The notes below the pieces were generated by a model. The model was not told the DNA's origin. It searched no databases and was given only the letters and a program-made list of their open reading frames with translations. From Lachnospiraceae bacterium (GTDB lineage: Bacteria; Bacillota; Clostridia; Lachnospirales; Lachnospiraceae): DNA of 64,000 bases. The stretch is taken from assembly GCA_017411305.1 (NCBI GenBank), contig JAFQQI010000105.1:62001-126000 (forward strand), given 5' to 3'. Both the position numbers and the translations under genes were made by a program. Within the stretch, counting starts at the first letter, position 1. The number at the start of each line of letters is the position of its first letter. Shown in pieces: positions 1 to 64,000 of the stretch.

Positions 1-2741
1 TATGCCTGTCCCAAACCTTCTATGGTAAATTCTAACTGGGAAATCAGACGCACCTCACCGGTACCGCTTTTTGACATACAGCGGAGCCGGAAGGTTCCGT
101 CTCCTAATGCCTTCATGGTTGCCTTATTTCCGTCTGCGGTAAGCACTACCAAATTAGAGGGCACTCCCATGTCATTTACTGCCTTAAATTGCAGCTGCGT
201 ATCCGTAGCATCTGCCGGCTCAATCCGCGCAACCACTGCAAGCTCCTGCTTTTCCTCGTTAAAGAGCTGTCCATCAGGAGCTGTTAAGGTGATTTTTCTT
301 ACAGGAATCTCTTCTCTACTGCCGGTCAGAATTTCTCTTTTTTTGTTTCGTTCCAAGGTAGTTAATCCACCTGCTGTAACCCTATCTGTAACGTCACTTG
401 CCTTACTTTCCGGCACTGCCGTACTTGTCACGCATAGCTCCGCAGGCTTTAGTCCCTTGCCCGCAACGCGGATTTTGATTGTTCCGGGCACTGTATCTGT
501 CTGAACCATGGCAAGCAGTTTTCCGTTAAACAGCCTTCTGCTGAGACCTTTGTAGCTGTCATAATCAGTGCTGTCACCATTATCAAGACCTACTAATCGT
601 CCCTCTCCGGTCACCTCTACCGTCACACGGTCACAGGCATTTTCTACCGGATTGCCATTTTCATCTATAGTTTCAATTGTTACAAACAATAAATCCCTGC
701 CATCTGCTGTAAGCAACTTTGCATCTGCTACGTCGGATATTTTTTGTCCCTTAGCATTTTCTGCCTGTAATACAATCGCATGGGAATTCCCAAAGGAATG
801 CTTCTCCTGCCTTGCAATTTCCTTTCCCTCTTCATCATATGCCACTGCAAGAAGCTTCCCGTCTTCATAGGGCACAGTGTAATCCGCAATAATATGCTTC
901 CCGCTGCCGGGCTTATGGGTCAGTTCCTGTTTTCCGTAGCTTTTTCCGTTCACAAACAGCTCTACTGCTGCCCCGTTAGAGCACACTCTTACATCAATCA
1001 GCTGGCCCGGATTAAAATCCCAATAAGGGAAGATATGAACCATCGGCGCTTTCTTCGCATCCGTCCAGGCTGACTGCCACACATAATAAGCATCCTTGGG
1101 AAAGCCTGCCGTATCCACCTGTCCGAAGTAAGAATTCTTGGTATGATAGGGCGTAGGCTCTCCGATATAATCAAATCCGGTCCATAAGAACTGTCCCATA
1201 GAGTAGTCTTTATCCCTATCAATGGTCACACAGTCTTCCATGGATTTGGCTCCCCAGCTGGTTGCACTGTTGCCTAATGATGAGCATTGATAATCATCCT
1301 CTGCCAAAATACCTGCCTTAAGCGGGAAATGGTACACGCCTCTGCTTTGCACAATAGAAGAGGTTTCACTACCGTAAATGATCCAGTCAGGATGTTCTTT
1401 ATGATGAGTATCATAATATTTTTCAGAATAATTATATCCGGCCAGCTTTACCGCATCGGCACACTTTTGTGCATTTTCCCATGGCATATAATTAGAGCCA
1501 ATGGTAACGGACGCATTTTTTTCCGGGTCATATTTTCCCACCAGTTCCTTCAAATGCAGGGTGATTTCTCTGCCCCGTTCATCCGCATGGGTATCATAAA
1601 TTTCATTTCCGATACTCCACATCATAACGCTGGGATGGTTCCGGTCCCTTTTCACCCAGTTTTCCACATCCCTCTCGTGCCAATCGGGGAAAAAGCGGGC
1701 ATAATCATAAGGATTCTTTGGCCGTTCCCACATATCAAAAGCTTCAGAAATCAGCAGTATGCCCATCGCATCAGCCAGTTCTACAAAGCCTTTTGCCATC
1801 ATATTGTGGGCACCCCGCACTGCATTCACGCCCATTTCCTTCAAAATTCGGAATTTTCTGGCCATGGCTGCTTTATTGAAGGCAGCTCCGATTGCACCCA
1901 AATCATGATGTTCGCAGACACCCTTTAGCTTTATGTTTCTGCCGTTTAAGAAAAATCCCTTATCACAATCAAAGCGTATTTCCCGAAAGCCGATTTTTTG
2001 TTCCTCTGTCTGAATGCAGTTTTCTTCTTTCATCAGCTGTGTTTTCAGGGTGTAAAGATAAGCATTCTCCACATCCCACAGCTTAGGCTCTTTCACGGTA
2101 TATTTCTGTCTGTAACAATACTCTCCGGTGGATTTGCCTTCCCGGATTTCTTCCCCGGCAAAAAACAATGTGACTTCCTCACCCGCGGCATCAGACAGGC
2201 TGTTATAAACCCTGCTGCCGTCTGCTTTTTGTACCGTAGTTTCAACCGTAAGCAAAAAGTCCTCTCCCTGCCTTATGCTTGTTACATAAATATCATTTTC
2301 TTTGATGCAGGTTTCATCCGTAACCGCAAACCACACATCCCGGTAAATACCTGCTCCGGAATACCAACGGCTGTTGGGGCTTCTAAAGGCCACCTTCACC
2401 AGAATTTCGTTTTCTCCCCGGCAAAGATTTGGCGTCACATCCAGCGCAAATGCAGAATAGCCGTATTTCCATTCTCCCGCAAGATTACCGTTGATATAGA
2501 CCGTACTGTCCATATAAATGCCGTCAAATACAATGGTAGCCCGTTTCCCCATCTCATTCCATGTAAAACATTTGCGATACCAGCCGTTTCCGTCCTCATA
2601 CAAATTAAGGGAATCATAAATCAGCCAGTCATGAGGAATATCTATCTGCTCAAATTCAGCAATTCTCCCTTTTACCTCAGAAAACTCCGTATCCACACTT
2701 CCCTTTAAAAAGCTCCACCCGTCATTCCATAACCTTCTCAT
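1..2741 (-). CDS. Glycoside hydrolase family 2 enzyme, 3' end beyond window
   Basis: Retaining beta-glycosidase of the GH2 (beta-galactosidase/beta-glucuronidase) superfamily, probably cytoplasmic because no signal peptide is visible. From the ATG at 2741 the protein begins MRRLWNDGWSF, followed by the jelly-roll sugar-binding domain (DIPHDWLIYD, VYINGNLAGEW, RWYSGAGIYRDVWF), an Ig-like domain and the TIM barrel. The acid/base is Glu380 in WSIGNEIYD and the nucleophile is Glu459 in YGSETSS. The C-terminal part has further Ig/DUF4982-like domains. At least 913 residues are present and no stop is reached, so the gene runs out of the window. A GGAGG at 2748-2752 overlaps the upstream stop codon; an ATG at 2745 is out of frame. 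It is probably translationally coupled to the esterase gene upstream. The exact sugar specificity cannot be read from sequence. Confidence 0.93.
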   Translation of the reverse strand, partial: MRRLWNDGWSFLKGSVDTEFSEVKGRIAEFEQIDIPHDWLIYDSLNLYEDGNGWYRKCFTWNEMGKRATIVFDGIYMDSTVYINGNLAGEWKYGYSAFALDVTPNLCRGENEILVKVAFRSPNSRWYSGAGIYRDVWFAVTDETCIKENDIYVTSIRQGEDFLLTVETTVQKADGSRVYNSLSDAAGEEVTLFFAGEEIREGKSTGEYCYRQKYTVKEPKLWDVENAYLYTLKTQLMKEENCIQTEEQKIGFREIRFDCDKGFFLNGRNIKLKGVCEHHDLGAIGAAFNKAAMARKFRILKEMGVNAVRGAHNMMAKGFVELADAMGILLISEAFDMWERPKNPYDYARFFPDWHERDVENWVKRDRNHPSVMMWSIGNEIYDTHADERGREITLHLKELVGKYDPEKNASVTIGSNYMPWENAQKCADAVKLAGYNYSEKYYDTHHKEHPDWIIYGSETSSIVQSRGVYHFPLKAGILAEDDYQCSSLGNSATSWGAKSMEDCVTIDRDKDYSMGQFLWTGFDYIGEPTPYHTKNSYFGQVDTAGFPKDAYYVWQSAWTDAKKAPMVHIFPYWDFNPGQLIDVRVCSNGAAVELFVNGKSYGKQELTHKPGSGKHIIADYTVPYEDGKLLAVAYDEEGKEIARQEKHSFGNSHAIVLQAENAKGQKISDVADAKLLTADGRDLLFVTIETIDENGNPVENACDRVTVEVTGEGRLVGLDNGDSTDYDSYKGLSRRLFNGKLLAMVQTDTVPGTIKIRVAGKGLKPAELCVTSTAVPESKASDVTDRVTAGGLTTLERNKKREILTGSREEIPVRKITLTAPDGQLFNEEKQELAVVARIEPADATDTQLQFKAVNDMGVPSNLVVLTADGNKATMKALGDGTFRLRCMSKSGTGEVRLISQLEFTIEGLGQA

Positions 2742-2751
2742 GCATAACCTC

Positions 2752-4668
2752 CTATAATGCCACAACAAAAGGACTCATGGGGAATCCTCCACGATTATAA
2801 ATCAGTGCTCCCTTATTAGTATTACTATAGCAATAATGCACCATTACCGGTTTTGCCAGCATACTGACAACTTCCAACACAATCCTGTCCGCATCCAATG
2901 TTACCTTCGCCCGATAGCTGTTTCCCAAAACATCCAAAACCTCGAAATCATCTACGGATTTTCCTTTGTTTGGAGAAAAAGCATACATACCGCCGCTGCA
3001 TTTTTCACACTGTATACTAATTCTGTAGTTGCCGCTGTTTTCATCTGTACATGCTGCTGACACCGATTTTATCATCGGTCCTTCACATTCCGCATCCAGT
3101 CCGTAAAGCTTTGCAGCCGCCTGCATTGCCAGTCTGAAACCAATGTCTTTTTTGTTCAGAGGATGTAAATCATTGTCCTCTCCCAAGTCCATAGAAACCA
3201 CCATACCTGTTCCCGGCAGGGAAAGAGCACTTCTTTGCATCTCCCGCATAGGCGCCCAGCTGCAGGTATTTCCGTTTCTGTCTATATCATAAATTTCACC
3301 GGAAAAATTAGGTAACTGTACATAAAGATAGGGCAGTTCCCTGTCATTCCACTTCTCACGATAGCCATTCATCATACGTTTTGTCAGGTCAAAATAATTG
3401 TCCGGATTCCAGCTGTTCGCCTCTCCCTGATACCACAAAATCCCTGCTATGGTATAAGGATGGCAAGGTGCCATCATACCATTGTAAAGTCCTGTAGGCT
3501 TCCAATTCACAAAGTCCGTCTCTTCTATCTGCTTGCATACAGCTCCGATGCGATAACGCCACTTTCCTTGAAGGGAAACTCTCTCCTCTTCATTCCAAAG
3601 CGCATAATCCTTGCCCGGCGTAAATCTTCCGTGACCGTTTTCGCATTTTACACGGATCACAATGGTATTTTCCCCTTTTTTTAACAAGCCCGCAGGGATG
3701 GTATATTTTCTGGGCGGATACTGATAGTCTGTCTGTCCTACCCACTGACCGTTAATGTAAACCGTATCACTGTCCACGATAGTGCCAAGCCACAGCTTTG
3801 CCTGCTTTCCTGCCAGTTTATCCGGCACGGTAAAAGAACGGCAAAACCAGACGCTTCCGATAAAATCCCTGAGCTCCGTATCCGCAAAGAAAAAAGGAAT
3901 TTCTACATTTTTCCACTCATCCTCCGTACCTTTGAGAATCCCCTGTTTCCAGTTTTCTGCAAGTCCTTTATCCGCTTTATCCAGTCCGTCGTGCCACTTT
4001 TGGGCAAAAGCCTGATTGTTCGAAATACGGCTTTCCCTGAAATTATCATCTGCATATTTCTCAGCCAATGCCAAAAAGTCATCATAACCCTCCAGCATTT
4101 CTTTTCCCATCCAGGACTCAATCCGGGAACCGCCAAGACTGGCGTTAATCAGCCCGATTGGAATGCCCAGCATCCGGTTCATCTGTCTGGCAAAAAAGTA
4201 AGCTGTTGCAGAAAAGGAGAGAATGGTATTTTCCTCAGCCGGCTTCCACTCTCCACTCATGTGATCCGCCAGCGGTCCGCGGAAATCAGCATGTTCCGTA
4301 ATTTTAAAGGTTCTGATAGCCGGATTCTTGCAATCTGCTATTTCCCCCGGGTACTTGTCCCTGACACGTTCCATGGGAAGCTCCATATTAGACTGTCCCG
4401 AACAAATCCATACATCTCCTATCCAAATATCGCTAAGAACCAATTCCTGCCCCTGTCTGTCTTTAATTTCCATGGTGTAGGGGCCTCCCGGCACAAGTGC
4501 ATCCAGAAAAATCGAAAATTTGCCAGCTTCATCTGTGCACGCCAAATATTCTTTCCCCAAAAAGGAAATCATCACTTCACATCCGGGCGTATCCCAGCCC
4601 CAAATATGAACCCTTTTCTTTTGCTGTAAAACCATTCCGTCGCTCAGTAATCTCGGCAACCTCAACAT
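2752..4668 (-). CDS. Sialate O-acetylesterase-like SGNH hydrolase (SASA family)
   Basis: Carbohydrate esterase of the SASA/DUF303 family, predicted to remove acetyl groups from sugars such as sialic acid or hemicellulose decorations. The nucleophile block is Ser93 in WICSGQSNMELP. Further family signatures are GILWYQGEANSW and, near the end, DLGEDNDLHPLNKKDIG carrying the catalytic Asp/His pair. A central beta-sandwich insertion separates the two halves. No signal peptide is seen, so action on imported saccharides is likely. A GTG codon at 4683 could extend the frame, but GGAGG lies 8 bases before the ATG at 4668, which is preferred (638 residues). It is first in a two-gene operon with the GH2 gene (about 10-base gap), which suggests the pair takes apart one acetylated glycan. 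Confidence 0.9.
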   Translation of the reverse strand: MLRLPRLLSDGMVLQQKKRVHIWGWDTPGCEVMISFLGKEYLACTDEAGKFSIFLDALVPGGPYTMEIKDRQGQELVLSDIWIGDVWICSGQSNMELPMERVRDKYPGEIADCKNPAIRTFKITEHADFRGPLADHMSGEWKPAEENTILSFSATAYFFARQMNRMLGIPIGLINASLGGSRIESWMGKEMLEGYDDFLALAEKYADDNFRESRISNNQAFAQKWHDGLDKADKGLAENWKQGILKGTEDEWKNVEIPFFFADTELRDFIGSVWFCRSFTVPDKLAGKQAKLWLGTIVDSDTVYINGQWVGQTDYQYPPRKYTIPAGLLKKGENTIVIRVKCENGHGRFTPGKDYALWNEEERVSLQGKWRYRIGAVCKQIEETDFVNWKPTGLYNGMMAPCHPYTIAGILWYQGEANSWNPDNYFDLTKRMMNGYREKWNDRELPYLYVQLPNFSGEIYDIDRNGNTCSWAPMREMQRSALSLPGTGMVVSMDLGEDNDLHPLNKKDIGFRLAMQAAAKLYGLDAECEGPMIKSVSAACTDENSGNYRISIQCEKCSGGMYAFSPNKGKSVDDFEVLDVLGNSYRAKVTLDADRIVLEVVSMLAKPVMVHYCYSNTNKGALIYNRGGFPMSPFVVAL

Positions 4669-4740
4669 AACATACACCTCCACCAGCTTATGCCATCAAG
4701 TATAAAGCTTTATTTGATGAAAATCTTTTCAATTCTAACA

Positions 4741-4788
4741 AAAAGCTGTGCAATTTTTGCTAATTTGCAAATTACACAGCCTCTTTTT
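4741..4788 (-). terminator. Rho-independent terminator after the subtilase-like gene
   Basis: A hairpin with complementary GCTGTG/CACAGC bases and a largely paired AT-rich upper stem is flanked by T-runs on both strands. It lies immediately downstream of the minus-strand subtilase-like stop codon and separates it from the esterase/GH2 operon. Confidence 0.7.
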
Positions 4789-6511
4789 AAACCCCCGCAA
4801 TCACATCAAAGGTTTCCGAAATATTCACTTGCCCGTACCCCCACTCCCGGGACGGGTATGTCATGCCGGGTGCTCTGACAGCTCCTCTGATTAAATAATT
4901 TTTCAGTTCCCGGCTTTCTACCCACTTCCGATTTCCTTCCACCACAGCCCATTGCATAAACTGGGCACAAAGTCCCGAAAGCAGTGCTGTCGCCACACCG
5001 GAGCCGGTAGATTTTCCCAAAATAGTATCAATGTCCACTCCCGGAGTGCATAGCTCCGGTTTTATATTACCCTCCCTGGTAAATCCTCGTCCTGATTCTC
5101 CTGCAAAACGGTTACCGGCATCCTGATAATATGTGGTGGTAATCACTTCCCGGACATTAGCCGGCTCTGTAAGGGTAGTATATGGCGACGGCCTTAAAAA
5201 ATAAGTCTCCGCCTGCAAAAAGGCCGTGATAGGCAGCCACATATGAAAGCTTCCCTCTGACCGGCTGTTACCGTTCATCACTGTAACCTGTATGGTCCAG
5301 ACTCCCGGCGTGGGATCTACAAACCGGAAAAAGATAAGTTCCTCACCGGAACCCTGCTCCACCAGCACATGCTCCACACGAATTTTGGTTTTTTCATACA
5401 CAAAAGAAAATTCTCTGGTTTCTCTTGCCCTAAAATCCACTCTGTCAGTAACCTCTCCCCCCGGCGAACGGATGGATATGGCATGACTGGCCGGAATATT
5501 CCCCCAAAGCTCCGCAATAAAACCCTTCTCCTCACCCACGCGGATTTCTACATTGTCCGTTGTTTCCACAAGCCCCTCTGTTGCATATCCTACATAATGA
5601 TGGGCACTGTTTCCTTCATTTCCTCCGCCAAGAACCACTGCGCGGCTTCTTCTTGTAGCTATGGTATTTAAATATCCCGCCAGTATGGAATGACCTTCAT
5701 GATCCCCCATATTAGAACCGATTCCGATACAGATTACCAGCGGTCTTACCAAGGATATTGCATAATTTTCCAAATATCTGATTGCTGCGATAATATCACT
5801 TTCCGAATAGGCCGCTGCGTCTTCCGGCAACATATAAAATTCCCGCAAATGAGGCTTTGCCTGCCTTAATTTCACCACAGCAATTTCCGCATCAGGAGCC
5901 GTTCCCAAAAAGCGAAGTCCGCCGCTTAACGCACTGCCTGCCGCTACACTGGCTAGTGTTGTTCCGTGCCCGTCCTCATCATAGCTGGGAACAATCTCAC
6001 GGGGATTTTCGCTTTGCAGTGCAGCATCAATCACCTCACGGGTATATTCCGTTCCGTACAACAATCCCTCCGGCAGTGGTCCGTCGTTAATATTCTGATC
6101 CCATATTCCCAATATCCTGGTACTGCCGTCACTGTTCCTGAACACCGCATTGTCGTACCTGATGCCGGTATCCAAAAAGCCAAGCACCACGCCCCTGCCG
6201 GTTAAGTTCAAAGGTTCTCCCTGGGCCTGCAAAATCCCTGTATTTAGCAGCGGCGTCGGGTCAAAGCTGGTCGCAAAAGTTCCCCCGCCATTCATCTGCA
6301 TCAACCCATAAACCTTCGGAATAGACCTGTAAGTAAAATTTCTGATGCTTAAGGGCTCTACTTCTGTCCTGTTAATATAAGTAATACCAAGATTAGTATC
6401 AATCGGCTGGAATACATAGTCCTCCACAACCGTATCAAGCCCCTCCGGCTGGCTGTAATCCGAAAGTATATCAATATAATCATCTGAGGCAATCTTTTCT
6501 CTATCCGTCAT
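4787..6511 (-). CDS. Subtilisin-family (S8) protein, catalytic serine replaced: probable pseudoprotease
   Basis: S8 subtilase fold related to the clostridial Csp-type proteins, 574 residues without a signal peptide. The catalytic Asp (Asp114 in VVLGFLDTGI) and His (His182 in DEDGHGTTLAS) are intact and the oxyanion-region Asn is present in VVLGGGNEGN. At the serine block the usual TGTSxAAA is replaced by TGSGVATA: the codon at 4997-4999 in the serine position is GGT (Gly505), with a serine one residue earlier (Ser504). Csp proteins process or regulate the spore germination protease SleC in clostridia, and some members (CspA, CspC) are inactive pseudoproteases; a comparable role here is inference only. 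The insertion at about residues 300-450 between the Asn and Ser blocks is typical of this clade. The gene follows the long palindrome and ends at a terminator. Confidence 0.85.
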   Translation of the reverse strand: MTDREKIASDDYIDILSDYSQPEGLDTVVEDYVFQPIDTNLGITYINRTEVEPLSIRNFTYRSIPKVYGLMQMNGGGTFATSFDPTPLLNTGILQAQGEPLNLTGRGVVLGFLDTGIRYDNAVFRNSDGSTRILGIWDQNINDGPLPEGLLYGTEYTREVIDAALQSENPREIVPSYDEDGHGTTLASVAAGSALSGGLRFLGTAPDAEIAVVKLRQAKPHLREFYMLPEDAAAYSESDIIAAIRYLENYAISLVRPLVICIGIGSNMGDHEGHSILAGYLNTIATRRSRAVVLGGGNEGNSAHHYVGYATEGLVETTDNVEIRVGEEKGFIAELWGNIPASHAISIRSPGGEVTDRVDFRARETREFSFVYEKTKIRVEHVLVEQGSGEELIFFRFVDPTPGVWTIQVTVMNGNSRSEGSFHMWLPITAFLQAETYFLRPSPYTTLTEPANVREVITTTYYQDAGNRFAGESGRGFTREGNIKPELCTPGVDIDTILGKSTGSGVATALLSGLCAQFMQWAVVEGNRKWVESRELKNYLIRGAVRAPGMTYPSREWGYGQVNISETFDVIAGV

Positions 6512-6560
6512 TTATTCCCATCACATCCGCACTTTCCCTTTACTCTACTATATGCCGCCC

Positions 6561-7060
6561 CACCGAAAGCGTCATTGCAGGAAAGCACTATTAATTTATT
6601 ACGTTACCATCGCATAAAGTTTCTTTCAAAGCATATATCATCTTTCGGGATTTTTTGAACCCGCCCTTTTCATATGCTTATTAACTGCCCGTCGTAAAAC
6701 TTAAAGCCGACAGGCAATAAACAGTTTTATAAAGCCTTATGAAACTTTTTGTAAAAAATCAACCGGCACACTTTAAAAGATGTACAGGCCATTTCAACTG
6801 TCCGAAGCGGAGCAAGTTTTGAAATGGCCTGTTTATATCATCTTTAAAGTGTAGCCGGTTAGATTTTTCTTAAAAAGTTTTGTAGGCTTTAAAACTGTTA
6901 TTGCCGCGGCTTTTCAAACAATTACTTCCGGGCAGTGCATTTATGAAAAGGGCGTTTCTAAAAAATCCTACGAAAGATAATAAAATGCTTTTTGAAAGAA
7001 TGCTTTATGCTTGGTAACGCACTAAGCAAATGACGCCTTTCCTGCAATGACGCTTTCGTG
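6561..7060. repeat. Long palindromic element, copy 1 (500 bp)
   Basis: The whole gap between the clpX-like stop codon and the subtilase start is one imperfect palindrome. Outer arms: 6561-6585 is the reverse complement of 7036-7060 with only minor differences. The central core 6785-6831 has complementary CAGGCCATTTCA and TGAAATGGCCTG around a loop carrying TCCGAAGCGGA. No ORF of note is present. About 350 bp, including the core, recur in the same orientation at 19690-20040. The right arm ends exactly at base 7060, the clpX-like stop codon being 7061-7063. No T-run follows the hairpin on the transcribed strand, so it is not an ordinary terminator. I do not recognise the family. Confidence 0.85.
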
Positions 7061-8668
7061 TTAGTTGCTTTCGATGAGATTTAAGTCATCGGGGTTTGTT
7101 GCCTCGATATTACGAATATCAATGACCGGACCTCCCGTACCCTCAATGTACTCTCTGGTAATGGTTACTCTTCCGATATTGTCATCCTTTGGAATTTCAT
7201 ACATAATATCCAGCATAAACTCTTCAATGATGGCACGAAGAGCTCTGGCTCCGATTTCTTTCTTCATAGCCTTTCCGGCAATTGCTTCAAGGGCACCGTC
7301 ATCAAATTCCAGCTTTACCTCATCTAATTCAAGAAGCTTCTGATACTGCTTCAAAATAGCATTCTTAGGCTCCTTCAAAATCTTTATCATCATTTCTTTG
7401 CTGAGTGCTTCCAGTGTATACACAACAGGAAGACGTCCCAGAAATTCGGGAATCATACCAAACTTCTTTAAGTCTTCGATGGTAACCTGACTTAAAATAT
7501 TCTTCTCTTTGTCAAATTTATCCTTTAGTTCTGCATTAAAGCCAATGGAAGTCTGTTTCCGCAGTCTCTGCTTGATAATTTCCTCAAGCTCCGGGAAAGC
7601 ACCGCCGCAGATAAAGAGAATGTTTCTGGTATTGATGGTAGCAAGGGGTACCATTGCATTTTTGCTGTTGGCCCCTACCGGTACCTCTACCTCTGCACCT
7701 TCTAATAAGCGCAGCATTCCCTGCTGTACACTTTCTCCGCTGACATCACGGTTGGTGGTATTTTTCTTCTTGGCGATTTTATCAATTTCATCAATAAAAA
7801 TAATACCGCGTTCTGCTTTTTCCACATCATTGTCGGCTGCTGCCAAAAGCTTAGAAACCACACTTTCGATATCATCACCGATATAGCCGGCTTCCGTCAG
7901 GGAAGTAGCATCCGTAATGGCTAAAGGCACATCAAGCAGCTTTGCCAATGTTTTCACCAGATAGGTTTTCCCGCAGCCGGTAGGTCCTATCATCAGCATA
8001 TTGGATTTTTCAATTTCGATTTCATCCATGGTTCCCGTAGCCACACGCTTATAATGATTATAAACTGCAACGGAAATCACCTTTTTCGCATGCTCCTGCC
8101 CGATGACATAGTCATCCAGCTTTGCTTTTATTTTATGCGGAGAAGGAATCTTTTTGATATCCAAAACCGGCTCGTTTGCTTTGTTTTCTTTTTTCTTTTT
8201 CAGCTTCTGCTTATTGGGAATACCTCCCTCACCCTGCAAATCGGAAATATTCACAAAACGAATCTGGGGAAAGCCTTTATTTCCCATATCCTTGCCGAAA
8301 TCGCCCATAAGGGAGGGGTTCCCTAACATTCCCTGGTAGTCAAACTGACTGACTGTATCCATGGTCTTATGCATACAATCATTGCATACACTGATGTTAT
8401 TGGGAAGCTTAAACATTTTCCCTGTTTTGCTTTCCGGTCTGCGGCAGATAAAGCAAACATCTTCATATTCGCTTTCCTTTTCGCCCGTTTCATCCGTTAT
8501 ATCTTTTTTGTCTGCCTGTTCCTGCTCTGCAACTGTCGGTAGCTCTTCCGTATCTGCAGATATTTCAGAAGCACTTTCCTTATTGACAGCTTCCGGTCTT
8601 TTGGATATGCTTTCCACTTCTTTAAAGTCTTCTGTCATTTCCCCGTCTCTTTTATCAAAATCTGACAT
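7061..8668 (-). CDS. clpX: ClpX-like AAA+ unfoldase with zinc-binding domain
   Basis: ATP-dependent unfoldase that feeds substrates to the ClpP peptidase. The C4 zinc domain has Cys72, Cys75, Cys95 and Cys98 (CFICRRPE and CNDCMHKT). The AAA+ core follows: Walker A GPTGCGKT at 228-235, pore loop GYIG at 261-264, Walker B IIFIDEID at 289-296, and an SIGF loop near 374-377 matching the ClpP-docking IGF loop. At 535 residues it is over 100 longer than typical ClpX (about 420), owing to an acidic 70-residue N-terminal extension and a Lys-rich linker at 150-170. GGAGG precedes the ATG at 8668. It lies 11 bases after the NlpC/P60 gene, so co-transcription is likely. It could be a clade-specific ClpX paralogue rather than the housekeeping copy. 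Confidence 0.9.
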   Translation of the reverse strand: MSDFDKRDGEMTEDFKEVESISKRPEAVNKESASEISADTEELPTVAEQEQADKKDITDETGEKESEYEDVCFICRRPESKTGKMFKLPNNISVCNDCMHKTMDTVSQFDYQGMLGNPSLMGDFGKDMGNKGFPQIRFVNISDLQGEGGIPNKQKLKKKKENKANEPVLDIKKIPSPHKIKAKLDDYVIGQEHAKKVISVAVYNHYKRVATGTMDEIEIEKSNMLMIGPTGCGKTYLVKTLAKLLDVPLAITDATSLTEAGYIGDDIESVVSKLLAAADNDVEKAERGIIFIDEIDKIAKKKNTTNRDVSGESVQQGMLRLLEGAEVEVPVGANSKNAMVPLATINTRNILFICGGAFPELEEIIKQRLRKQTSIGFNAELKDKFDKEKNILSQVTIEDLKKFGMIPEFLGRLPVVYTLEALSKEMMIKILKEPKNAILKQYQKLLELDEVKLEFDDGALEAIAGKAMKKEIGARALRAIIEEFMLDIMYEIPKDDNIGRVTITREYIEGTGGPVIDIRNIEATNPDDLNLIESN

Positions 8669-8679
8669 AAATCCTCCAT

Positions 8680-9972
8680 CTATACAATTCTTCTAACCGA
8701 TAAAATTTCACGGTAGGTTGCTCTTGTTACTTTAATTCCCGTTTTCTGGGTACTTGCATGTACAATCTGTCCGTTGCCGATATAGATTCCCACATGCCCG
8801 GCATAGCAAATTACATCACCGGGCTGTGCGTCGGAATAAGACACTTCCGTTCCCGCACTTCTTTGTGCATAAGAGGTTCTCGGAAGAGAATATCCGAAAT
8901 CCTTGTATACCCTGAAAACAAATCCCGAACAGTCTGCACCGTTGGTCAGGCTGGTTCCTCCCATCACATAAGGATTGCCGATAAACTGGCAGGCATAATT
9001 AGCCACCTGCTGTCCCTTGCTTCCGCTTCCTGCATAACTTGCTGCCGAAGCATAGCCGCTACCCGCAGAGGACGAACTGCTGCCGGAGCTGCCCGAACCG
9101 GAGCTGCTCTTCTGCTTTTTCAAAGCTTCCTCCTGGGCTTTTTTCGCTTCCTCTTCCGCCTTTTTAGCAGCTTCTATTTCCGATTCCTTTTTTGCTGCCG
9201 CCTGTTCCAGTCTTCGGATTTCTGCAGTCTGTTTTTCTACATTAGCCTTATAAACAGCTGCTTCCTGTTTAGCCTTGGCCAGCATCAATTCATAGTCTTC
9301 ATATGCTGCCTGTTTTTCTGTCAACATGGTTTCCAGACTTGCTTTTTCTTCTTCCAGCTCGTGCTGCTGGGCCTCCAGCTCTGCCATTTCCCCTTCCAGT
9401 TGCTCTTTCAGCGTCTGGGTCGTTTCTCTCGCTAACTGATACTCCTCCAGCATCTTACGGTCATAGGCATAAAGCTTCTCGAAATAATCTGCTTTGTTTA
9501 CCATATCACTAAGACTCTGGCTTTCCAAAAACAACTGCAGATAAGTGGTTTCCCCTTTTTCATACATAAACTTCACACGAAGTTTCATGCTCTCGTACTG
9601 CTCCTGCTCTGTTGCAAGTGCCGCTTCATATTCTACCGTTGTTTCTTCTATCTGGGTTTCCTTTTCCCCAATATCTTCTTCAATCATTTCCACACTGGCA
9701 ATGGTTTCTACCAGGGCAGCATCAATTTCTTCGATTTCTCCTGCTACATCATCGGCTTCCCCTTGCATAGTATCGATTTCACCGGAGATGGTATTTAGTT
9801 TCTCCTGTTCCTCACTTTGCTTATTCTCAGCTTCCTTTTTTTGTTCTTCCAATTCCTGTTTTTCTTTTTCCAAATCAGAAATAGTGGTAGCACACACCGG
9901 TTCTACCACTAAAATCATCATTGTCAATGACATACCTATTACGAATAAATGAATCCATTTTTTCTTTTTCAT
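8680..9972 (-). CDS. Secreted NlpC/P60 peptidoglycan endopeptidase with coiled coil
   Basis: Cell-wall hydrolase of the CwlO/PcsB architecture that cuts stem peptides in peptidoglycan. Residues 1-28 form a Sec signal peptide ending near VCA. Residues 30-285 are a long Glu/Lys/Gln-rich coiled coil, the module through which FtsEX-type complexes control such enzymes. A Ser/Gly linker (about 287-315) follows, then the C-terminal NlpC/P60 domain. The catalytic Cys348 is in GADCSGFVF, and His393 (YAGHVGIYIG) and His405 (IVHAS) supply the rest of the site. Length is 430 residues. It sits between the PPIase lipoprotein gene (18-base gap) and the clpX-like gene in a compact minus-strand run. Confidence 0.92.
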   Translation of the reverse strand: MKKKKWIHLFVIGMSLTMMILVVEPVCATTISDLEKEKQELEEQKKEAENKQSEEQEKLNTISGEIDTMQGEADDVAGEIEEIDAALVETIASVEMIEEDIGEKETQIEETTVEYEAALATEQEQYESMKLRVKFMYEKGETTYLQLFLESQSLSDMVNKADYFEKLYAYDRKMLEEYQLARETTQTLKEQLEGEMAELEAQQHELEEEKASLETMLTEKQAAYEDYELMLAKAKQEAAVYKANVEKQTAEIRRLEQAAAKKESEIEAAKKAEEEAKKAQEEALKKQKSSSGSGSSGSSSSSAGSGYASAASYAGSGSKGQQVANYACQFIGNPYVMGGTSLTNGADCSGFVFRVYKDFGYSLPRTSYAQRSAGTEVSYSDAQPGDVICYAGHVGIYIGNGQIVHASTQKTGIKVTRATYREILSVRRIV

Positions 9973-9990
9973 ATGCCTTATCCGTTAAAC

Positions 9991-11076
9991 TTACTGTGCA
10001 ACTGTCTCCTCTGCCGGAATCGCAGTCACATTGTCTTTTAAGAACTGCATCACATTTTCTGCCATCATATATTCTCTGTAATCTTCTACATCAATTTCAG
10101 CTTTGTAGGCTTCTAATTCATATCCGTAAAGAGTCGCTTCTGCTTCAATAATAGCTTCTAACTCTTCATCAGACACATTTAATCCTTCTGCATCTGCAAT
10201 TGCCTGAAGCATAATATACTGCTGCGCAGCCACCTCTGCCTGCTGCTTAATGGTCTCTTCATAGTCAGCAGCTTCACCGCCATACATCAGAGATACGTAT
10301 TCTCCGACAGTAACTCCGTAGTTTCCTGCTACCGACGAGATATTGGTTATCATAGCCTCACTCATTCTCTCTACCATGCCCTTCGGTGCTGCCTTAAAGG
10401 TAGAAGCAGCCTGAATTTCTTCAAGAGCAAGATTTAATTTTTCATTGTCGTAATTATTTTTTTCCTGCTCCATTAAAACATCATGCATATATGCGCGATA
10501 TTCTTCTACATTGGTAACACCTTCCATTGCAAGTCCCGCTACATATTCATCTGTTAATTCAGGTGTTTCCGTAATGCTGATGCTGTTTAAGGTTACGGTA
10601 AATACTGCCACCTTTCCTGCAAGATCGGGATTATTGGTATAAGGATCAGGGAAAGTAGCTTCCACGTCGCGGGTTTCGCCTATCGCCATACCAATCATGC
10701 CGTCTTCAAAGCCTTCAATAAACATGCCGGAACCGATAATCAACTCTTGTCCCTGTGCCGTTCCGCCATCAAAAGCAACACCGTCTATCTTACCTACATA
10801 ATCAATGTTTGTAACATCGCCCATTTCTACAGTACGGTCTGTCACTTCAATATATGTGGCATCGTTACTGAGCACATACTGGATATATCCATTCAAATAT
10901 TCATCCGAAACGGAAGGTTCTCCCTGTGTCATCTGTACAGAAAGCCCCTTATACTCACCGAGAGTCACATACTCGGAAGCTGTAAAGTCCTTTAAATATT
11001 TAGCATTGGCATCTCCGCAGGCACAAAGCATTACCATGGAAAGAGCCATTACCAAAGCAAGTATTTTCTTTTTCAT
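9991..11076 (-). CDS. Trigger-factor-like FKBP-type peptidyl-prolyl isomerase lipoprotein
   Basis: Extracytoplasmic foldase predicted to be tethered to the outer face of the membrane. The ATG at 11076 is chosen over an upstream in-frame TTG (11094) because GGAGAA lies 8 bases before it. The N-terminus MKKKILALVMALSM ends in a Cys-containing lipobox-like LCAC. The middle shows the trigger factor PPIase (FKBP) domain, with GDVTNIDYVGKIDG, GQELIIGSGMFIEGFEDG and a PDPYTN loop. The C-terminal half is helical, as in the trigger factor chaperone arms. It has no ribosome-binding domain. It probably assists folding of exported proteins such as the NlpC/P60 enzyme encoded next. Confidence 0.88.
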   Translation of the reverse strand: MKKKILALVMALSMVMLCACGDANAKYLKDFTASEYVTLGEYKGLSVQMTQGEPSVSDEYLNGYIQYVLSNDATYIEVTDRTVEMGDVTNIDYVGKIDGVAFDGGTAQGQELIIGSGMFIEGFEDGMIGMAIGETRDVEATFPDPYTNNPDLAGKVAVFTVTLNSISITETPELTDEYVAGLAMEGVTNVEEYRAYMHDVLMEQEKNNYDNEKLNLALEEIQAASTFKAAPKGMVERMSEAMITNISSVAGNYGVTVGEYVSLMYGGEAADYEETIKQQAEVAAQQYIMLQAIADAEGLNVSDEELEAIIEAEATLYGYELEAYKAEIDVEDYREYMMAENVMQFLKDNVTAIPAEETVAQ

Positions 11077-11187
11077 AATAATAATTCTCCTCAATTTCTT
11101 TAAATTAGTATAAACTACACTCTTATCTTTATATCACAAAATACGCGTGGGGAAAAGCATTTCCTGAAAAAAGTCTATATTTTCCTT

Positions 11188-12660
11188 CTAGAGTACCGGC
11201 GAAAACAATCTGCACACCTGTTCCTTAATCCGCTGCCAAAGAGGTCTGCTTAAATAGCCGTTTTTGGTAATCCTCTGACTGACTTTTAAGTCCTCTCTGA
11301 AGTAAGCCGCCATTTCTGCCGCCTTCTTTCTGTCATAGATTACGGCATTTACTTCAAAATTCAGGCCAAAGCTACGGATATCCATATTGGCAGTACCATA
11401 GCAAAGCACCTCCTCATCCACCACAATCCCTTTTGCATGAATAAATCCGTTATTATAGGTATAGCAGTTAGCACCTGCAAGCACCAGTTCTCCGATATAA
11501 GAATACGTAGCCCAGTAGACAAAAGGGTGATCCGGCTTACAGGGTATCATGATATTGACCTCGATTCCTGAACGGGTTGCTATTAAAAGCGCTGAAAAAA
11601 TTGCTTCATCAGGAATAAAATACGGCGTCTGAATATAAATGCTCTTATTGGCTTTATGAATCATGCGAAGATAAGTATCCCTGATACTTTTTTCATGAGT
11701 ATCCGGTCCGCTGGAAATAATCTGCACCGGACTGCCTGTCCTCTGTTCTTTTCCCGAATCTGCCAAATAAGGCTCAAAGGGAATGATATGTTTACGGTTA
11801 GCATAGTTCCAATCAAGAATAAATCTTGTCTGCAAAGCCTGAACTGCAGTTCCTGTGATGCGCATATGGGTGTCACGCCAATATCCGAACTTTTCATCCA
11901 GCCCCACATATTCTCTTGCTACATTAAAGCCTCCCACATAAGCCGTTTGTCCGTCTACTACCACAATTTTCCGATGGTTGCGGTAATTGATTCGAAGCTG
12001 TAACCTGCCAAAAAATGCCGGGAAAAATTCAGCTGTTTCAATGCCTGCTTCCTCCAACTCTCTCCATTTTTTCCGTCCCATAGTACGACAGCCCATAGCA
12101 TCAAACAGCACTCTCACTTCTACGCCCTGCTTCACCTTGCGTTTCAGGATTTCCGTCATCTCACCAAAGATTTCATCATCCTTAATAATATAGTACTGAA
12201 TATGAATGGATTTGCAGGCGTTCTCCAAATCCGCAAAAAGCTTTCGGAATTTATCCTTTCCGTCCACAATAATTTCCACTTCATTGTCATCTGAAATCAC
12301 TGCCCCTGCGGTCTGCAGATTGTACAGCATCAAGTCCTCATAATCCTTCATTTCCGGATAATTTTCCGAAATCTCTTTATTACGGATGCTGCTCTCCTGT
12401 CTGCGTATGGCATCGCTGAGCTTATCTTCAATTTCCTTGGTACGAAACAGTTTTGCCTTATAGACATCAGTTCCCGCCAGCAGATAAAACACAAACCCCA
12501 GCACCGGTATAAAATAAAGGATTAAAAGCCATGCCCATACTGATTTGGGGTCTTTGCGCTGAAAAAACACGATAACCACCGCAAATAGAGCATTGATATA
12601 TGCCAGATGACTGAATACATATGAAATTATCTCTTCTATCCCATTCCAAAGAATTTCCAT
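11188..12660 (-). CDS. cls: Cardiolipin synthase (phospholipase D superfamily)
   Basis: Condenses two phosphatidylglycerol molecules to cardiolipin and glycerol at the membrane. Two transmembrane helices lie in the first 65 residues, separated by a basic turn (FFQRKDPKSVW). Two PLD catalytic blocks are intact: NHRKIVVVDGQTAYVGG with the HxK(x)4D motif, and HAKGIVVDEEVLCYGTANMD. Length of 490 residues matches the Bacillus ClsA type. The ATG at 12660 follows an AAAGGG ribosome-binding site, and a good promoter lies just upstream, so it is probably monocistronic. Confidence 0.95.
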   Translation of the reverse strand: MEILWNGIEEIISYVFSHLAYINALFAVVIVFFQRKDPKSVWAWLLILYFIPVLGFVFYLLAGTDVYKAKLFRTKEIEDKLSDAIRRQESSIRNKEISENYPEMKDYEDLMLYNLQTAGAVISDDNEVEIIVDGKDKFRKLFADLENACKSIHIQYYIIKDDEIFGEMTEILKRKVKQGVEVRVLFDAMGCRTMGRKKWRELEEAGIETAEFFPAFFGRLQLRINYRNHRKIVVVDGQTAYVGGFNVAREYVGLDEKFGYWRDTHMRITGTAVQALQTRFILDWNYANRKHIIPFEPYLADSGKEQRTGSPVQIISSGPDTHEKSIRDTYLRMIHKANKSIYIQTPYFIPDEAIFSALLIATRSGIEVNIMIPCKPDHPFVYWATYSYIGELVLAGANCYTYNNGFIHAKGIVVDEEVLCYGTANMDIRSFGLNFEVNAVIYDRKKAAEMAAYFREDLKVSQRITKNGYLSRPLWQRIKEQVCRLFSPVL

Positions 12661-12683
12661 AGTTTCACCCTTTTCTTCTTACA

Positions 12684-12712
12684 ATAATAGCAGAACACTT
12701 CTTCTAATTCAA
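12684..12712 (-). promoter_or_regulatory. Sigma-A-type promoter of cls
   Basis: On the minus strand: -35 TTGAAT (12707-12712), 17-base spacer, -10 TATTAT (12684-12689), about 25 bases upstream of the cls start codon. Confidence 0.55.
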
Positions 12713-12721
12713 CGAAATCCC

Positions 12722-12750
12722 TTGCCTAAATTCTTAAAAAATGATAAACT
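12722..12750 (+). promoter_or_regulatory. Possible promoter of the 154-residue membrane protein gene
   Basis: TTGCCT (12722-12727), 17 bases, TAAACT (12745-12750), upstream of the GTG start at 12811. It is weak at both boxes but has correct spacing, and it would be divergent from the cls promoter. Confidence 0.3.
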
Positions 12751-12810
12751 ATCCTACAGTCGGCTATTACAAACGCCATGACGAAACGTAGTATAATAAG
12801 GAGGCTCATT

Positions 12811-13275
12811 GTGAAAGTATTATGGATTATTTTGGGAATATTAATCGTTTCCCTTGTTGTATTATATTTTTTAGGAAAGAGAGCACAGAAAAAGCAGGCA
12901 GAGCAGCAACAACAGATTGATGCCATGAAGCAGACGGTTTCCATGCTGATTATTGACAAAAAACGCATGAAGCTTAAGGAATCCGGACTTCCTCAAGCAG
13001 TCATCGAGCAGTCTCCCCGCCTGATGAGAAACAGTAAGCTTCCCATCGTAAAGGCTAAGGTTGGTCCCCAGATTATGTCACTTGTCAGCGATGAGAAGAT
13101 TTTTGATTCCATCCCTGTAAAAAAAGAAGTAAAAGCTGTTGTCAGCGGTATCTATATTACTGACGTAAAGGGTCTCCACGGCAAAACAGCCCAGCAGGAA
13201 GTAAAGAAAAAAGGCTTCTTCAAACGTGCTCTTGAAAAAGCACAGGAAAAAGCAGGTGCTAAGCCCGTTAAATAA
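12811..13275 (+). CDS. Single-pass membrane protein of unknown function
   Basis: A 154-residue protein starting at a GTG preceded by AAGGAGG (12798-12804); an ATG at 12778 lacks a ribosome-binding site. One N-terminal transmembrane helix (VLWIILGILIVSLVVLYFLG) is followed by a Lys/Gln-rich segment and a cytoplasmic or wall-facing domain rich in Lys and Val. A short motif region VVSGIYITDVKGL sits near residue 120, and the tail is strongly basic. I do not recognise a named family. It stands alone, divergent from cls and convergent with DUF1934, and ends at a strong terminator. Confidence 0.75.
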   Translation: MKVLWIILGILIVSLVVLYFLGKRAQKKQAEQQQQIDAMKQTVSMLIIDKKRMKLKESGLPQAVIEQSPRLMRNSKLPIVKAKVGPQIMSLVSDEKIFDSIPVKKEVKAVVSGIYITDVKGLHGKTAQQEVKKKGFFKRALEKAQEKAGAKPVK

Positions 13276-13278
13276 GCA

Positions 13279-13306
13279 AAAACTCCGGAAATCTCCGGAG
13301 TTTTTA
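13279..13306. terminator. Bidirectional rho-independent terminator
   Basis: Stem AACTCCGG/CCGGAGTT with a 6-base loop, followed by a T-run on the plus strand and preceded by an A-run that gives a T-run on the minus strand. It lies between the convergent membrane-protein and DUF1934 genes. Confidence 0.85.
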
Positions 13307-13336
13307 TTATTATTGTTTTTGTCATTTTTATTACAG

Positions 13337-13786
13337 TTATTGCAACTCCACACCGTCTTCCCTGTTTCTGATGTTCATCTCAATCCGGCAGTCCGCCAGA
13401 TGCTCATAATTGGCCTCCAGCGTATAATCCACACAAATCCGGATATTGTCCGTATTTTCTTCGATATTGATTTTTCCGGTATCAATTCCAATCAGAATAT
13501 TTCCAAAAGGCGTTTGGTAACTTGTCATATTCTTTTTGTTTTCTTCAAATACCATATGTACGTTCATCAGTCCCTTCTTGGTTACTTCCACAAGAGAGTC
13601 CTTGAACTTAATCATATTGCGGGTAGTATCTTCAAAACCTTCCGTTACCTCGTCATAAATAACAAAACGACTACCGCCACGCTCATAAAATTCAGCCGCC
13701 GTAATGGTTTCCAGTGCCTGGGCACCGCCTTCCTCATCCACCGCAAACTGAAGCCCTTTCAGGGCAAGCAGTACTTCTTTTTCCAT
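13337..13786 (-). CDS. DUF1934 (YwiB-like) beta-barrel protein
   Basis: A 149-residue soluble protein matching the DUF1934/YwiB family, a small calycin-like barrel of unknown role common in Firmicutes. Signatures seen are FVIYDEVTEGFEDTTRNMIK in the first half and YQTPFGNILIGIDT followed by the DYTLEAN strand. It begins 2 bases after the murI stop codon, so it is the last gene of a murI operon. Confidence 0.85.
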   Translation of the reverse strand: MEKEVLLALKGLQFAVDEEGGAQALETITAAEFYERGGSRFVIYDEVTEGFEDTTRNMIKFKDSLVEVTKKGLMNVHMVFEENKKNMTSYQTPFGNILIGIDTGKINIEENTDNIRICVDYTLEANYEHLADCRIEMNIRNREDGVELQ

Positions 13787-13788
13787 AA

Positions 13789-14610
13789 CTAGTATTCCTC
13801 AATATTAATTGTTTTTGCAGACAAAATTCCATATTTTATAATAGAATTTGCAAAACGCTTAAACTTTTCCGATGCATCACTGACAAAGAAACGGTATTTG
13901 TCATCCCCAAGCTTCGCAGGCTCTTCGTTCAGCAGATTTTTCTCTTCCAGCAACTCCTTTAATTCTCTTGCTGTCTCATAGGCCGGATTGACAAGAGTTA
14001 CCTTATCGCCCATCACCCTGCCTACTGTTTCCCTGATAAGAGGATAATGGGTGCATCCGAGAACCAAGGTATCAATATCAATATCAATCAGTTCTGCCAG
14101 ATAACGCTTGGCTATTTCATCCGTTACCGGATCCTGTAAAAGCCCCTCTTCCACTAACGGAACAAACAATGGGCAGGACCTGCCGATTACCTCAGCCTTA
14201 TCATTCAATTCTTTTATGTATTTTGAATAAATACCACTGGCAATGGTTCCTTCTGTTCCGATAATACCGATTTTGCCGTTTCCGGTCACCTCAGATGCCA
14301 CCTTAGCACCGGGCTTTACCACTCCTATCATAGGAATATCGGTTTCTTTTTCTATTTCATCCAAGGCATATGCACTTGCCGTGTTACAGGCTACTACAAT
14401 AGCCTTTACATTCTGCATTTGCAAAAACCGCACAATCTGTCTTGAAAATTTCGTCACGGTTTCCTTGGATTTACTTCCGTAAGGCACTCTCGCCGTATCC
14501 CCGAAATAAACAATCCGTTCATTGGGAATCTGGTGCATAATTTCTTTTACTACCGTCAGTCCGCCCACACCGGAATCAAATACCCCGATTGGCGCATTTT
14601 GGTTAATCAT
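13789..14610 (-). CDS. murI: Glutamate racemase
   Basis: Interconverts L- and D-glutamate, supplying D-Glu for peptidoglycan stem peptides. The two catalytic cysteines are visible: Cys75 in VVACNTASA and Cys186 in VLGCTHYPLI. The substrate loops IGVFDSGVGGLTV at the N-terminus and YFGDTARVPYG are also present. The 273-residue length is typical. The start ATG overlaps the end of the upstream small gene by 8 bases (ATGATTAA arrangement), which indicates translational coupling. Confidence 0.97.
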   Translation of the reverse strand: MINQNAPIGVFDSGVGGLTVVKEIMHQIPNERIVYFGDTARVPYGSKSKETVTKFSRQIVRFLQMQNVKAIVVACNTASAYALDEIEKETDIPMIGVVKPGAKVASEVTGNGKIGIIGTEGTIASGIYSKYIKELNDKAEVIGRSCPLFVPLVEEGLLQDPVTDEIAKRYLAELIDIDIDTLVLGCTHYPLIRETVGRVMGDKVTLVNPAYETARELKELLEEKNLLNEEPAKLGDDKYRFFVSDASEKFKRFANSIIKYGILSAKTINIEEY

Positions 14611-14830
14611 AAGCTGCCTCCTTATGCTGACATATATATTCGTAAAGCCGGCTTTTTATACAGATTGTTTCCTGCCCTGCATCTTCTCCGTCAATAATCA
14701 TTAAAGCAGACTCCTGTACCTCTTCGGCTCTGTCATCCTCCTCCGGCGTCAGACAAAGCTCCGGATACACAAATCCCCACCAGCCTAAAGTCATGGTAAA
14801 TAAAACTACGGTTCCCAAAAAGCGTTTCAT
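14603..14830 (-). CDS. Small single-pass membrane protein upstream of murI
   Basis: A 75-residue protein from the ATG at 14830 with GGAGAG five bases upstream. It has an N-terminal hydrophobic helix (FLGTVVLFTMTLGWWGF) that could be a signal anchor, then an acidic stretch (PEEDDRAEEV) and a short tail. The family is unknown. The 8-base overlap with murI and its own ribosome-binding site support it as a real coding gene in the murI operon. Confidence 0.65.
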   Translation of the reverse strand: MKRFLGTVVLFTMTLGWWGFVYPELCLTPEEDDRAEEVQESALMIIDGEDAGQETICIKSRLYEYICQHKEAAYD

Positions 14831-14947
14831 ATTTTCTCTCCGTTTCTTCTTTCTACAGAGAGTATTTACCCGCTTTCTTTCTTTTATACCGTAAGCATCC
14901 GTTTTTTCACACAATAAATATCAGTGCTTTTCTTTCTGTTGCAAGCA

Positions 14948-15625
14948 TCAGCGCTTTTTTTCAAGACGAATCTGGCTGATGATGGATTTTTCCTGATTGT
15001 CGATATGGGTTCCTGCTGCTTTTGCTGCCCGCTGTTTATCGCCGGCCAGAATCCCTTCATAGATTTCCCGGTGCTCCGCAATCAGCTTTTCGTGCTGGCT
15101 TTCATCCTTGATATACACAAAACGATAACGGTACATCTGCTCAGACAAGTTATTTACCAGCTGCTTTAATCTTTGGTTACCTGTAGCGTCTACAATAATA
15201 TCATGAAGCTTTACATCTGCCTTGGCAATGACGGAAGCGTCCTTCCCTCTGGTGGCCTTTTCAAATTCTTCGCAGGCCTCTTTCAGCTGCTTTTTTTCTT
15301 CCTCACTGATTCTCTCACAAGCCAGTTCAACGCTAAGTACATCCAATGTTTTTCTTACTTCAAGCACATCCTTTAAACTCTTTTCGGTAATCTGCGCCAC
15401 TTCGGCACCACGCCTGGGAATCATAATCACAAGGCCTTCCAGCTCCAGCTTACGAATTGCTTCCCTAATCGGCGTACGGCTTACTCCGAGCTTATTGGCA
15501 AGATGCACCTCCATCAATCGTTCTCCGGGCCGAAGCTGCCCGGTCAAAATAGCTTTGCGGAGGGTATTAAACACTACATCCCTAAGGGGCAAAAATTCAT
15601 CCATATCTATTTGAAAATCATTCAT
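14948..15625 (-). CDS. GntR-family transcriptional regulator (FadR/FCD subgroup)
   Basis: A DNA-binding regulator of 225 residues. The N-terminal winged helix-turn-helix covers about residues 12-75 (LANKLGVSRTPIREAIRKLE, then LVIMIPRRGAEV). The C-terminal all-helical FCD ligand domain spans about 80-215, with likely metal- or ligand-binding residues in DVKLHDIIVD, EHREIYEG and GTHIDNQE. The start codon overlaps the ispE stop (ATGA), so it is made with IspE. The effector is unknown. A FadR-type operator-like palindrome beneath the ispE promoter suggests autoregulation. Confidence 0.9.
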   Translation of the reverse strand: MNDFQIDMDEFLPLRDVVFNTLRKAILTGQLRPGERLMEVHLANKLGVSRTPIREAIRKLELEGLVIMIPRRGAEVAQITEKSLKDVLEVRKTLDVLSVELACERISEEEKKQLKEACEEFEKATRGKDASVIAKADVKLHDIIVDATGNQRLKQLVNNLSEQMYRYRFVYIKDESQHEKLIAEHREIYEGILAGDKQRAAKAAGTHIDNQEKSIISQIRLEKKR

Positions 15626-16551
15626 GCTTCTTCCTCCTTCTTCCCAAATTCACCTGACATAATTTCGTTAACCTCCGGCGTGTACTCCGGCAATACAAAC
15701 TCTGTCACAAAAATCTGTTTTGCTATTTTTTGTTTCTGCAGAACAGCACAGGCTTTTTCTGCTGTATCCTTCTTTCTGTAAATACCGAAAACAGTAGGTC
15801 CGCTGCCGCTCATCAATGCATTCTCCGCGCCTTCTGCTTTCATCAGTTTCTTTATCTCTCCGATAACCGGATATGCCTTCTCCGTTACCGTTTCCAGCAC
15901 ATTTCCCATCCGGTCTGTAATTCCTTTTAAATCTCCCGACTCAAGAGCCTGTACCATTCCGTCCACGTCTGGATGATAACTTAAAGTATCCGCATGCAAA
16001 TTTTCATATACAAACTTAGTGGAAACATCAATATCCGGCTTGGCAATCAGAAGATATGCTTTCGGCGGCGCCAAAAGGGGACTTAATATCTCTCCGATTC
16101 CCTCCGAAAGCGCAGTCCCGCCCATCACACAATAGGGAATATCCGCACCGATTTTTACTCCCATTTTTTGCATTTCCGGAAGACTCATTCCAAGTTCAAA
16201 CAGCCTGTTCATACCGCGGAACACTGCAGCCGCATCACTGCTGCCGCCCGCCATGCCGGCTGCAATAGGAATGTTTTTATCCAGTGTAATTTCCACACCT
16301 TCCCGGATATCAAACTGTTGCATCACCATTTCAGCCGCTTTATAAACCAGGTTACTTTTATCGCAGGGAAGCGGCGCATCTCCTACCTTAAGGAAAATCC
16401 CTTTATCATCTGTTTTGGAGATGGTAATCGTATCACAGATACCTACCGTCTGCATAATCATCTTCACTTCATGATAGCCGTCAGGACGCCTTCTGATTAC
16501 GTCCAGACTTAAGTTTATTTTGGCATATGCTTTTTCGCTTATCTGCTTCAT
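15622..16551 (-). CDS. ispE: 4-diphosphocytidyl-2-C-methyl-D-erythritol kinase
   Basis: ATP-dependent kinase of the MEP isoprenoid pathway, phosphorylating CDP-methylerythritol. It has a GHMP-kinase fold: AYAKINLSLDV at the N-terminus, the ATP loop AAGMAGGSSDAAA, and MSGSGPTVFGIY near the C-terminus. The ATG at 16551 has GGAGG five bases upstream and gives 309 residues; a longer in-frame extension to 16641 would run through the promoter and is rejected. It is co-transcribed with the GntR gene through a 4-base overlap. Confidence 0.95.
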   Translation of the reverse strand: MKQISEKAYAKINLSLDVIRRRPDGYHEVKMIMQTVGICDTITISKTDDKGIFLKVGDAPLPCDKSNLVYKAAEMVMQQFDIREGVEITLDKNIPIAAGMAGGSSDAAAVFRGMNRLFELGMSLPEMQKMGVKIGADIPYCVMGGTALSEGIGEILSPLLAPPKAYLLIAKPDIDVSTKFVYENLHADTLSYHPDVDGMVQALESGDLKGITDRMGNVLETVTEKAYPVIGEIKKLMKAEGAENALMSGSGPTVFGIYRKKDTAEKACAVLQKQKIAKQIFVTEFVLPEYTPEVNEIMSGEFGKKEEEA

Positions 16552-16602
16552 ACCTGCCTCCGTCTGAAAGGAATATTCCTGTATTGTTCTCTCATTGTTG
16601 TT

Positions 16603-16617
16603 TGTATACATTATACA
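16603..16617. promoter_or_regulatory. Putative GntR operator downstream of the ispE promoter
   Basis: Perfect inverted repeat TGTATA-CAT-TATACA, containing TTGTATACA, which resembles FadR-subgroup operator half-sites. It lies about 7-21 bases after the predicted transcription start, where binding would block transcription of ispE-gntR. Confidence 0.45.
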
Positions 16618-16630
16618 TGGATTGTACTTA

Positions 16631-16659
16631 ATTCTATACAAGATGCTTCATTTTGTCAA
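16631..16659 (-). promoter_or_regulatory. Sigma-A-type promoter of ispE-gntR
   Basis: Minus strand: perfect -35 TTGACA (16654-16659), 17-base spacer, -10 TAGAAT (16631-16636). The predicted start near 16624 gives a leader of about 70 bases before the ispE ATG. Confidence 0.75.
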
Positions 16660-16785
16660 TGCTTATCAAGTGTTACAGAGTACCAAAAAATCCGCATAAA
16701 TGCTGGGAAAATAGTACAATTTTCGTTTTGTGCAAATGAGAAAGCCAAACACGCATGAAGAATCAAGCAAAAGGAATTCTAACCA

Positions 16786-16814
16786 TTGACAAATCCGGAA
16801 TTATAGACTAATCT
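16786..16814 (+). promoter_or_regulatory. Promoter reading toward the 3' end of the small toxin gene
   Basis: Plus strand: perfect -35 TTGACA (16786-16791), 17-base spacer, -10 TAATCT (16809-16814). It drives transcription convergent with the 30-residue toxin gene, with no plus-strand ORF downstream, as expected for an antisense RNA. Confidence 0.55.
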
Positions 16815-16820
16815 TAAGAT

Positions 16821-16930
16821 ACAAAAAGGGAAAGCCAGAGAAGCGGCCTACCCTTACAATGTTTAACTAACTTTTTACGTCAGTCGTCACTATGGCAGTA
16901 GTGGCGGCTATTTACGTTTACCCTTGAATA
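16821..16930 (+). ncRNA. Candidate antisense antitoxin RNA
   Basis: A short transcript predicted from the promoter at 16786-16814, running into the 3' part of the convergent toxin gene (stop at 16908). It contains no plausible ORF. The region around 16885-16910 can form a hairpin (complementary CACTA/TAGTG) that would be shared by both transcripts. The 3' end is a guess. Confidence 0.35.
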
Positions 16931-17000
16931 TCTGATAACACAGACCAACAAGGGCTACAATGAACATACAAAACTGAATCATATCAGAATATGTAATCAT
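16908..17000 (-). CDS. Small hydrophobic holin-like toxin (type I TA candidate)
   Basis: A 30-residue peptide, MITYSDMIQF followed by a transmembrane helix (CMFIVALVGLCYQIF) and the basic tail KGKRK. This architecture matches the holin-like toxins of type I toxin-antitoxin systems in Firmicutes, which depolarise the membrane when over-produced. GGAGGG lies 8 bases before the ATG at 17000. The roughly 100-base leader contains hairpins, including CGGAGGG paired with CCCTCCG, that could hide the ribosome-binding site. A plus-strand promoter faces the gene from its 3' side. Confidence 0.7.
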   Translation of the reverse strand: MITYSDMIQFCMFIVALVGLCYQIFKGKRK

Positions 17001-17106
17001 TGGTAACGCCCTCCTTTCTTTTTTCCGGAGGGTAGCCCCTCCGATTAAAGAGGGTAAGCCGCCGTGAGCACTTATGCGCTCATGCTCTCTAGTTTCCCAT
17101 ACACGC

Positions 17107-17135
17107 AGTGTAACATATCGGATATAAGCAAACAA
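17107..17135 (-). promoter_or_regulatory. Promoter of the small toxin mRNA
   Basis: Minus strand: -35 TTGTTT (17130-17135), 17-base spacer, -10 TACACT (17107-17112) with an upstream TG (extended -10). The transcript would start near 17100, leaving a structured leader of about 100 bases. Confidence 0.55.
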
Positions 17136-17215
17136 TGCGCACATTTCACAAATCGTGTTCTCAGCCCACGTCTAAACACAAAATTCTCATTCAGTACAAA
17201 ATTCTTATCTCCCTA

Positions 17216-17242
17216 TAAAGTTTAACAAAAATCTGCCGATAA
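17216..17242 (+). promoter_or_regulatory. Sigma-D (sigma-28, flagellar) promoter
   Basis: TAAA (17216-17219), exactly 15 bases, GCCGATAA (17235-17242). This is a full match to the sigma-28/sigma-D consensus. It lies 44 bases before the ATG at 17287, and no competing sigma-A promoter is obvious. Confidence 0.8.
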
Positions 17243-17286
17243 TTACTATAACAATAATTGTCTATTCAACCAAGGAGGGTGATAAC

Positions 17287-17922
17287 ATGAGTGTAAACGG
17301 AATTACAAATGCAGCATCAGCCTACAGCACCTACGCCGCAACATCCAAACCGGCAGCATCCAAAGCTGAGAATACCTCAGCAGAAACAACTGCTCAAAAG
17401 GCTGAAACCTCTGTAGCAGAAGCTAACGGTGTTGTTTATGAGCCTTCAGCAGAAGCAACCAACGGTACTGCTACCAAAAAGTACAAGCCCGACGCCGAAC
17501 TCATTGCCAAATTGAAAGCAGATTCTGATGCCAGAACAGCTCAGTTTAAGAGCCTTGTAGAACAGCTCTTAACAAAACAGGGAAAAACATTTAATACAGC
17601 TAACGATATTTGGAGCATTTTATCCAGTGGCGATTTCACTGTTGATCCTGCTACCAAAGCACAGGCTCAAGCCGATATTGCAGAAGACGGCTACTGGGGT
17701 GTTAAGCAGACTTCCCAGCGTATTTTAGATTTTGCAACCGCGCTTACCGGCGGTGACCCCGATAAGATTGAAGAAATGCGCGGTGCATTCCAAAAAGGCT
17801 TTGATCAGGCAAAAGAAATCTGGGGCGGTGAACTTCCCGAAATTTCCCAGAAAACTTACGATGCAGTTATGGCAGGTTTTGATAAAATGGCCGAAGATGC
17901 CGGAATTATTACCGAAGCTTAA
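17287..17922 (+). CDS. Conserved hypothetical protein under flagellar sigma control (DUF5610-like)
   Basis: A 211-residue soluble protein with a strong AAGGAGGG ribosome-binding site. The N-terminus (MSVNGITNAASAYSTYAA) is followed by a low-complexity Ala/Thr/Glu segment to about residue 65. A conserved helical domain then shows DGYWGVKQTSQRILDFATAL, GGDPDKIEEMRGAFQKGF and a C-terminal TYDAVMAGFDKM. The second half resembles DUF5610 proteins, of unknown function. There is no Sec signal peptide; the Ser/Ala-rich start is reminiscent of substrates of the flagellar export apparatus, but this is inference. The upstream sigma-D promoter links it to motility. It is monocistronic, with its own terminator. 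Confidence 0.8.
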   Translation: MSVNGITNAASAYSTYAATSKPAASKAENTSAETTAQKAETSVAEANGVVYEPSAEATNGTATKKYKPDAELIAKLKADSDARTAQFKSLVEQLLTKQGKTFNTANDIWSILSSGDFTVDPATKAQAQADIAEDGYWGVKQTSQRILDFATALTGGDPDKIEEMRGAFQKGFDQAKEIWGGELPEISQKTYDAVMAGFDKMAEDAGIITEA

Positions 17923-17968
17923 AGAAACACCATTCGGTAGCACAACATAGCCAACCTATTCAACCTAA

Positions 17969-18008
17969 AAACACTCTGAACGCAACCCATAAGTTCAGAG
18001 TGTTTTTT
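17969..18008 (+). terminator. Rho-independent terminator
   Basis: Perfect stem AACACTCTGAAC/GTTCAGAGTGTT followed by TTTT, downstream of the sigma-D-controlled gene and in front of the convergent sipL stop codon. Confidence 0.9.
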
Positions 18009-18027
18009 ATTTAAACCATATTGAATT

Positions 18028-19578
18028 TTAAAGTGATTTTACAATTAAAATCCTATCCCCCGGCTTTACCTCTTCCGAACTGAGCTGATTGGTTTCCATC
18101 AATGCAGATACCGGTACATAGTAGCGTTTTCCGATATCCCACAGACTCTCGCCGTCACGTACCATGTAAACTGCAATTCCCGGAAGTTCTGCCATCTTTT
18201 CCGAATCAAGCTGTGCGACTTCAATTTCCTCCACAATTTTTTCCTTGATATTTTTGTAAACGTTACCGCCAAAAAAGAGTACACATTTTACGTCGATTTC
18301 AGAGCCGTCAAGCAGTAATACCGTTATCTGCTCTACGTCAGTCCGAAGCACATAAGTACAATCTTTATCCACTCCATCTGCTTCCAACATATAGCTAAAC
18401 GGAATGTTTTCCTTCATCATACCATACTTTTCTTCCTCATCCGCGCTTTCATATAATAACTGCAAGTTCACTACACCGCTTATCTCAATTCCTTCTTCCA
18501 TAACAGCCTGCTCAATAATCTGAACTCTCGCAGCGGTATGCAAAATTCTGACAATATGACTTTCATCCAACTTAAAATGTTCTGCAAGCTTCATCTTTCC
18601 TGCTGCTTTTGTCAAGAGCCTGCGGAAAGAAGCTTCTTTCTCCGAAACCGATACCTCTTTCGTCACTCCGTAAACATCACTGAGCAAGGAAAGCCTTTCC
18701 TCCTCATACGCACAAATCACAAGATTCAGGCACAGTTCAAAAGTAATAACCCTTTCTTCTCCGTCAAAATCAGATTGTACCGACACTTCCCTGCACTCCG
18801 GTACAAAACGGATTTCCGGAATCATACCTTCCTCAGCACCCATGCAATCAATCGTTCCCGCAAAAGGTATCACCGTCTCATAATGACATATATCATCTTC
18901 TTCCCCTTCTCCTCTGTAAAGGAAAAAAGCTCTGATTTCTCCCTGTGCGGTAATTTTATCGGAAAGAATCTTAAACTCCACGTTGCAAGGCATCACATCC
19001 CACCATATCAGAGACAAAATATTGGGAAAGCTGCCGGGAATCTCTACTTCCTCTTTCACACGCAGAATATCCTTCTTACAAATTTTCATGGCGGCAATAT
19101 CTAAATTCTTTTTCCTGAATTCCACCGCCTCGCTGTTTTCCAAATCCACTGCCGTTTCTTCATCCCTGATTTCTTCGCAATGAGCTTTCAGCATCACCAA
19201 GGATTGCACACTGAATTTTCGGGAATTGATTAATCCGACCGTCAAGTCTTCAATGTCCCAGTCTACAGAAACCGAATCTCCTGTTTCTACTCCCTCCATG
19301 TAAATCTGCTCTTCAAAAGGAATATTACCCTCCATTGTGGCAACATCTCCTTTCTTATCCTCGGTTAAGTACAAAATCTTAAACTGCAGTCTTCCTTTTA
19401 CACTCACATGGTCATCTGATACCTTCACTTCATCTATGACCACATTTCCTCTATCCATAATCAGCTGATACGCATCAGGCTTGGAATCGGAAATATTTAC
19501 ATCATCCTCCAGCGTTATCTGTGCGGACGCCTTGCATTTTTGGCAATCCATATGTATATTCCGCTTTACTAATTCCAC
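18028..19578 (-). CDS. sipL: SipL-like spore morphogenesis protein (DUF3794/SPOCS repeats + LysM)
   Basis: In Clostridioides, SipL binds SpoIVA and drives coat assembly around the forespore. This protein has repeated SPOCS (DUF3794) domains over about residues 20-430 and a C-terminal LysM domain (YMVRDGESLWDIGKRYYV, ending VKPGDRILIV). At 516 residues it matches the family. The start is set at GTG 19578 because GGAGG (19586-19590) is 7 bases upstream; the ATG at 19584 is too close to that site. It is flanked downstream by the terminator of the convergent gene and upstream by palindrome copy 2. Confidence 0.88.
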   Translation of the reverse strand: MELVKRNIHMDCQKCKASAQITLEDDVNISDSKPDAYQLIMDRGNVVIDEVKVSDDHVSVKGRLQFKILYLTEDKKGDVATMEGNIPFEEQIYMEGVETGDSVSVDWDIEDLTVGLINSRKFSVQSLVMLKAHCEEIRDEETAVDLENSEAVEFRKKNLDIAAMKICKKDILRVKEEVEIPGSFPNILSLIWWDVMPCNVEFKILSDKITAQGEIRAFFLYRGEGEEDDICHYETVIPFAGTIDCMGAEEGMIPEIRFVPECREVSVQSDFDGEERVITFELCLNLVICAYEEERLSLLSDVYGVTKEVSVSEKEASFRRLLTKAAGKMKLAEHFKLDESHIVRILHTAARVQIIEQAVMEEGIEISGVVNLQLLYESADEEEKYGMMKENIPFSYMLEADGVDKDCTYVLRTDVEQITVLLLDGSEIDVKCVLFFGGNVYKNIKEKIVEEIEVAQLDSEKMAELPGIAVYMVRDGESLWDIGKRYYVPVSALMETNQLSSEEVKPGDRILIVKSL

Positions 19579-19657
19579 AAACATACCTCCCGGCGTGTAC
19601 TTATTCCTAATATATGACACCGGAATCCGCTTTATTACTCCCTTCTCTTACACTCCA

Positions 19658-20068
19658 TAAGAATCCGGACTTTTCGGAACCGTTCCCTTCACGCACAGTT
19701 GCAGAAAAATTCTCTTTCAAAGCATATACAGTCTTTGGAGATTTTTTGAACCCGTCCTTTTCATATGTCTATTAGTTGCCCGTCATAAAACTCGAAGCAG
19801 ACAGGCAGAAAGTAGGATATATAAGCCTTTTGAAACTTTTTGTAAAAAATCAACCGGCACACTTTAAAAGATGTACAGGCCATTTCAACTGTCCGAAGCG
19901 GAGCAAGTTTTGAAATGGCCTGTTAATATCATCTTTAAAGTGTAGCCGGTTAGATTTTTCTTAAAAAGTTTCATAGGCTCATATCCTATTTCTGCCGCAG
20001 CTTCTCAAACAGTTACTTCCGGGCAACACATCTATGAAAAGAACGGTTCTGAAAAGTCCGGATTCTTA
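19658..20068. repeat. Long palindromic element, copy 2 (411 bp)
   Basis: It fills most of the gap between pyrD and sipL. Outer arms: 19658-19685 pairs with 20041-20068 at 27 of 28 positions, and the right arm includes the pyrD stop codon (20066-20068). The core 19876-19922 is the same as in copy 1 (6785-6831), in the same orientation. Arm segments that differ from copy 1 (for example 19813-19827 with 19976-19988) stay complementary to each other. The left arm carries about 50 extra bases near 19686-19738 without a partner. No ORF is present. I do not recognise the family. Confidence 0.85.
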
Positions 20069-20968
20069 CTCTACTGCTCCAATCAGTTCATTAATGTCCT
20101 GCACATTATATTTCTGCATATATTCCTCAATCCCCCGAACCACTTCCACGGTCGTATAAGGATTCACAAAATTCATAGCTCCTACAGCCACAGCCGTAGC
20201 TCCTGCCAGCATAAATTCAATTGCATCCTCAGCATTTGCAATGCCGCCCATTCCGATTACGGGAATCTTTACCGCATGGGACGCCTGATAAACCATACGC
20301 ACTGCCACAGGCTTAATGGCAGGTCCGGACATACCGCCGGTTTTGTTTGCCAGGGCAAAGCATCTCTTATGAATATCAATCTTCATTCCTGTCAAAGTAT
20401 TAATCAAAGAAATAGCATCTGCGCCTGCTGCTTCTGCTGCTTTTGCCATCTCTGTAATGTCTGTTACATTGGGGCTAAGCTTCATAATCACAGGTTGCTT
20501 TGCTTTCTTTTTAATCTGTGAAGTAATATCATAAAGACAATCAGCTTTCTGTCCAAAGGCAATGGCACCTTCTTTTACGTTCGGGCAGGAAACATTGATT
20601 TCCAACATATCTACCGGGTAATCACCTAATTTTTCCACAACTGCCAAATAGTCTTCTACCGTTTTTCCGCAAACATTAACAATGATTTTCGTATCATACT
20701 GCTTTAAGAAAGGAATATCCCTTTCCACAAACACATCAATACCGGGATTCTGAAGTCCGATTGCATTCAGCATACCGCCATAGGTTTCTGCCACTCTGGG
20801 AGTCGGATTGCCGGGCCAGGGCACGTTTGCTACGCCTTTGGTCACTACGGCACCAAGCTGATTCAAATCTACAAATTCTCCGTATTCCATACCGGAGCCA
20901 AAGGTTCCTGAGGCTGTCATAACCGGATTTTTAAATTCCACGCCTGCAATTGTTACTTTTGTATTCAT
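20066..20968 (-). CDS. pyrD: Dihydroorotate dehydrogenase, catalytic subunit (class 1B)
   Basis: FMN enzyme oxidising dihydroorotate to orotate in pyrimidine synthesis. In class 1B it works with the PyrK electron-transfer subunit and NAD+. FMN and substrate motifs are visible: TASGTFGSG, NAIGLQNPG, the catalytic Cys128 in EINVSCPNV, IMKLSPNVTD and GMGGIANAEDAIEFMLAGA. Length is 300 residues. The start overlaps the upstream pyrC-pyrK stop by 4 bases (ATGA), so synthesis of both subunits is coupled. Its stop codon lies inside the right arm of the long palindrome. Confidence 0.96.
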   Translation of the reverse strand: MNTKVTIAGVEFKNPVMTASGTFGSGMEYGEFVDLNQLGAVVTKGVANVPWPGNPTPRVAETYGGMLNAIGLQNPGIDVFVERDIPFLKQYDTKIIVNVCGKTVEDYLAVVEKLGDYPVDMLEINVSCPNVKEGAIAFGQKADCLYDITSQIKKKAKQPVIMKLSPNVTDITEMAKAAEAAGADAISLINTLTGMKIDIHKRCFALANKTGGMSGPAIKPVAVRMVYQASHAVKIPVIGMGGIANAEDAIEFMLAGATAVAVGAMNFVNPYTTVEVVRGIEEYMQKYNVQDINELIGAVE

Positions 20969-23079
20969 ATCTCTACATCCTCCGCATCAAATACCGGTCC
21001 GTCGGTACAAATTCTTGCATTATTCACATGGGAATGATGGTCCACCTCTTTGGTTTTGCACACGCAACCAAGGCATGCACCAACGCCGCAAGCCATTCTC
21101 TCTTCCAAGGAAATATATGCCTTACAGCCTGCCTCATTTGAAAATTTCTTAATAGCACGGAGCATGGGCATAGGACCGCAAGCCATAATCATATCCGGCT
21201 GAAGTCCTTCTGCTTCCACAGCAGTAAGTACATTTCCTTTTGTTCCGACGCTGCCGTCCTCTGTTGCAATATACACAGTGGCATACCGCTCCAAATCTTC
21301 CTTTAAAAACAGCTGGTTATCACGATAGCCAAGCACTGCACATACCTTTGCACCGGTTTCTTTCAATTCCTTAGCCAGCTGAAGCATGGGAGGAATACCG
21401 ATTCCGCCGCCCAACAACACCACCGTTTTATCTTTTCCTTCGGAAACAGGAAATCCGTTGCCGAGAACGCCTAAAATCTCCACCTTTTTTCCTGTTTTAT
21501 AGGATGAGAATTCCTCCGTTCCGCCTCCTGCCACTCTGTATACAATACGCAGTCTGCTATTTTCCTTATCCACCTCACAAATACTGATGGGTCTGGGCAA
21601 CAGCTTACTCTTGTCAGTAGGGTATACCCCGATAAACTGTCCTGCTGCCGCACTCTGTGCCAAGTCTGTGGTTAACCACATGTCAAAAATTCCCGGTGCA
21701 ATTTCCTGTTGGAAAAAGACCTGTGCCGTTACTTTCTTTTTTCCTTTGTCCATAGTTCCTCCGTCCCTTTGATACACAATCTTTCCGTCACAAATGGTGT
21801 AATAAATAACTCCCGGCAGCTGCTCACCCACAAAGGGCGAATTAGATGATTTGGATGCAAAGTTCTCCACCGTCCACCTCTCTTGTGGCCTAAAAAGAAC
21901 CAAATCCGCTTCTTTTCCTTCTGCAATCATACCGCCTGAAAATCCGTACAATCTTGCAGGAGCACTGCTCATCCTGTCAAAAAGCTGCGGGTAAGTTAAA
22001 TAACCTTTATCCACCAGTTCCCTGATTCCCAGAGAAAGTGCAGTTTCTAAACCGATTATGCCACTTGGGGCTTCCGTAATGAGCTTCTCTTTCTCTTCTT
22101 TGCTGTGAGGTGCATGGTCTGTAGCAATCAAATCAATGGTTCCGTCTCTAAGTCCCTCTATCACTGCAAGCCTATCCGCTTCTTCCCTAAGGGGAGGATT
22201 CATCTTTGCAAGAGTCCCCTTTTGAATCACTGCTTCTTCCGTCAGCGAGAAATGATGCGGTGTTGCTTCCGCATGGATATTATTTCCCTGTTTCTTGGCC
22301 TGCCGCACCAGCTCAACAGCTTCCTTACTGCTGATATGCTGAATCACGCACTCTGCTCCTGTCTTAAGTGCCAAAGGCAAATCTCTCTCCACCAGGTCAA
22401 TTTCTGCTTCTCTCGGGGAACCTCCGATGCCAAAGTGTGCAGAAGCTTTTCCTGCATTCACCCCATTATTGGTAATCCGCTCCGGATTTTCTTCATGAAA
22501 GCTGATAGGTTTTCCGAGTGCTTTTGCACGCTTCATCGCCTCAGTAACCAACTCTGTCGACATAAGCGGAATTCCGTCATCGGTAAAGCCTGCCGCACCT
22601 GCTGCCGCAAGTTCTTCCATATCCGTAAGCTCTGCACCCTTCATCTGCTTCGTCACATTCACGCAGCTTTCAATACGGATTCCGGTTTCTTTTCCCTTAT
22701 TTAAAACATAAGAAAGGGTTTCTGTGTTATCTACCGCAGGCTTAGTATTGGCCATTAAAACAATACCCGTGTAACCGCCTTTTTTTGCCGCCGCACTGCC
22801 GGTTTCAATGTCCTCCTTATAGGTAAATCCCGGATCCCTGAAGTGTACATGGGTATCAATCAGCCCCGGACCGATTAGCATTCCTGTTGCATCCAAAACC
22901 GCATCCTGCTGCGTCATTCGGTACCGGCTACTTTCCGCATCCTGCTGCTTCCTCTGCACATCTTTGTTTTCTTCCCGGCACACAATTTTTACAATTTTTC
23001 CATCCTCTATCTGCAAATCAGCCCGGTACATGGCATCTGCCGCCGGGTCAATCACTGTTCCGTTTTTAATATAAAGCAT
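20965..23079 (-). CDS. pyrC-pyrK: Dihydroorotase-PyrK fusion (PyrC + electron-transfer subunit)
   Basis: One 704-residue frame holds two pyrimidine enzymes. Residues 1 to about 435 are dihydroorotase: metal site His77/His79 in GLIDTHVHFRDPG, EATPHHFSLT and Asp321 in ATDHAPHSKEE. Residues 445-704 are PyrK: an FAD-binding beta barrel with RPISICEV, the NAD domain VVLLGGGIGIPPML, and a [2Fe-2S] cluster with Cys664, Cys669, Cys672 and Cys691. At the junction the ATG at 21753 (Met443) is preceded by GGAGG with 4 bases spacing, so free PyrK could also be made by internal initiation. The linker looks like a former intergenic region read through. It is followed by pyrD with a 4-base overlap. Confidence 0.9.
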   Translation of the reverse strand: MLYIKNGTVIDPAADAMYRADLQIEDGKIVKIVCREENKDVQRKQQDAESSRYRMTQQDAVLDATGMLIGPGLIDTHVHFRDPGFTYKEDIETGSAAAKKGGYTGIVLMANTKPAVDNTETLSYVLNKGKETGIRIESCVNVTKQMKGAELTDMEELAAAGAAGFTDDGIPLMSTELVTEAMKRAKALGKPISFHEENPERITNNGVNAGKASAHFGIGGSPREAEIDLVERDLPLALKTGAECVIQHISSKEAVELVRQAKKQGNNIHAEATPHHFSLTEEAVIQKGTLAKMNPPLREEADRLAVIEGLRDGTIDLIATDHAPHSKEEKEKLITEAPSGIIGLETALSLGIRELVDKGYLTYPQLFDRMSSAPARLYGFSGGMIAEGKEADLVLFRPQERWTVENFASKSSNSPFVGEQLPGVIYYTICDGKIVYQRDGGTMDKGKKKVTAQVFFQQEIAPGIFDMWLTTDLAQSAAAGQFIGVYPTDKSKLLPRPISICEVDKENSRLRIVYRVAGGGTEEFSSYKTGKKVEILGVLGNGFPVSEGKDKTVVLLGGGIGIPPMLQLAKELKETGAKVCAVLGYRDNQLFLKEDLERYATVYIATEDGSVGTKGNVLTAVEAEGLQPDMIMACGPMPMLRAIKKFSNEAGCKAYISLEERMACGVGACLGCVCKTKEVDHHSHVNNARICTDGPVFDAEDVEI

Positions 23080-23111
23080 GTATCTTCCGCCTCTCTATGT
23101 TCTTCTGCTTT

Positions 23112-23140
23112 ATTATACCCGACCGCATCACACGAAACAA
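23112..23140 (-). promoter_or_regulatory. Promoter of the pyrCK-pyrD operon
   Basis: Minus strand: -35 TTGTTT (23135-23140), 17-base spacer, perfect -10 TATAAT (23112-23117). No attenuator-like hairpin fits in the short leader before the ATG at 23079. Confidence 0.65.
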
Positions 23141-23153
23141 GCGCATTTTCATA

Positions 23154-23193
23154 CAAACCGCAATCACAATTTTCAAACAAACCACAATCACAA
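23154..23193 (-). promoter_or_regulatory. Direct repeats upstream of the pyr promoter
   Basis: Plus-strand CAAACCGCAATCACAA (23154-23169) recurs as CAAACCACAATCACAA (23178-23193), 24 bases apart, just upstream of the -35 box. It is a possible activator or regulator site; the bound protein is unknown. Confidence 0.35.
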
Positions 23194-23223
23194 ATCAAAC
23201 CCCAGTCTTTCACCGCAAAATTA

Positions 23224-23247
23224 ACCCGGCAACATGCGCTGCCGGGT
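23224..23247 (-). terminator. Hairpin terminator after the PrcB-like gene
   Basis: Perfect 8-base stem ACCCGGCA/TGCCGGGT with an 8-base loop, 33 bases after the stop codon. It is followed on the minus strand by TTAATTTT, a weak T-run. Confidence 0.55.
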
Positions 23248-23279
23248 CTGTCATTGTGCTTTATTCACTTTCACCAAAA

Positions 23280-23702
23280 CTACTCAAAAACCACCGGTTT
23301 ATCTATCAGCTCCGTTTTTATAATGACATAGGGATAGGAGGGGCTTTGTCGCTTCTCTTCTTTTCCCGGTACAGGTCCCTCCAGCGTTGTATCAAAATAA
23401 ATAGCATTTTCCGTTTCGTACAATGCATCTACCCTAATGCAAAAACCACCTGTGGGCTGTTTTCCATAGCCTCTGCAAATATAAAGAAATCCGTTATCTT
23501 GAAAGGTCAGTTTAAACCCTTCTTCCTTTTTTTCTTCCGTAATGGCAAGAAGCTCCTCCGGTGCATTTTCTTCCGTAATAACAGTAAATTCCAAATCCTT
23601 TATCTTTTCAAGGGTATCTCTTTTCTCACCACATCCGACAGCTATCATGCTATAAGCAAATACTATTAGGCAAAACAATATCAACTTCTTTGCTTTTATC
23701 AT
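23280..23702 (-). CDS. PrcB-like lipoprotein
   Basis: A 140-residue exported protein. A basic, hydrophobic N-terminus ends in the lipobox MIAVGCG, so it is probably lipid-anchored at Cys24. The C-terminal domain resembles PrcB_C, a module associated with proteases in spirochaetes and found alone in clostridia: signatures are ICRGYGKQPTGGF, an acidic central strand, and SYPYVIIKTE at the end. No protease is adjacent except HtrA about 0.5 kb upstream. Its ribosome-binding site is weak. The function is unknown. Confidence 0.7.
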   Translation of the reverse strand: MIKAKKLILFCLIVFAYSMIAVGCGEKRDTLEKIKDLEFTVITEENAPEELLAITEEKKEEGFKLTFQDNGFLYICRGYGKQPTGGFCIRVDALYETENAIYFDTTLEGPVPGKEEKRQSPSYPYVIIKTELIDKPVVFE

Positions 23703-24052
23703 AGTTACACATCACTTAATGCTTTTTACTACTTTATGAATAACTGCCCAAAAATAGACTATTACTTTATGCTCCTAATCGCTGTCATATATATCTTATC
23801 ATAACGCAATATCTATACGTCAATTTTCAGCAATTTATTGAATTGATAACAGCTAGATAAGAGAACTTCCCTGTTCCTATATGCCATAATCATCTAACCA
23901 GAAGCAAAAAAACAATATTTCAAGCTCATCATTACCAACAATAACAGCTATATTTTACTCACTAGCATTTCCTATCTGACACAGCGCTTGCCGGCTCACT
24001 CAATTTGGCATCTATATTCTCTCATAAGGCTACTCATATACGTTAAACCTTC

Positions 24053-24177
24053 CATATGCCTCATATCTTTCAACATACGCCTCATGTTTTTCACCATACG
24101 CCTCATGTTTTTCATCATATGCCCATGTCTTTCAACATACGCCTCATGCTTTTCATCATATATCTCGTATCTTCCGC
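24053..24177. repeat. 21-bp tandem repeat array, about six units
   Basis: Units begin at 24053, 24074, 24095, 24116, 24136 and 24157 with consensus CATACGCCTCATGTTTTTCAC, spaced 21 bases (one 20). The two middle units are nearly identical and the outer ones degenerate. It lies in the 520-base gap between the HtrA stop and the PrcB-like gene; the rest of that gap (23703-24052 and 24178-24223) is AT-rich and shows no convincing gene. On the minus strand a 40-codon Met/Arg-rich frame crosses some units but has no ribosome-binding site. Confidence 0.75.
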
Positions 24178-24223
24178 CACATACTTCCTTCTTTACTTAT
24201 ACTTCATATTCTCTATCTATTTC

Positions 24224-25627
24224 TTACTCTTCCATAAAGCTTGCTGAACTTAACGTCACCGACACGTTCTTCGGCTGGTAACCTGTAGGGCTTCCCTGCA
24301 TAATCGTCAGTTCAATGGTTTCTCCTGCCGCATAATAGCTAAGCTCTTCCTTCAGCTCTTCCATGGATTCTACTTCTTCGCCGTTCACTGCGGTAATAAT
24401 ATCTCCCTTAATCAGGCCGGCATCATCGGCACCGGTTCCTTCCGTAACGGAAGATACATAAACACCCATGGGCATACCGTAAATCTCTGAGTATTCCTCT
24501 ACAACGTCAATACCGGTGATACCGAGATATCCTTTATTCTCCTCCTTCACGCGGTGCTTGGTCTGCTTGGTCATCAGCTCTTCGATAATCGGCTGGGCAT
24601 CGGAAATAGGAATGGCATAACCCATACCTTCAATGGCATCACCACCGATTTTACTGGAATTGATACCGATTACTTCGCCCTTGGTATTTAACAGGGCACC
24701 GCCGGAATTACCCGGGTTAATAGCCGCATCCGTCTGGATAAAGGTATTTACTTCTTCATCCAGTTCATCCTGCATCGACACCACGTCCACGGCAATCGGT
24801 CTGTTTAAGGCACTGACAACACCGGTTGTTACGGACTGTCCGTAGCCCAGTGCATTTCCAATGGCAATTACAGGCTCTCCTACCGTAAGCCGGTTGGAAT
24901 CTCCCATAGTTGCTATGGCAATTTCACCCATGGTTTCTTCTTCAATATCCTCAAGCAATACTGCAATAACTGCCAAGTCCTTATCTCTGTCGGTACCCTT
25001 AATCTGGGCCTGCAGCTGACTGCCGTCGCAGAACTGCACCGTCAGTTCCTCAGCATCTTCCACTACATGGAAATTGGTCACAAGCAATAATTCAGTATCA
25101 TTTTCTCCCACAATAAAGCCGGAGCCGCTACTGATTGCTTCACTACTGTATTCCTGTCCGAAAAATGAGGTTGTCTCTACGAATTTATTATTCACGGAAA
25201 CGACGGAAGGCATTACCGCCTTTACCACCTCTGTTACATCAGTAACCATTGCCTGGGCAGGTGCAGCCGTCACGGTAGATGCAATCATATTTTCCTGCAA
25301 AGCTTCTTCATCTGCTTCCTCAGCCGCAGCTTCATTTCCTGGCATTTCCGCTTCTCCGCCCTTTACTTCCGGCATGGCAATTGCTTCTTTTCCTTCCTCC
25401 AGCAAAAAATCCGATGCGGCGGTCACTGCCGTAAAGCCGATTCCCGCAAAAATGCCGAACAGAAGTCCGCAAAAAATTCCCAGTAAAATCTTTTTCCCGG
25501 CTCCCATCTTCTTCTCCTTCTTAGGCGGTTCTGCAGGACTGCCCATAGAACTGCCTACGCCGTTTCCCGGCGCCTGATAATGATATGTGTTTGTATTTTC
25601 ATAATTTGGATAGTTGTTTTCGTACAT
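24224..25627 (-). CDS. htrA: HtrA/DegP-family serine protease with PDZ domain
   Basis: Membrane-anchored quality-control protease. A cytoplasmic Tyr/Asn/Pro-rich tail (1-45) precedes one transmembrane helix (about 46-70), an acidic linker, the trypsin-like domain and a C-terminal PDZ domain (YLGITGIDVVEEYSEIYGM onward). The catalytic triad is intact: His187 (TNFHVVEDAEE), Asp217 (RDKDLAVIAV) and Ser308 (NPGNSGGALLN). The ATG at 25627 is preferred to one 30 bases upstream because of a GAGG site 8 bases before it. The 467-residue length is typical of clostridial HtrA. It probably degrades misfolded surface proteins. Confidence 0.93.
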   Translation of the reverse strand: MYENNYPNYENTNTYHYQAPGNGVGSSMGSPAEPPKKEKKMGAGKKILLGIFCGLLFGIFAGIGFTAVTAASDFLLEEGKEAIAMPEVKGGEAEMPGNEAAAEEADEEALQENMIASTVTAAPAQAMVTDVTEVVKAVMPSVVSVNNKFVETTSFFGQEYSSEAISSGSGFIVGENDTELLLVTNFHVVEDAEELTVQFCDGSQLQAQIKGTDRDKDLAVIAVLLEDIEEETMGEIAIATMGDSNRLTVGEPVIAIGNALGYGQSVTTGVVSALNRPIAVDVVSMQDELDEEVNTFIQTDAAINPGNSGGALLNTKGEVIGINSSKIGGDAIEGMGYAIPISDAQPIIEELMTKQTKHRVKEENKGYLGITGIDVVEEYSEIYGMPMGVYVSSVTEGTGADDAGLIKGDIITAVNGEEVESMEELKEELSYYAAGETIELTIMQGSPTGYQPKNVSVTLSSASFMEE

Positions 25628-25732
25628 AACAATTACCTCTTTCCTTTCTTTTCTCATTTCCTTCCCTAAGTATAATGGGTAATTGTGTTCATTTTGTGAT
25701 AAATCTATGATAAATTTATGACAAAAATAAAT

Positions 25733-26659
25733 TTATTTCCAATAATCTTTGTTCATGGAAAGTCGTTTTACCAGCTTCATCGGCAATTTCCTGTATCTTT
25801 TTCCCAAAAAATATCCTGCGTATTTACAAAAACTGTGCCAGAAAAGCTTAATGATAAGCCAAGGCTTGCCTATGACGCATAAGTGCTTTGCCGTCTGCTT
25901 TACCAGACGGATGCCTTCACCTTCCGCCTTAATCCCCTCAAACACCTCCGGGAACTGGGCATGGGATACTCCCAAATCAAAATTTCTATGAAATTGTTGC
26001 GCACCGGTATAATTGTGGGAATGAATTACTTCTGCCTCTGCCACATAGGCAATCGCCTCTCCTGCATCGATAGCCTTTCGCGCCAAAATCATATCTTCGT
26101 TAAATATGGTTTTTTTCACAAAGCCGCCAAGAGCCTCATATTTTTCTCTGTCATAAGCAGCGCATACATTGGATGCAAAAAAAGTTTTAATTCCCAGCCG
26201 GGGCAAATCAGCCCCACTTTTAAATGCCGCCTCTTCCGGATAATTAAAGCTTCTTGTATAACGCTCTATCACGCCGCAGTCCTCATCCGGCAGCTGCCTT
26301 GCATAGCTAATGGCCGCCTTTCCTGTAAGCAATGGTTCCAGTAACCGCTCCAGCAGCCGGCAATCGGCCGGTATGGCATCATCCGTCATCATCACGAAAT
26401 AAGGGCTTTCCGTTTCTTTCACGGCACGCCTTCTGGTATATCCGTGGTCAAATTCTTTTTTGGAGATATGCTTTACCTCTACATTTTTGTACCGGTGCCA
26501 AAAATCCGTACCGGCAATTAAGCCGTCGAAATACTTCTGTTCCGTATTGACCAGTAAAATTTTGTGAATCGGCACAGTCTGTTCCTTCAGCTTATCCAGT
26601 AGGGTAAATAACCTTTTCGTGGGCCGGTATACCGGGATAATGACATCAGTCTGTTTCAT
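25733..26659 (-). CDS. Family 2 glycosyltransferase (rhamnosyltransferase-like)
   Basis: A 308-residue GT-A fold enzyme that would add a sugar from a nucleotide donor to the growing surface glycan. Signatures: VIIPVYRPTKRLFTLLDKL at the N-terminus, FVMMTDDAIPADCRLLERLL with the DD metal motif, FASNVCAAYDREKYEALGGF acceptor loop and FNEDMILARKAIDAG. A basic amphipathic C-terminus suggests membrane association. It resembles RfbN-type rhamnosyltransferases. It follows the LCP gene but is separated from it by a terminator. Confidence 0.88.
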   Translation of the reverse strand: MKQTDVIIPVYRPTKRLFTLLDKLKEQTVPIHKILLVNTEQKYFDGLIAGTDFWHRYKNVEVKHISKKEFDHGYTRRRAVKETESPYFVMMTDDAIPADCRLLERLLEPLLTGKAAISYARQLPDEDCGVIERYTRSFNYPEEAAFKSGADLPRLGIKTFFASNVCAAYDREKYEALGGFVKKTIFNEDMILARKAIDAGEAIAYVAEAEVIHSHNYTGAQQFHRNFDLGVSHAQFPEVFEGIKAEGEGIRLVKQTAKHLCVIGKPWLIIKLFWHSFCKYAGYFLGKRYRKLPMKLVKRLSMNKDYWK

Positions 26660-26676
26660 TTTCTACCACCTTATCA

Positions 26677-26706
26677 GAAAAAGGACCATAAAATCTGGTC
26701 CTTTTT
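26677..26706. terminator. Terminator between the LCP and GT2 genes
   Basis: AAAAAGGACCA and TGGTCCTTTTT form a perfect stem with a 7-base loop and a T-run on either strand. It sits after the LCP stop codon, 18 bases before the downstream GT2 start. Confidence 0.85.
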
Positions 26707-26735
26707 ACTTTCCTTCTGTACATCAATCGTACCAA

Positions 26736-27881
26736 TTAATTTAAATAACCGCTTGTATCCGACTTGATCTTTTCACTGTACTCCTGAACCGCTTCGGAAG
26801 CTGTATACGCTTCATCATCAAAGAAGAAGCTATGAAGCCAGGTAACATTTTCGGAAAGGTTTACAGGAACAACGCAACTACCCTTAGAACCGATGGTTCC
26901 CGTATCACGCATATTATCTTCCGGGAAGCCTGCCTGATCCACGATTTCATATTTGGTCACATCTCCCAAAAGTTCCAAAATTTCGGATAAGTCAAGGGAT
27001 GTATAAATCTGTCCGAATACGTCATTTGCAATTTCATTCAAGGTAGCAGGTGATGCTGTCTTTGCCTTATCTGCAATTGCCATCAACACTTCTCTCTGAC
27101 GTTCCGCTCTCTTAAAGTCATCACCGGCGGTATAACGGATACGGCAGTAAGCAGTAGCCTGCAGGCCGTCAAGAAGCTGATATCCTGTAGAAGTTACGGG
27201 TGTGTAGCTTCTCTTTAAATCCTCTGCCATACAAAGCTGATAATTGTTCAAATGCTCAATTTCTGCCTCATCTACATCAATCATAACGCCGCCCAAAGCA
27301 TCAATGGTATTACTAAGACCTGAGAAGCCAACGGTAATAAAGTCCGTAATATTCATATCCAGGTTCATATTAAGCATGTTAATCGCCTGCTCGGGACCAC
27401 CCTTTGCATAAGCAGAGTTACATTTATTATAAGTATCGTTACCTAAATTCAGGTAAGTGTCACGGTATACGGAAACCAGCTTACATTCACCGGTATCCAT
27501 ATTAATGGAAGCAATCATAATTGAGTCGCTTCGTGTATTCTTGGTCAATTCACCGCTGGTAGAGTCTACACCGAACAGTGCCACGTTGCGATAGCCCTTC
27601 ATGGTAGTCTCAGCTTTTACTTTAACCTCTTCGTTAATGACAATATCTTCTTCGGGAATGTCAACCTTTCCCACCTTTTCCGTCTTTAAAACACCGTACA
27701 AAACCACTACCATTAAAAGCAGAACGAAAATTTCCACAATAAACAAAAGAATTTTTCCTCTTTTCTTTTTGGATTTTTCCTTCGCTTCCACACGCTTTTT
27801 AGCGGCAGCCTTTTTTGCTCTCATCTCATCTGTATTTTTAGGTCCTGTTTTTTTAACGGGCTTTTTGGATTCTGTAGCCAT
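26736..27881 (-). CDS. LytR-CpsA-Psr (LCP) family wall-polymer ligase
   Basis: LCP enzymes move undecaprenyl-linked glycopolymers onto peptidoglycan on the outer membrane face. A basic cytoplasmic N-terminus (Lys/Ala-rich, about 45 residues) is followed by one transmembrane helix (ILLFIVEIFVLLLMVVVLYG) and the LCP domain. Motifs: NTRSDSIMIASINMDTGECK with the conserved Arg/Asp, VSVYRDTYLNLG, AINMLNMNLDMNITDFI and CRIRYTAGDDFKRAERQREV carrying the R-x-R and D-F-x-R residues. The 381-residue length fits. In this setting it probably attaches the polymer made by the neighbouring cluster. Confidence 0.93.
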   Translation of the reverse strand: MATESKKPVKKTGPKNTDEMRAKKAAAKKRVEAKEKSKKKRGKILLFIVEIFVLLLMVVVLYGVLKTEKVGKVDIPEEDIVINEEVKVKAETTMKGYRNVALFGVDSTSGELTKNTRSDSIMIASINMDTGECKLVSVYRDTYLNLGNDTYNKCNSAYAKGGPEQAINMLNMNLDMNITDFITVGFSGLSNTIDALGGVMIDVDEAEIEHLNNYQLCMAEDLKRSYTPVTSTGYQLLDGLQATAYCRIRYTAGDDFKRAERQREVLMAIADKAKTASPATLNEIANDVFGQIYTSLDLSEILELLGDVTKYEIVDQAGFPEDNMRDTGTIGSKGSCVVPVNLSENVTWLHSFFFDDEAYTASEAVQEYSEKIKSDTSGYLN

Positions 27882-27956
27882 AATCTTACTCTCTCCCTTA
27901 TCACTTTTTCATTCCGGATTTCTCTTTTGCAGAAAAATACTGCTTAACAAGATGTT

Positions 27957-27985
27957 ATTTTCTCACAAAAACACAAATATGGCAA
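27957..27985 (-). promoter_or_regulatory. Promoter of the LCP gene
   Basis: Minus strand: -35 TTGCCA (27980-27985), 17-base spacer, -10 GAAAAT (27957-27962), about 75 bases before the LCP start codon. Confidence 0.45.
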
Positions 27986-28038
27986 CCCCCACACCATGAT
28001 TTAACAGTTTATTAAGATTTACAGAATTACCATTCCCT

Positions 28039-29448
28039 TTAATAAGCATTTTTATTAATGAATCCCTTAAAAATTGTTAAAAACATAATCTTAAAATCAA
28101 AGGCCATATTCCAATTTTCGATATAAAACAAGTCGTACTCAATACGCTTTCTGATAGAGGTATCTCCGCGGTAGCCGTTTATCTGTGCCCAGCCTGTAAG
28201 CCCCGGGCGCACCTGATGTTTAATCATGTAACGGGGAATTTCCTCTTTAAACTTCTCCACAAACTGGGGTCTTTCCGGCCTGGGACCCACTAAGGACATC
28301 TCACCCATCAAAATATTGAACAGCTGGGGCAGCTCATCAATACTTGTTTTACGTAGGATTTTGCCTACGCCCGTAACTCTGGGGTCATCCTTTACCGTCC
28401 AGCCCTTGGCTTCATCTGATGCCTTCTGCATTTCCATAGTTCTGAACTTATACATTCTAAATGTTTTATTGTGAAGCCCTACTCTCTCCTGCTTAAAAAT
28501 CACCGGTCCGCTACTGGTAAACTTTACTGCCAATGCGGCTATCAGCATAAGGGGCGAGGAAACAATAATTCCCAGAAGTGCCCCCACAATATCCACTACC
28601 CGCTTTGCAAACCAGTTAATAGTATTGGTCAGCGGCACGTAACGGATATTGATTACCGGAAGTCCCATCAAATCCTCTGTATAAGGATGACTGGGAACCA
28701 GCGAGTTATAATCGGGAATAAATTTGGTATGCACACCTGATTTTTCACACAAATCAACGATATATTCCAAATGGTCGTAATCCTTCAGCGCCAGAGTAAT
28801 GGCAATTTCATCCAGTTTATTTTCCGGTAATATATAATGAATATTTTCAATTCTTCCTACTACCTTAACCCCTTTATAAGTGGTTCCGCTGGGAATCCTG
28901 TCATCCAGAATCCCCCTTACCACATAACCCCACTGGGGATTGGCATTGATTCGGGTAATGTATTCTTCTGCCGCCCTGGAATAGCCGATCAGCAGAATGT
29001 ATTTCATGTTATAGCCCTTCCGGCGGAAAAACTGTAACAGACTGCGGATCATGGAACGGCAAACCGTTGTCAGCACAATATTAATCATGTAAAAAAGAAA
29101 CATCATTACTCGCGAGAAATGCTGCTGCTTAATCACGAAAAGCACTACGATAAACAGCACCATTCCTACCGTATTGGAGGTAATGATGTTAATGATTTCA
29201 TATTTACGTCTGGTTGCCCTTTTGGGCTTATACATATTAAAATAATAGTAAATCAGAATATATCCGGGCACAAGAAAATAAAGGAAACTGAAATAGGTTT
29301 CCTTGGAAAGTGCTCCCGCACCGGGTTCCGCGCCTGCAAAAACAGTAGCGAATTTTATATACCAGGCAAGCAGGTAGGATATTGCCGTAACAATGGCATC
29401 CACCACCAGATGCAGCCTGTTAAAAATTTTCTGATTGTCTTTTATCAT
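28039..29448 (-). CDS. Polyprenyl-phosphate sugar-1-phosphate transferase (WcaJ/WbaP type)
   Basis: Initiating enzyme that puts the first hexose-1-phosphate on undecaprenyl phosphate. About four N-terminal transmembrane helices are followed by a CoA-binding-like domain (YILLIGYSRAAEEYITRI), another membrane helix (VGALLGIIVSSPLMLIAAL) and the catalytic bacterial sugar transferase domain. Motifs of that domain are FKQERVGLHNKTFRMYKFRT, LRKTSIDELPQLFNILMGE, MSLVGPRPERPQ and HQVRPGLTGWAQINGYRG. At 469 residues it is the full-length class. It defines the cluster as lipid-linked polymer synthesis. Confidence 0.95.
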   Translation of the reverse strand: MIKDNQKIFNRLHLVVDAIVTAISYLLAWYIKFATVFAGAEPGAGALSKETYFSFLYFLVPGYILIYYYFNMYKPKRATRRKYEIINIITSNTVGMVLFIVVLFVIKQQHFSRVMMFLFYMINIVLTTVCRSMIRSLLQFFRRKGYNMKYILLIGYSRAAEEYITRINANPQWGYVVRGILDDRIPSGTTYKGVKVVGRIENIHYILPENKLDEIAITLALKDYDHLEYIVDLCEKSGVHTKFIPDYNSLVPSHPYTEDLMGLPVINIRYVPLTNTINWFAKRVVDIVGALLGIIVSSPLMLIAALAVKFTSSGPVIFKQERVGLHNKTFRMYKFRTMEMQKASDEAKGWTVKDDPRVTGVGKILRKTSIDELPQLFNILMGEMSLVGPRPERPQFVEKFKEEIPRYMIKHQVRPGLTGWAQINGYRGDTSIRKRIEYDLFYIENWNMAFDFKIMFLTIFKGFINKNAY

Positions 29449-29499
29449 ATCTGTTACCTTCTTGCGAATATTTTACAATATTATTACAAAAAGTACAAC

Positions 29500-30510
29500 T
29501 TAAAAAAATCTGCGTAGGGTATTTATCCACAGCTGCCACTGAATCCACAGATAATTGGAAAAATTTCCTGCTTTAAATCTCTGTTTTGCCGCACGCCCCT
29601 TTGCAGAAAAAGCCAGTGCAAAACCCTTGCCGATGCCCTTACGATAAACGCCGCCCAGCCCTTTTAAGGCAAAGAAAAACCACTTAATCAGATATCCTGC
29701 AAGAAGGAAGGGTAAATTCAGCAAAATCTGTAAAAAAGGCATATTTTTGTAAATCAGGTAAATACCGTTTCTTGCAGATAAATCTACTTTAAACTCATTG
29801 TGTCTGGAACCGCTGACAGCACTCCCCGCATGATAAACAATGGCCTTTGGCGCAAATACATTAAGATATCCGTGGATATTAGCACGATATCCGATGTCTA
29901 TATCCTCCAGATAAGCAAAATGGGCTTCATCAAACAGACCAATCGCTTCAAATATGCTCCGCCGATACAAGGCTGCACCGGCGCAGGCCGCAAAAATACG
30001 GTCTTCTTTACCGTATGCATTACGCTCCTTATCTTTTCCCCTTGCAAAAGCCCAGCCCAGTGCACAGTACAAATCCCCTGCATCATCTATTTTGTCCGGG
30101 TTACGCATATTTATCATTTTACTTCCTACGGAAAAGATATCCTGTGAACGGAGCATCTGCTTTTCCAGTTCCGAAACACAATCCTTCTCTACTACAGTAT
30201 CATTGTTCAGCAAAAACACATACTCGGTTTTCGCCGCTTGGATTCCCACATTTACCGCATGACAAAATCCCGTATTTTCTTCCAGAAAAATCAGTTCCAC
30301 CTGCTGTAGATCCCCGTATTTCTCAGCAAGCAACTCTCTGCTTCCGTCACCGGATTTGTTATCTACCACAATAATCCTAAGAGGCACATCACTTTTTAAA
30401 AGGGATTCCATACAATCTTCTATATAATTAATTCCGTTGTAATTAGGAATGACAACCGTGGTTTTTATCCCCTCTTCATTTCCTAACACCTGTTTTTCAT
30501 TCACTTCCAT
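29500..30510 (-). CDS. Family 2 glycosyltransferase (WbbL-like)
   Basis: A 336-residue GT2 enzyme, probably a rhamnosyltransferase. The GT-A core begins TTVVIPNYNGINYIEDCMES and shows IIVVDNKSGDGSRELL, FLLNNDTVVEKDCVSELEK (NND metal motif), CAGAALYRRSIFEAIGLFDE and AYLEDIDIGYRANIHGY with the ED catalytic block. The C-terminus has hydrophobic and basic helices (FLLAGYLIKWFFFALKGL) likely to lie on the membrane. It lies 23 bases downstream of the 459-residue GT gene, in the same operon. Confidence 0.9.
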   Translation of the reverse strand: MEVNEKQVLGNEEGIKTTVVIPNYNGINYIEDCMESLLKSDVPLRIIVVDNKSGDGSRELLAEKYGDLQQVELIFLEENTGFCHAVNVGIQAAKTEYVFLLNNDTVVEKDCVSELEKQMLRSQDIFSVGSKMINMRNPDKIDDAGDLYCALGWAFARGKDKERNAYGKEDRIFAACAGAALYRRSIFEAIGLFDEAHFAYLEDIDIGYRANIHGYLNVFAPKAIVYHAGSAVSGSRHNEFKVDLSARNGIYLIYKNMPFLQILLNLPFLLAGYLIKWFFFALKGLGGVYRKGIGKGFALAFSAKGRAAKQRFKAGNFSNYLWIQWQLWINTLRRFF

Positions 30511-30533
30511 CTGCTAAATCTACTTTTAACCTT

Positions 30534-31913
30534 TCAGATTTTCTCAATCATGGCAGGATCCCATACAATCCTCATTCCTTTTTTCCGGATTTCCTCACAA
30601 AGCTTTTTACTGATTTCCTGATAATCCGCTTCCTTTCTTAATCCGTCACGCCAATTAAAATTTCCGTTTAAAGGATTCTTTAAATAGGGAAGTCCCAACA
30701 GCTGTTCCATAATTTCTTCCGCTTCCTGTGATGCCTTCATGCAACGAATATCAATCATTTCCGCTTCCTGTGTAAGCACGGCGCGGTGAAGATAACCGCT
30801 ATACTCTTTATGAAGTCCGTTATAAATGCCGTCTCCTTCCGCCGTATAGATACCACCCGCTATTTTATTATTCTTGGAAAGCAGTTTTCCGCCCACCAAT
30901 CCTACATCAGAACGGTTAGTCAGTAAATCCGGTTCGTAATCTACCCGGTAAAATCCCAAATGTCTAAGATGGATAACCTTGCCCTTCCACTCTCTTGCCC
31001 GAAGGAAATCTTCCACTGCCCTCTTGCCGGCATCATAGGCATATCGCTTACTTTCCGGGTTTTCTGCGGTAGAAGCTTCATGACAGCGCCAATGATACAG
31101 CACCTTGGGAATGTGTGCAATCGGAAGAGACTTGCTCTTGCTTGGCCGCTTATCTTTTCCAAGCATGTAGTTCACTGCACGGAGCACCAGGTCAAAATCC
31201 TGTGCACCGTCACAGATACTCCGAAACTGTAATTCCTGCATCAATTGCCTCTTCATCACCATAAAATGACAGATATAATTATTGCTCAAAATCAAATCTA
31301 AATTAAATTTTGGTTTTTTATTCACTTCATAGTATACTGTCTCATCACCATTGCATTTGTCCTCATCCGAATATAACAGTTGCAATTCTATTCCGTCCTT
31401 TTCGGCATTTTTGATGCACACTGCCATCTCATATAAGGCATCCGGTGTAAGCACATCATCATGGTCCAGCAGTCCTGCATAGTCTCCCGTTGCATACATC
31501 AGCGCCTGATTGGTATTGGCAGAGATTCCTCCGTTCTGTTTAAGCTTTTTATACTTAATCCGCTCATCCCTATAGCTTTGAACCACATGCTCCACATGAT
31601 CGCTGCTGCCGGCATCTGCCAATATCAGTTCAAAGTTTCCGTAGCTTTGGGTCAGAACAGAATCAATCATTCTGCGAAGATAGGCTTCAGGGGTCTCGTA
31701 AACAGGCACAAGAATGCTGAATTTGTATGAAAACTCCTTTGAAAGCTCCCTTTGGCGCATCAAAGCATCAGCAGAAACCGCCTCATAGATGTAAGTATCT
31801 GCTTTTTCACTCTCAATACGTTCTCTGGCTGCATAATACGCATGCTTTACGCCATTCTTTTTCAGATAATTGATTGTTTTCCTTATATTGCTTGCCTTTA
31901 GGATTTTAGCCAT
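30534..31913 (-). CDS. Family 2 glycosyltransferase with degenerate second half
   Basis: A protein of 459 residues from the ATG at 31913 (GGGAG five bases upstream; an ATG at 31928 is less likely). One complete GT2 domain starts at FSILVPVYETPEAYLRRMID, with LILADAGSSDHVEHVV, the GLLDHDDVLTPDALYE metal motif and YLLYSDEDK-like residues near 210. The second half resembles the start of another GT2 module (VGLVGGKLLSKNN) but lacks the N-terminal beta strands and NND motif found in the 669-residue neighbour. It may represent a trimmed bifunctional rhamnan-type transferase. Donor and linkage are unknown. Confidence 0.87.
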   Translation of the reverse strand: MAKILKASNIRKTINYLKKNGVKHAYYAARERIESEKADTYIYEAVSADALMRQRELSKEFSYKFSILVPVYETPEAYLRRMIDSVLTQSYGNFELILADAGSSDHVEHVVQSYRDERIKYKKLKQNGGISANTNQALMYATGDYAGLLDHDDVLTPDALYEMAVCIKNAEKDGIELQLLYSDEDKCNGDETVYYEVNKKPKFNLDLILSNNYICHFMVMKRQLMQELQFRSICDGAQDFDLVLRAVNYMLGKDKRPSKSKSLPIAHIPKVLYHWRCHEASTAENPESKRYAYDAGKRAVEDFLRAREWKGKVIHLRHLGFYRVDYEPDLLTNRSDVGLVGGKLLSKNNKIAGGIYTAEGDGIYNGLHKEYSGYLHRAVLTQEAEMIDIRCMKASQEAEEIMEQLLGLPYLKNPLNGNFNWRDGLRKEADYQEISKKLCEEIRKKGMRIVWDPAMIEKI

Positions 31914-31960
31914 ATCTGCTCCCGTCAATCATTCTTTATCCACGGTTTTCCCGTGTATTC

Positions 31961-31992
31961 AAGAATCGCCCTGCTCCCGCAAGGCGATTCTT
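31961..31992 (-). terminator. Hairpin between pgm and the GT gene
   Basis: Perfect 10-base stem AAGAATCGCC/GGCGATTCTT with a 12-base loop, 17 bases after the phosphoglucomutase stop. The T-tract on the minus strand is short, so it may only partly terminate or may stabilise the mRNA end. Confidence 0.5.
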
Positions 31993-32009
31993 AAAGTTAT
32001 TATTCGTCA

Positions 32010-33731
32010 TTATAAATATGCTTTCAGGCTTTCTGTCAGTTTTTCTACCTTATCCTGTGCGTCTTCCAGGCTTGTACCCTTTACACCCATGTAGAATTTA
32101 ATCTTGGGTTCTGTTCCGGAGGGTCTTGCACAGCACCAGGAATCATTGGTAAGGTCAAAGTAAAGTACGTTGGACTTAGGAAGTCCTGTCTTACCTTCTT
32201 CTCCTGTTTCTAAGTTCTTCAGCACATCCATGTCGTAATCCCTGAATTCCTTCACGGTCAGGTCACCGAAGTTCTTAGGAGGATTACTGCGGAGCTTGTT
32301 CATCATTTCCGCAATCTGGGCAGCCCCGTCAATGCCCTTTAAAGTAATTGCATACTGGGTTTCCTTGAAATATCCGTACTTTTCATATAACTTCACCATC
32401 TGGTCCCAAACGGTAATACCATTCTTTTTGCACCATGCAGCCACTTCACACAGACACATCACTGCTACAATTGCATCCTTATCTCTTGCATGAGTTCCTG
32501 CCAGACAGCCGTAGCTTTCTTCCAAACCGAATACATAATTGTTGGAGCCGGACTGTTCAAAGAACTTAATCTGTTCTCCGATATACTTAAAGCCTGTCAA
32601 TACTTCAATAAACTTTACGCCGTAATCCTTAGCAATTGCAGCTGCCATATTGGTAGTAACAATAGTACTTACCAGTGCCGGATTTTCAGGCATGGTTCCT
32701 GTGGCTGTTCTTTCTCTTAAAATATATTCTGCAATCAGCATACCGGACATATTTCCTGTGAAAGGAACATATTCACCGGTCTTGCTATCCAGTGCATAAA
32801 TACCTAATCTGTCTGCATCAGGGTCAGTTGCAAGCACGATATCCGCATTCTTTTCCTTCGCAAGCTTAAGGGCAAGGGTAAATGCCTTAGGGTCCTCAGG
32901 ATTGGGATAATCCAATGTGGTAAAGTTAGGGTCGGGCATTTCCTGCTCAGGCACTACATATACATGCTTAAAGCCAAGCTCGGAAAGAATTCTTCTTGCA
33001 GGCACATTACCGGTTCCGTTGAAAGGAGAATATACAATCTTGATATCATCAGCAACTTCCTTGATGATTTCGGGATGAATAATCTGCTTCTTTAACTCTT
33101 CCATATAAGCATCATCAATTTCCTTACCGATTACCTGATAAAGTCCGGCTGCCATAGCATCTTCCTTCGACATGGACTTTACATCATGATAATCCGTTAC
33201 ATTCTTTACTTCTGTGATAATTTCCTTGTCCTTGGGGGCGGTTACCTGTGCGCCGTCCTCCCAATATGCCTTGTATCCGTTGTATTCCGGAGGATTATGG
33301 CTTGCAGTAATAACAATACCGGAAATACATCCCAGTTTACGGAGTGCAAAGGAAAGCTCCGGTGTAGGGCGAAGTGCATCAAATACATAAGCCTTAATGC
33401 CGTTTGCGCAAAGGCAAAGAGCCGCTTCATCCGCAAATTCAGGAGACATTCTTCTGGAGTCGTAAGCAATCGCTACCCCTCTGTCCTTGCCTCCCTGCTT
33501 TATGATATAGTTTGCAAGTCCCTGGGTTGCTTTTCTTACGGTATAAATGTTCATACGGTTGGTACCTGCACCGATAACACCGCGCAGTCCGCCGGTTCCG
33601 AATTCTAATTCCTTATAAAAACGATCTTCGATTTCTTTTTCATCTGCTGCAATACTGCGAAGCTCTTCTTTGGTAGCCTCATCAAAGTATGCATCGTTTA
33701 ACCAAAAGTCATATTGTTCTTTGTAGCTCAT
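32010..33731 (-). CDS. Phosphoglucomutase/phosphomannomutase (alpha-phosphohexomutase)
   Basis: Interconverts hexose-6-phosphate and hexose-1-phosphate, supplying glucose-1-phosphate to RmlA. The active-site serine loop GIVITASHNPPEYNGYKAYW, the metal-binding loop LATDPDADRLGIY, the sugar loop GLEESYGCLAG and the phosphate loop SGTEPKIKFY are all present. The 573-residue length matches Firmicute PgcA-type enzymes. A GGAGG site precedes the ATG at 33731, and a strong promoter lies inside the 3' end of the upstream GT gene, allowing expression separate from the cluster. Confidence 0.95.
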   Translation of the reverse strand: MSYKEQYDFWLNDAYFDEATKEELRSIAADEKEIEDRFYKELEFGTGGLRGVIGAGTNRMNIYTVRKATQGLANYIIKQGGKDRGVAIAYDSRRMSPEFADEAALCLCANGIKAYVFDALRPTPELSFALRKLGCISGIVITASHNPPEYNGYKAYWEDGAQVTAPKDKEIITEVKNVTDYHDVKSMSKEDAMAAGLYQVIGKEIDDAYMEELKKQIIHPEIIKEVADDIKIVYSPFNGTGNVPARRILSELGFKHVYVVPEQEMPDPNFTTLDYPNPEDPKAFTLALKLAKEKNADIVLATDPDADRLGIYALDSKTGEYVPFTGNMSGMLIAEYILRERTATGTMPENPALVSTIVTTNMAAAIAKDYGVKFIEVLTGFKYIGEQIKFFEQSGSNNYVFGLEESYGCLAGTHARDKDAIVAVMCLCEVAAWCKKNGITVWDQMVKLYEKYGYFKETQYAITLKGIDGAAQIAEMMNKLRSNPPKNFGDLTVKEFRDYDMDVLKNLETGEEGKTGLPKSNVLYFDLTNDSWCCARPSGTEPKIKFYMGVKGTSLEDAQDKVEKLTESLKAYL

Positions 33732-33761
33732 AACAAACCTCCTGAAAATTATTCTTTTTTA

Positions 33762-33790
33762 AGTATATCATACTACTGCTGTATTTTCAA
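33762..33790 (-). promoter_or_regulatory. Promoter of the phosphoglucomutase gene
   Basis: Minus strand: -35 TTGAAA (33785-33790), 17-base spacer ending in TGA, -10 TATACT (33762-33767). The -35 box lies within the last codons of the upstream GT gene. Confidence 0.6.
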
Positions 33791-35782
33791 AGCAAAGTCG
33801 CTTCTGTCAAGGGAAAAATTGGGATTATAATAAGGGTCTCCTTTTTCAAGGACCGCCTTCCATTTATCCCGGAATTTCTCCGATTCCTGATTATAGCGTT
33901 TTGCTTTTTCGCCTTCATTATCAAGTCCTCTGGAAATAGATTCAAAGTGATATAGCTCCGCAAACGGTGTAAACACATTTAAAAGACCCAATTCCCGCAG
34001 CTTCAGGCAGAAATCCACATCATTTAAGGAAATGGCAAAGCCTTCATCCAGCCCCCCCACCTTTTCAAATAAGCTCTTCTTCACCAAAAGGCAGGCACCG
34101 GTTACTGCTGATACATTCTGGGTATAGCAAAGGCGTCCCATATAGCCTAAATTTTCTCTGTGTTGTCCGTAATGGCTGTGTCCTGCAGTACGATGTGCTC
34201 CAAGGGCTAGTACTACACCTGCATGCTGGATTGTTTTATTCTCATAATAAAGCTTACCGCCTACCGCTCCTACATCCTCACGCTGGGCATACATCAAAAG
34301 TTCTTCCATCCAGTTTACGGTAATCACCTGGGTATCATTGTTCAGCAAAAGGATATAATCACCGGTGGCATGGGATGCTCCAAAATTATTTACCGCCGAA
34401 TAATTAAAGCCCGCATTTTCTAAAGGTGCTTTGTAGGTTACCACCTTAACCCGGTCTACCTCTTCCAGTTCCTTATAATAATCAAAGACTTCCTGTGTGG
34501 TACTGTTATTCTCCACTACGATAATCTCAAAATTTTCATAAGTAGATTTTTCGATAACGGATGTTATGCACCGTTTCAAATCAGATGTATGGTCTTTATT
34601 GGCAATCACAATAGAAATCTTCGGATTCCCTTCTATGGAGTAACGGATTTTAAAAATAGTTTCAAAGGCTCTGGTAGATGTAATCTGGAAATGCTCATAC
34701 CCATGACGCTTCAAATGGTCTGCTACTGCTCCCTTTGCGGCCTGTACCGCATAAGGCTTAGCATCAATGCCGGAAGCCACGCTTCCTGCATGGGAACGCC
34801 AGTAATACAGCAGCTTCGGCACATGTACCACATTCTTGGCACGGTCCGTCAGGCGAAGAATCATATCATGGTCCTGGCTGCCGTCAAACTTGGACCGGAA
34901 TAACTCCGTTCCGTCCAAAAGCTCTCTTGCAAACACACTAAAATGACAGATGTAATTATTTGCACGCAGATTATCAATGGCGTAATCAGGCTTAAAGTGC
35001 ATGGTCAGCATATGATTAATATCATTGCCCTTAAAGGTGGTTTCATCGCAATATATGTAATCTGCGTTCTTTTCATTGATTACTTTTACATATTCATAAA
35101 GAGCGGACGGATGAAGGATATCGTCATGATCAAACAAACCGATATACTCTCCCGTTGCTAACTTCAGACATTCATTGGTATTTCCGGAAATTCCCCCATT
35201 CTTTTCCAGCTTTTGATATACAATACGGCTTTTTCCGTCTGCAGTCTGCTTTTGATCTGCTTCTATATACTCCCTGCAGATAGCTCCCACGTAGGTATGC
35301 TCTCCGTCAGAACCATCCGCAAGACATAATTCCCAATTACCATATGTCTGACCGGTAACAGATGTAATCATCTCACGAAGGAAATTTTCCGGTGTATTAT
35401 ACAGCGGCACCAGAATACTGATTTTCACCATATTAGGAAATGTTTCTTCCCTCTGCATTTTTGCCGTTTTTTCATCAGGAAAGCTCTTGGTTCCGTAACG
35501 CTCCATGGCTTGTCTTTCAATATTTTTATACTTGATTTTGGCAACCACTCCGCGCAAATTACCGCAATTTTTCAATCTGTCCCTTTGACGGATAGCAAAA
35601 TGCATTCCTTTACGCAAGGGGGAAGACATCTTCCACAAAGGATTATTCTTAATCCTGTTTAACTTAAAGGTAAGCTCTTCATTCTTTGCTTCCAGCATGG
35701 CAACGCGCTCTGCTAAATCTGCCGTTTTAATATGCTCTTTTTCATAAGCTTCCTTATAATCATGATAGTCTTTATAATCCAT
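33773..35782 (-). CDS. Bifunctional GT2 protein with two glycosyltransferase domains
   Basis: A 669-residue enzyme. A short coiled coil (about 12-45, HIKTADLAERVAMLEAKNEE) leads into GT2 domain one (KISILVPLYNTPENFLREM, with GLFDHDDILHPSALYEY) and GT2 domain two (KISIVIANKDHTSDLKRC, with LLLNNDTQVITVNWMEELL and SLNDVDFCLKLRELG). Tandem GT2 proteins of this kind occur in rhamnan and O-antigen synthesis, where each domain makes one linkage of a repeat. No membrane helix is present. It follows the 753-residue GT gene by 24 bases, in the operon that reads from rmlA through the exporter. Confidence 0.9.
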   Translation of the reverse strand: MDYKDYHDYKEAYEKEHIKTADLAERVAMLEAKNEELTFKLNRIKNNPLWKMSSPLRKGMHFAIRQRDRLKNCGNLRGVVAKIKYKNIERQAMERYGTKSFPDEKTAKMQREETFPNMVKISILVPLYNTPENFLREMITSVTGQTYGNWELCLADGSDGEHTYVGAICREYIEADQKQTADGKSRIVYQKLEKNGGISGNTNECLKLATGEYIGLFDHDDILHPSALYEYVKVINEKNADYIYCDETTFKGNDINHMLTMHFKPDYAIDNLRANNYICHFSVFARELLDGTELFRSKFDGSQDHDMILRLTDRAKNVVHVPKLLYYWRSHAGSVASGIDAKPYAVQAAKGAVADHLKRHGYEHFQITSTRAFETIFKIRYSIEGNPKISIVIANKDHTSDLKRCITSVIEKSTYENFEIIVVENNSTTQEVFDYYKELEEVDRVKVVTYKAPLENAGFNYSAVNNFGASHATGDYILLLNNDTQVITVNWMEELLMYAQREDVGAVGGKLYYENKTIQHAGVVLALGAHRTAGHSHYGQHRENLGYMGRLCYTQNVSAVTGACLLVKKSLFEKVGGLDEGFAISLNDVDFCLKLRELGLLNVFTPFAELYHFESISRGLDNEGEKAKRYNQESEKFRDKWKAVLEKGDPYYNPNFSLDRSDFALKIQQ

Positions 35783-35806
35783 AGTTGCTTCCTTTCCGGT
35801 TCTGAA

Positions 35807-38068
35807 CTATTTTCGGGGCAACGTATCCGATACCTGTTGCATCAATCCGTCGATTTCCAGCACCCAGCTGCTATAACTTACTAATTTTTGCCTGGAGCAG
35901 GTATCCTCCGCCAACATAGCAAAACGATACTCTCCTTTGGGGATATCATCCCATCTGACTTTAGCCACAAATCCGGTCAAATCTACATTTAGCTGATCTT
36001 TCAGATTCTTTTTGATGTCCGGTCTGTAGCGACGTCTGACTTCCACTGCAAAAGCCTGCTTCGTTGCTTTATTTTCAAGCAAAAGCGTGTTTTTATAACA
36101 TGCGTTATTTGCACCGATTACAAAGGTATAACCTTGGAAATAATAGCCCAGTTCTTCTTCCTGCGGCTCTTTTTCTCCTCGTCCCGGTGCTACACCGTAT
36201 TTCCATTTGTAAATGTCCATGGCCCCTTCCATACCGATAACCACACAGTTATCCTCCCGGATGTTTTCCGGCAGGCATTTCATCTCTTTTACCTTTGCCC
36301 ATGGCATTTCCAGCTGAACCTGATAATGATAGGCAGGGGAATACTCCGACTCAAGCATATCATTTGTAAGGTACTTATGATAAAAAGGATCTGTTCCGTA
36401 AAGCTTTTGATGCCGTTCATACAAAACATCCTTTTCCCGCAAGAGCCTTTTCTGCTTTTCCTCCGACTCCCCGTCTTTTCCCCGGCTTAAGGATTCATGA
36501 TGATATAAAATCACATCATTTCTTACTATATTATAGTATCCCGCCTCAAATATCTTATAGCACAAATCCACATCATTAAATGCAACAGCAAGTTCCGTCT
36601 CAAATCCGCCTACTCTGTCAAAAATTTCCTTTTTGACCAGCAGACAGGCTCCGGTTACCGCCATTACATCATGAACGCCTTTGTTTCTTCCATAATAATG
36701 ATCAACATCATCCGAAAGGAATTGAAGCTTATGAGCCGGGCCTACACGTAAGTTGGTAATCCCTGCATGCTGGATTATCTCCGAATCAGGATATAACAGC
36801 TTCGCCCCTACTGCTCCTGCATAAGGAAGTCTTGCTTTTTCCATCAGCAGGGAAAGCCAATTGCTCTGCACAATCTCCATATCATCATTTAAGAAAAGCA
36901 AATAATCCCCTTTGGCATAGCCGGCACCTATGTTGCACATTTCAGAAAAATTAAAGGGCATCGGCTGATGATAGTAGCGGATTTCTGCCCCGGTAAGATT
37001 AATCTCTGCTTCTATTGCAGCTTTGTTTTCTTCCTTGCTTCCGTTATCAATAATGATGATTTCATAATTGCAATCCGGACTTGTCTTTTGCAACAAAGAA
37101 TGAATGCAGGTAAACAGCACCTTAGGATTGTCCTTGGAAGGAATGATTACAGAAACCAGGTTCTGCTCTTGTTCCTGCCTACAGTCACTTTCCTGCATTT
37201 CTTCTCTTTTCTCTTCCGCATCCCCACCGGCAGACAAACTCCACGCACAGACACTTTCATATCCCTCTTTCTTTCCATGGAACAAAATCTCCGGGATATG
37301 ACAGACAATTTCCTTATCCTGCTCCGGCCTCATCCCAAAGCCGTCAAATTTTTCTATCAGCCTTTTGCACAGTTCATAGAGCCCGCCATTTCCGGCATCC
37401 GTTTCCGGCTCTTCCAACATTTCACACAATGCTGTCCTTTTTATTGCGATAAAACTTCCAAAATAATAAGAAGACAGGAAGGTATCCGGAGACCAATCAG
37501 GTTTTAACCATGGTTTACTTCTCTCCTGTCCGTTTTTTACATCTTCATCACCATAAATCAAAATTAAATTTTTATTTTTCCGGAACTGTTTATACAGAAG
37601 TTGCAGAGCGAAATCAGCCGGTTCCCCATCAGAAACTTGGAATAAAATAACATCTGCATCCGTATTTTTAAGTTTCGCAAGAATTATGTGAATATTTTCC
37701 TTTGTGCTGATTTCCGGTGGCAAAAGGAAAAAGGTTTTTGAGGTCGATTTTCCTTCTTTTTTGTCAAAAACTTCGAAATATCGACAACTCACTTCATTTT
37801 TTGAATGAAATCCTTCATTTTGATTTTCTTTTCTGTCATTGTCGTTTTTTTCAAAATCATTTTTCAGACATTTCTCAGATTGCAAAACAATTATATCATC
37901 AACTAAAATTTGCTTTTCCTGCTTTCTAATCCATGTATCATAGGACATTTTCTTCTCTGAAAGCTCTTTATTATATTCATTTTGCCGATGATTTATAAGA
38001 ATTTGTTTCAAACTCTGTTTCAGTGAAGTCAATGTTTCTGTTTCCTTTCTGATTACTTGCAAGGCCAA
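35807..38068 (-). CDS. Large GT2-family glycosyltransferase, first domain degenerate
   Basis: A 753-residue protein. A Lys/Glu-rich N-terminal 80 residues precede a GT-A-like domain without clear metal motif (ILIYGDEDVKNGQERSKPWL). A full GT2 domain lies at about 305-570: LVSVIIPSKDNPKVLFTC, IIIIDNGSKEENKA, LLFLNDDMEIVQSNWLSLL (NDD motif) and AFNDVDLCYKIFEAGYY. The last 160 residues are beta-rich and unassigned. The 5' end is uncertain: the longest frame starts at a TTG with no good ribosome-binding site, and a TTG at 38032 preceded by AAAGGAA, or an ATG further in, are alternatives. The first 300 codons are visibly more AT-rich than neighbouring genes. Confidence 0.83.
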   Translation of the reverse strand: MALQVIRKETETLTSLKQSLKQILINHRQNEYNKELSEKKMSYDTWIRKQEKQILVDDIIVLQSEKCLKNDFEKNDNDRKENQNEGFHSKNEVSCRYFEVFDKKEGKSTSKTFFLLPPEISTKENIHIILAKLKNTDADVILFQVSDGEPADFALQLLYKQFRKNKNLILIYGDEDVKNGQERSKPWLKPDWSPDTFLSSYYFGSFIAIKRTALCEMLEEPETDAGNGGLYELCKRLIEKFDGFGMRPEQDKEIVCHIPEILFHGKKEGYESVCAWSLSAGGDAEEKREEMQESDCRQEQEQNLVSVIIPSKDNPKVLFTCIHSLLQKTSPDCNYEIIIIDNGSKEENKAAIEAEINLTGAEIRYYHQPMPFNFSEMCNIGAGYAKGDYLLFLNDDMEIVQSNWLSLLMEKARLPYAGAVGAKLLYPDSEIIQHAGITNLRVGPAHKLQFLSDDVDHYYGRNKGVHDVMAVTGACLLVKKEIFDRVGGFETELAVAFNDVDLCYKIFEAGYYNIVRNDVILYHHESLSRGKDGESEEKQKRLLREKDVLYERHQKLYGTDPFYHKYLTNDMLESEYSPAYHYQVQLEMPWAKVKEMKCLPENIREDNCVVIGMEGAMDIYKWKYGVAPGRGEKEPQEEELGYYFQGYTFVIGANNACYKNTLLLENKATKQAFAVEVRRRYRPDIKKNLKDQLNVDLTGFVAKVRWDDIPKGEYRFAMLAEDTCSRQKLVSYSSWVLEIDGLMQQVSDTLPRK

Positions 38069-38106
38069 AATTACTTTTAGTTTGTATAATACTGATTTAA
38101 CCGTCC

Positions 38107-40209
38107 TTATCCAAACAGTTTCTTTCTGCTATCTGCTACTGTTTGTGCCAACGATGATGTCAGCGGCGCAATTTCCAGTTTCACAGAAAGCGTATTTTCT
38201 CCTGTACGGGGAATTTCGTCCATCAGGATTGTCATATTAGGGTCATTGGTCGCAAACACATAGCCATCCTTCCCCAGCATAGTGCCGTTTGTGATTACCT
38301 GCTTCTTATTTAGAGGCACTGCCACACCGTTTACAAGAAGCTCTCTCACCTTTACCATACAGCATCTGTCCGCAGGATCAATGCGAAGCGCCTTTACATT
38401 TCCGTCAAAAGGTATTTCTGCTTCAATTAGGTTTTCTTCTGTATAAATATCGGGGAGGTAATAAGATTCCGCCTCCGAAAAGCCATTTCCGCAGTCCGTA
38501 TAAATCTGAATCCGCTTATCCAGAATTTCCTGCAGGTGCTGTTCCATTAACACCTTCGGATCCACACTGTAGGTTCCGATGGTGGCACGGATTTCTCCCA
38601 TAGACTTGCGTTTGCCGGTAACACTCTTCTGGAACTTTAATTCTTTCTCGCGATACTCGTCTGCCTGCGCAGGTGTAATACCTAATCGTTCAATAATATA
38701 ATCCAAATTTAATTTATTTCGTTTTTCTTCTTCAAGCACATAGCAATAAACTGCGCGGAATGCAATCTCTTTCGCCGGAATCTGTTTTTCCATGGTCCAT
38801 TCGTAATCAATCACCGTCCACTTATCACCACCAACCAGAATATTGGCAAATATCAGGTCATAGTCGCAAACCGCTTCCTCTTCTCCAAAGGAAATCAGTT
38901 TCAGATACCGGTCAAACAGCTCATAAAAGCCTTCCATATCATCCTGCTCCAGACATTCATCTAAAAGAGCTTCCAGGGTTCTTCCTTTTTCAAAGGGAAA
39001 TGCCGCATAGCCTTCTTCTTTCCAGGTACAGGGATTTACAGAAAGTCCGCTTCCCTGATAGCGTTTCTCCAAAAGCCTGTAATATTCCTCCATCTTCTTT
39101 ACATGCTCTGCAGCTGCTTCCGTCATGGGAATCTTTCTGATTTCCCTTTGTCCGTCTATTTCTGCCATCTCAGTACGCAGCATATACTCCCGGGCACGGT
39201 CATTGGAATACTTGGCATAAGTAATCTCCGGTTCTTTGCCGATTACCACCATATAGGAATTAGAAAATAAATCAAATAACCGGTCTTCAATAATTCCGTC
39301 AAAAACATACTTTTCATGAAAGAGAACCATTCTGTCCCTGTCAAAATTACGCATGTTATTTGTCAATTCTCCCACAGTAGGCATTCTTCTGTCAGAATAG
39401 ATTACCGTAGGAAATTTATAGTCCGGATAGGGATAATAAAAGCTGTACTCTCCCACACCACAGTTCTGCATAATTTTCTCCAGTCCCTTTCTTGTAAAGG
39501 TTCTGGCACTGCCGCCGTCCGGATATCCTTCCAGTCCGCTGAAATAAGTACCTACATGATCTTCCTTACAGCCTGCCCAGTATTTCAATCCAAATTTGTT
39601 CTCAATGGCAATAACAAGACAGCCGTTATCTTTCACATGCTTCAGCATAATATTCATAAAATCCTCATAGGGAGTCTTGGTTCCCATATAGGACTGTGCA
39701 TACTCAAACACACCGATTAAACAAACGTAATCATAATCAAAGGGAAGCTCCGGCTCAATATCGCTGAAGTTTCCCACATGAATGGTAATATTATCTCTGT
39801 CCTGATTGCGGTATGCATTAATGTGACTTCTTCTGGCAGACAAATCCACACAGGTTACCTTACCTGCTTTTTCCGACAATTTATCCGTAATCGCCCCACA
39901 ACCGGAACCAATCTCCAAAACCTTATGGCTCTTGTCAATCGGAAGCCAGTCTACGATATTGGCACGTAAGGGGGATAAATGATAAAGAATAGGCCAGCTG
40001 CCCTTTTCTTCAATCAGCTTCGGATACTCAATTCTTGAAGCACTCTTCACAATAGAAAGAATCTCATCCTCAATCGCACCGTCGCTGTAAAGATCCTTTC
40101 CCGGATAATGGCTGTAATCCAATGTCACCTTCCCGATTTGCCGGGGCAGGGCACTGATTAAATCTTCCTGTTTCAAATGTAGAGGCTTTCTTGCCGTATC
40201 CTGCTTCAT
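38107..40209 (-). CDS. SAM methyltransferase fused to an APH-type kinase-like domain (possible chain terminator)
   Basis: A 700-residue two-enzyme protein. Residues about 75-260 form a class I methyltransferase (motif I VLEIGSGCGAIT at 97-108, then VTCVDLSARR and YDYVCLIGVFEYAQ). Residues about 360-530 carry kinase-like motifs: CDYDLIFANIL (Asp451, Asn456) and WTVIDYEW (Asp468), matching the catalytic loop and metal Asp of aminoglycoside-phosphotransferase folds. A beta-rich C-terminal region (540-700) is unassigned. The order methyltransferase-kinase and the length resemble WbdD, which caps the non-reducing end of E. coli O8/O9 polymannose before ABC export. It is encoded directly next to the Wzt-type ATPase. 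The capping role is inference. Confidence 0.85.
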   Translation of the reverse strand: MKQDTARKPLHLKQEDLISALPRQIGKVTLDYSHYPGKDLYSDGAIEDEILSIVKSASRIEYPKLIEEKGSWPILYHLSPLRANIVDWLPIDKSHKVLEIGSGCGAITDKLSEKAGKVTCVDLSARRSHINAYRNQDRDNITIHVGNFSDIEPELPFDYDYVCLIGVFEYAQSYMGTKTPYEDFMNIMLKHVKDNGCLVIAIENKFGLKYWAGCKEDHVGTYFSGLEGYPDGGSARTFTRKGLEKIMQNCGVGEYSFYYPYPDYKFPTVIYSDRRMPTVGELTNNMRNFDRDRMVLFHEKYVFDGIIEDRLFDLFSNSYMVVIGKEPEITYAKYSNDRAREYMLRTEMAEIDGQREIRKIPMTEAAAEHVKKMEEYYRLLEKRYQGSGLSVNPCTWKEEGYAAFPFEKGRTLEALLDECLEQDDMEGFYELFDRYLKLISFGEEEAVCDYDLIFANILVGGDKWTVIDYEWTMEKQIPAKEIAFRAVYCYVLEEEKRNKLNLDYIIERLGITPAQADEYREKELKFQKSVTGKRKSMGEIRATIGTYSVDPKVLMEQHLQEILDKRIQIYTDCGNGFSEAESYYLPDIYTEENLIEAEIPFDGNVKALRIDPADRCCMVKVRELLVNGVAVPLNKKQVITNGTMLGKDGYVFATNDPNMTILMDEIPRTGENTLSVKLEIAPLTSSLAQTVADSRKKLFG

Positions 40210-40222
40210 CTTTGCTTCCTTC

Positions 40223-41563
40223 CTACGCTTCTTTTACTGTAATCGATGAGTTCATATCGTAATAGCCCACCGTATCCTTATCAGAAATCACCGTCATGTT
40301 CAACACATCATATAATCTGTGATATACCTGGAAATTTTCCTTTTCATAACCGGTTACGCCAAGAGAGAGCAAATATTCTCCCCCCTGCAGGTTCATTTTC
40401 TGGGTAAAAGTAATTTCCTTCACACTGCCTGCCTTCACAGGCTCTAAAAACGCCTTTTCCACCATGGTATTGGTTCCCGTGATTTCCACACCTTTAATGT
40501 TCTTAATGGTAAAGGCAAAAATAGGCGCTTCAATATCCTCCATAAAGCGGACCTTCATATGGACACTGCACTCTTTTCCCTTCAGCACAGCACTTGTATT
40601 TCTGTTCATATCATCTGTTATTTTATACTCTTCTATAACCGCAGCCTTAGTACCATACTCCAGTAAATCAGGATTTACTACATTAGCATCCGGGTTATCC
40701 ACAGATTTTGATGCCTTTTTTCCGGCTACCGATGCCGCTGCCGCCGCTTCCAGTTCTTCATCATCCAAAAGATTGCCTTCCTCTTTTGCCGAATCGCCTT
40801 CCTTTGCAGGATCAACATACTGACCCACCAAAACCTGCTTATAAGCATCTATCATTTCCTTAGGACTGCCTTCTCCCAGCTTATCCCCCTGATTTAACAG
40901 CACAACTCTGTCGCAATATTTGCTGATACTGCTTAAATCATGGCTGACAAACACGATGGTTTTGCCCATTTGCTTGAATTCTTCAAACTTATGATAACAT
41001 TTGGCCTGAAAGAACACATCACCAACCGATAACGCTTCATCCACAATCAAAATTTCCGGTTCAATATTAATCGCTACCGCAAATGCCAATCGCACAAACA
41101 TACCGCTGGAATAAGTTTTGCAGGGCTGATACACATAGTCCCCGATATCCGCAAAGCTTAGGATATCATCCATTTTGGCATCGATTTCTTTCTTGGAAAA
41201 GCCCATCATGGTTCCGTTTAAATAAACATTCTCGATACCGTTATATTCCATATTGAAGCCGGCTCCCAGCTCAAGGAGTGCGGAAATACGGCCGTTTACC
41301 TTCACCTCTCCGCGGGTGGCATTTAACACCCCGGTAATAATCTTCAAAATGGTGGATTTCCCGGAGCCGTTGGTACCGATAATGCCTACGGTTTCTCCTT
41401 GATAAATAGTCATATCCACGCCTTTTAAGGCATAATGCTCTTTATATTTTTTCTTTCTGCCAAGTCCCAAGGCTTCCTTCAAGCGGTCTGATGGCTTATT
41501 ATACAGCTTATAAGCCTTTTCCAAGCCGCTGACCTGTATGGCAATTTCCTTTTTGTTTTCCAT
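40223..41563 (-). CDS. wzt: Polysaccharide ABC exporter ATPase with C-terminal Wzt-type domain
   Basis: ATPase of the TagH/RfbE/Wzt group that powers export of lipid-linked polymer. Walker A GTNGSGKST at 63-71, signature YSSGMFVRLAFAVA, Walker B EILIVDEALSVGD and the H-loop IVFVSHDLSSISKYC are present. A low-complexity linker (DDEELEAAAAASVAGKKAS) joins a C-terminal beta-sandwich (about 310-446) like the Wzt carbohydrate-binding domain that recognises a terminal cap. Length is 446 residues. The permease gene lies 20 bases upstream and the methyltransferase-kinase gene 13 bases downstream. Confidence 0.93.
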   Translation of the reverse strand: MENKKEIAIQVSGLEKAYKLYNKPSDRLKEALGLGRKKKYKEHYALKGVDMTIYQGETVGIIGTNGSGKSTILKIITGVLNATRGEVKVNGRISALLELGAGFNMEYNGIENVYLNGTMMGFSKKEIDAKMDDILSFADIGDYVYQPCKTYSSGMFVRLAFAVAINIEPEILIVDEALSVGDVFFQAKCYHKFEEFKQMGKTIVFVSHDLSSISKYCDRVVLLNQGDKLGEGSPKEMIDAYKQVLVGQYVDPAKEGDSAKEEGNLLDDEELEAAAAASVAGKKASKSVDNPDANVVNPDLLEYGTKAAVIEEYKITDDMNRNTSAVLKGKECSVHMKVRFMEDIEAPIFAFTIKNIKGVEITGTNTMVEKAFLEPVKAGSVKEITFTQKMNLQGGEYLLSLGVTGYEKENFQVYHRLYDVLNMTVISDKDTVGYYDMNSSITVKEA

Positions 41564-41583
41564 GCAAAAGTCCCTTCCGCTTC

Positions 41584-42615
41584 CTATAAAACATCTGCAA
41601 AATGTACTTTTAATCTCTTAAACACCAATGTTCCCACGCAGAACAAGGTTACCGTAAATATCCAAAAATAAGTGGAAGAATAAAAATGCTCATAAAACCA
41701 GTTATTTCCGTATATGGCATCCCGATAACCGTTTACAATATATACAAGAGGATTCAGCTTCAAAAGCGTAATCACGTTGTCATCATGAAACATGTCAATA
41801 TTCCAGAGAATCGGCGTTGCCCACATTCCCACCTGGAGGGCAATGTTAATAATCTGCGCCAAATCCCTAAAGAAAACCACAATCGCACAGGTACAATAGC
41901 TTGCTGCCAGCACCAGCAGGAACAGACAAAAGCTGTAATAGATTACCTGAATCATATTGATGGTCGGAAAATATCCGTAAATTGCAGCTACTACCAGCAA
42001 AATCACCACGAAAAAGATATGGATAAAGGTGGCCGCAATCAGCTTGATAATAGGCAGAATACTAATATTAAACACAACCTTCTTCACCAGATAGCTGTAT
42101 TCTAACAGTGCATTGGTTCCGTTGGTAATCATTTCCGAAAAATAAAACCATGGCACCAGTCCCGTGGTCAAAAAAAGTACATACGGAACTTCCACACCGC
42201 TGGCCACCATTTCGCTTCTGGTATTAAAAATCACATCAAACACAATCCAGTACATTAATACTGTAACTACCGGTTGTATCAGTGCCCAGATAAAGCCCAG
42301 ATAGGAGCCTGCATATCTTTTCTTGAAGTCATTCTTAGCCAGCTTCCATATCAGTTCCCGGCTTTGAAATAATTCCTTCGGGATGATAAGCAATCTGTCA
42401 TAGTAGATGCCGAATATCACGCAGGCAAGTACCAGCAAAATGCAGGCACAATATTTCTTTAAATCCTCGGTATGCTGATCCGGCGCCAGGGGATTATAAT
42501 GATTTAAAATGATAAATCCCGCAATCAGACATATGGCATAAAAAATTCCAACGCCCAGTGGTTTCGGAATTCCTTTGCGCTTTTGCATACCGGTTACTAC
42601 TTTCTTACTTCCCAT
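41584..42615 (-). CDS. wzm: Polysaccharide ABC exporter permease (Wzm/TagG)
   Basis: Membrane half of the ABC-2 exporter, 343 residues. Two N-terminal helices not usual in TagG (about 15-75) precede the conserved cytoplasmic-interface helix LIWKLAKNDFKKRYAGSYLG and six transmembrane segments. Family signatures include FIWALIQPVVTVLMYWIVF, VPYVLFLTTGLVPWFYFSE and LLKLNPLVYIVNGYRDAIYG. It pairs with the ATPase encoded next and sits 6 bases after rmlC. Confidence 0.93.
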   Translation of the reverse strand: MGSKKVVTGMQKRKGIPKPLGVGIFYAICLIAGFIILNHYNPLAPDQHTEDLKKYCACILLVLACVIFGIYYDRLLIIPKELFQSRELIWKLAKNDFKKRYAGSYLGFIWALIQPVVTVLMYWIVFDVIFNTRSEMVASGVEVPYVLFLTTGLVPWFYFSEMITNGTNALLEYSYLVKKVVFNISILPIIKLIAATFIHIFFVVILLVVAAIYGYFPTINMIQVIYYSFCLFLLVLAASYCTCAIVVFFRDLAQIINIALQVGMWATPILWNIDMFHDDNVITLLKLNPLVYIVNGYRDAIYGNNWFYEHFYSSTYFWIFTVTLFCVGTLVFKRLKVHFADVL

Positions 42616-42621
42616 AAAACC

Positions 42622-43188
42622 TTAACCATTCTTTCTGTTTTCGGTGTATTCCTTAATTCCGCCCCATTTTTGGTCCCTGTCAGACATAATCAGCTGTGTG
42701 CCCGGCTCTATGGGCCATTCTACGCCAATATCAGGGTCATTATACATAAGACCGCCTTCATCACCGGGATGATAAAAGTCAGAGCATTTATAAGCAAATT
42801 CTGCATAGTCGGAAAGCACCAAAAAGCCATGGGCAAATCCCTTGGGTACAAAGAATTGCTTTTTGTTCTCAGCAGAGAGCACCACACCATACCATTTGCC
42901 ATAGGTATCAGAGCCTTCCCTCAGGTCCACCGCTACGTCAAAAACCTCTCCGTTAATTACCCTTACCAACTTGTCCTGGGGGTGATTAATCTGGAAATGC
43001 AGGCCTCTCAAAACGTTTTTTACGGAAGCAGACTGATTATCCTGTACAAACACCACATCAATTCCTGCTTCTTTAAAGTCATTATAATTATAGGACTCCA
43101 TGAAATAGCCTCTGCTGTCACCGAATACCGCAGGTGTAATCACCTTAAGTCCTTCAATTTCACATGTTTCTACCGTAATTTTTCCCAT
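42622..43188 (-). CDS. rmlC: dTDP-4-dehydrorhamnose 3,5-epimerase
   Basis: Third enzyme of dTDP-L-rhamnose synthesis, a cupin of 188 residues. Motifs: GYFMESYNYNDFKEAGI, FVQDNQSASVKNVLRGLHFQ with the catalytic His, VFDVAVDLREGSDTYGKW with the catalytic Asp/base region, and FVPKGFAHGFLVLSD. It lies between rmlA and the exporter permease. rmlD, the final reductase, is not in the window. Confidence 0.96.
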   Translation of the reverse strand: MGKITVETCEIEGLKVITPAVFGDSRGYFMESYNYNDFKEAGIDVVFVQDNQSASVKNVLRGLHFQINHPQDKLVRVINGEVFDVAVDLREGSDTYGKWYGVVLSAENKKQFFVPKGFAHGFLVLSDYAEFAYKCSDFYHPGDEGGLMYNDPDIGVEWPIEPGTQLIMSDRDQKWGGIKEYTENRKNG

Positions 43189-43235
43189 CGCTAAACTCTC
43201 CTGTTCTCTGAATATCCAATGTCCGCCACCAACTG

Positions 43236-44105
43236 TTACAGTCCTTCTGCGACTTCCTTCATATACTTGCCGTAATCCGTCTTCATCAGAGGCTCTGCAA
43301 GCTTAAGAAGCTGCTCCTTATCAATAAAACCTCTCTTATACGCAATTTCCTCTATACAGGAAATATAAAGACCCTGACGCTTTTGGAATGCCGCCACAAA
43401 ATCAGCTGCATCCAGCAGGGAATCATGATTTCCCGTATCCAGCCATGCAAATCCTCTTCCCAAGGTTTCTACACGTAATGTGCCACGTCTTAAGTATTCA
43501 TTGTTAATACTTGTAATTTCAATTTCACCTCTTGCAGAGGGCTTTACATTCTTTGCTATTTCCACTACATCATTATCGTAGAAATAAAGTCCCGGCACCG
43601 CATAATTGCTCTTGGGATGCTCCGGCTTTTCTTCAATGGAAAGGGCCTTGCCGGTTTCATCAAATTCTACCACGCCATACTCTCTGGGATCGCGCACGTA
43701 ATAGCCGAAAATGGTAGCTCCGCTGTCTCTGGATGCTACCTCACGCAGCACTTTGGAAAAGCTCTGGCCATAGAAAATATTGTCTCCCAGTACAAGCGCC
43801 ACGCTGTCATTTCCGATAAAATCGGCACCGATAATAAAGGCATCTGCCAGCCCTCTTGGCACCTCCTGAATTGCATATTCAAATTTCATTCCCAGCTGGC
43901 TTCCGTCTCCTAACAGTTCTTCAAACACCGGCAAATCCCTTGGGGTTGAAATAATCAAAATTTCTCTGATACCTGCCAGCATCAGGGTTGACAGGGGATA
44001 ATAAATCATCGGCTTATCATACACCGGCATAATCTGTTTACTGATGGCTTTGGTTAAGGGATATAATCTTGTTCCGGAACCTCCCGCCAGAATAATTCCT
44101 TTCAT
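43236..44105 (-). CDS. rmlA: Glucose-1-phosphate thymidylyltransferase
   Basis: Makes dTDP-glucose from dTTP and glucose-1-phosphate. The nucleotide-binding loop [18 protein letters not shown] opens the protein, followed by [31 protein letters not shown] and [11 protein letters not shown]. The ATG at 44105 gives the standard 289 residues and has GGAGG 9 bases upstream; a longer frame to 44189 overlaps the promoter and is rejected. It is first gene of the operon reading into rmlC, wzm and wzt. Confidence 0.97.
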
Positions 44106-44177
44106 GAAAAAATACCTCCGTACATGCATTTTTGTATCATTAGTGCCCATTTGGGCATAATACGCATAGCTTATACT

Positions 44178-44206
44178 AGTATACCACAAAATGGGAGTGA
44201 TTGTAA
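44178..44206 (-). promoter_or_regulatory. Promoter of the rmlA operon
   Basis: Minus strand: -35 TTACAA (44201-44206), 17-base spacer, -10 TATACT (44178-44183). The -35 hexamer is the loop of the terminator that ends the upstream membrane-protein gene. Confidence 0.6.
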
Positions 44207-44217
44207 ATCACTCCCAT
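44191..44217 (-). terminator. Terminator after the polytopic membrane protein gene
   Basis: Perfect 10-base stem ATGGGAGTGA/TCACTCCCAT with a 7-base loop, followed on the minus strand by TTTTG, 30 bases after the stop codon. Confidence 0.7.
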
Positions 44218-44246
44218 TCGTTTCATCCTCAAACAAAGCATTCAAC

Positions 44247-46190
44247 TCATTCTGCTTTTCTATAAAAAGCGAATTTTGCTCCATTATATTCAAATTCTTC
44301 ATGTAAATAAAACCGTTCTGTTAAGCCGGGATAATACGACTGCATCTCCCACAAGCTCGCTGTATTACAGAAAAACCATTCCTTATTCTCCAGCTCATAA
44401 CGGATATCTTCCATCGTATCCAGCGGCATATTCTTGTACGACCACTCTGTAGTATGTAAATGTGTATCCCTGTCTATCATTGCCATAAGCTCAGGAACTC
44501 CTTCTCCGAAAGCTGTAGCATCCGGTGGAATCTGTTCCCAAATATACTGTGCAAATTCCTCCAAATCATCTGTATCCCAAATAGTTTCCTTAGCCACACT
44601 CCAAGCTCTTGGCATAGAGTAAACGCTATCAAAGGCCATTACAAACAGAATTAACACAGTGATGACTCTGAGAGCCAACAAGAAGATTCTGTCAGGTTTT
44701 CCGAATACGCCTTTCGCATCTTCCTTCCATATTTTATACACCTGCTGCGTCTTCTCCAAAATAATTACCTGCAAAATCAACATATTAAAAAGTACAATAA
44801 ACATGCTACCTTCCACAGGTCTGTTAATATAATAAAGCATTAGTCCCAAACTCATTACACTAAGCAGGAAATAAAACGGTTTATTTTCGAACTCCTTGTT
44901 TTTTGGAAATAATATCTGTAATAATGTAAACGCAAACACGCTCAAAAATAATACTGTAGCGCCTATCCAAGCATGAGTTACATTTGGAAGTTCAAGTTCA
45001 ATATTTCCGATATAGCCCCTATCTGATACTAGCGGAAACAAAAATTCCTTAACGCTTAATCCCGTACCGGCTGCCAGCATGTTATAACCGTAAACAATTA
45101 AATATGCAATAAAAAACGGTATTAATGAAAAAATCACCAGTTTTTGTACCAGCAATAGCATCTTGCACAGCGTAAGCCGTTCTCCATCCATGACAGCCTG
45201 CACCCACCTATACAAGGCAAATGCAATCATAATAACCAGCCCTACCTCTGTTGACCATACCACGCTCAAGGCAATCGCTGATATCGCAATAACGTTATAG
45301 TTTTTACCTCTTTTGTGCTCCATCAGGGCTAGGGCTAGTATCAGTACAGGAAAAATCATTCTGTGCGGATGTACCTGCATATAAACACCGCCCTGCATCA
45401 ACATAAAATACTCTTCTCCAATAGCCAGTAATCCTAAATAATAAATCACATCATTCTTTGCAAAATAGTTTAGTACAAACGCAAAGAGCAAAATGGATAT
45501 TCCTGCGATCACAGCAGTTATCAAAAAAATCCCTGTCAGATAGTCTATTTGGAAAAATCTATGCAGTACTTTTAATACCGGCATATAAAAAATTGCATAA
45601 TGACCGTACAGCGATTGCATATTTTCATAATACGGAGTCATCCAGCAAACATTCAATATACTGTTAGTATAAGCATGGCTGTGATAAGTGCCTCCTTGAA
45701 TATCTCTAAAGATATTGGGCGCATAAAACATTGCTGAAGTAATTACCGTAAATACCACTGTTACAACAATTCGCAAAAACTTTCCGTCTTTCTGTATTTT
45801 CTCTTTTGGTTCCTTGCTCAATGACCATAAGCAAATTCCCACACCTGCTACCATAATCAGCATCCATATCGGCAGTGGCAAATATCTGCGCACCAATTCC
45901 TCTGCCCTTAGTCCGCGTTCGATATCAGTCTCATTGATATAAAACAGCACCATCCATGTTACTAACGCCGCTATAGGCAATACGCCTCCCAGCTTTTCCA
46001 ATTTAGAATTTACATTGTTCAAAAAAGAGAGCTTATCTGCCATGGCATAAGCAGCTACGCACACTACTGCAAACACCGCACACATCATAATAAAAAAAAC
46101 CATATTTTTAACAGGTAAGATCCCCCTCAACATACCGAAAAGAATTACGGCTATACTACCTAAACAAATGCTTTTTGCTGTCTTTGACAT
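44247..46190 (-). CDS. Polytopic membrane protein in the surface-glycan cluster
   Basis: About 647 residues with roughly a dozen hydrophobic helices in the first 500 residues and a C-terminal hydrophilic domain (DTDDLEEFAQYIWEQIPPDATAF onward) predicted to face outward. The overall form resembles GT-C type transferases or related DUF membrane proteins, but no diagnostic motif is certain. The start is ambiguous between ATG 46202 and ATG 46190; neither has a strong ribosome-binding site. It lies between rmlB and rmlA, and is more AT-rich than those genes, which hints at a variable cassette. It could modify or polymerise the glycan outside the cell. Confidence 0.8.
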   Translation of the reverse strand: MSKTAKSICLGSIAVILFGMLRGILPVKNMVFFIMMCAVFAVVCVAAYAMADKLSFLNNVNSKLEKLGGVLPIAALVTWMVLFYINETDIERGLRAEELVRRYLPLPIWMLIMVAGVGICLWSLSKEPKEKIQKDGKFLRIVVTVVFTVITSAMFYAPNIFRDIQGGTYHSHAYTNSILNVCWMTPYYENMQSLYGHYAIFYMPVLKVLHRFFQIDYLTGIFLITAVIAGISILLFAFVLNYFAKNDVIYYLGLLAIGEEYFMLMQGGVYMQVHPHRMIFPVLILALALMEHKRGKNYNVIAISAIALSVVWSTEVGLVIMIAFALYRWVQAVMDGERLTLCKMLLLVQKLVIFSLIPFFIAYLIVYGYNMLAAGTGLSVKEFLFPLVSDRGYIGNIELELPNVTHAWIGATVLFLSVFAFTLLQILFPKNKEFENKPFYFLLSVMSLGLMLYYINRPVEGSMFIVLFNMLILQVIILEKTQQVYKIWKEDAKGVFGKPDRIFLLALRVITVLILFVMAFDSVYSMPRAWSVAKETIWDTDDLEEFAQYIWEQIPPDATAFGEGVPELMAMIDRDTHLHTTEWSYKNMPLDTMEDIRYELENKEWFFCNTASLWEMQSYYPGLTERFYLHEEFEYNGAKFAFYRKAE

Positions 46191-46228
46191 ATTACCACAC
46201 ATCCCTACTATTTCAGTTGATAATTCGC

Positions 46229-47314
46229 TTACGCCTTCTGATACATTGCTTCGTAATATTTCTGGTAATCACCGCTTGTGGCATTCTTCATCCAGTCTTC
46301 ATTCTCAAAATACCACTTGATAGTCTTGCGGATACCTTCCTTAAACATAGTCTCCGGCTCCCAGCCGATTTCTGCTTTAATCTTATCAGGCGCAATGGCA
46401 TATCTTCTGTCATGTCCCTTTCGGTCTGTCACATATTCAATCAAATCTTCACTTACCAGTTCTTTTCTGGGGTCTCCGTCAGGAAGCATTTCCTTTAAAG
46501 TATCCAGAATGATATGAAGGATTTCAATATTCTGCTTTTCGTTGTGTCCGCCCACATTGTAGGTTTCAAACAACTTGCCCTGCTCCTGTACCATATCAAT
46601 TGCCTTGGCATGGTCCTCAACATACAACCAGTCACGTACATTCTTACCGTCGCCGTAAACCGGGAGCTTTTTGCCCTGAAGCGCATTATTAATCATAAGC
46701 GGAATAAACTTTTCAGGGAACTGATAAGGTCCGTAATTATTAGAGCAGTTTGTAATATTGGCCGGGAACTTATAAGTGTCCATATAAGCCTTTACCAACA
46801 TATCGGAGCTTGCCTTACTTGCCGAATAAGGACTGTGAGGATCATAGGGTGATGTCTCATAGAAAAATGCATTTTCATCATCCGGAAGAGAACCGTACAC
46901 CTCATCCGTAGAAACATGAAGGAATTTCTTACCTTCCTTAAAGCTTCCGTCAGGAAGCTCCCAGGCAGCCTTAGCACAATTTAGCATTACTGCTGTTCCC
47001 AGTACGTTGGTCTGCACAAACACCTCAGGAGTCTTTATACTTCTGTCTACATGGCTTTCTGCTGCAAAGTGTACCACTCTGTCGATATCATTTTCTGCAA
47101 AAATCTTGCTGATTGCTTCTTTATCGCAGATATCAGCCTTCACAAAGGTATAATTCTCTCTTTTTTCCACGTCTTTTAAGTTTTCCAAATTGCCTGCGTA
47201 GGTAAGTACATCCACATTAATAATACGGATCGTATCGCCGTACTTTTTAAACATGTAATGAATGTAGTTGGAACCGATAAAGCCGGCTCCTCCGGTTACC
47301 AAATAAGTTCTCAT
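46229..47314 (-). CDS. rmlB: dTDP-glucose 4,6-dehydratase
   Basis: Second step of dTDP-rhamnose synthesis, an extended SDR enzyme of 361 residues. NAD-binding TGGAGFIGSNYIHYM, the catalytic STDEVYG (Thr-Asp-Glu) and YSASKASSD (Tyr-x-x-x-Lys) are present, with NNYGPYQFPEKFIPLMI and GDGKNVRDWLYVEDH further on. It is separated from rmlA by the polytopic membrane protein gene. Confidence 0.97.
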   Translation of the reverse strand: MRTYLVTGGAGFIGSNYIHYMFKKYGDTIRIINVDVLTYAGNLENLKDVEKRENYTFVKADICDKEAISKIFAENDIDRVVHFAAESHVDRSIKTPEVFVQTNVLGTAVMLNCAKAAWELPDGSFKEGKKFLHVSTDEVYGSLPDDENAFFYETSPYDPHSPYSASKASSDMLVKAYMDTYKFPANITNCSNNYGPYQFPEKFIPLMINNALQGKKLPVYGDGKNVRDWLYVEDHAKAIDMVQEQGKLFETYNVGGHNEKQNIEILHIILDTLKEMLPDGDPRKELVSEDLIEYVTDRKGHDRRYAIAPDKIKAEIGWEPETMFKEGIRKTIKWYFENEDWMKNATSGDYQKYYEAMYQKA

Positions 47315-47347
47315 ATCGTATCTCCGTTTCTTTTATTCTTATATACT

Positions 47348-49783
47348 TTAATATCCTAAATAGCTGATATTCATATCAACATTACCGCCGATACCGGACA
47401 CCCGTCCCTTGGAAGAATATTGCCACATATCGTATCTGGTCCTTGTATAGGTAGGCGCTGCCGCATACTGTGCCAACCAAATTTTAAAGCCGCTCAGACT
47501 TGGCGTATCCATATACTCGTTAAACCATGTTTTGTTTGCATAAATACCGGCCTTATATCCTGAGTTCTGAATGGTCTGGCAGAAGGCTTTACATACTGCT
47601 GTTCTTGTTCCCGGACTGATACCATCCGCACGTCCGCCGCTGGCTTCCACATCCAGGAAAATCGGATAGGTCAAGTTATAACCTTTTACAAGATTCAGTG
47701 CCATGGATGCCTCTTCAACCGCTTCCACTTCGTTGGTAGCCTGTGAGAAGAAGTACACACCAACCTTTAATCCTGCATTCTGTGCACCCTTAATATTCTT
47801 ATGGAAGGTAGGATCTTCAATCAGCGCACCGGTAGTGGAACCACGGTATCCGCATCTGATAATGACATAGGATACACCGCTGTTTTTCACTGCATTCCAA
47901 TCAATATTCCCATTCCATTTGGAAACGTCAATTCCCAAATTACCGGAGCCGTTATCCAGTACGCCATTGGCATTAAAGTTATACTTCGCTCCCTGAATGA
48001 CTTGCTCTCCGGTCACCTTATTTCCGTTTTTATCGAAGAAATAGGTGGAACCGTCTATGGTCTGCCAACCGGTATAACGGTATTCACCGGTGGTCTTGGA
48101 TATTTTTCTATAGAAGGAAGAAATATCGCTGTTGAAGTAATCTGCATATTTTGCTTCCCTGAAATTGCCGTCACTATCCTTCACATAAAGCTTATCACCG
48201 CTCTTTGTCTTTAGGTTGCTGGTGGTGTCATTTTTGACATCATCCTTCGGTGTAGCTGTGGGCGTTGCACTGGCTGTGGGTGTGGCGCTTGCCGTAGGCG
48301 TCGCACTTGCCGTAGGTGTGGCACTTGCCGTAGGTGTTGCACTTGCCGTAGGTGTCGCGCTGGGACTAACTGTGGGAGTCACACTGGGACTCGGCGTTAC
48401 ACTTGGCGTTGCTGACGCACTTGGCGATGTTGTTGGCGTTGCACTCGCTGCAGGTGCTTGTGTCGGTGCCGTTGTAGGTTCCTTGGTAGGTTCCGTCGTA
48501 GGCTCTGTTGTAGGCTCTGCAGTAGGCTCTGTGGTGGATTCCGGCGTGGGCTCTGCTGTAGGTTCCGGCGTAGGCACTGTGGTGGGCGCTGTGGTAGGCT
48601 CTGTGGTGGGTTCCGACGTCGCTGCGGGCGTAGAAACTTCTCCTGTTAACAGGCGGAATCCTATTGCTGCTTTTGCGCTTGGATCCACAATATCGCTCTT
48701 ATCTACTTTTTCATAACTATCCGAAGTAGTTTCCGTACCCTCAATTAATGTCTTGGTAGATTCTACCCATTCCACGGTATCGGTATTTTCGGATTCCACT
48801 ACCGTTTCATTTACCTTGGTATCTTCCACTGCCGCATTTACCTGGGCTTCTGTTTTTACTTCATTGGCAATGTCCACCTTTTTGTATTCGATGGTATCCC
48901 GAACCGTAATTGCGGTTGCTTCCCTTGAAAAGCTGTATTCCTCCAAATCCTCAGGTCCTACAATTGCAACCTTATATTTCCCCGGTTCGATATCCTTTTC
49001 ATAAATAATACCGTCCTTATCCTCATCCTTTAAGGTATAAGTATTTCCGGAGGGCTTTGTGACTTCTACTTCAAATACAATGTTGGGAACCAGCTTACCG
49101 GACTTTTTGTTGGTAAACTTAATCTTTAAGTCCTTTTGGATTGAGGTCAGGTTCATTACCACCTCTATCTTACCGGTTTCCTCATCCACTACGGTTGCTT
49201 CTTTTTCAATTTCTTCCAGCTCTGCAGCATATACCTTGGAAGCCTGGGCATCTGCAATGGCAATCAGTCCGTCTTCCCCGATTACCTGAATGTCCTCCAT
49301 GCCCACGCCAACCTCTGCAAAGGTTGCAATCTGCTTCTCGTTCATCTTGGCATCTGCATACATAAAGCCGGTAAATCCGGCCAGCACCAGAACAATCAGA
49401 CCCGTAAACATGACAATATGGTCTACCATGCTCATATTCATGAAGAAATGCGCTATTTTGCGGATACCGGTAGGCTCTTCATCTTCTTCATAGTCTTCAT
49501 CTTCTTCATACTCTTCGTCTACATCGTAGTCTTCGTCGTCCTCGTAATCCTCGTCGTCATCTTCCTCTACGTCGTAGTCTTCCTCGTCCTCATAATCTTC
49601 TTCATCTTCCTCTACGTCGTAGTCTTCCTCATCCTCGTAATCCTCGTCGTCATCTTCTTCTACGTCGTAGTCTTCCTCGTCTTCGTAATCTTCTTCGTCA
49701 TCAAAGTCCAGCCAGTCAAGCTCAGTTTGCTTATGAATCTTCTTACCTTTTTTCCCTTTCTTTTTTCCGAGTAAGAATCCCAT
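47348..49783 (-). CDS. Membrane-anchored GH25 muramidase with acidic cytoplasmic tail and PT/AS-repeat stalk
   Basis: An 811-residue mosaic. Residues 1-25 are Lys-rich and 25-115 almost wholly Asp/Glu/Tyr in 15-16-residue repeats. One transmembrane helix follows (VMFTGLIVLVLAGFTGFMY), so the tail is predicted cytoplasmic. An extracellular beta-rich region (about 150-375) leads to a Thr/Pro/Glu then TPTASA repeat stalk (about 385-515), cell-wall-binding-type repeats (YTGWQTIDGSTYFFDKNGNK), and a C-terminal GH25 lysozyme domain. The GH25 motifs are LGIDVSKWNGNIDW and PIFLDVEASGG (DxE). It probably remodels peptidoglycan near the site of polymer attachment. Confidence 0.9.
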   Translation of the reverse strand: MGFLLGKKKGKKGKKIHKQTELDWLDFDDEEDYEDEEDYDVEEDDDEDYEDEEDYDVEEDEEDYEDEEDYDVEEDDDEDYEDDEDYDVDEEYEEDEDYEEDEEPTGIRKIAHFFMNMSMVDHIVMFTGLIVLVLAGFTGFMYADAKMNEKQIATFAEVGVGMEDIQVIGEDGLIAIADAQASKVYAAELEEIEKEATVVDEETGKIEVVMNLTSIQKDLKIKFTNKKSGKLVPNIVFEVEVTKPSGNTYTLKDEDKDGIIYEKDIEPGKYKVAIVGPEDLEEYSFSREATAITVRDTIEYKKVDIANEVKTEAQVNAAVEDTKVNETVVESENTDTVEWVESTKTLIEGTETTSDSYEKVDKSDIVDPSAKAAIGFRLLTGEVSTPAATSEPTTEPTTAPTTVPTPEPTAEPTPESTTEPTAEPTTEPTTEPTKEPTTAPTQAPAASATPTTSPSASATPSVTPSPSVTPTVSPSATPTASATPTASATPTASATPTASATPTASATPTATPKDDVKNDTTSNLKTKSGDKLYVKDSDGNFREAKYADYFNSDISSFYRKISKTTGEYRYTGWQTIDGSTYFFDKNGNKVTGEQVIQGAKYNFNANGVLDNGSGNLGIDVSKWNGNIDWNAVKNSGVSYVIIRCGYRGSTTGALIEDPTFHKNIKGAQNAGLKVGVYFFSQATNEVEAVEEASMALNLVKGYNLTYPIFLDVEASGGRADGISPGTRTAVCKAFCQTIQNSGYKAGIYANKTWFNEYMDTPSLSGFKIWLAQYAAAPTYTRTRYDMWQYSSKGRVSGIGGNVDMNISYLGY
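48246..48620. repeat. Coding repeats for the Pro/Thr/Ser stalk
   Basis: Within the GH25 gene, 18-bp units encoding TPTASA (about 48246-48360) adjoin shorter repeats encoding TEPT-like units (about 48460-48620). They are likely to vary in copy number between strains. Confidence 0.8.
49480..49710. repeat. Coding repeats for the acidic tail
   Basis: 45-48-bp units encoding EDYEDEEDYDVEED-type repeats, three to four copies, in the 5' part of the GH25 gene. Confidence 0.8.
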
Positions 49784-49837
49784 TTATGTAAACCTCCATA
49801 TGTAATACTTTTGTAACATTTCTTTTCATCTTTTTGA

Positions 49838-49866
49838 ATTATACCATTTTTCCCTTATCAGTACAA
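49838..49866 (-). promoter_or_regulatory. Promoter of the GH25 gene
   Basis: Minus strand: -35 TTGTAC (49861-49866), 17-base spacer, perfect -10 TATAAT (49838-49843). Two copies of TTTGTAACA flank it (near 49810 and 49871). Confidence 0.6.
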
Positions 49867-49934
49867 CACTTTGTAACAGGAAAGCCCGATAGGAAAAGCG
49901 CGATAACTTAATCATTAATTCATCTTGGTAATTA

Positions 49935-49962
49935 TTGACATTTTCCGCAAAAATTGTAAAAT
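49935..49962 (+). promoter_or_regulatory. Promoter of the zinc-ribbon-like gene
   Basis: Plus strand: perfect -35 TTGACA (49935-49940), 16-base spacer, -10 TAAAAT (49957-49962), 49 bases before the ATG. Confidence 0.6.
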
Positions 49963-50010
49963 TAACTTGCAACATGACACAACTTTTATAAATATTAGGG
50001 GAATTTTATT

Positions 50011-50400
50011 ATGATGTACATGCACTATTGCAAATGTTGTAACCATATCTTTATGCTTAACGGGCACAGGATGATTTGCCCGAAATGTCTCGAGCCGCTT
50101 ACAGAACTTCGGATATCTTATCTGGATTATACCAAATTAAACATCGAAGAACGGGAAGCCTTTAAGGCATCTTGTGCTGATGAAGAGCAATTGAAAAAGT
50201 TGAAAACCAGATACCGGATGTATAAATACAGTAAATGGTACAAAGAGCTTCAGGCAGAAAATACGGAAAATCTTCCCATTACCACCCTATTAGCACAAAA
50301 GGAAAGAGAAAAAGCCAAGAAAAAAGCTGAAAAAAAGGCTGAAAAAGAGGCTAATAAAAAGGCTGATAAAAAAGCTGATACAAATGATGAAACACTATAG
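50011..50400 (+). CDS. Small zinc-ribbon-like protein with Lys-rich tail
   Basis: A 129-residue protein; AGGGGA lies 8 bases before the ATG. Four cysteines in YCKCCNHIFM and MICPKCLEPL form a likely zinc ribbon in the first 35 residues. The middle is helical and Tyr/Lys-rich (RYRMYKYSKWYKEL). The last 35 residues are almost entirely Lys, Ala, Glu and Asp in short repeats (KKAEKKAEKEANKKADKKAD), probably disordered. The family is unknown. Its stop codon overlaps that of the convergent DMT gene within CTATAG. Confidence 0.75.
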   Translation: MMYMHYCKCCNHIFMLNGHRMICPKCLEPLTELRISYLDYTKLNIEEREAFKASCADEEQLKKLKTRYRMYKYSKWYKELQAENTENLPITTLLAQKEREKAKKKAEKKAEKEANKKADKKADTNDETL

Positions 50401-50730
50401 ATAATAAACTGCTATCCCGGCAAAGATGCAAAGCATGCCGAGAACCTTTCTTTTGGTAATCTTTTCCCTGAAGAAAAAGTAGCTGAGAATCAGTACCATA
50501 ATATAGCCGGTTGCTTCAATAATCTGTACATTGGTAAACTCCATGCCTGCATACGCAATTATTGTAAGAAACATGGACACAAACATCATTCCGTAGCCGC
50601 AAATTACATATACGTTTAAATATTCCCGAATCCATGAGCTATAGGTTTTTTCTGCGCTTTTTTTGAGCAAAATTTGGGAAAAGGATGCTATGGTTACCGA
50701 AATCAACAAAATAATCATATGTATGCTCAT
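50395..50730 (-). CDS. Half-size EamA/DMT membrane protein (second of pair)
   Basis: A 111-residue protein with four predicted transmembrane helices, of the drug/metabolite transporter superfamily. It resembles small multidrug-resistance or ArnE/ArnF-type half transporters (GYGMMFVSMFLTIIAYAGME, VLGMLCIFAGIAVYYL). The start codon overlaps the upstream gene's stop by one base, so the two proteins are probably made together as a heterodimer. Next to glycan genes, a role in flipping a lipid-linked sugar, as for ArnEF, is possible but unproven. Confidence 0.8.
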   Translation of the reverse strand: MSIHMIILLISVTIASFSQILLKKSAEKTYSSWIREYLNVYVICGYGMMFVSMFLTIIAYAGMEFTNVQIIEATGYIMVLILSYFFFREKITKRKVLGMLCIFAGIAVYYL

Positions 50731-51086
50731 TATGCTTCCTCCTTTTTCCCGTTTAATATCACAATACCGGCAATTACCAGCAAAATACCTGCCGCCTTGG
50801 TTAGGGTAATCTGCTCCTTAAACAGCAGTGAGCCCCAAATCATGCCCCAAATCAATGTTACTGCCTTATTTGCATAAGCAACGGACAATTCAAACTTCTT
50901 AATAATCTGCTGCCACAAAAGTGCATAAATCCCTAAGATAACAAGTTCCAACCCGTAATACACGATAAACATAAAGCTGAAGCTTTCCTGCTCCGATGCA
51001 AGCTTTGCTACAATGCTGTTAATACTGTAAATAAAAAAAACTGTCTGTAACAGAATAATGTCCTTAATCCCTATTCCTTTTTTCAT
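50730..51086 (-). CDS. Half-size EamA/DMT membrane protein (first of pair)
   Basis: A 118-residue four-helix DMT-superfamily protein (IILLQTVFFIYSINSIVAKL, KAVTLIWGMIWGSLLFKE, AAGILLVIAGIVIL). The ATG at 51086 has GAGGG 9 bases upstream; the ATG at 51095 directly abuts that site and is rejected. It is translationally coupled to the second half-size protein. The pair is flanked by the zinc-ribbon gene and the plus-strand SGNH gene. Confidence 0.82.
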   Translation of the reverse strand: MKKGIGIKDIILLQTVFFIYSINSIVAKLASEQESFSFMFIVYYGLELVILGIYALLWQQIIKKFELSVAYANKAVTLIWGMIWGSLLFKEQITLTKAAGILLVIAGIVILNGKKEEA

Positions 51087-51260
51087 GGATATCATCCCTC
51101 TTTTATTCTCATAATGACAAAATCATCTCACTCATTTTACCACAGCACAAAGGTTCCGTATATTAATTTTTTATGAATATGTGGATTTTTTTCTCCAATA
51201 ATAGTAAAATGACTAGGAAATGTAAATAATCCAAGTAAATACCCAAGGAGAGAGTTTTTT

Positions 51261-52259
51261 ATGAATAATGAAAACATGCAGCCTGCCGAATCTGCAAATA
51301 AGCAGGGCTTTAAAATTAATTTTCACATTGTGATCATTGTCGCAATCCTTCTGATTGCCGGCATTTCCGTCTATAGGCTTGTACGTTGGAACCAGGGAAC
51401 TACCATTGAAGAAAGTGATGTAGACCCTTCCCAGTTTGATGTAGAGGCTTTAGATATGATTATCCCCATGGACGCTTCCCGTCTGGAAGGACGCGAAGAC
51501 GATGGTGTAACCACCATTCTTTGTCTGGGCAACAATCCCTTTACGGATGACCGCAGCAGCGAAAGCCTTGCAAACATGATCGGAAGAAAAACAAATGCGG
51601 TAGTTTATGACTGTGCTTTCCCTGATTCCTCCGTTGCCTGCAAATATGCAGTTTATAATCCGGAGTATACCAAGGATCACTTTAATTTCTACTATGTTGT
51701 GGAAAGCTTCAGAAATAATGATCTTACTGCAATTAACTCCATTGCATCTTACGAACCGGATCCCAGATATCAGGAAGCAGTAGATGTGATGAAAACGGTA
51801 GATATGGACAAGGTAGATATTATTCTTGTGATGTATGACAGCACGGATTACCTCATCGGTACACCTGCCGACAATCCGGACAACCCTTATGATGTAACTT
51901 CTTATACCGGCGGCATCCGTACCACACTGAAGAATATCGAAAGTACCTGGCCCCATATCCGTGTTATTGTTATGTCCCATACTTATGCACAGTATCTGGA
52001 TGAAGAAGGTAATGTTCATAACGGCACTACCAAAGACTTAGGAAACGGTTCCTTAAATCATTATCTTGTAAAAGAAGCAGAAGCTGTTATGGATTGCGGC
52101 GTATCCTTTGTAGATAATTATTACGGTACCATCAATGAAGATAATTACAAAGAATATATGCGTGACCACCTTCATATGAACGAAGTAGGACGTGAAAAGG
52201 TGGCTGACCGTATTGCTGATATTATCAATAACCGGTTGGGAGTTGTTTCTTCGAATTAA
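51261..52259 (+). CDS. Membrane-anchored SGNH/GDSL-type hydrolase
   Basis: A 332-residue protein with a short cytoplasmic N-terminus, one transmembrane helix (IVIIVAILLIAGISVYRLV) and an extracytoplasmic SGNH-like domain. The block I region is VTTILCLGNNPFTDD, with Asn-rich loops rather than the canonical GDSL. The C-terminal DHLHMNEVGREKVADRI gives the DxxH catalytic pair. The nucleophile serine is not obvious; Ser in the RSSESL segment is a candidate. AAGGAGAG lies upstream of the ATG. It faces the MBOAT/SGNH operon and may act in the same O-acylation pathway. Confidence 0.8.
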   Translation: MNNENMQPAESANKQGFKINFHIVIIVAILLIAGISVYRLVRWNQGTTIEESDVDPSQFDVEALDMIIPMDASRLEGREDDGVTTILCLGNNPFTDDRSSESLANMIGRKTNAVVYDCAFPDSSVACKYAVYNPEYTKDHFNFYYVVESFRNNDLTAINSIASYEPDPRYQEAVDVMKTVDMDKVDIILVMYDSTDYLIGTPADNPDNPYDVTSYTGGIRTTLKNIESTWPHIRVIVMSHTYAQYLDEEGNVHNGTTKDLGNGSLNHYLVKEAEAVMDCGVSFVDNYYGTINEDNYKEYMRDHLHMNEVGREKVADRIADIINNRLGVVSSN

Positions 52260-52260
52260 G

Positions 52261-52350
52261 GTGAATTTAAAATACTGCATTTTATTTTCATGCGGTGAAA
52301 AGTAAATTTATTTTCGCCGCTTTAAATAAAACGCAGAATTTTAATTTACT
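52261..52350. terminator. 90-bp imperfect palindrome between convergent stop codons
   Basis: It starts one base after the plus-strand SGNH stop codon and ends on the first base of the minus-strand stop (52350-52352). About 40 bases on each side pair with few mismatches around an AGTAAA-like loop (complementary GCGGTGAAAA/TTTTCGCCGC near the apex). A/T-rich flanks suggest a bidirectional terminator, though it is much longer than usual. Confidence 0.65.
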
Positions 52351-53453
52351 TACTCCTCCAGCAATGCGGTGAAATCGAAATCATCCACAATCTTCCGCAT
52401 ATGGGCAAGGTATTCATCTATGGGCTTTCCCGGTTCTTCCGTTCCTTCCTTCGCCACCAGGCACTCTCCGGTTGCAAAGCATTCCGTCATCACCCTGTTA
52501 AAGTCAGGATGGTAGTGACTGTAATCTGCATAATGGTTCAAATCCAAAATTATATCTTCTCTGTCCGGAAAGAAATAAACCTCCACATTATCATAGGCAT
52601 TTAATCTGTTTGCAATATAACGGTACTCTTCTATGGTAGCTTCCAAATGATTTTCCTTCAGCACATCATTCCAATATAGAATGCTGTAGGGCGGGAAGAA
52701 AATCACAAACTCTGTCTGCGGATTCGCTTCAATATAGGGACAAATATTCACCGTCAGGTTTTCTTCCACAGAAGGGATATAGGCGTCAGCCGCTGTTACC
52801 TCTTCCACCTGCTTCGGAGAAGTATAGTTATGAAGCACCCATTCTTCGCTGTAGTATTCCTCTGTCCACCAGCTGGCATACACCGTTGCCAAATCCGTAG
52901 GCTCCGGGTCTGCTATAGGGCGCAGCACGTAGTTTAACAACACGTCTTTATTCAGCACATAAGAAACATCATTGAGCAGATTGTCATCATATAAATATTC
53001 CGGAATCGGGTATTTGGTCTGGTCCACTGCTCCGGTATAAGTAATTACATCAATTCCCAAAAATATCTTTTTCACATCCGGGTTATGTTCAAAAATAATG
53101 TCCATGATGTTGGCCTGATCCTTGGGGAACGCTGCACTGTAGCTTAATTTAATAGTATCCAGTCCCATCAGTTCTTCAAACCAATGGGTATTAAAATTCA
53201 CCGTCATGGAAGAGCCTAATATTGCACTATCGTACTCCATGTTTTTCGCCATTCCCGGATTTTGGGAAAGCTGATTGTCTACCTGATAGGGGAATCCCGA
53301 AAGAGGTTTATGATAGTGAAAAAAGGGGTCCACATACACAACCAGTGCAATCACCGCCACCGCAAATGCAAAAGCAAGTGCTCCCACCGTAAGCAGTGCC
53401 TTTTGATAGCTGTTCTTATTTACTTTTTTGCAAGAACTCTCTTTTCTTTCCAT
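52350..53453 (-). CDS. SGNH-fold partner protein of the MBOAT acyltransferase
   Basis: A 367-residue membrane-anchored protein: one helix near 18-42 (ALLTVGALAFAFAVAVIALV) and an outward domain. Block I is DSAILGSSMTVNF, with the Ser in GSSM as likely nucleophile, and EFVIFFPPYSILYW, a strand-loop common in AlgX/DltD-like acyl-transfer partners. A final DLNHYADYSHYHPDFN supplies Asp/His residues. MBOAT proteins usually act with such SGNH partners to move acyl groups onto extracellular polymers. A 32-bp tandem repeat separates it from the MBOAT gene upstream. Confidence 0.83.
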   Translation of the reverse strand: MERKESSCKKVNKNSYQKALLTVGALAFAFAVAVIALVVYVDPFFHYHKPLSGFPYQVDNQLSQNPGMAKNMEYDSAILGSSMTVNFNTHWFEELMGLDTIKLSYSAAFPKDQANIMDIIFEHNPDVKKIFLGIDVITYTGAVDQTKYPIPEYLYDDNLLNDVSYVLNKDVLLNYVLRPIADPEPTDLATVYASWWTEEYYSEEWVLHNYTSPKQVEEVTAADAYIPSVEENLTVNICPYIEANPQTEFVIFFPPYSILYWNDVLKENHLEATIEEYRYIANRLNAYDNVEVYFFPDREDIILDLNHYADYSHYHPDFNRVMTECFATGECLVAKEGTEEPGKPIDEYLAHMRKIVDDFDFTALLEE

Positions 53454-53475
53454 TCCTTTTCCGCCTCAAATCATA

Positions 53476-53555
53476 TAGGTCTCATATTATGCATATCCAA
53501 TGTCATGCAGGTCTCATATTATGCATATCCAATGTCATGCAGGTCTCATATCATA
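53476..53555. repeat. 32-bp tandem repeat, 2.5 copies
   Basis: GGTCTCATAT begins units at 53478, 53510 and 53542 (period 32). The first two units are identical over nearly their full length. It occupies the gap between the MBOAT stop and the SGNH partner start. Confidence 0.85.
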
Positions 53556-53562
53556 CATTTCA

Positions 53563-54981
53563 TCAAAAATTCACATACAAAAAGGTACTTACCTCAGAAA
53601 ATGTCAACATACACCATACCAGTAACACTGCAAGCACTACGTTATTCACAAATGAGGGTTTCATCCGCTCACTGACCCGAGCTGCTGTCTTCGCTAAAAA
53701 TACAATCAGAAGGGAAACCATCAGCATCGCCACCATTAGTAAATAAACTGACCACTCATACTTATCCAGTCCGATTACTTTTATCACATACCAAAACTCA
53801 TCCTGCTGAAAACACAAAGCAAAGTTTCTGTTGATTCTCTCGAAATCAAAGGATACCAATTTCTTTAGCACTTCACATGCCTGAGCCAGGGAAGACGACC
53901 TGAAAAACACCCACGCCAGATTCACATATAAAAAAGTTGCCGCAACGCAAAAGAGCCGCATTACCTTACTTTTTTCCTTCTTTCCACGCTTTTCCTGCCA
54001 CCATCTGGTAATCACATTTAAAATACCGTGAAGCAATCCCCACACAATAAAGGTAATTCCCGCGCCGTGCCAGATACCGCTTATCAGAAATACAAACAGT
54101 ACGTTAAAATAAGTTCTTCCTTTTCCCTTCCGGTTTCCGCCAAGAGGAATATAAAGGTATTTGGTAAAGAAGCGGGTCAGGGTGATATGCCATCCTTTCC
54201 AGAATTCGATAATGTTTTCTGCCTTGTAGGGAGAATTAAAATTAAGCGGAAGGGAAAAGCCCATCATCTTTGCAACACCCATAGCCATATCGCAATAACC
54301 GCTGAAATCAAAATATAGCTGCAACGTATAGGAAAGCATCAATATCCATGCATCCCCCGTATGCAATGCCGCCAAGTTGGTATATCCGTGATTGACAGCA
54401 CTTCCCAAGGTATCTGCCAAAAGAACCTTTTTGGAAAGTCCCATTACAAACAGGGCAAAGCCTCTGTAAGCAGCCTCCCAGTCAAATGCCTTCTTTTGAA
54501 AGGCGCCGGTTATCTGCGCCTGCATTTCTCCGGGCAGCATAATGGGACCCTGCATGATTTTAGGAAAAAATGTGACATAAACGCCGTAATCTACAGGAGA
54601 TGTCCTTTTTATTGTTCCTCTATATGCCTCCATCAAAAAAGCAATCTGGGTGAACGTAAAAAAACTGATTCCCAACGGCACAAAGGAGCTTCCCGTATAC
54701 TTAAATCCCAGCAGCGCCAAAATGTTAACTGCCAGTCCCAAAACCAGCCATTTTTTCTTCTGTGAGCTCTCAACCATGGCTCTGTAAATCACATAGTTTA
54801 CGCCCATACTAAGAAGAAGCACCAATGCACTCCATACATCCGACAATCCCAAAAACAAAAGGGAGCCGACTATCAGGAGTATTTTCGTAGATGCTTCGCC
54901 GCCTAATTTTTTCTTGTTATGAAATCCCCAGACACAGAGGGGAAGAAAACACAATACAAACAAATATGAATTAAACAACAT
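53563..54981 (-). CDS. MBOAT-family O-acyltransferase (AlgI/DltB type)
   Basis: Polytopic acyltransferase of 472 residues, predicted to move acyl (usually acetyl) groups across the membrane for attachment to surface polymers. Family motifs: YFDFSGYCDMAMGVAKMMGF, LPLNFNSPYKAENIIEFWKG, WHITLTRFFTKYLYIPLGGN and the catalytic His in ISGIWHGAGITFIVWGLLHG. The start ATG is 5 bases after the preceding gene's stop, so it belongs to the operon starting at the 517-residue membrane protein gene. Confidence 0.93.
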   Translation of the reverse strand: MLFNSYLFVLCFLPLCVWGFHNKKKLGGEASTKILLIVGSLLFLGLSDVWSALVLLLSMGVNYVIYRAMVESSQKKKWLVLGLAVNILALLGFKYTGSSFVPLGISFFTFTQIAFLMEAYRGTIKRTSPVDYGVYVTFFPKIMQGPIMLPGEMQAQITGAFQKKAFDWEAAYRGFALFVMGLSKKVLLADTLGSAVNHGYTNLAALHTGDAWILMLSYTLQLYFDFSGYCDMAMGVAKMMGFSLPLNFNSPYKAENIIEFWKGWHITLTRFFTKYLYIPLGGNRKGKGRTYFNVLFVFLISGIWHGAGITFIVWGLLHGILNVITRWWQEKRGKKEKSKVMRLFCVAATFLYVNLAWVFFRSSSLAQACEVLKKLVSFDFERINRNFALCFQQDEFWYVIKVIGLDKYEWSVYLLMVAMLMVSLLIVFLAKTAARVSERMKPSFVNNVVLAVLLVWCMLTFSEVSTFLYVNF

Positions 54982-54986
54982 GCTTC

Positions 54987-55787
54987 CTATTCCTCTTCAT
55001 AATACTGATCCCATTCTTCCACAACCGCTGCCGTCACAGGGTCTTTATAAAGCCGATAGCCATCAATATTTCCTATCATTTGAAGTCCGTAGTCAGCCGG
55101 GTCCCCTTCCACCAATCTGGTAGGGGAAAGCACGATATACTGGCAATACACCTCTCTGGTGGCCTCCACCAAATCACCAATTACGATTTCCTCCGTCTCT
55201 TCCATTGCAGCATGGACTTTATCATAATAATCCCATTGACTGGCAATCATTTCCCTGCCGTAAGGCATTTTGATATTAGCGTTATACTGGCGCACATAAT
55301 ATACCAGCTCCTCCGGCACCACCACCATCACATGGGCATCCTCATGGGCAGGCTTAATCATATCACAGATGGCAACCACCTCATCGGGAATATGATACAA
55401 ATTCTCTGCCTTCGAGATATACGGGCTACTGTACACATAGCTTCCGCAGGCCATAATCATCCCCGCAGTAACCACCAGTCCAATCCGTTTATGCTTTCCA
55501 AACAATCTGCACATGGCATAAACCGTAATTACGCCCATAGGAATGGTCCACAGGATTCTATAGTAGGTTTCTCCGTCAAGTCCCACTGCTACAAAGGCTT
55601 TCCTGCTAATCGGGCATAAAAATAAAAGCAAAATCAGAACCGGTGCATAAACAAACATCAGACGAATCCGCTTGTCTTTTTCCGTAAGCAGTAAATAAGC
55701 CCATGACACCGCAAACAGCAAAATCAGAAACTTAAGTCCCGTATATAATTTAAAGATGACAAGGCTTTCCATAAAAATTCCAAACAT
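54987..55787 (-). CDS. Membrane protein with extracytoplasmic C-terminal domain
   Basis: A 266-residue protein of unknown family. Four or five hydrophobic helices in the first 135 residues are followed by a soluble domain (HIPDEVVAICDMIKPAHEDA, MVVVPEELVYYVRQYNANI, CQYIVLSPTRLVEG) reminiscent of the C-terminal domains of GT-C and DUF6077-type membrane proteins. AAAGGGG precedes the ATG by a normal distance, so it is a separate gene and not a frameshifted tail of the preceding one. Together the two may form one split membrane transferase. Confidence 0.75.
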   Translation of the reverse strand: MFGIFMESLVIFKLYTGLKFLILLFAVSWAYLLLTEKDKRIRLMFVYAPVLILLLFLCPISRKAFVAVGLDGETYYRILWTIPMGVITVYAMCRLFGKHKRIGLVVTAGMIMACGSYVYSSPYISKAENLYHIPDEVVAICDMIKPAHEDAHVMVVVPEELVYYVRQYNANIKMPYGREMIASQWDYYDKVHAAMEETEEIVIGDLVEATREVYCQYIVLSPTRLVEGDPADYGLQMIGNIDGYRLYKDPVTAAVVEEWDQYYEEE

Positions 55788-55812
55788 GGCAATCCCCTTT
55801 CTACAAGGCTCT

Positions 55813-56898
55813 TTAACGACTGATTATCAGATAAACAAGTACATAAGCAACGCTGGGAATGCAGGTAAGTCCCGCTTTCACCAAAGTAACAAATTTTCGC
55901 TCCTTGATTGCAAATAAAAATGCAAGTCCTGCCACCAGCAGGGCACTAAGCATTACCGCTAAGGAACTGCTGACTCCCGATGCAAGATTCAACGCTCCCA
56001 GAAGCAGCCAATAGCCAAGCTCATCCTTCCGTTTCCGTTCTCCCGCTTCTTTTTCAAACAGGCACAGGAATATCCAAAATACCGCAGGCAAAATGAAATT
56101 GCCTGCCACCGATTTTCCCTGCCAGGTTCTTGTAAGGAGAAAGGTTTCGTTGGTATAAATAGACACATTCCCAAACATCTGGAACAGTGCCATCAATATC
56201 ATAAATACAGGCAACCTGTCCTTCTTTTCAGCAAAAAGCTTCTGCCCGATTTTGAAGTAAACAAGATAAGATAGTGGTAGTAAGATAAAAGGAATTACAC
56301 TGTGCGCAACCAGCGTCACATGAAGTCCGCTTACCGTACCTACAAATGCCTCCCAAATAGGAATTAATGCCAACGCATGCCTTACATCTAAGGGTGCGCT
56401 TCTTCCGGTATTGGGATTAATCCGGTATAAGGTATCCGTCTGCTGGGCTATCACACCCTGTACCACATAATAGGAATCATCTCCGTCAAAAGATGCCCTG
56501 GTAAAGGACATATACAACTGGAAGCCTACTATCAGTACAAATAACAACCAAAAAAGCTTATCCTCAATACTTATGCTTTTCCAATCTGCCTTTCCCGGAA
56601 GGACGATGGCATATCCCTTTTTCCTTCTTATCAGCGTATAAGAAACGCCCGCAAGGGCCAGGGTAATTGATATCGCCGCAAACAAAACCACCAAAAGAGA
56701 ATAACCGTGATATACCTTAAAAATAACCACCGGAATTCCTACCAGCTCAAATAAGGCAAACCAGAATAAATAGCCTGACAGGAATATGGTTCCCACGCTT
56801 CTTTCCTTTTCAGGCAGCAAGATTACCGGCAACAGCCCCAGTCCGAAAGGGATTACAATTAACCAGAATATTAAGCTGATGATTTGAAATACTATCAT
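55813..56898 (-). CDS. Polytopic membrane protein (DUF6077-like)
   Basis: A 361-residue protein with about nine transmembrane helices. An extracytoplasmic loop contains FDGDDSYYVVQGVIAQQTDT and RSAPLDVRHALALIPIWEAF, where acidic residues after the first helices recall the catalytic loop of GT-C glycosyltransferases. It ends abruptly with a last helix (SVAYVLVYLIISR), 25 bases before the next gene, whose product may supply the missing C-terminal part. The function is unknown. Confidence 0.78.
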   Translation of the reverse strand: MIVFQIISLIFWLIVIPFGLGLLPVILLPEKERSVGTIFLSGYLFWFALFELVGIPVVIFKVYHGYSLLVVLFAAISITLALAGVSYTLIRRKKGYAIVLPGKADWKSISIEDKLFWLLFVLIVGFQLYMSFTRASFDGDDSYYVVQGVIAQQTDTLYRINPNTGRSAPLDVRHALALIPIWEAFVGTVSGLHVTLVAHSVIPFILLPLSYLVYFKIGQKLFAEKKDRLPVFMILMALFQMFGNVSIYTNETFLLTRTWQGKSVAGNFILPAVFWIFLCLFEKEAGERKRKDELGYWLLLGALNLASGVSSSLAVMLSALLVAGLAFLFAIKERKFVTLVKAGLTCIPSVAYVLVYLIISR

Positions 56899-56915
56899 GT
56901 CAAAGCCCGCCTTTC

Positions 56916-58469
56916 TTACTCACTTTTCTTTTGAAAAAGATAATAAGTAAATTCTTCTCCCTCATGGAACCATGGTGCCTCTGCAACCAAATCATACTGT
57001 TCCCAAATCACCTCGGGGTAATCGTTTCTTGCAATCACAAACATGATTTGCCCTTCCCTGATATATCGTTCCTGCTCACTGAGCACCGTGTCCATAATCA
57101 CTGTCTGGGTCTGGAACCACTGACAGGTCGGCACAATATCACACACCGTGTATAAACCCGCATCCAGGCATCCGATATTTAAAAGGGTGGGATTTTCTTC
57201 CTTGCTGACAATTTCCTCAAATTGATACAGGAAAATGTCTTCCTTTTTTTCGGACATATGAGGAATGTTCATGGACAGTGCATACACAATGCCCATGCAT
57301 AGTACAATGCTTCCTATGCCTGCTGCTACTGCTTTCTTTCCGAAGGGCTCCGTATTGGCTCCCGTACCGGCATTTCCTTTTCCGAAAAGGATTTTCTGCA
57401 CCAACTGTCCTATCAGGATGAAGCCTAATACCGTAAATATAGATAAGGGCAGTGCATAATAGGGCAGTTCTGAACCGCCTACATAAATTCCTAAAAACAA
57501 AAAGAAACAAAGAGCCAAAATATTGAACCGCTCCAGCCACCGTTTCTGCCTTCCAAGCAGAAATGCCAAAACTCCCGGTATGATAAACACAAAATAGCAA
57601 AAATTCTTGATTATCAGCCAGTAAAGCAGCTTTGTCAGTATATAAACACGTTCAAACAGTCCCGGACCTTCCATATTCAGATTACTGTAGGCAAACACAT
57701 TAATCCACACATATCCCCAATACCAGTAGTACAACGCACTATGCAGTGCAAAATAGATAAACCAGGGAATAAATGAAATCGCCATTCCGCCTAAGAATAT
57801 CAGGCATGCTTTCACCGCTCCCGGGAAATCTTTTCTTGTCAGGAAAGAAAACGCAATACACATCATCCATGCAAAGAAAAATCCAAGCGATGTGAATTTA
57901 ATGTTTGCAATCATTCCCGCCAAAAGTCCCGCTGCGAAAAGCGTCCTGTTATCCATGGCCTTATGGGGATAATCATTCTTAAAATAGCGCAGGGACAAAA
58001 ACAATCCCCACAGTAAAAAGGGCAGGCAAATCTCTTCTGCGCTTCCTCCCCAATAAAAGCTCCGGGAAGAAAACATCACTGCCAAAACGATGGGTGTTAC
58101 AACCAACGCAATGCTCCTTTTTACATATAAACACAAAATACGGTAAATCGCTTTCAAATCAGATACCGCAAGAATCAGCTCTAATAAGAAAACACCGATA
58201 AACGTGGTATGGGACACCAAATAGGCAAGACCGTAAAAGAAGTATAAGTACATGCCCTTTTGGTCAAACACATCCCTGTAAGGTACCTTCCCGTTAAACA
58301 ATGCTTTCCCCACCGAAAAATAACTATTGGCGTCATTCCAGTCATTGCAAGGATATAAAAAGGAGGAGCGGGTTGCAAACAGCAAAATGAAAAAAGCCGC
58401 TGCAAGCAAATACGCCCATTCATACAAGTTCTGTTTATTTATCTGAAATCTTGACCATTTTATCTTCAT
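56916..58469 (-). CDS. Polytopic membrane glycosyltransferase-like protein
   Basis: A 517-residue protein with about eleven transmembrane helices. It resembles GT-C/PMT-type membrane transferases: after helix one comes CNDWNDANSYFSVGKALFNG, with an Asp-rich first loop, then VPYRDVFDQKGMYLYFFYGL. The last 100 residues form an outward domain (PTLLNIGCLDAGLYTVCDI). The ATG at 58469 is preferred to 58481 because GGA lies 8 bases before it. It is first gene of the operon running to the MBOAT and SGNH genes. Such enzymes use lipid-linked donors to decorate polymers outside the cell. Confidence 0.82.
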   Translation of the reverse strand: MKIKWSRFQINKQNLYEWAYLLAAAFFILLFATRSSFLYPCNDWNDANSYFSVGKALFNGKVPYRDVFDQKGMYLYFFYGLAYLVSHTTFIGVFLLELILAVSDLKAIYRILCLYVKRSIALVVTPIVLAVMFSSRSFYWGGSAEEICLPFLLWGLFLSLRYFKNDYPHKAMDNRTLFAAGLLAGMIANIKFTSLGFFFAWMMCIAFSFLTRKDFPGAVKACLIFLGGMAISFIPWFIYFALHSALYYWYWGYVWINVFAYSNLNMEGPGLFERVYILTKLLYWLIIKNFCYFVFIIPGVLAFLLGRQKRWLERFNILALCFFLFLGIYVGGSELPYYALPLSIFTVLGFILIGQLVQKILFGKGNAGTGANTEPFGKKAVAAGIGSIVLCMGIVYALSMNIPHMSEKKEDIFLYQFEEIVSKEENPTLLNIGCLDAGLYTVCDIVPTCQWFQTQTVIMDTVLSEQERYIREGQIMFVIARNDYPEVIWEQYDLVAEAPWFHEGEEFTYYLFQKKSE

Positions 58470-58612
58470 TCTAATTTCCATTCACTCACATCTCACTATA
58501 GATACACTTCTTTTTATTTTACACTAATTTCAATTTATGTACTAGTATCTATTCACTTTTTCTCTTATAATATATGTCAAAATATGTTAATGCAGAAAGA
58601 GAGATAACTTTC

Positions 58613-61600
58613 ATGGTCACCTCGAAAAAACCTATCCCTAAACAACATATTACTCCTTTCCTACTGATAGCCGTCATCCTAATGGTTGCAGTTATTGCTA
58701 TCAGCTATACATTATTCAAACAAAGCAAAAACCCGGTTTCTCCGGAAATTACCATAAAAAATTTGGAAGTCTGCCACGCAAAGAATCCCTTGGGAATTGA
58801 TGAAGAAATTCCCACTTTTAGCTGGCAAATGTCAAGTACCGAACGCGGTGTTGCTCAAACTGCTTACCAAATAACAGTTGCCAAAAGCAAAGAAGATTTG
58901 GCAAGTGAGAATTACACATGGGACAGCGGTATAATTGCTTCTTCAGACTCTGTGGGTATTTGTTATGAAGGTCTCCCACTTGAACCAAAACAGCGCTATT
59001 ATTGGTCAGTTATGGTTTGGGATGAAACAGACACCCCTTTTTCCTCTTCTGAGGATTCATGGTTTGAAACAGGTCTACTGGGAACCGGAATGTCTGATGC
59101 AAAGTGGATTTCTGCGCCTACACCTACTCCCCTTACTTATACTTCCGATGATTTATATTATAATATTCATTATGACCTGGAACTTTCTAATACTTCTGCA
59201 GGTTTTGTTTTTGGTGCATGCGAAGGGCGATACGGAGATTTATATATCTGTGAAATCAGCCATAAGGAAGAACGTACCTTATTCCGTTTGCAGACAATGT
59301 CCGGTGGTGCTTTTCTCTCAGAAGAAGAACTGGACATCACGCATTGCCGGTTAGAATCAGACGGACTTTTTTCTGTAGATTTATCCGTTTCCGGCACCAC
59401 TCTTTCCGCAGTAGTAAACAACGTTCCGGTAAATCATTTTTCCATTACGGAAACACCGGTGGGCAGCATCGGATATTATAAAAGCCGTGGTACTTCTTAT
59501 GCCTTTTTTGACAATATTGCCGTCACCTCCGCAAGCGGCGCCTCTCTTTTTTACGAAGATTTCGAGGAGGAAGAAACTATTTTCTCACCGTACTATATTA
59601 CGCTTGAAAATGGCCGTCTCAAGGCAGGTAGCGGTATGCGGTTAACCAAAGGCTATGATGCGCCTGCGCCTCTTTTCAGGCGGGAATTTGATGTTCAGGA
59701 CAAGCAAATTGCCGGCGCACGCCTTTATGTGACGGCTCTTGGAAGCTTTACCGGCTCTCTAAACGGCATTCGCATTTCCAACGACTATCTGAGCCCCGGA
59801 AAATTAGCTTTTAATAAACAGCTTTCTTATGTTACCTATGATGTTACAGATCACCTGATCCAAGGGCAGACCAATGCTCTCGGTTTTATTCTGTTGCACG
59901 GATGGTATGACCGTGCTGTGGGCTACCCCGAGATTTGGAATCCATGGGGTGAGCAAAATGCCCTCCTCGGTCATCTGGAAATCCGCTATCAGGACGGCAC
60001 ATGTGACATTATTTCCACTGATAAAACATTTTCATGCTATACCGATGGTCCTGTCAGAAGCGACGACATTTATCAAGGGGAATTCTATGATTCCAACTAC
60101 GCGCAGCATGGTTTTGATACTGCCGGTTACGATACCGCAGGTTGGATACCTGCTGCTGAAAACATCGTGGATTCTGCCTATTCATCCCTACCACTTGTAG
60201 CTAAGAAAAACGAGCCTATTGTTTGTGTGAAGGAACTGACTCCGGTTTCCGTTTCCGAGCCTTGCGAAAATGTATTTGTATATGATTTCGGTCAAAATTT
60301 TACCGGAACCTGCCGTATCAAAGCCACAGGCAAGCAAGGGCAAGTAATTACATTACGATACGGAGAGCACCTTAATACCGATTCTTTGAGTAACAAAGAT
60401 GACTCTCCCGGAACTGTTTGGACCGAAAACCTGTTAACTGCAGATGCAACTGATTATTATGTAATGAGCGGAGATACTAGCGGGGAGGTATATGAACCTG
60501 AATTTACATTTCATGGCTTCCGCTATTTACAAATCTCAGGTATTGATGAAGTGATTCCGGTAAATGATATAACAGGAATCGTCCTATCCTCTGATTTAAA
60601 GCAAACAGGAACCTTTTCCTGTTCCAATGAACTGTTGAATCAATTTTATCAAAACACGATAAACAGTCAGCAAAGCAACTTTTTAGATAATCCCACCGAC
60701 TGTCCGCAACGTGATGAACGGCATGGCTGGGCCGGTGATGCTCAAATATTCTCTTTGACAGCCTCTTATCATGCTGACACCTATTTATTTTACGAAAAGT
60801 TTTTGGAAGAACTACGCCTTTTGCAATCCGAAGCAGGCTCCTTTCCCGATATGGCTCCCAGAAATTTCGGTACCAACCCTGACGGCACCGGTGGTGCAGC
60901 CTCCAATAATTGTTGGGGTGATGCACCTGTTATTATTACATGGAATCTTTACATGCAATACGGCGATAAGGCCATTTTGCGCGAAAACTACGATGCTTTA
61001 TGTAAATGGGTGGATGTTCTGGTCAGCACCAGCGATGACTATATCCGTTCTTTTGGCGGATACGGCGATCACTTATCTTTAGAATCTACCCCAAGCGATC
61101 TTTCTGATACTGCCTGGTGTGCCCATTCAGCTCACCTATTGTCTAAAATGGCGCATGCACTGGGTAAATTGGAAGATGCTGCATATTATGAGTCTATTTA
61201 TGACAATTTCAAACGGGCATGGCAAAGCAGATACGTTCTTCCTGACGGTATGACCATTTGCCATACCCAAACTTCCTATGCTCTTGGCCTTGCATTTTCC
61301 CTGTTTCCGGAGGATCTTGCTGACGAGGCATTGTTGCATCTTCTTTCCTTGTTGGAACAAAGCGGTTATCAAATCAAAACCGGCTTTTCCGGTATCAGCC
61401 AGCTTTTTCCTACTCTTAGCAACTATGAGCAATTTGATGCAGCATACCAATTACTTCTTCAGGAAAATTATCCTTCCTTGCTCTATCCTGTAAAGCAGGG
61501 AGCCACCACCACATGGGAACTATGGCAGGGATACTCTGAACTCGATAACGGCACCTATCGTTTAGAAGGCTCCTTTAACCACTATGCGTACGGAACTCCT

Positions 61601-61966
61601 GCAAGCTTTATCTATAGCGATATTTTGGGAATAAAAAGCGATGAAGCAGCTCCGGGTTACAAACATATTTTACTGGAGCCACATACAAGCGATATGCTTT
61701 CTTTTGCAGAAGGAAGTTATGAAAGTATTTATGGAACCATTTATTCCTCCTATGAAAAAACGGAGAACGGTTACAGCTATCGTTTTGAAATTCCTGCAAA
61801 TACCACTGCAACTTTAACGCTGCCTCTATTACCGGACGGATTTTACTATCTGCTGGACGATAAGCCTGTTGAACAGGTTACCGACATTATCTGTCACGGT
61901 GTTTCCGGTAATCAGGTTAGCTTTGAACTCTCTTCCGGAAGTTACTGTTTTACAACTTCTGATTAG
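58613..61966 (+). CDS. Membrane-anchored alpha-L-rhamnosidase (GH78)
   Basis: A 1117-residue exo-enzyme that removes terminal alpha-L-rhamnose. An N-terminal signal anchor (FLLIAVILMVAVIAISYTLF) with no cleavage site holds it at the surface. Beta-sandwich domains follow, including an inserted laminin-G-like region near 150-350, then the (alpha/alpha)6 barrel. The catalytic acid is Glu702 in CPQRDERHGWAGDAQ and the base Glu969 in TTTWELWQGY. The ATG at 58613 has GAGAGA 8 bases upstream; the in-frame ATG at 58574 falls beside a TATAAT box and is rejected. It is oriented opposite to the glycan operon. Confidence 0.92.
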   Translation: MVTSKKPIPKQHITPFLLIAVILMVAVIAISYTLFKQSKNPVSPEITIKNLEVCHAKNPLGIDEEIPTFSWQMSSTERGVAQTAYQITVAKSKEDLASENYTWDSGIIASSDSVGICYEGLPLEPKQRYYWSVMVWDETDTPFSSSEDSWFETGLLGTGMSDAKWISAPTPTPLTYTSDDLYYNIHYDLELSNTSAGFVFGACEGRYGDLYICEISHKEERTLFRLQTMSGGAFLSEEELDITHCRLESDGLFSVDLSVSGTTLSAVVNNVPVNHFSITETPVGSIGYYKSRGTSYAFFDNIAVTSASGASLFYEDFEEEETIFSPYYITLENGRLKAGSGMRLTKGYDAPAPLFRREFDVQDKQIAGARLYVTALGSFTGSLNGIRISNDYLSPGKLAFNKQLSYVTYDVTDHLIQGQTNALGFILLHGWYDRAVGYPEIWNPWGEQNALLGHLEIRYQDGTCDIISTDKTFSCYTDGPVRSDDIYQGEFYDSNYAQHGFDTAGYDTAGWIPAAENIVDSAYSSLPLVAKKNEPIVCVKELTPVSVSEPCENVFVYDFGQNFTGTCRIKATGKQGQVITLRYGEHLNTDSLSNKDDSPGTVWTENLLTADATDYYVMSGDTSGEVYEPEFTFHGFRYLQISGIDEVIPVNDITGIVLSSDLKQTGTFSCSNELLNQFYQNTINSQQSNFLDNPTDCPQRDERHGWAGDAQIFSLTASYHADTYLFYEKFLEELRLLQSEAGSFPDMAPRNFGTNPDGTGGAASNNCWGDAPVIITWNLYMQYGDKAILRENYDALCKWVDVLVSTSDDYIRSFGGYGDHLSLESTPSDLSDTAWCAHSAHLLSKMAHALGKLEDAAYYESIYDNFKRAWQSRYVLPDGMTICHTQTSYALGLAFSLFPEDLADEALLHLLSLLEQSGYQIKTGFSGISQLFPTLSNYEQFDAAYQLLLQENYPSLLYPVKQGATTTWELWQGYSELDNGTYRLEGSFNHYAYGTPASFIYSDILGIKSDEAAPGYKHILLEPHTSDMLSFAEGSYESIYGTIYSSYEKTENGYSYRFEIPANTTATLTLPLLPDGFYYLLDDKPVEQVTDIICHGVSGNQVSFELSSGSYCFTTSD

Positions 61967-61995
61967 TAGACACTTTCTACAAATTGTGCTACAAT
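61967..61995 (+). promoter_or_regulatory. Promoter of the FAD oxidoreductase gene
   Basis: -35 TAGACA (61967-61972), directly after the rhamnosidase stop codon, 17-base spacer, -10 TACAAT (61990-61995) with an upstream TG. Confidence 0.6.
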
Positions 61996-62037
61996 ATTTA
62001 AATGGCAAAAGAATAATTGGAAAGGTAATGGAATCAT

Positions 62038-63612
62038 ATGAAAAAAGCTCTTATTATCGGTGCAGGTCCCGCTGGTCTGACCGCCGCCTATGAATTATTA
62101 ACAAAATCTGACGATATTGAAGTAGTTGTTTTTGAAGAAAGTGATTGCTTTGGCGGTATTTCCAAAACCGTAAACTACAAAGGCAACCGCATGGACATGG
62201 GCGGACACCGCTTTTTCTCTAAGATTCCCGAGGTAAATGCATGGTGGGACAATATGCTTCCCATGCAGGGACATCCCACATACGACGATATCCTTTTAAA
62301 TCGTCCCATGCCCCTTAGTGAAGGCGGTCCGGATCCCGAAAAAGAAGACCGTGTGATGCTGACCAGACATCGCGTATCACGTATCCTTTTTGATTCTAAA
62401 TTTTATGATTATCCGATTTCCTTAAAGCCGGAAACTTTTAAGAACTTTGGCATTCTTACCACTCTAAAGGTTGGATTCAGCTATCTTGGTTCATTGATAC
62501 ACAAGTTACCGGAGGACAATCTGGAAAACTTTTATATTAATCGATTCGGACGCAAACTCTACTCCATGTTTTTTGAGTATTATACTGAAAATTTGTGGGG
62601 TCGTCATCCCAGTGAAATTGATGCCTCATGGGGTGCACAGCGTACGAAGGGATTATCTATCTTTGCCATTATTAAAGACGTATTTGGTAAGATTTTCAAA
62701 GTGAAGAACCGCAAGGTAGAAACATCTTTAATTGAAGAATTTAAATACCCCAAATTAGGTCCCGGTCAGTTATGGGATGTTACCGCAGAAGAAGTAGTGA
62801 AGCTTGGGGGTACCATTTACAAAAATGCCAAGGTAACCAAGATTCACAAAAATGCGGACAACCTTCTTACCGGTCTTACCTATGAAAAGGACGGACAGGA
62901 ATTCACCATGGAAGGCGATTACATTATCTCCTCCATGCCCGTTAAAGATTTGGTAGCCGGTATGAATGACGTACCTGCCGAAGCCTCAAGAATTGCAGCA
63001 GGACTTCCTTATCGTGATTATATGACTCTTGGTGTACTGGTTCCCAAGATTAATTTGGTAAACAAGACCAACATCAAGACTGTAGGCAATATTGTTCCCG
63101 ACTGTTGGGTATATGTACAGGACCGTAACGTGAAGCTGGGACGTTTCCAGATTTACAACAACTGGTCTCCTTACATGATTAAGGACTTGGAAAACACTGT
63201 TTGGATTGGTCTTGAATATTTCGTAAACGAAGGTGACGAATTCTGGAACATGACAGAAGAGGAATTCTCCAAGATCGGTATTGAAGAAATGATTAAGTTA
63301 GGCTTAATTGGCAACGCAGATGTAGTGCTTGATGTGCATATGGAAAAGGTGAAAAAAGCTTACCCTGCTTATTTCGATACCTATGATGAAATTGATACCC
63401 TGGTTGATTATCTGAAATCCATTGATAATCTTTACTGTGTAGGACGTAACGGTCAGCACAGATACAATAACATTGACCATTCCATGGTAACCTCTTTTGA
63501 AACCGTTAAGAATATCTTAAGCGGCCAGAAGGACAAGACCAATATCTGGAGCGTTAATACGGAGAAAGAATATCACGAAGAATCCAAACAGAACGAAGCA
63601 GAAGTTGACTAA
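62038..63612 (+). CDS. FAD-dependent oxidoreductase of the amine oxidase/UDP-galactopyranose mutase superfamily
   Basis: A 524-residue flavoprotein. The Rossmann motif [18 protein letters not shown] starts the protein, followed by [17 protein letters not shown] and [19 protein letters not shown] second FAD segment is [16 protein letters not shown] and the C-terminal motif is [20 protein letters not shown]. Proteins of this form occur in polysaccharide clusters and are annotated as protoporphyrinogen-oxidase-like or UDP-galactopyranose-mutase-like; at this length true mutase activity is uncertain. It has its own promoter and ends at a strong terminator. Confidence 0.87.
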
Positions 63613-63645
63613 TTGTAGTCTCCGCCAATTGATATCGCAATGTAA

Positions 63646-63672
63646 AAGGCTGTTCACTTAGTGAACAGCCTT
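63646..63672. terminator. Bidirectional terminator
   Basis: Perfect 12-base stem AAGGCTGTTCAC/GTGAACAGCCTT with a 3-base loop. A/T-rich flanks serve both the oxidoreductase gene and the convergent SPASM gene. Confidence 0.85.
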
Positions 63673-63700
63673 CATTATTTTATGACACTCTATTATGTTT

Positions 63701-64000
63701 TTATTTCTTTCTAAACAAGGATTGTCTGGCTCCGTGATTTGCTTCTCGGTTCTTTAAAGTATCGTCTACCACATCCATACGAAGACCGGCATCGATAAAG
63801 TCACAGTACTTACAGAAACCATAATCACTTCTGCTGTTTCTGATTGCCTGACGAAGCTTCTTATATTCTTCACTGTTCCAAGCATCTTTTAAAGAAACTT
63901 CGTTCAAATCAGCAAGATTAGTTACTTCAAAGTTATCACAGCAACAAATGCCCATTCTTCCGTCAGGGAAGATAAACATATCGGTATAAGGCATCAGACA
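63701..64000 (-). CDS. C-terminal part of a radical SAM/SPASM-type protein, 5' end beyond window
   Basis: Only the last 99 codons are present; the frame stays open to the window edge (Cys-Leu-Met-Pro). The visible part, MFIFPDGRMGICCCDNFEVT, then LKDAWNSEEYKKLRQAIRNS and FCKYCDFIDAG, matches the SPASM/twitch domain that binds auxiliary iron-sulphur clusters at the end of radical SAM enzymes. It may modify a peptide or a surface glycan precursor; the catalytic CxxxCxxC is outside the window. Confidence 0.75.
   Translation of the reverse strand, partial: CLMPYTDMFIFPDGRMGICCCDNFEVTNLADLNEVSLKDAWNSEEYKKLRQAIRNSRSDYGFCKYCDFIDAGLRMDVVDDTLKNREANHGARQSLFRKK

Follow-up and report, generated by a model that had tools for sequence, protein, structure and literature searches.

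The window (the whole 64-kb stretch of DNA that was analyzed) contains two copies of a long palindromic repeat that belongs to a larger family. The family is real and unusual, and open-licence literature searches, by title or by the start of the abstract, revealed no paper that describes such an element. Its members lie in intergenic spacers, often directly behind stop codons. Judged by sequence, the family is characterized by many copies, occupied and empty sites in related species, a conserved tip, conserved asymmetric joints between freely varying helices, interiors that are flipped at some shared sites, and inverted duplicates of host DNA in the outer arms of some copies. We consider with moderate confidence that the palindromes represent a DNA foldback (hairpin) element, approximately 400-500 bp long, non-autonomous and probably mobile, whose arms would be made and extended by template switching.

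Self-alignment places copy 1, a long imperfect palindrome of 495 bp, at 6564-7058 (positions 1504-1998 of locus L001), and copy 2, likewise long and imperfect, is at 19658-20068. Both are thus found where the initial annotation had put them (6561-7060 and 19658-20068). Folded as single-stranded DNA, copy 1 has a free energy of -159.2 kcal/mol (z = -19.3) and copy 2 of -115.4 kcal/mol (z = -18.9); in each case 0 of 100 shuffles were equal or better. Self-complementarity scores are 224 for copy 1 and 122 for copy 2, with a median of 14.6 for 196 random 500-bp stretches of the window, the top three of which score 27.9, 48.4 and 48.4. The two random scores of 48.4 are well above the others; a repeat search of the window at lengths of at least 28 bp displayed no inverted pairs besides the known palindromes. 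There is no long reading frame within the copies. The features are as follows.

4787-6511, minus strand: Peptidase_S8 gene, downstream of copy 1 in the direction of transcription
6564-7058, unstranded: copy 1, whole palindrome (self-alignment; fold z -19.3)
6642-6659, plus strand: copy 1, outer asymmetric joint, left side (sequence, self-alignment)
6711-6918, plus strand: copy 1, core in the 32-row alignment (core alignment)
6799-6819, plus strand: copy 1, tip motif TGTCCGAAGCGGAGCAAGTTT, the reverse complement of the scanned tip (sequence, tip scans)
6955-6976, plus strand: copy 1, outer asymmetric joint, right side, with extra unpaired bases (sequence, self-alignment)
7061-8668, minus strand: ClpX-like AAA protein gene, whose stop codon is 3 bp from the end of copy 1
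18028-19620, minus strand: SipL/LysM gene, downstream of copy 2 in the direction of transcription
19658-20068, unstranded: copy 2, whole palindrome, which takes in the stop codon of the pyrD-like gene (fold, arm complementarity)
19658-19691, plus strand: copy 2, additional outer left arm, which matches 20035-20068 in inverted sense more closely than 19742-19765 does
19692-19741, plus strand: copy 2, left-arm segment that has no counterpart in the right arm (fold, self-complementarity)
19802-20009, plus strand: copy 2, core in the alignment (core alignment)
19890-19910, plus strand: copy 2, tip motif (sequence)
20066-20968, minus strand: dihydroorotate dehydrogenase (pyrD-like) gene, which ends in copy 2

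Alignment of the two copies spans 356 columns, with 309 matches, 42 mismatches and 5 gap columns, in agreement with the approximately 350 bp of common sequence first proposed. Where the arms differ pairing is kept, also as proposed: a block switches between ACAGTTTTA and TAGGATAT, and the opposite arm compensates. The outer arms of copy 2 (19658-19691 and 20035-20068) are 91% complementary (31/34), and the approximately 50 bp immediately inside the left one (19692-19741) have no partner on the right. The right arm at 20035-20068 has two inverted partners, the regular one at 19742-19765 and the better one at 19658-19691.

Read inward from its outer arms, which are variable, the element has an asymmetric joint that is conserved (CTTTCG..GGATTTTTT-GAA), then a short helix that varies, additional joints, helices whose sequence varies, and finally a tip that is highly conserved. 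Palindrome lengths range from approximately 310 to 510 bp and the ends are variable. Conservation peaks at the center; the ends differ between copies and show no shared terminal inverted repeats. Outer arms display strong differences between copies. In genome G022 the tip region is identical in five aligned rows and divergence grows outward, but the outer arms of L021, L031 and L041 can still be aligned, and the view that every copy has outer arms entirely of its own was abandoned.

In the host genome, a metagenome-assembled genome (MAG) that is 82.6% complete, a 500-bp query gave 15 matches at nine distinct loci, the other six being second-strand matches of the same palindromes. Ten of the 37 same-genus genomes match the 166-bp core, in some cases at five to nine places. 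The matches of G013 and G019, two of the ten, are only weak, and both loci of G019 lie at contig ends, where no palindrome is readable. Thus the initial annotation, which spoke of a pair of palindromes, was right about the two copies but set their number too low, and the search with the core that it recommended, of the genome and its relatives, did find further copies. A second subfamily was reached via the tip (L144, L162, L177 and others), so that counts based on the core can be minima. Some contigs end inside or beside the element (e.g., L028, L038, L045, L046, L041 and L056). L141, L146 and L153 keep the left arm and the tip hairpin, with much of the right arm gone; in L141 a T-run closes the tip hairpin, which could serve as a terminator. 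Nothing with the tip pattern was found in viral contigs, and plasmids and phages, searched with the core query only, gave no match to the 166-bp core.

The tip is rare and patchy. An exact scan for the 19-base tip in a collection of 84,980 genomes yielded 71 matches in 70 stretches. Sixty-eight of the 71 could be scored, and 54 of these are at hairpins above 99% of 1400 same-locus control positions and 14 are not. Passing tips, with different arms, are found in Clostridium celatum, Cellulosilyticum ruminicola, a Clostridium sp. MAG, Proteiniphilum and Flavobacterium, and five passing copies, also with different arms, are present in a Desulfuromonadaceae MAG; it should be noted that several passing tips from outside the genus score lower than the best of the 1400 controls (32.3). 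Tip-bearing hairpins recur in Bacteroidota. Seven of the 14 failing tips are in unrelated phyla and appear chance-like, five are in the Clostridia MAG JAAYRB (G044), whose other copies pass, one (L151, Bacteroidales) is just under the cut-off, and one (L186) is in a Lachnospiraceae MAG. Some tips of JAAYRB are paired approximately 130-220 bp apart, e.g., at 1064 and 1270 of L155. Within the bacterial family, three of 397 sampled genomes carry the tip at two or fewer mismatches: the host genome, a second genome in which the tip sits on a hairpin (L223), and a third in which it does not (L224).

Positions relative to genes were compared for 41 palindromes. Twenty-eight of the 47 sides that face a gene 3′ end are 16 bp or less from the stop codon, and one of the 30 sides that face a 5′ end is 16 bp or less from the nearest mechanically predicted ORF start. 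For the 28 palindromes scoring at least 150, the corresponding numbers within 16 bp are 21 of 34 3′-facing versus 1 of 21 5′-facing sides. The core has the same orientation as the abutting gene in 8 and the opposite orientation in 9 of 17 scorable non-convergent copies, and many copies sit at convergent-gene sites.

Occupied and empty sites are both found. At the clpX site (30 loci read, 37 genomes matched) the element is present in two loci, G000 and G016, with opposite core orientations, and the other 28 are empty. The pyrD site is occupied in three of 30 loci (G000, G012 and G025) and empty in 27. At the L050 site, where 16 loci were read from 30 retrieved, one has a long palindrome and 15 do not. 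Insertion polymorphism between relatives is therefore present (2/30 clpX and 3/30 pyrD loci occupied), in a comparison of different species that also allows for loss. Comparison of flanking genes showed further sites common to several genomes.

Other repeats are found at some of these places. In the host genome, the spacer that separates the L050-gene ortholog from tRNA-Trp (L235) has a 78-bp imperfect palindrome without the conserved tip, in the same place as the long element in G016. Directly behind pyrD and before a sipL-like gene, G018 (L105) displays a tandem-like array of approximately 40-bp units (AATAAGCTGATTTG..AAAGCAAG..). An inverted repeat surrounds a putative sipL promoter at 19583-19640 of the window (CCTCCCTG...CATACATT...CAGGGAGGTATTTTT) and is present in many of the 30 pyrD loci (most of L093-L122), including element-free ones.

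In a weakly supported tree of the cores (5 of 46 rows unorientable, 20 of 42 inner branches open, and long branches that may mislead), copies of one site split into different groups (clpX, site D) and the four G022 rows are grouped together. Such a pattern would fit transposition and exchange between copies alike.

The alignment of the core has 32 rows, from 40 located cores, and 56 predicted pairs. Both-sided changes are found in 43 of the 56. Some pairs switch wholesale: columns 77/149 are A:U in 16 rows and G:C in 16, and columns 71/154 are U:A in 17 and C:G in 15. These switches occur without intermediates. The early claim of compensatory change along a very long hairpin is thus upheld, but not as proof of selection on RNA. 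Covariation is standard evidence for functional RNA, and a selected RNA should favor G:U on its own strand. Mismatches in the whole arms, counted over 41 palindromes with the constant joints included, are symmetric between strands, with 155 of G:U type versus 144 of A:C type by core strand (38 copies; p = 0.56) and 96 versus 92 by the strand of the abutting gene (20 copies; p = 0.83). In the core, 51 pairs are Watson-Crick in 75% or more of their cells, and in these G:U is counted 32 times and A:C 33 times. Together with the mixed gene orientation (8/9), this symmetry speaks against the suggestion that compensation reflects selection on RNA, and the arm sequences fit a matching kept by copying at the DNA level rather than by a working RNA.

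The closest orthologs, L022 and L023, have flanks that are 96% and 94% identical over aligned bases. Among their 219 pairs, 19 show one-sided changes between paired and unpaired, two show both-sided changes with the pair kept, and one is unpaired in both. Compensated changes therefore amount to 2 of 22 changed pairs, with 0.65 double changes expected by chance, and the 19 one-sided versus 2 compensated changes are a further argument against RNA selection. At site G, the interior is inverted between L033 and L042, and the inverted comparison is the better one (131 versus 105 unchanged pairs). In the inverted sense, 150 pairs display 17 one-sided changes and two both-sided changes without the pair kept, i.e., 0 of 19 compensated. 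Core orientation is the same at four of eight sites common to genomes (pyrD, D, F and H) and opposite at the other four (clpX, B, C and G). Because so few changes are compensated in the closest orthologs, complementarity is not renewed continuously; renewal must be episodic or take place when a copy forms. This rarity is the weakest point of the template-switch reading.

Several copies include inverted duplicates of host DNA. In G025 the opposite end of the element repeats the last pyrD codons (GTGCAGGAGTAG) in inverted form, with some mismatches. The PyrD C-terminus GGVQE is common to G025 and the element-free relative G021, and at the empty site of G021 approximately 10 bp separate the stop codon from the shared downstream sequence, with no hairpin able to supply the G025 arms. 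The L005 palindrome overlaps by 13 bp a gene for a protein with a C-terminal AraC-family helix-turn-helix domain, and L050 has a terminator-like hairpin and T-run at both ends, in inverted orientation. These duplicates and the doubled partner in copy 2 are the footprints expected of template switching, which homogenizes arms and inverts spacers (PMC8604942) and creates hairpins in one step (PMC8794818).

In the mechanism proposed here, template switching in the course of replication or repair would make arm complementarity, and at times renew it, at the DNA level. Such switching would copy one arm, and sometimes neighboring host DNA, onto the other, and could flip the interior. Growth of the arms would halt at sequence protected by selection, which would explain both the close fit to stop codons and the distance from starts. 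New sites may be reached by transposition or ectopic recombination, via a putative enzyme that recognizes the folded tip and joints, and exchange between copies may keep cores alike within a genome. The asymmetric joints persist even though arm copying should erase them, so that some selection on the folded strand is needed and something must recognize joints and tip. This recognition is the main gap in the template-switch explanation. No mobilizing enzyme, target duplication or fixed ends were found. Where SbcCD is active, long palindromes are unstable. An absence of SbcD is disfavored as an explanation for their survival, since all ten carriers have an SbcD match above the cut-off; 36 of the 37 genomes have a match, 34 of them above the cut-off.

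Since joints and tip are conserved, the suggestion of cruciform DNA in the initial annotation stays in play. The palindromes could be a host DNA site that serves the cell as a cruciform or a folded strand, for instance in chromosome organization or bidirectional termination, with selection on the DNA hairpin pairing the arms. The strand symmetry of the mismatches, the conserved joints and tip, and the many convergent-gene sites would suit such a role. However, the patchy distribution (10/37 genus genomes, and 3/397 family genomes with the tip, one without a hairpin) and sites that are not fixed between species do not, and we regard a host site as unlikely.

A very long structured RNA, either a 3′ UTR or an independent transcript, with helices under compensatory selection and protein-bound joints and tip, would account for the both-sided changes, the conserved asymmetric joints and tip, and the frequent location behind stop codons. 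It could also draw on the count over all 56 pairs, where G:U exceeds A:C (81 versus 36). Two pairs at the tip, 102/117 and 104/115, which carry a conserved G:U, account for 41 of the extra G:U cells, and this excess makes a strand-specific fold of the tip possible. Against an RNA, over the whole arms and in the well-paired core columns G:U-type and A:C-type mismatches are about equal, and gene orientation is mixed. In a positive control with terminator-like hairpins, G:U to A:C was 14:5 (by setting 17:10, 25:12, 14:9 and 14:5), which is weak and suggestive only; the argument against RNA thus rests on the symmetry itself and on orientation. Neither the window nor five element loci gave any match at the Rfam gathering score, consistent with the early remark that no named element has this design. 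A permissive search gave microRNA-precursor matches that are only sub-threshold, far below the cut-offs, in copy 1 only and on both strands. A known RNA family is disfavored on both counts, and the RNA reading as a whole is disfavored by these sequence comparisons and is quite improbable.

An ordinary miniature inverted repeat transposable element (MITE), i.e., a remnant left by deletion within a transposon whose ends are long inverted repeats, and moved by the transposase of that transposon, would also form a repeat family with empty sites and copies without a long reading frame. Here, however, the middle is conserved and not the ends, and no full-length parent is present among the loci read. 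No target-site duplication was seen by eye at copy ends, whose boundaries are too uncertain to exclude one. We consider this origin very unlikely. A Y1 transposase as mover is also disfavored: matches to PF01797 are found in only 5 of 10 carriers (absent from G013, G021, G022, G023 and G025) versus 16 of 27 non-carriers, counts that come from incomplete MAGs.

That the outer arms are older terminators or hairpins with a shorter element inserted in the loop is highly improbable, since an ordinary terminator at the empty clpX site in several species, and terminator-like hairpins that adjoin or lie within the L002, L047, L050 and L059 palindromes, are outweighed by the empty pyrD site of G021, which has no hairpin able to supply the G025 arms, by arms that enter coding ends, and by outer arms longer than the usual terminator stem.

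The family may represent, as we propose tentatively, a cross-phylum class of mobile DNA that is recognized by its folded hairpin tip and joints rather than its ends, that turns the surroundings of an insertion into palindrome up to the next selected sequence, and that displays RNA-like covariation without RNA. Compensatory differences abound in this large natural family, yet the symmetry between strands, the inverted interiors and the inverted duplicates of host DNA favor copying of DNA as their source. The family is thus a test case for covariation-based discovery of RNA and a natural system for bacterial template switching. Survival of near-palindromes of 450-500 bp in SbcD-encoding genomes, and a tip common to several phyla, can both be tested.

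Among known systems, REP/REPIN sequences and their RAYT (a Y1 enzyme of IS200/IS605 type) are similar in that they are repeated, palindromic, extragenic and non-coding, and are thought to move as a folded strand (PMC3733652). REPs measure 20-40 bp with a GTAG (or CGTC) end tag (PMC3733652), whereas the palindromes described here are approximately 310-510 bp with variable ends and without that size and tag, and 5 of 10 carriers have no Y1 match. YPAL/RU-2 of Yersinia is also an intergenic palindromic repeat; it is 168 bp, targets regions of dyad symmetry and has target duplications of 3-26 bp (PMC2229807), whereas the element here is longer and no duplication was seen at its ends. Bacterial MITEs such as RUP and Correia, which are shorter than 200 bp, end in inverted repeats and have duplicated targets (PMC2229807), share a non-autonomous nature, inverted repeats and insertion polymorphism with the present family, which differs in its conserved center, varying ends and lack of conserved terminal inverted repeats. 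Template-switch quasipalindromes show homogenization of arms and inversion of spacers (PMC8604942); the present family has inverted interiors at some shared sites and inverted host duplicates, but few compensated changes in its closest orthologs. Quasipalindromes are also short and scattered, whereas the element here is large, occurs in many copies and keeps its joints and tip conserved. The attC sites of integrons are approximately 60-140 bp, have conserved outer boxes, belong to integrase-linked cassette arrays, are located behind a stop codon, and are conserved more in structure than in sequence, with unpaired bases that matter. The palindromes resemble them in structure over sequence and in position behind stop codons, and differ in that their outer ends vary.
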